This document shows, piece by piece, positions 1-6,169 of a stretch of 6,169 nucleotides of DNA. The notes beneath the pieces were generated by a model, which searched no databases, was not told where the DNA came from, and was given only the letters and a program-made list of their open reading frames with translations. The stretch lies in assembly GCA_001871015.1 (NCBI GenBank), contig MNUO01000022.1:1-6169 (forward strand). Direction: 5' to 3'. The stretch is from Candidatus Desantisbacteria bacterium CG1_02_38_46. Lineage in GTDB: Bacteria; Desantisbacteria; UBA1551; UBA1559. The number at the start of each line of letters is the position of its first letter. Within the stretch, counting starts at the first letter, position 1. The position numbers were made by a program, and so were the translations under genes.

Positions 1-81
1 GACTATGCTTTTATATATCCACTTTCCGGAATTAAAAATACATATGGAACGCATCGCCTCGCTATGATTATGAGATTATGA
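1..81 (+). CDS. C-terminal end of a PorV/PorQ-like outer-membrane protein (partial)
   Basis: Frame 1 is open from the first base of the window to a TGA at 79-81, giving 26 residues that begin DYAFIYPLSG and end THRLAMIMRL. This resembles the last strand of PorV/PorQ (UPF0164-type) beta-barrel proteins, which typically end with a DYAF segment, a short Gly/Asn loop, a Thr-His-Arg and a final amphipathic strand closing in a hydrophobic residue. PorV in type IX secretion binds the C-terminal domain of cargo at the outer membrane. The stop overlaps the first possible ATG of the protease gene as ATGA (78-81), an arrangement typical of translationally coupled genes. That the next gene encodes a protein with a T9SS-like sorting domain fits the assignment. 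The call rests on 26 residues only; any outer-membrane barrel could end similarly, and the final residue is Leu rather than the usual Phe. Confidence 0.5.
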   Translation, partial: DYAFIYPLSGIKNTYGTHRLAMIMRL

Positions 82-1688
82 AAAAAGGGGACGCTTCTAC
101 TTTTTGCGAAATTATAAAAGCAATGTCAAGGTCTCGTTTTACTTTAAAAGTAGAAGCGTCCCTCTTTTTTTTGTTATTATTTGTCTTACCACCACTTTGG
201 GCGGGATATGCGCCTGGGGAGATTCTGCTTAAATTTAAACCTGCAATTACCCGCTCTATAACCGCAGAAGTTAGTGTTAAGAAAATGCTTGAAGTAAGTA
301 TATCTAAAGTTAGTCAATTGAGCAGTAGATGTAAGGTTGATATTCCTACAGTCAAGGATGTTTTAAAAGAAATTGGGGTTCTTCATTTGAAATTTCCCCC
401 TGATTCAGATGTCCTGAAAATTATTGAGAAATACAGGGCTGATGTTGATGTGGAATATGCTGAGCCAAATTATATAAGGCGTATTTTTGTTACCCCGAAT
501 GATACTTACTACGGACAGCAGTGGGGACTTACAAAGATATGGGCTGATTATGCCTGGGATGTTACAAAAGGTGATACTTCAATAGTGGTTGCAGTAGTTG
601 ATACAGGAGTTGACACCGACCATCCCGACCTTCTTAAAAATCTTGTTCCTTATCCTTACGGATACGATTTTGCTTATGGTGATTCTGACCCGAATGATGG
701 ACATGGCCATGGAACACATGTAGCAGGAATTATTGCTGCAGTTACTAACAACAACACAGGGGTTGCTGGAGTTTCCTGGTATAGTAAGATTCTTGCAGTA
801 AAAGTGCTTGACGATAATGGAGAAGGTTCTGATGTGAATGTTGCTAAAGGTATTGAGTATGCTGCTGACAGGGCCAAGGTAATTAATTTGAGTCTTGGTG
901 GAACAATGCCTACAAGTGTTCTACAAGATGCAGTTAATTATGCAAGAGGAAAAAACTGTGTAGTAATTGCTGCGGCAGGAAATGATAACAAAAATGAGGA
1001 AAATTTTCCTGCTGCCTGTGATGGTGTAATTGCTGTAGGTGCCACAGACCAGAACGACAACAAGGCATCTTTTTCAAATTACGGAGATTGGATTACAGTG
1101 GTTGCTCCAGGGACATCAATAATGTCGACGATGCCTAATCACTCGGTTACAATGAATGACAAAGGTTATTCTCAAAATTACGCTTCTTTAAGCGGAACCT
1201 CAATGGCAACGCCATTTGTTTCAGGAGTTTCCGCGCTTATTTTTGCCAGGTTTCCTGTTTTAACTAATACTGAAGTTGAGCTCAGACTGAAAAGGGGAGT
1301 TGACGACCTCGGCGCAGCCGGAAAAGATTCTGTCTACGGATACAGGAGAATAAATGCAGCCAAAGCAATAGGAGATTTTCTTAGCGCAGTAGACCCGATA
1401 AAAATTTATGCCTACCCAAATCCCCTGCGTTTTCCTGAGTCAACGAAAATTATTATTAAAAATGTTCCACTTATAACCGGCTTAACTGTTAAAATTTACA
1501 ATATTGCCGGAGAACTGGTGCGAGAATTCAAAGATGATGAGATAATCCTTAACTGGAATCCTGATTTTGCATATATAGATTGGAACGGCAAGAATAGTTA
1601 TGACCAGAGAGTTGCTTCTGGTGTGTATCTTGCAGTAGTCAGCGACGGCACAAGGACCGCTATTGAAAAAATAATGGTAATTAAATAA
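78..1688 (+). CDS. Secreted S8 subtilisin-like serine protease with T9SS type A/FlgD-like C-terminal domain
   Basis: A secreted serine endopeptidase of the subtilase (S8) family, 536 residues if started at ATG 78. A hydrophobic signal segment lies at about 28-42 (SLFFLLLFVLPPLWA), with likely cleavage near A42 or A45. Residues about 46-135 form an I9/fervidolysin-like prodomain ending in VEYAEPNY (125-132). The catalytic domain runs from about 141 to 437 with the full triad: D175 in VVDTGVD, H211 in HGTHVAG, S375 in GTSMATP; the oxyanion Asn is N302 in AAGND. The last 90 residues start with YPNP (446-449) and contain KIYNIAGELVREF, WNGKN and ASGVYLAVV, the pattern of FlgD-like/T9SS type A sorting domains that direct cargo through the outer membrane. 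The start is uncertain: ATG 78 overlaps the upstream TGA, but gives an n-region of about 27 residues, whereas ATG 123 (M16) gives a normal signal peptide (MSRSRFTLK). Neither has a good Shine-Dalgarno. Codons 2-32 overlap an inverted repeat. The substrate is unknown. Confidence 0.95.
   Translation: MKKGDASTFCEIIKAMSRSRFTLKVEASLFFLLLFVLPPLWAGYAPGEILLKFKPAITRSITAEVSVKKMLEVSISKVSQLSSRCKVDIPTVKDVLKEIGVLHLKFPPDSDVLKIIEKYRADVDVEYAEPNYIRRIFVTPNDTYYGQQWGLTKIWADYAWDVTKGDTSIVVAVVDTGVDTDHPDLLKNLVPYPYGYDFAYGDSDPNDGHGHGTHVAGIIAAVTNNNTGVAGVSWYSKILAVKVLDDNGEGSDVNVAKGIEYAADRAKVINLSLGGTMPTSVLQDAVNYARGKNCVVIAAAGNDNKNEENFPAACDGVIAVGATDQNDNKASFSNYGDWITVVAPGTSIMSTMPNHSVTMNDKGYSQNYASLSGTSMATPFVSGVSALIFARFPVLTNTEVELRLKRGVDDLGAAGKDSVYGYRRINAAKAIGDFLSAVDPIKIYAYPNPLRFPESTKIIIKNVPLITGLTVKIYNIAGELVREFKDDEIILNWNPDFAYIDWNGKNSYDQRVASGVYLAVVSDGTRTAIEKIMVIK
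81..172. repeat. 17-bp inverted repeat with outer A/T tracts inside the protease signal-peptide region
   Basis: Left arm GGGACGCTTCTACTTTT at 88-104 is an exact reverse complement of the right arm AAAAGTAGAAGCGTCCC at 146-162, with 41 bases between. Outside the arms are six A (81-86) and eight T (165-172), so the palindrome extends imperfectly through a G-T wobble and a one-base bulge. The right arm and T tract encode K24 to F31 of the protease, including the start of the hydrophobic signal core. The left side begins at the last base of the upstream gene's stop codon. Arms of this kind look like REP/MITE-type elements moved by IS200-like (Y1/RAYT) transposases; that origin is my inference. 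In RNA the structure plus the U tract also resembles an intrinsic terminator, though the loop is long. Confidence 0.85.
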
Positions 1689-1689
1689 A

Positions 1690-1775
1690 GGTGTCAGGTC
1701 TTGACATGTAACTCAGGTGTCAGGTCTTGACATGTAACTCAGGACTTTAGTCCTGATTTGTCAAGACCTGACACC
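1690..1775. repeat. Mosaic palindrome between converging genes: tandem 26-bp repeat plus nested hairpin
   Basis: The sequence starts one base after the protease stop. A 26-bp unit beginning GGTGTCAGGTCTTGACA occurs twice in tandem without mismatch (1690-1715 and 1716-1741). The 17-base start of each copy is exactly complementary to TGTCAAGACCTGACACC at 1759-1775, so either copy can form the outer stem. Nested inside is a second hairpin, TCAGGAC/TTTA/GTCCTGA (1739-1756). This inner part with its flank ATGTAACTCAGGAC is the reverse complement of the B-type unit in the array at 2857-3024. The right arm enters lptG and encodes its last four residues (GVRS) and stop. The element looks like one palindromic repeat family carrying a piece of another. 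It could also end transcription from both sides; the - strand copy is followed by a T-rich stretch (CTTTATTTAATT), the + strand copy is not. Confidence 0.85.
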
Positions 1776-2840
1776 ATGAAGAAGGTAGGTTCCAAGCATA
1801 AGACAGATAAAGTTTGGCAGGAAAGGAGCAAATTGAGGAGGAAGGACGCTGGATTTTCCCCATGCGAGTCCTAATGACATTGATACCCAATAGATGAATG
1901 CAATAACTATACTCATACCAAAACCAGTTGCCTTTCCACTCCTCTTTGAGTGTAATGCGAATGGGATTCCCACAAGTGTTATAAAAAAGCTGGCAAACGG
2001 AAATGAGATTTTCTGGTAGAAGTCAACAAGCATATCCCTGGGATAATAACCACTTTCCTTCAAGGAGGTAATGTAATCAAAAAGGCTGAAAATATTCATT
2101 TCCTCAGGGTTTATTTCCCTGAAATCTTCTGGAGAATATTTTAGGATAAGTTTCAATTCTTGAAATTTTTCTATGTTCTGAACCTCGCCGTGAGGATTGA
2201 ATCGGCGTGTAATTCCATCCAGCAAAGTCCATTCATATTCGTTATTATATTTTTCCCATTTCCCACTGGATGCATCTATCCTGATGGAAACAGTTTTATC
2301 GGGATTCTGCTCTATCATCTGCAGGGTGGACATCTCTCTGGTTTGAGAGTTGTAAACCTTTATGTAAAAGAATTGGTTAGCATACTTAAAAGAAATATTT
2401 TCATATATAGATTTTATACTTCTTTTTTCAATTTTAGTTAACCTGAGCATATTCGCCTTCTGGATACAGGGTGGGACGAGTAATTCATTCAGTCCGAATA
2501 CCCCTAAACTTATAAAAAGTGATGAGTAAATAATGGGGACAATAATTTTAGATATATTCAAACCGACTGCTTTCATTATCATCAATTCTCGATATTTGGT
2601 TAATTGATTCAAGGAGAATATGACCCCTAAAAGCACAGCCACTGGAGTCACCTGAGCTAAAATAGAAGAAGTAGTCAAGAGGAAATATTGTAAAGCGGTT
2701 AACAAAGAAACTTTATTTTTGAGTAATGTCTTTAGATGTTCAAAGACATTTGCAATTAATAAAATTCCAACGAATGCTAACAAGGTATAAAAAAAGGGAC
2801 GAATAAATTGTTTTAAGATGTAACGATTTAATATTTTCAT
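1761..2840 (-). CDS. lptG: LPS export ABC transporter permease LptG (YjgP/YjgQ family)
   Basis: LptG is one of two inner-membrane permeases of the LptB2FG ABC transporter, which extracts LPS from the outer leaflet of the inner membrane and feeds it to the periplasmic LptC/LptA bridge. The 359-residue protein has the family layout: an N-terminal amphipathic start (MKILNRYILKQFIRPF), membrane segments near 17-34, 57-78 and 98-117, a periplasmic beta-jellyroll region at about 125-265, and three C-terminal segments near 278-296, 306-326 and 338-354. Family motifs are RELMIMKAVG (84-93), NELLVPP (118-124) and SFPFASFFITLVGIPFAL (279-296). It reads more like LptG than its neighbour does. I chose ATG 2840 over a TTG at 2861 because the family begins MKIL-x-x-YI and the extra seven residues would start in the hairpin array. 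No Shine-Dalgarno is visible. The stop and last four codons come from a palindromic repeat, so the native tail was probably slightly different. It lies downstream of lptF on the same strand, 187 bp away. Confidence 0.93.
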   Translation of the reverse strand: MKILNRYILKQFIRPFFYTLLAFVGILLIANVFEHLKTLLKNKVSLLTALQYFLLTTSSILAQVTPVAVLLGVIFSLNQLTKYRELMIMKAVGLNISKIIVPIIYSSLFISLGVFGLNELLVPPCIQKANMLRLTKIEKRSIKSIYENISFKYANQFFYIKVYNSQTREMSTLQMIEQNPDKTVSIRIDASSGKWEKYNNEYEWTLLDGITRRFNPHGEVQNIEKFQELKLILKYSPEDFREINPEEMNIFSLFDYITSLKESGYYPRDMLVDFYQKISFPFASFFITLVGIPFALHSKRSGKATGFGMSIVIAFIYWVSMSLGLAWGKSSVLPPQFAPFLPNFICLMLGTYLLHGVRS

Positions 2841-2856
2841 GATAGATTTAACCACA

Positions 2857-3024
2857 GTCAAGGCTAAAGCCTTGAGTTACATCGGTCAGGACTAAAGTCC
2901 TGAGTTACATCGGTCAAGGCTAAAGCCTTGAGTTACATCGGTCAGGACTAAAGTCCTGAGTTACATCGGTCAAGGCTAAAGCCTTGAGTTACATCGGTCA
3001 GGACTAAAGTCCTGAGTTACATCA
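2857..3024. repeat. Six tandem 28-bp hairpin units, two alternating types, between lptF and lptG
   Basis: Six head-to-tail 28-bp units fill the lptF-lptG gap (starts at 2857, 2885, 2913, 2941, 2969 and 2997). They alternate A-B-A-B-A-B, making three 56-bp dimers. Copies of the same type are identical except for the last base of unit six. Each unit holds a 7-bp stem with a TAAA loop followed by GAGTTACATCG-like linker sequence: type A is TCAAGGC/TAAA/GCCTTGA, type B is TCAGGAC/TAAA/GTCCTGA. A and B differ at four stem positions that form two compensated base pairs, so the fold is kept. The array is probably transcribed with lptF-lptG, and its last hairpin (2858-2875) ends 17 bases before the lptG ATG. 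A function in mRNA stability, attenuation or termination is possible but not shown. Confidence 0.95.
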
Positions 3025-3027
3025 GTA

Positions 3028-4116
3028 TTACTTAATAGATTTGATAAGGAGAATAATGCCAACGACACCTAAAGCAACATTTGGAATCCACAGAGCCAGG
3101 GCGGGCGAGGCTAAACCCCGGATTCCCATTGTTTCTCCACCCATTAAGAGCAGATAATAAATAAATATTAATAAGACACTAATTCCAAAATTTATAGATT
3201 TACTTTTATGCCTTGCTTTTAAACCAAGTGGTATTCCTAACAAAGTAAAAGAGAGGCAGGCAAATGGGAGGCTTGCGCGCCTGTGCAGTTCTACTAAAAA
3301 TGGATTTATGCTTATCTTCCCTACTTTATATTTGTCTATCTCTTTTTTTATTTCTAAATTACTCATTTCCTCAAGCATTCTTTCTCTTTCTCTGTTGAAT
3401 GTTCCTCCAAGGTTAATGACTATGTTGTGAACATTAAAAAGTAAAGACTGATAATTATTTTTATCCGAGGTTTCCATCTGGTGGACAGCTCCGTTGGTTA
3501 ATTGTAAGGTTAGTTTCACTCCATCAGGGTGAAGGAGGAGCAATCCTTTTTCAGCGGTGATAAACTTAGAGGATTCAGGCTTATTTTCAGAAATAATAAT
3601 ATCTTCCAGAATTGATGTTTTAGCGTTTATCCTGTTAATATAGATACGCATTTCTCCAAGGTCATTGAATGCATGCTCGCGCAGTTCAAGTGTGGGTCTT
3701 GTCTGTGCAATAAGATAAGAGGTTTCAAAAAATTTGTAATTGGAGACAGGAAGAACCCTGCTGTAAAAAATAAAAAGTAAGAGTGAAATTAAAAATCCTA
3801 TAAGGAGTGCAGGCGATATTATTGAAGTGAGATTTATGCCGCTTGCTTTTATGGCGGTTATTTCATTGTCTGATGCAAGCCTTCCAAAACTTAAAAGGCT
3901 TGCGAGGAGAACTCCCATTGGTATGGTGAGAATTAAAACAGGTGGTAGTGAGTAACTTATCAGTTTTAAGACGGGAAATATCCCGACACCTTTATTAATG
4001 ACCATATTTGTTATATAGACTATTTTGCTTGCCAGGAATATGAAAGTGAATATTAAAACCCCGAATAAAAATGGAGGCAGATATTCCCGTATTATATAAT
4101 TCTTTAATATTTTCAT
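3028..4116 (-). CDS. lptF: LPS export ABC transporter permease LptF (YjgP/YjgQ family)
   Basis: LptF is the partner permease of LptG in the LptB2FG complex of the inner membrane, which drives LPS toward the outer membrane. The protein has 362 residues, the usual size, with membrane segments near 14-31, 53-77, 99-119, 282-300, 308-326 and 341-358 and a periplasmic jellyroll at about 125-265. Motifs that favour LptF are LPPVLILTIPMGVLLASLLSFGRLASDNEITAIKASG-type sequence (57-93, key residues IPM at 65-67, FGRL at 77-80, DNEI at 83-86), RPTLELREHAF (140-150) and ELHRRASLPFACLSFTLLG (276-294). ATG 4116 is the family start (MKILKNYIIREYLPPF). A TATAAT box lies only 12-17 bases upstream, so the transcript may have almost no leader, and there is no Shine-Dalgarno. 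It is the first gene of a probable lptF-lptG operon, transcribed away from the SprA-like gene. The ATPase LptB and LptC are not in the window. Confidence 0.93.
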   Translation of the reverse strand: MKILKNYIIREYLPPFLFGVLIFTFIFLASKIVYITNMVINKGVGIFPVLKLISYSLPPVLILTIPMGVLLASLLSFGRLASDNEITAIKASGINLTSIISPALLIGFLISLLLFIFYSRVLPVSNYKFFETSYLIAQTRPTLELREHAFNDLGEMRIYINRINAKTSILEDIIISENKPESSKFITAEKGLLLLHPDGVKLTLQLTNGAVHQMETSDKNNYQSLLFNVHNIVINLGGTFNRERERMLEEMSNLEIKKEIDKYKVGKISINPFLVELHRRASLPFACLSFTLLGIPLGLKARHKSKSINFGISVLLIFIYYLLLMGGETMGIRGLASPALALWIPNVALGVVGIILLIKSIK

Positions 4117-4127
4117 AGTTATATTAT

Positions 4128-4155
4128 ATTATACTCATTTTTCCTTTTTTTTCAA
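4128..4155 (-). promoter_or_regulatory. Predicted sigma-70-type promoter for lptF
   Basis: Reading the - strand, TTGAAA (4155-4150) and TATAAT (4133-4128) are separated by 16 bases that are mostly A. A second overlapping TATAAT follows at 4128-4123. Transcription would start about 4-5 bases before the lptF ATG at 4116, giving a nearly leaderless mRNA. This fits the absence of a ribosome-binding site. The region is AT-rich, so chance matches to -10 boxes are easy; the good spacing supports the call. Confidence 0.55.
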
Positions 4156-4199
4156 GTAAAATCCGAAATTGGAAGATTTCAAGTAGTAGTCGAGATTGT

Positions 4200-6169
4200 A
4201 TGAAAATTAGAAATTTCTTTATTTTTTGCTTTGTATGCTTTATAGTGATTTTTACCTTTTTACTTTCATCTTACACCTCTTTTGCCCAGGAGACAACCAC
4301 GCAAACGCCGGGCCTTCCCCAGAAAGTTTATGAGGCGATTCGTTCCAAAATTGAAGCATCTGGCAGGAAAATGGCTGAGGTTAAATACTCCCAGTCCTGG
4401 TACCTGAACGCTCCTGAGGGAATAACTTATACTCCTGAACCCATCGGTTTCAGCATGGCACAGGAATTACAATTTCGTTTGAGTGGCAGGGTTGGAGAAA
4501 AAGTAACCGTGAATATAGATTATGATGATACCCAGAAAAAGAAGCAAAAAATTTCTGTAGTTTATTCAGGGGAATCCAGAGATGTAATACAAGATGTGAA
4601 TTTTGGGGATATAACTCTTTCCCTGCCTGGAACTGAGTTTGTTGCCTACAATAAACAACTTTTCGGGTTGAGCATAAAAGGACAATATGAGAAATTAAAA
4701 TTCAATTTTATTGGAAGTCAGAGTAAAGGATACTCAGAAACAAAGGAGTTCAAAGGAAGAAGTACACAGCAGGTAAAAGATATACTGGATACCAATTATT
4801 CTAAAATGAGGTATTATACACTTGGTCGTCACATTAGTTCTGGAAAGGAAAAGATTTATATTGATGACAAAAACTATAACAATAATACTAATAATACCAT
4901 TAACCGTTCCTTTACAGATTCAGGCGATTCAATAACCGGAGATTTTGACCCTCAATATACCGGGATTGATTACAATATAAATTATGGGTCAACTTCAAAT
5001 GACAGCACAGTTATTTCATTTATTCGCAGCATAGAAACTAATTATGTAATTATAGTTTATGATATGGACAGCAATGATACTTTCGCCATAAAAGATGAAT
5101 TAAATAGTGAAACACGAACAAATAGATATGAACTAAAGAATTATTATTACCTCGGAAACAGGGGTATTATTCCTAAGGAACAGGATATCAACTTTGTGTT
5201 AGAAGTTCGTAATCTCGATAATACAGTGGATAGCATAATTGCAATTGCTCCCACTTCACAAATTTCAGGTGTTAAATATTATGGAATCATTGATTATGAT
5301 TTTGGAACCCTGAGATTAACTGACCCAACCGGAAAGCAGGACGTGAAACCATTTAGTCCAGATGCATACCTTCTTACTAACCCGGTGCATAATTACACTA
5401 TTCATACGGAATATAAAAGCCGGATAAAAATTTTCTTATTGCGTCCCAATATCGTTGAAGAAAGTGAAAAAGTTTATCTTGATGGAAGACTTCTGACCAG
5501 GGATGTGGATTATACAATTGACTATGAATCAGGATGGTTTTCTTTTATTCGCGAAGATGATATCAAAGAAGAAAGTTATATAAAAATTGACTATGAATAT
5601 GCACCTTTTGGAGGGCAGTATGTAGAAACTGTTGTGGGCATGAGGGCAGAATTACCTCTATCTAGTGATTTTTCAATTGGTTCCACTTATCTTTTCAGTG
5701 GAACACCTTCGCCAGATGAAATTCCAGGAATTCGTTCAACTCCGCAGAGCCATCAGATTATAGATGTGGATTCTCAGATAAGACCATTGTCCTTAATTTC
5801 AAAGTTATTTCCTGGTATAGCACGTATTCCTGTTACGATGAGTCTTGCAGGAGAAGCTGCGTATAGCTGGAAGAATCCAAACACTTTTGGCAAGGCAATG
5901 GTTGAGGATATGGAGGGAATTAGATTATCTGTTGATATGCCAGTTGATATGTATTCCTGGAGAATTTCAAGTGCTCCCAAGATTCCAGACGCCTCCGATG
6001 AAGAAACTCAGTCTGCAAGGGGAAATTACACTTTAGAAAATAAAGATGAGGGACATGACCCAAGTTCTACAAGTGCCCGTTCCCTTTTAATTAATTACAC
6101 AATTTCTGATAGCGGTTGGATTTCAATCTGCTACCCAATTTCCAGGTATGCACAGGACTATTCCCAGTA
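4200..6169 (+). CDS. sprA: SprA-like T9SS outer-membrane translocon protein, N-terminal part (runs off window)
   Basis: SprA (Sov) is the very large outer-membrane beta-barrel that forms the type IX secretion channel; in Bacteroidota it has about 2,400 residues. Here 656 codons are open from ATG 4200 to the window end with no stop. A signal peptide covers 1-29 (h-region FFIFCFVCFIVIFTFLLSS, likely cut after SFA, before QE). SprA N-terminal features follow in order: YLNAPEG (68-74), VGEKVTVNIDYD (98-109), a segment about VIQDVNFGDITLSLPG, and QLFGLSIKG (153-161). Later come YLDGRLLTRDVDYTIDY (426-442), GTPSPDEIPGIRSTPQ (501-516), a hydrophobic-basic stretch with IPVTMSLAGEAAY, and EDMEG (569-573), equivalent to the conserved D-D-F-E-G of SprA, followed by W-R-I-S-S-A-P. 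An Asn-rich stretch (about 225-236) looks like an insert. The start has a full signal peptide but only weak GAG as ribosome-binding site. Spacing between motifs seems shorter than in Bacteroidota SprA. It is divergent from lptF. Confidence 0.88.
   Translation, partial: MKIRNFFIFCFVCFIVIFTFLLSSYTSFAQETTTQTPGLPQKVYEAIRSKIEASGRKMAEVKYSQSWYLNAPEGITYTPEPIGFSMAQELQFRLSGRVGEKVTVNIDYDDTQKKKQKISVVYSGESRDVIQDVNFGDITLSLPGTEFVAYNKQLFGLSIKGQYEKLKFNFIGSQSKGYSETKEFKGRSTQQVKDILDTNYSKMRYYTLGRHISSGKEKIYIDDKNYNNNTNNTINRSFTDSGDSITGDFDPQYTGIDYNINYGSTSNDSTVISFIRSIETNYVIIVYDMDSNDTFAIKDELNSETRTNRYELKNYYYLGNRGIIPKEQDINFVLEVRNLDNTVDSIIAIAPTSQISGVKYYGIIDYDFGTLRLTDPTGKQDVKPFSPDAYLLTNPVHNYTIHTEYKSRIKIFLLRPNIVEESEKVYLDGRLLTRDVDYTIDYESGWFSFIREDDIKEESYIKIDYEYAPFGGQYVETVVGMRAELPLSSDFSIGSTYLFSGTPSPDEIPGIRSTPQSHQIIDVDSQIRPLSLISKLFPGIARIPVTMSLAGEAAYSWKNPNTFGKAMVEDMEGIRLSVDMPVDMYSWRISSAPKIPDASDEETQSARGNYTLENKDEGHDPSSTSARSLLINYTISDSGWISICYPISRYAQDYSQ

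Follow-up and report, generated by a model that had tools for sequence, protein, structure and literature searches.

The start of this contig raises the question of how an exact inverted repeat comes to be translated in frame near the beginning of a protease gene, and whether that repeat is a mobile element. The window analysed here comprises 6,169 nt (contig C68) from the genome of an uncultured bacterium (source genome G000; 1.73 Mb, 88% complete). We consider, with a probability of about 0.82, that the feature is a convergent REP pair (REPIN-like) of a RAYT-linked family, which sits where a PorV/PorQ-like gene meets a subtilase gene and is read in part as signal peptide. The features of the locus are as follows.

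78–1688, + strand: subtilase (Peptidase_S8) ORF with a signal peptide, a fervidolysin-type prodomain and a T9SS-like C-terminal tail.
78–203, + strand: proposed signal peptide from start 78; a script for charge and hydropathy gave MKKGDASTFCEIIKAMSRSRFTLKVEAS as the n-region, LFFLLLFVLPPL as the h-region and A42 as the last residue before cleavage.
79–81, + strand: TGA stop of the PorV/PorQ-like gene, overlapping ATG 78–80 (ATGA); the gene extends upstream on contig C99.
80–171, + strand: strong RNA hairpin in which the two REP units pair (−37 kcal/mol, z −4.6); a U tract lies on its 3′ side.
82–104, + strand: left REP unit RAAAAGGGGACGCTTCTAYTTTT, an exact match to the consensus of the 25 genomic units.
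105–145, no strand assigned: spacer of 41 nt, not repeated elsewhere, which holds a second candidate start, ATG 123–125.
146–168, − strand: right REP unit, reversed, read in the ORF frame as protease residues KVEASLF.

The arms at 88–104 (GGGACGCTTCTACTTTT) and 146–162 (AAAAGTAGAAGCGTCCC) are exact reverse complements over 17 bp and are flanked by A and T tracts; a check of the letters bore out the sequence-only reading that this repeat lies in frame in the protease ORF. Over longer arms (81–104 and 146–169), complementarity is 92% and the gap is 41 nt. When the window was shuffled 100 times by mononucleotides, a 17-nt inverted repeat with its arms no more than 100 nt apart never arose, and folding of the RNA of positions 60–185 reached −37 kcal/mol, against −21 ± 3.4 in shuffles. 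The hairpin could matter at the RNA level, independently of coding. The pair might be mainly an RNA or DNA element between co-directional genes (a terminator, attenuator, mRNA stabiliser or coupling hairpin), with coding as a tolerated by-product, an account that we regard as possible but less likely than not. A strong hairpin with a U tract immediately after the upstream stop is consistent with it, as are the sections of Di Nocera 2013 (PMC3733652) in which published REPs are placed mainly 3′ of genes and thought to be RNA elements. On the other hand, the 41-nt loop is unlike that of an intrinsic terminator and weakens the terminator variant, and no + strand terminator was called in a search limited to loops of 3–8, which is blind to loops of this size. 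An RNA or DNA role and signal-peptide coding are compatible and do not exclude each other.

The REP begins directly after the TGA stop of the upstream gene, whose product is PorV/PorQ-like by an NCBIfam match below threshold. No clear Shine-Dalgarno sequence precedes either ATG 78 or ATG 123. Translation of the protease most likely starts at ATG 78, because the ATGA overlap favours initiation coupled to the upstream gene. The proposed n-region from this start ends in ...RFTLKVEAS and is followed by the h-region LFFLLLFVLPPL, as delimited by the charge and hydropathy script, whereas from start 123 the n-region is MSRSRFTLKVEAS. The right arm codes KVEASL and the T tract FF in the protease frame, and KVEASLFF is translated with either start; the earlier assignment of K24–F31 to the right arm and T tract, closing the n-region and opening the h-region, thus holds for both start codons. 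The REP would stand in for the signal-peptide n-region and the start of the hydrophobic core, here through its in-frame right arm, and the protease would be exported.

The ends of contigs C68 (window 1–302) and C99 overlap over 302 nt as two assembled strain variants that are 98.3% identical. None of the five differences falls within the element, which both variants retain. Among the resulting changes are W41L and A45V, close to where the signal peptide is proposed to be cleaved. Among 59 genomes, no protease orthologue free of the element was found (best match, 46% identity), and the same-order relative of the source genome has no orthologue of this protease.

A pattern search of the source genome showed that the repeated unit is the 23-nt REP RAAAAGGGGACGCTTCTAYTTTT, with 25 near-identical units at 19 places; the reversed control pattern gave 0 matches. 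When the 25 units are aligned, information falls to background right outside the 23-nt consensus. The sequence-only reading had taken a lack of further arm copies in the genome, together with orthologues in related species that have the same residues without a conserved inverted repeat, as grounds for abandoning its interpretation; further copies are present. Its 92-bp mobile palindrome does not survive as the repeated unit. Convergent REP pairs occupy 6 of the 19 places, and their spacers of 4, 7, 22, 28, 41 (window) and 54 nt are mutually dissimilar; we rejected the 92-bp palindrome because the spacers are not common to pairs. In a REPIN, two inverted REPs with a short spacer replicate together; since the spacers here differ in sequence and span 4–54 nt, the two members of a pair could also move separately. 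The 41-nt spacer of the window has no other significant copy in the genome except in the overlapping contig C99. What stands of the mobile-element origin is a dispersed repeat linked to a transposase, whose unit is the 23-nt REP.

With 25 copies of 23 nt, the repeat belongs among the imperfect palindromes of 20–40 nt in many copies that characterise RAYT-associated REPs, and a lone unit forms an imperfect hairpin with a better fold than most of its shuffled versions. It lacks a conserved unpaired GTAG/CGTC end tag, which defines two published super-families and not REPs in general: the GTAG and CGTC letters fall inside the 23-nt unit, and the C/T position of GTAG varies (14 C, 11 T). REPs in this genome are mostly located at gene edges, which also favours the account of the pair as mainly an RNA or DNA element. 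Of the six reading frames of the unit, five are open; on both strands it is K/R-rich first and F/L-rich last, and it therefore suits signal peptides. In a wider contig scan, the exact unit was matched in only one other genome, that of Ca. Desantisbacteria CG1_02_49_89. The same-order genome used for comparison below (G001) matched at identical coordinates throughout and was equated with this relative.

The transposase in question is encoded on contig C60 of the source genome, by a Y1_Tnp gene that scores above the Pfam cut-off and is bracketed by REP units at 8464+ and 9162−, the flanking arrangement that marks a RAYT. Against the RAYT model NF047646 it scored 71.5, slightly under the cut-off of 80, with a stop read through for the model search only. 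This stop is a single in-frame TAA at codon 35 of the gene (L020, 1462–2127), which probably makes the RAYT of this assembly or strain non-functional. A RAYT with 45% identity in a distant genome (G188) has on either side GGGGACGGTTCTCTTTT-type units, like the REP of the source genome, and convergent REP pairs recur there. Because this bracketing recurs in so distant a genome, RAYTs of this type and the REP unit seem to go together in lineages that are far apart. We infer that dispersal of the repeat was driven by a RAYT, and the one encoded in this genome, now with a nonsense codon, would have been its agent. DNA-binding sites are typically dyads, and a chance dyad or a binding site with no relation to mobility could look similar; conservation of the unit at 19 unrelated loci and beside the RAYT gene, together with its recurrence with a RAYT in the distant genome, makes such an origin highly improbable.

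Several other genes carry the REP in coding sequence. The closest parallel to the protease is an NfeD1b gene (contig C82; Pfam NfeD1b_N), in which an ATGA stop/start overlap is followed by the REP (MKRVKRGRFYFSILLIIFAIF), which codes KRGRFYF, and then by the hydrophobic core. The REP here codes the signal-peptide n-region in the opposite orientation and in another frame than in the protease, which shows the K/R-then-F/L polarity of the repeat to be real. The signal-peptide reading is supported because NfeD1b is a second, putatively exported protein with a REP-coded n-region. In XerD (TIGR02225, above cut-off), REP-derived EKRETSPFL lies near the N-terminus, and two units are internal: one in riboflavin synthase (RibE), the other lying between AAA lid and HTH of an NtrC-like regulator. 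The C-terminal ends of UGDH, RNase H, PyrE, a DegT-type aminotransferase and the RAYT are also formed by a REP unit, and a REP pair (L012, 1506–1575; contig C126) sits between the C-terminus of RNase H and the class A RNase P RNA, whose first base it abuts. The copies in NfeD1b, XerD, RibE and the NtrC-like gene are single units without a pairing partner with which to fold, which argues against a role mainly as an RNA or DNA element.

The use of the REP by two putatively exported proteins, and the fit of its polarity to n- and h-regions, would also be expected if the REP had been retained for improving or creating a signal peptide. This adaptive exaptation is nonetheless unlikely, as the 59 genomes provided no element-free orthologue for comparison and the REP is equally tolerated in XerD, in RibE and at C-termini, which indicates tolerance rather than selection.

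The internal copy in RibE, a full match to the REP, bears on how the REP arrives in a gene. RibE of the source genome is 68% identical to that of Ca. Desantisbacteria CG1_02_49_89, the one same-order genome compared, with no gap across the REP:

Source genome: ATA CAA AAA GGG GAC GCT TCT ACT TTT GAG TTT
CG1_02_49_89: ATC CAG AAA GGT AAT TCG GTT ATT TTT GAG TTT

An insertion of 23 nt would be expected to add about 8 residues, but the length of RibE is unchanged, and solved riboflavin synthases align over the REP region with small or no gaps. Comparison with the same relative gave about one residue more at the XerD N-terminus and three fewer in the NtrC-like linker. Comparisons of the C-termini of UGDH, PyrE and RNase H did not tell insertion from replacement. 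In RibE, the net effect is replacement of native sequence, whether in one event or by insertion plus deletion. Tentatively, and with RibE as the one strong case, REPs in this lineage may at least sometimes spread by overwriting existing sequence and not by insertion, although we lean against this. Such overwriting would be a short-homology replacement, for example by annealing of a RAYT-released single strand at A-tract/T-tract microhomologies; if it occurs, it would explain how REPs land in conserved genes and signal peptides with frame and position kept.

The family resembles RAYT-associated REPs and REPINs (Bertels and Rainey 2011, PMC3116915; Nunvar 2010, PMC2817692) in being a short imperfect palindrome in many copies and inverted pairs that flanks a Y1/HUH REP-associated tyrosine transposase, but it differs in having only 25 copies, unrelated pair spacers, many copies over coding ends and a GTAG tag that is not conserved. 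The sections of Di Nocera 2013 (PMC3733652) on intragenic GTAG/CGTC REPs describe REP ends that give stop codons; REPs within genes, such stop codons and N- and C-terminal overlaps are shared features, whereas signal peptides do not figure in those sections, and here some copies lie in signal peptides and RibE equals its orthologue in length. Rickettsia palindromic elements (RPE) are likewise palindromic repeats translated in frame within conserved genes, but they are in-frame inserts of about 100–150 bp, given as 105–146 bp, that add residues; the 23-nt unit is not of this kind, lies mostly at gene edges and leaves RibE unchanged in length. In Yersinia, the mobile repeat YPAL/RU-2 partly forms the signal peptide of the predicted exported protein YPO1552 (Delihas 2007, PMC2229807). 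The contribution of a mobile repeat to the signal peptide of an exported protein is common to both cases, but there a 168-bp MITE was fused into a putative new protein, whereas the present REP lies in a protease from an established family. REPs inside genes and a signal peptide formed by a MITE are thus already known, and the present locus adds one more case of a known kind. How REPs spread is described as poorly understood (PMC8266576), and a small, near-identical, RAYT-linked family in alignable genes permits before/after sequence comparisons of REP spread. In the signal-peptide cases, each strand of the repeat starts A-rich and ends T-rich, so that either orientation can provide an export signal.

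Other repeats and a further transposase were also observed. A second Y1 transposase (L021, 1417–2449; contig C109 of the source genome) has 327 aa, a C-terminal match to DnaA models and 28-nt terminal inverted repeats that are 96% complementary and unrelated to the REP. A second REP-like family, GGTGTCAGGTCTTGACA, occurs in the window at 1690–1775 and in about 80 copies in the genome. Many genes end within it, as ...GVRS* or ...VSGLD(K/M)*; one of them is the window's LptF/LptG-type gene (1761–2861; C-terminus HGVRS). A check for internal copies, made as a test of replacement, found this family mostly at gene ends, with none clearly internal. Between two LptF/LptG genes, window positions 2857–3024 consist of six head-to-tail 28-bp units in which GTCAAGGCTAAAGCCTTGAGTTACATCG and GTCAGGACTAAAGTCCTGAGTTACATCG alternate. 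Each unit contains a short palindrome, and at 1732–1756 one copy is present again in inverted orientation.
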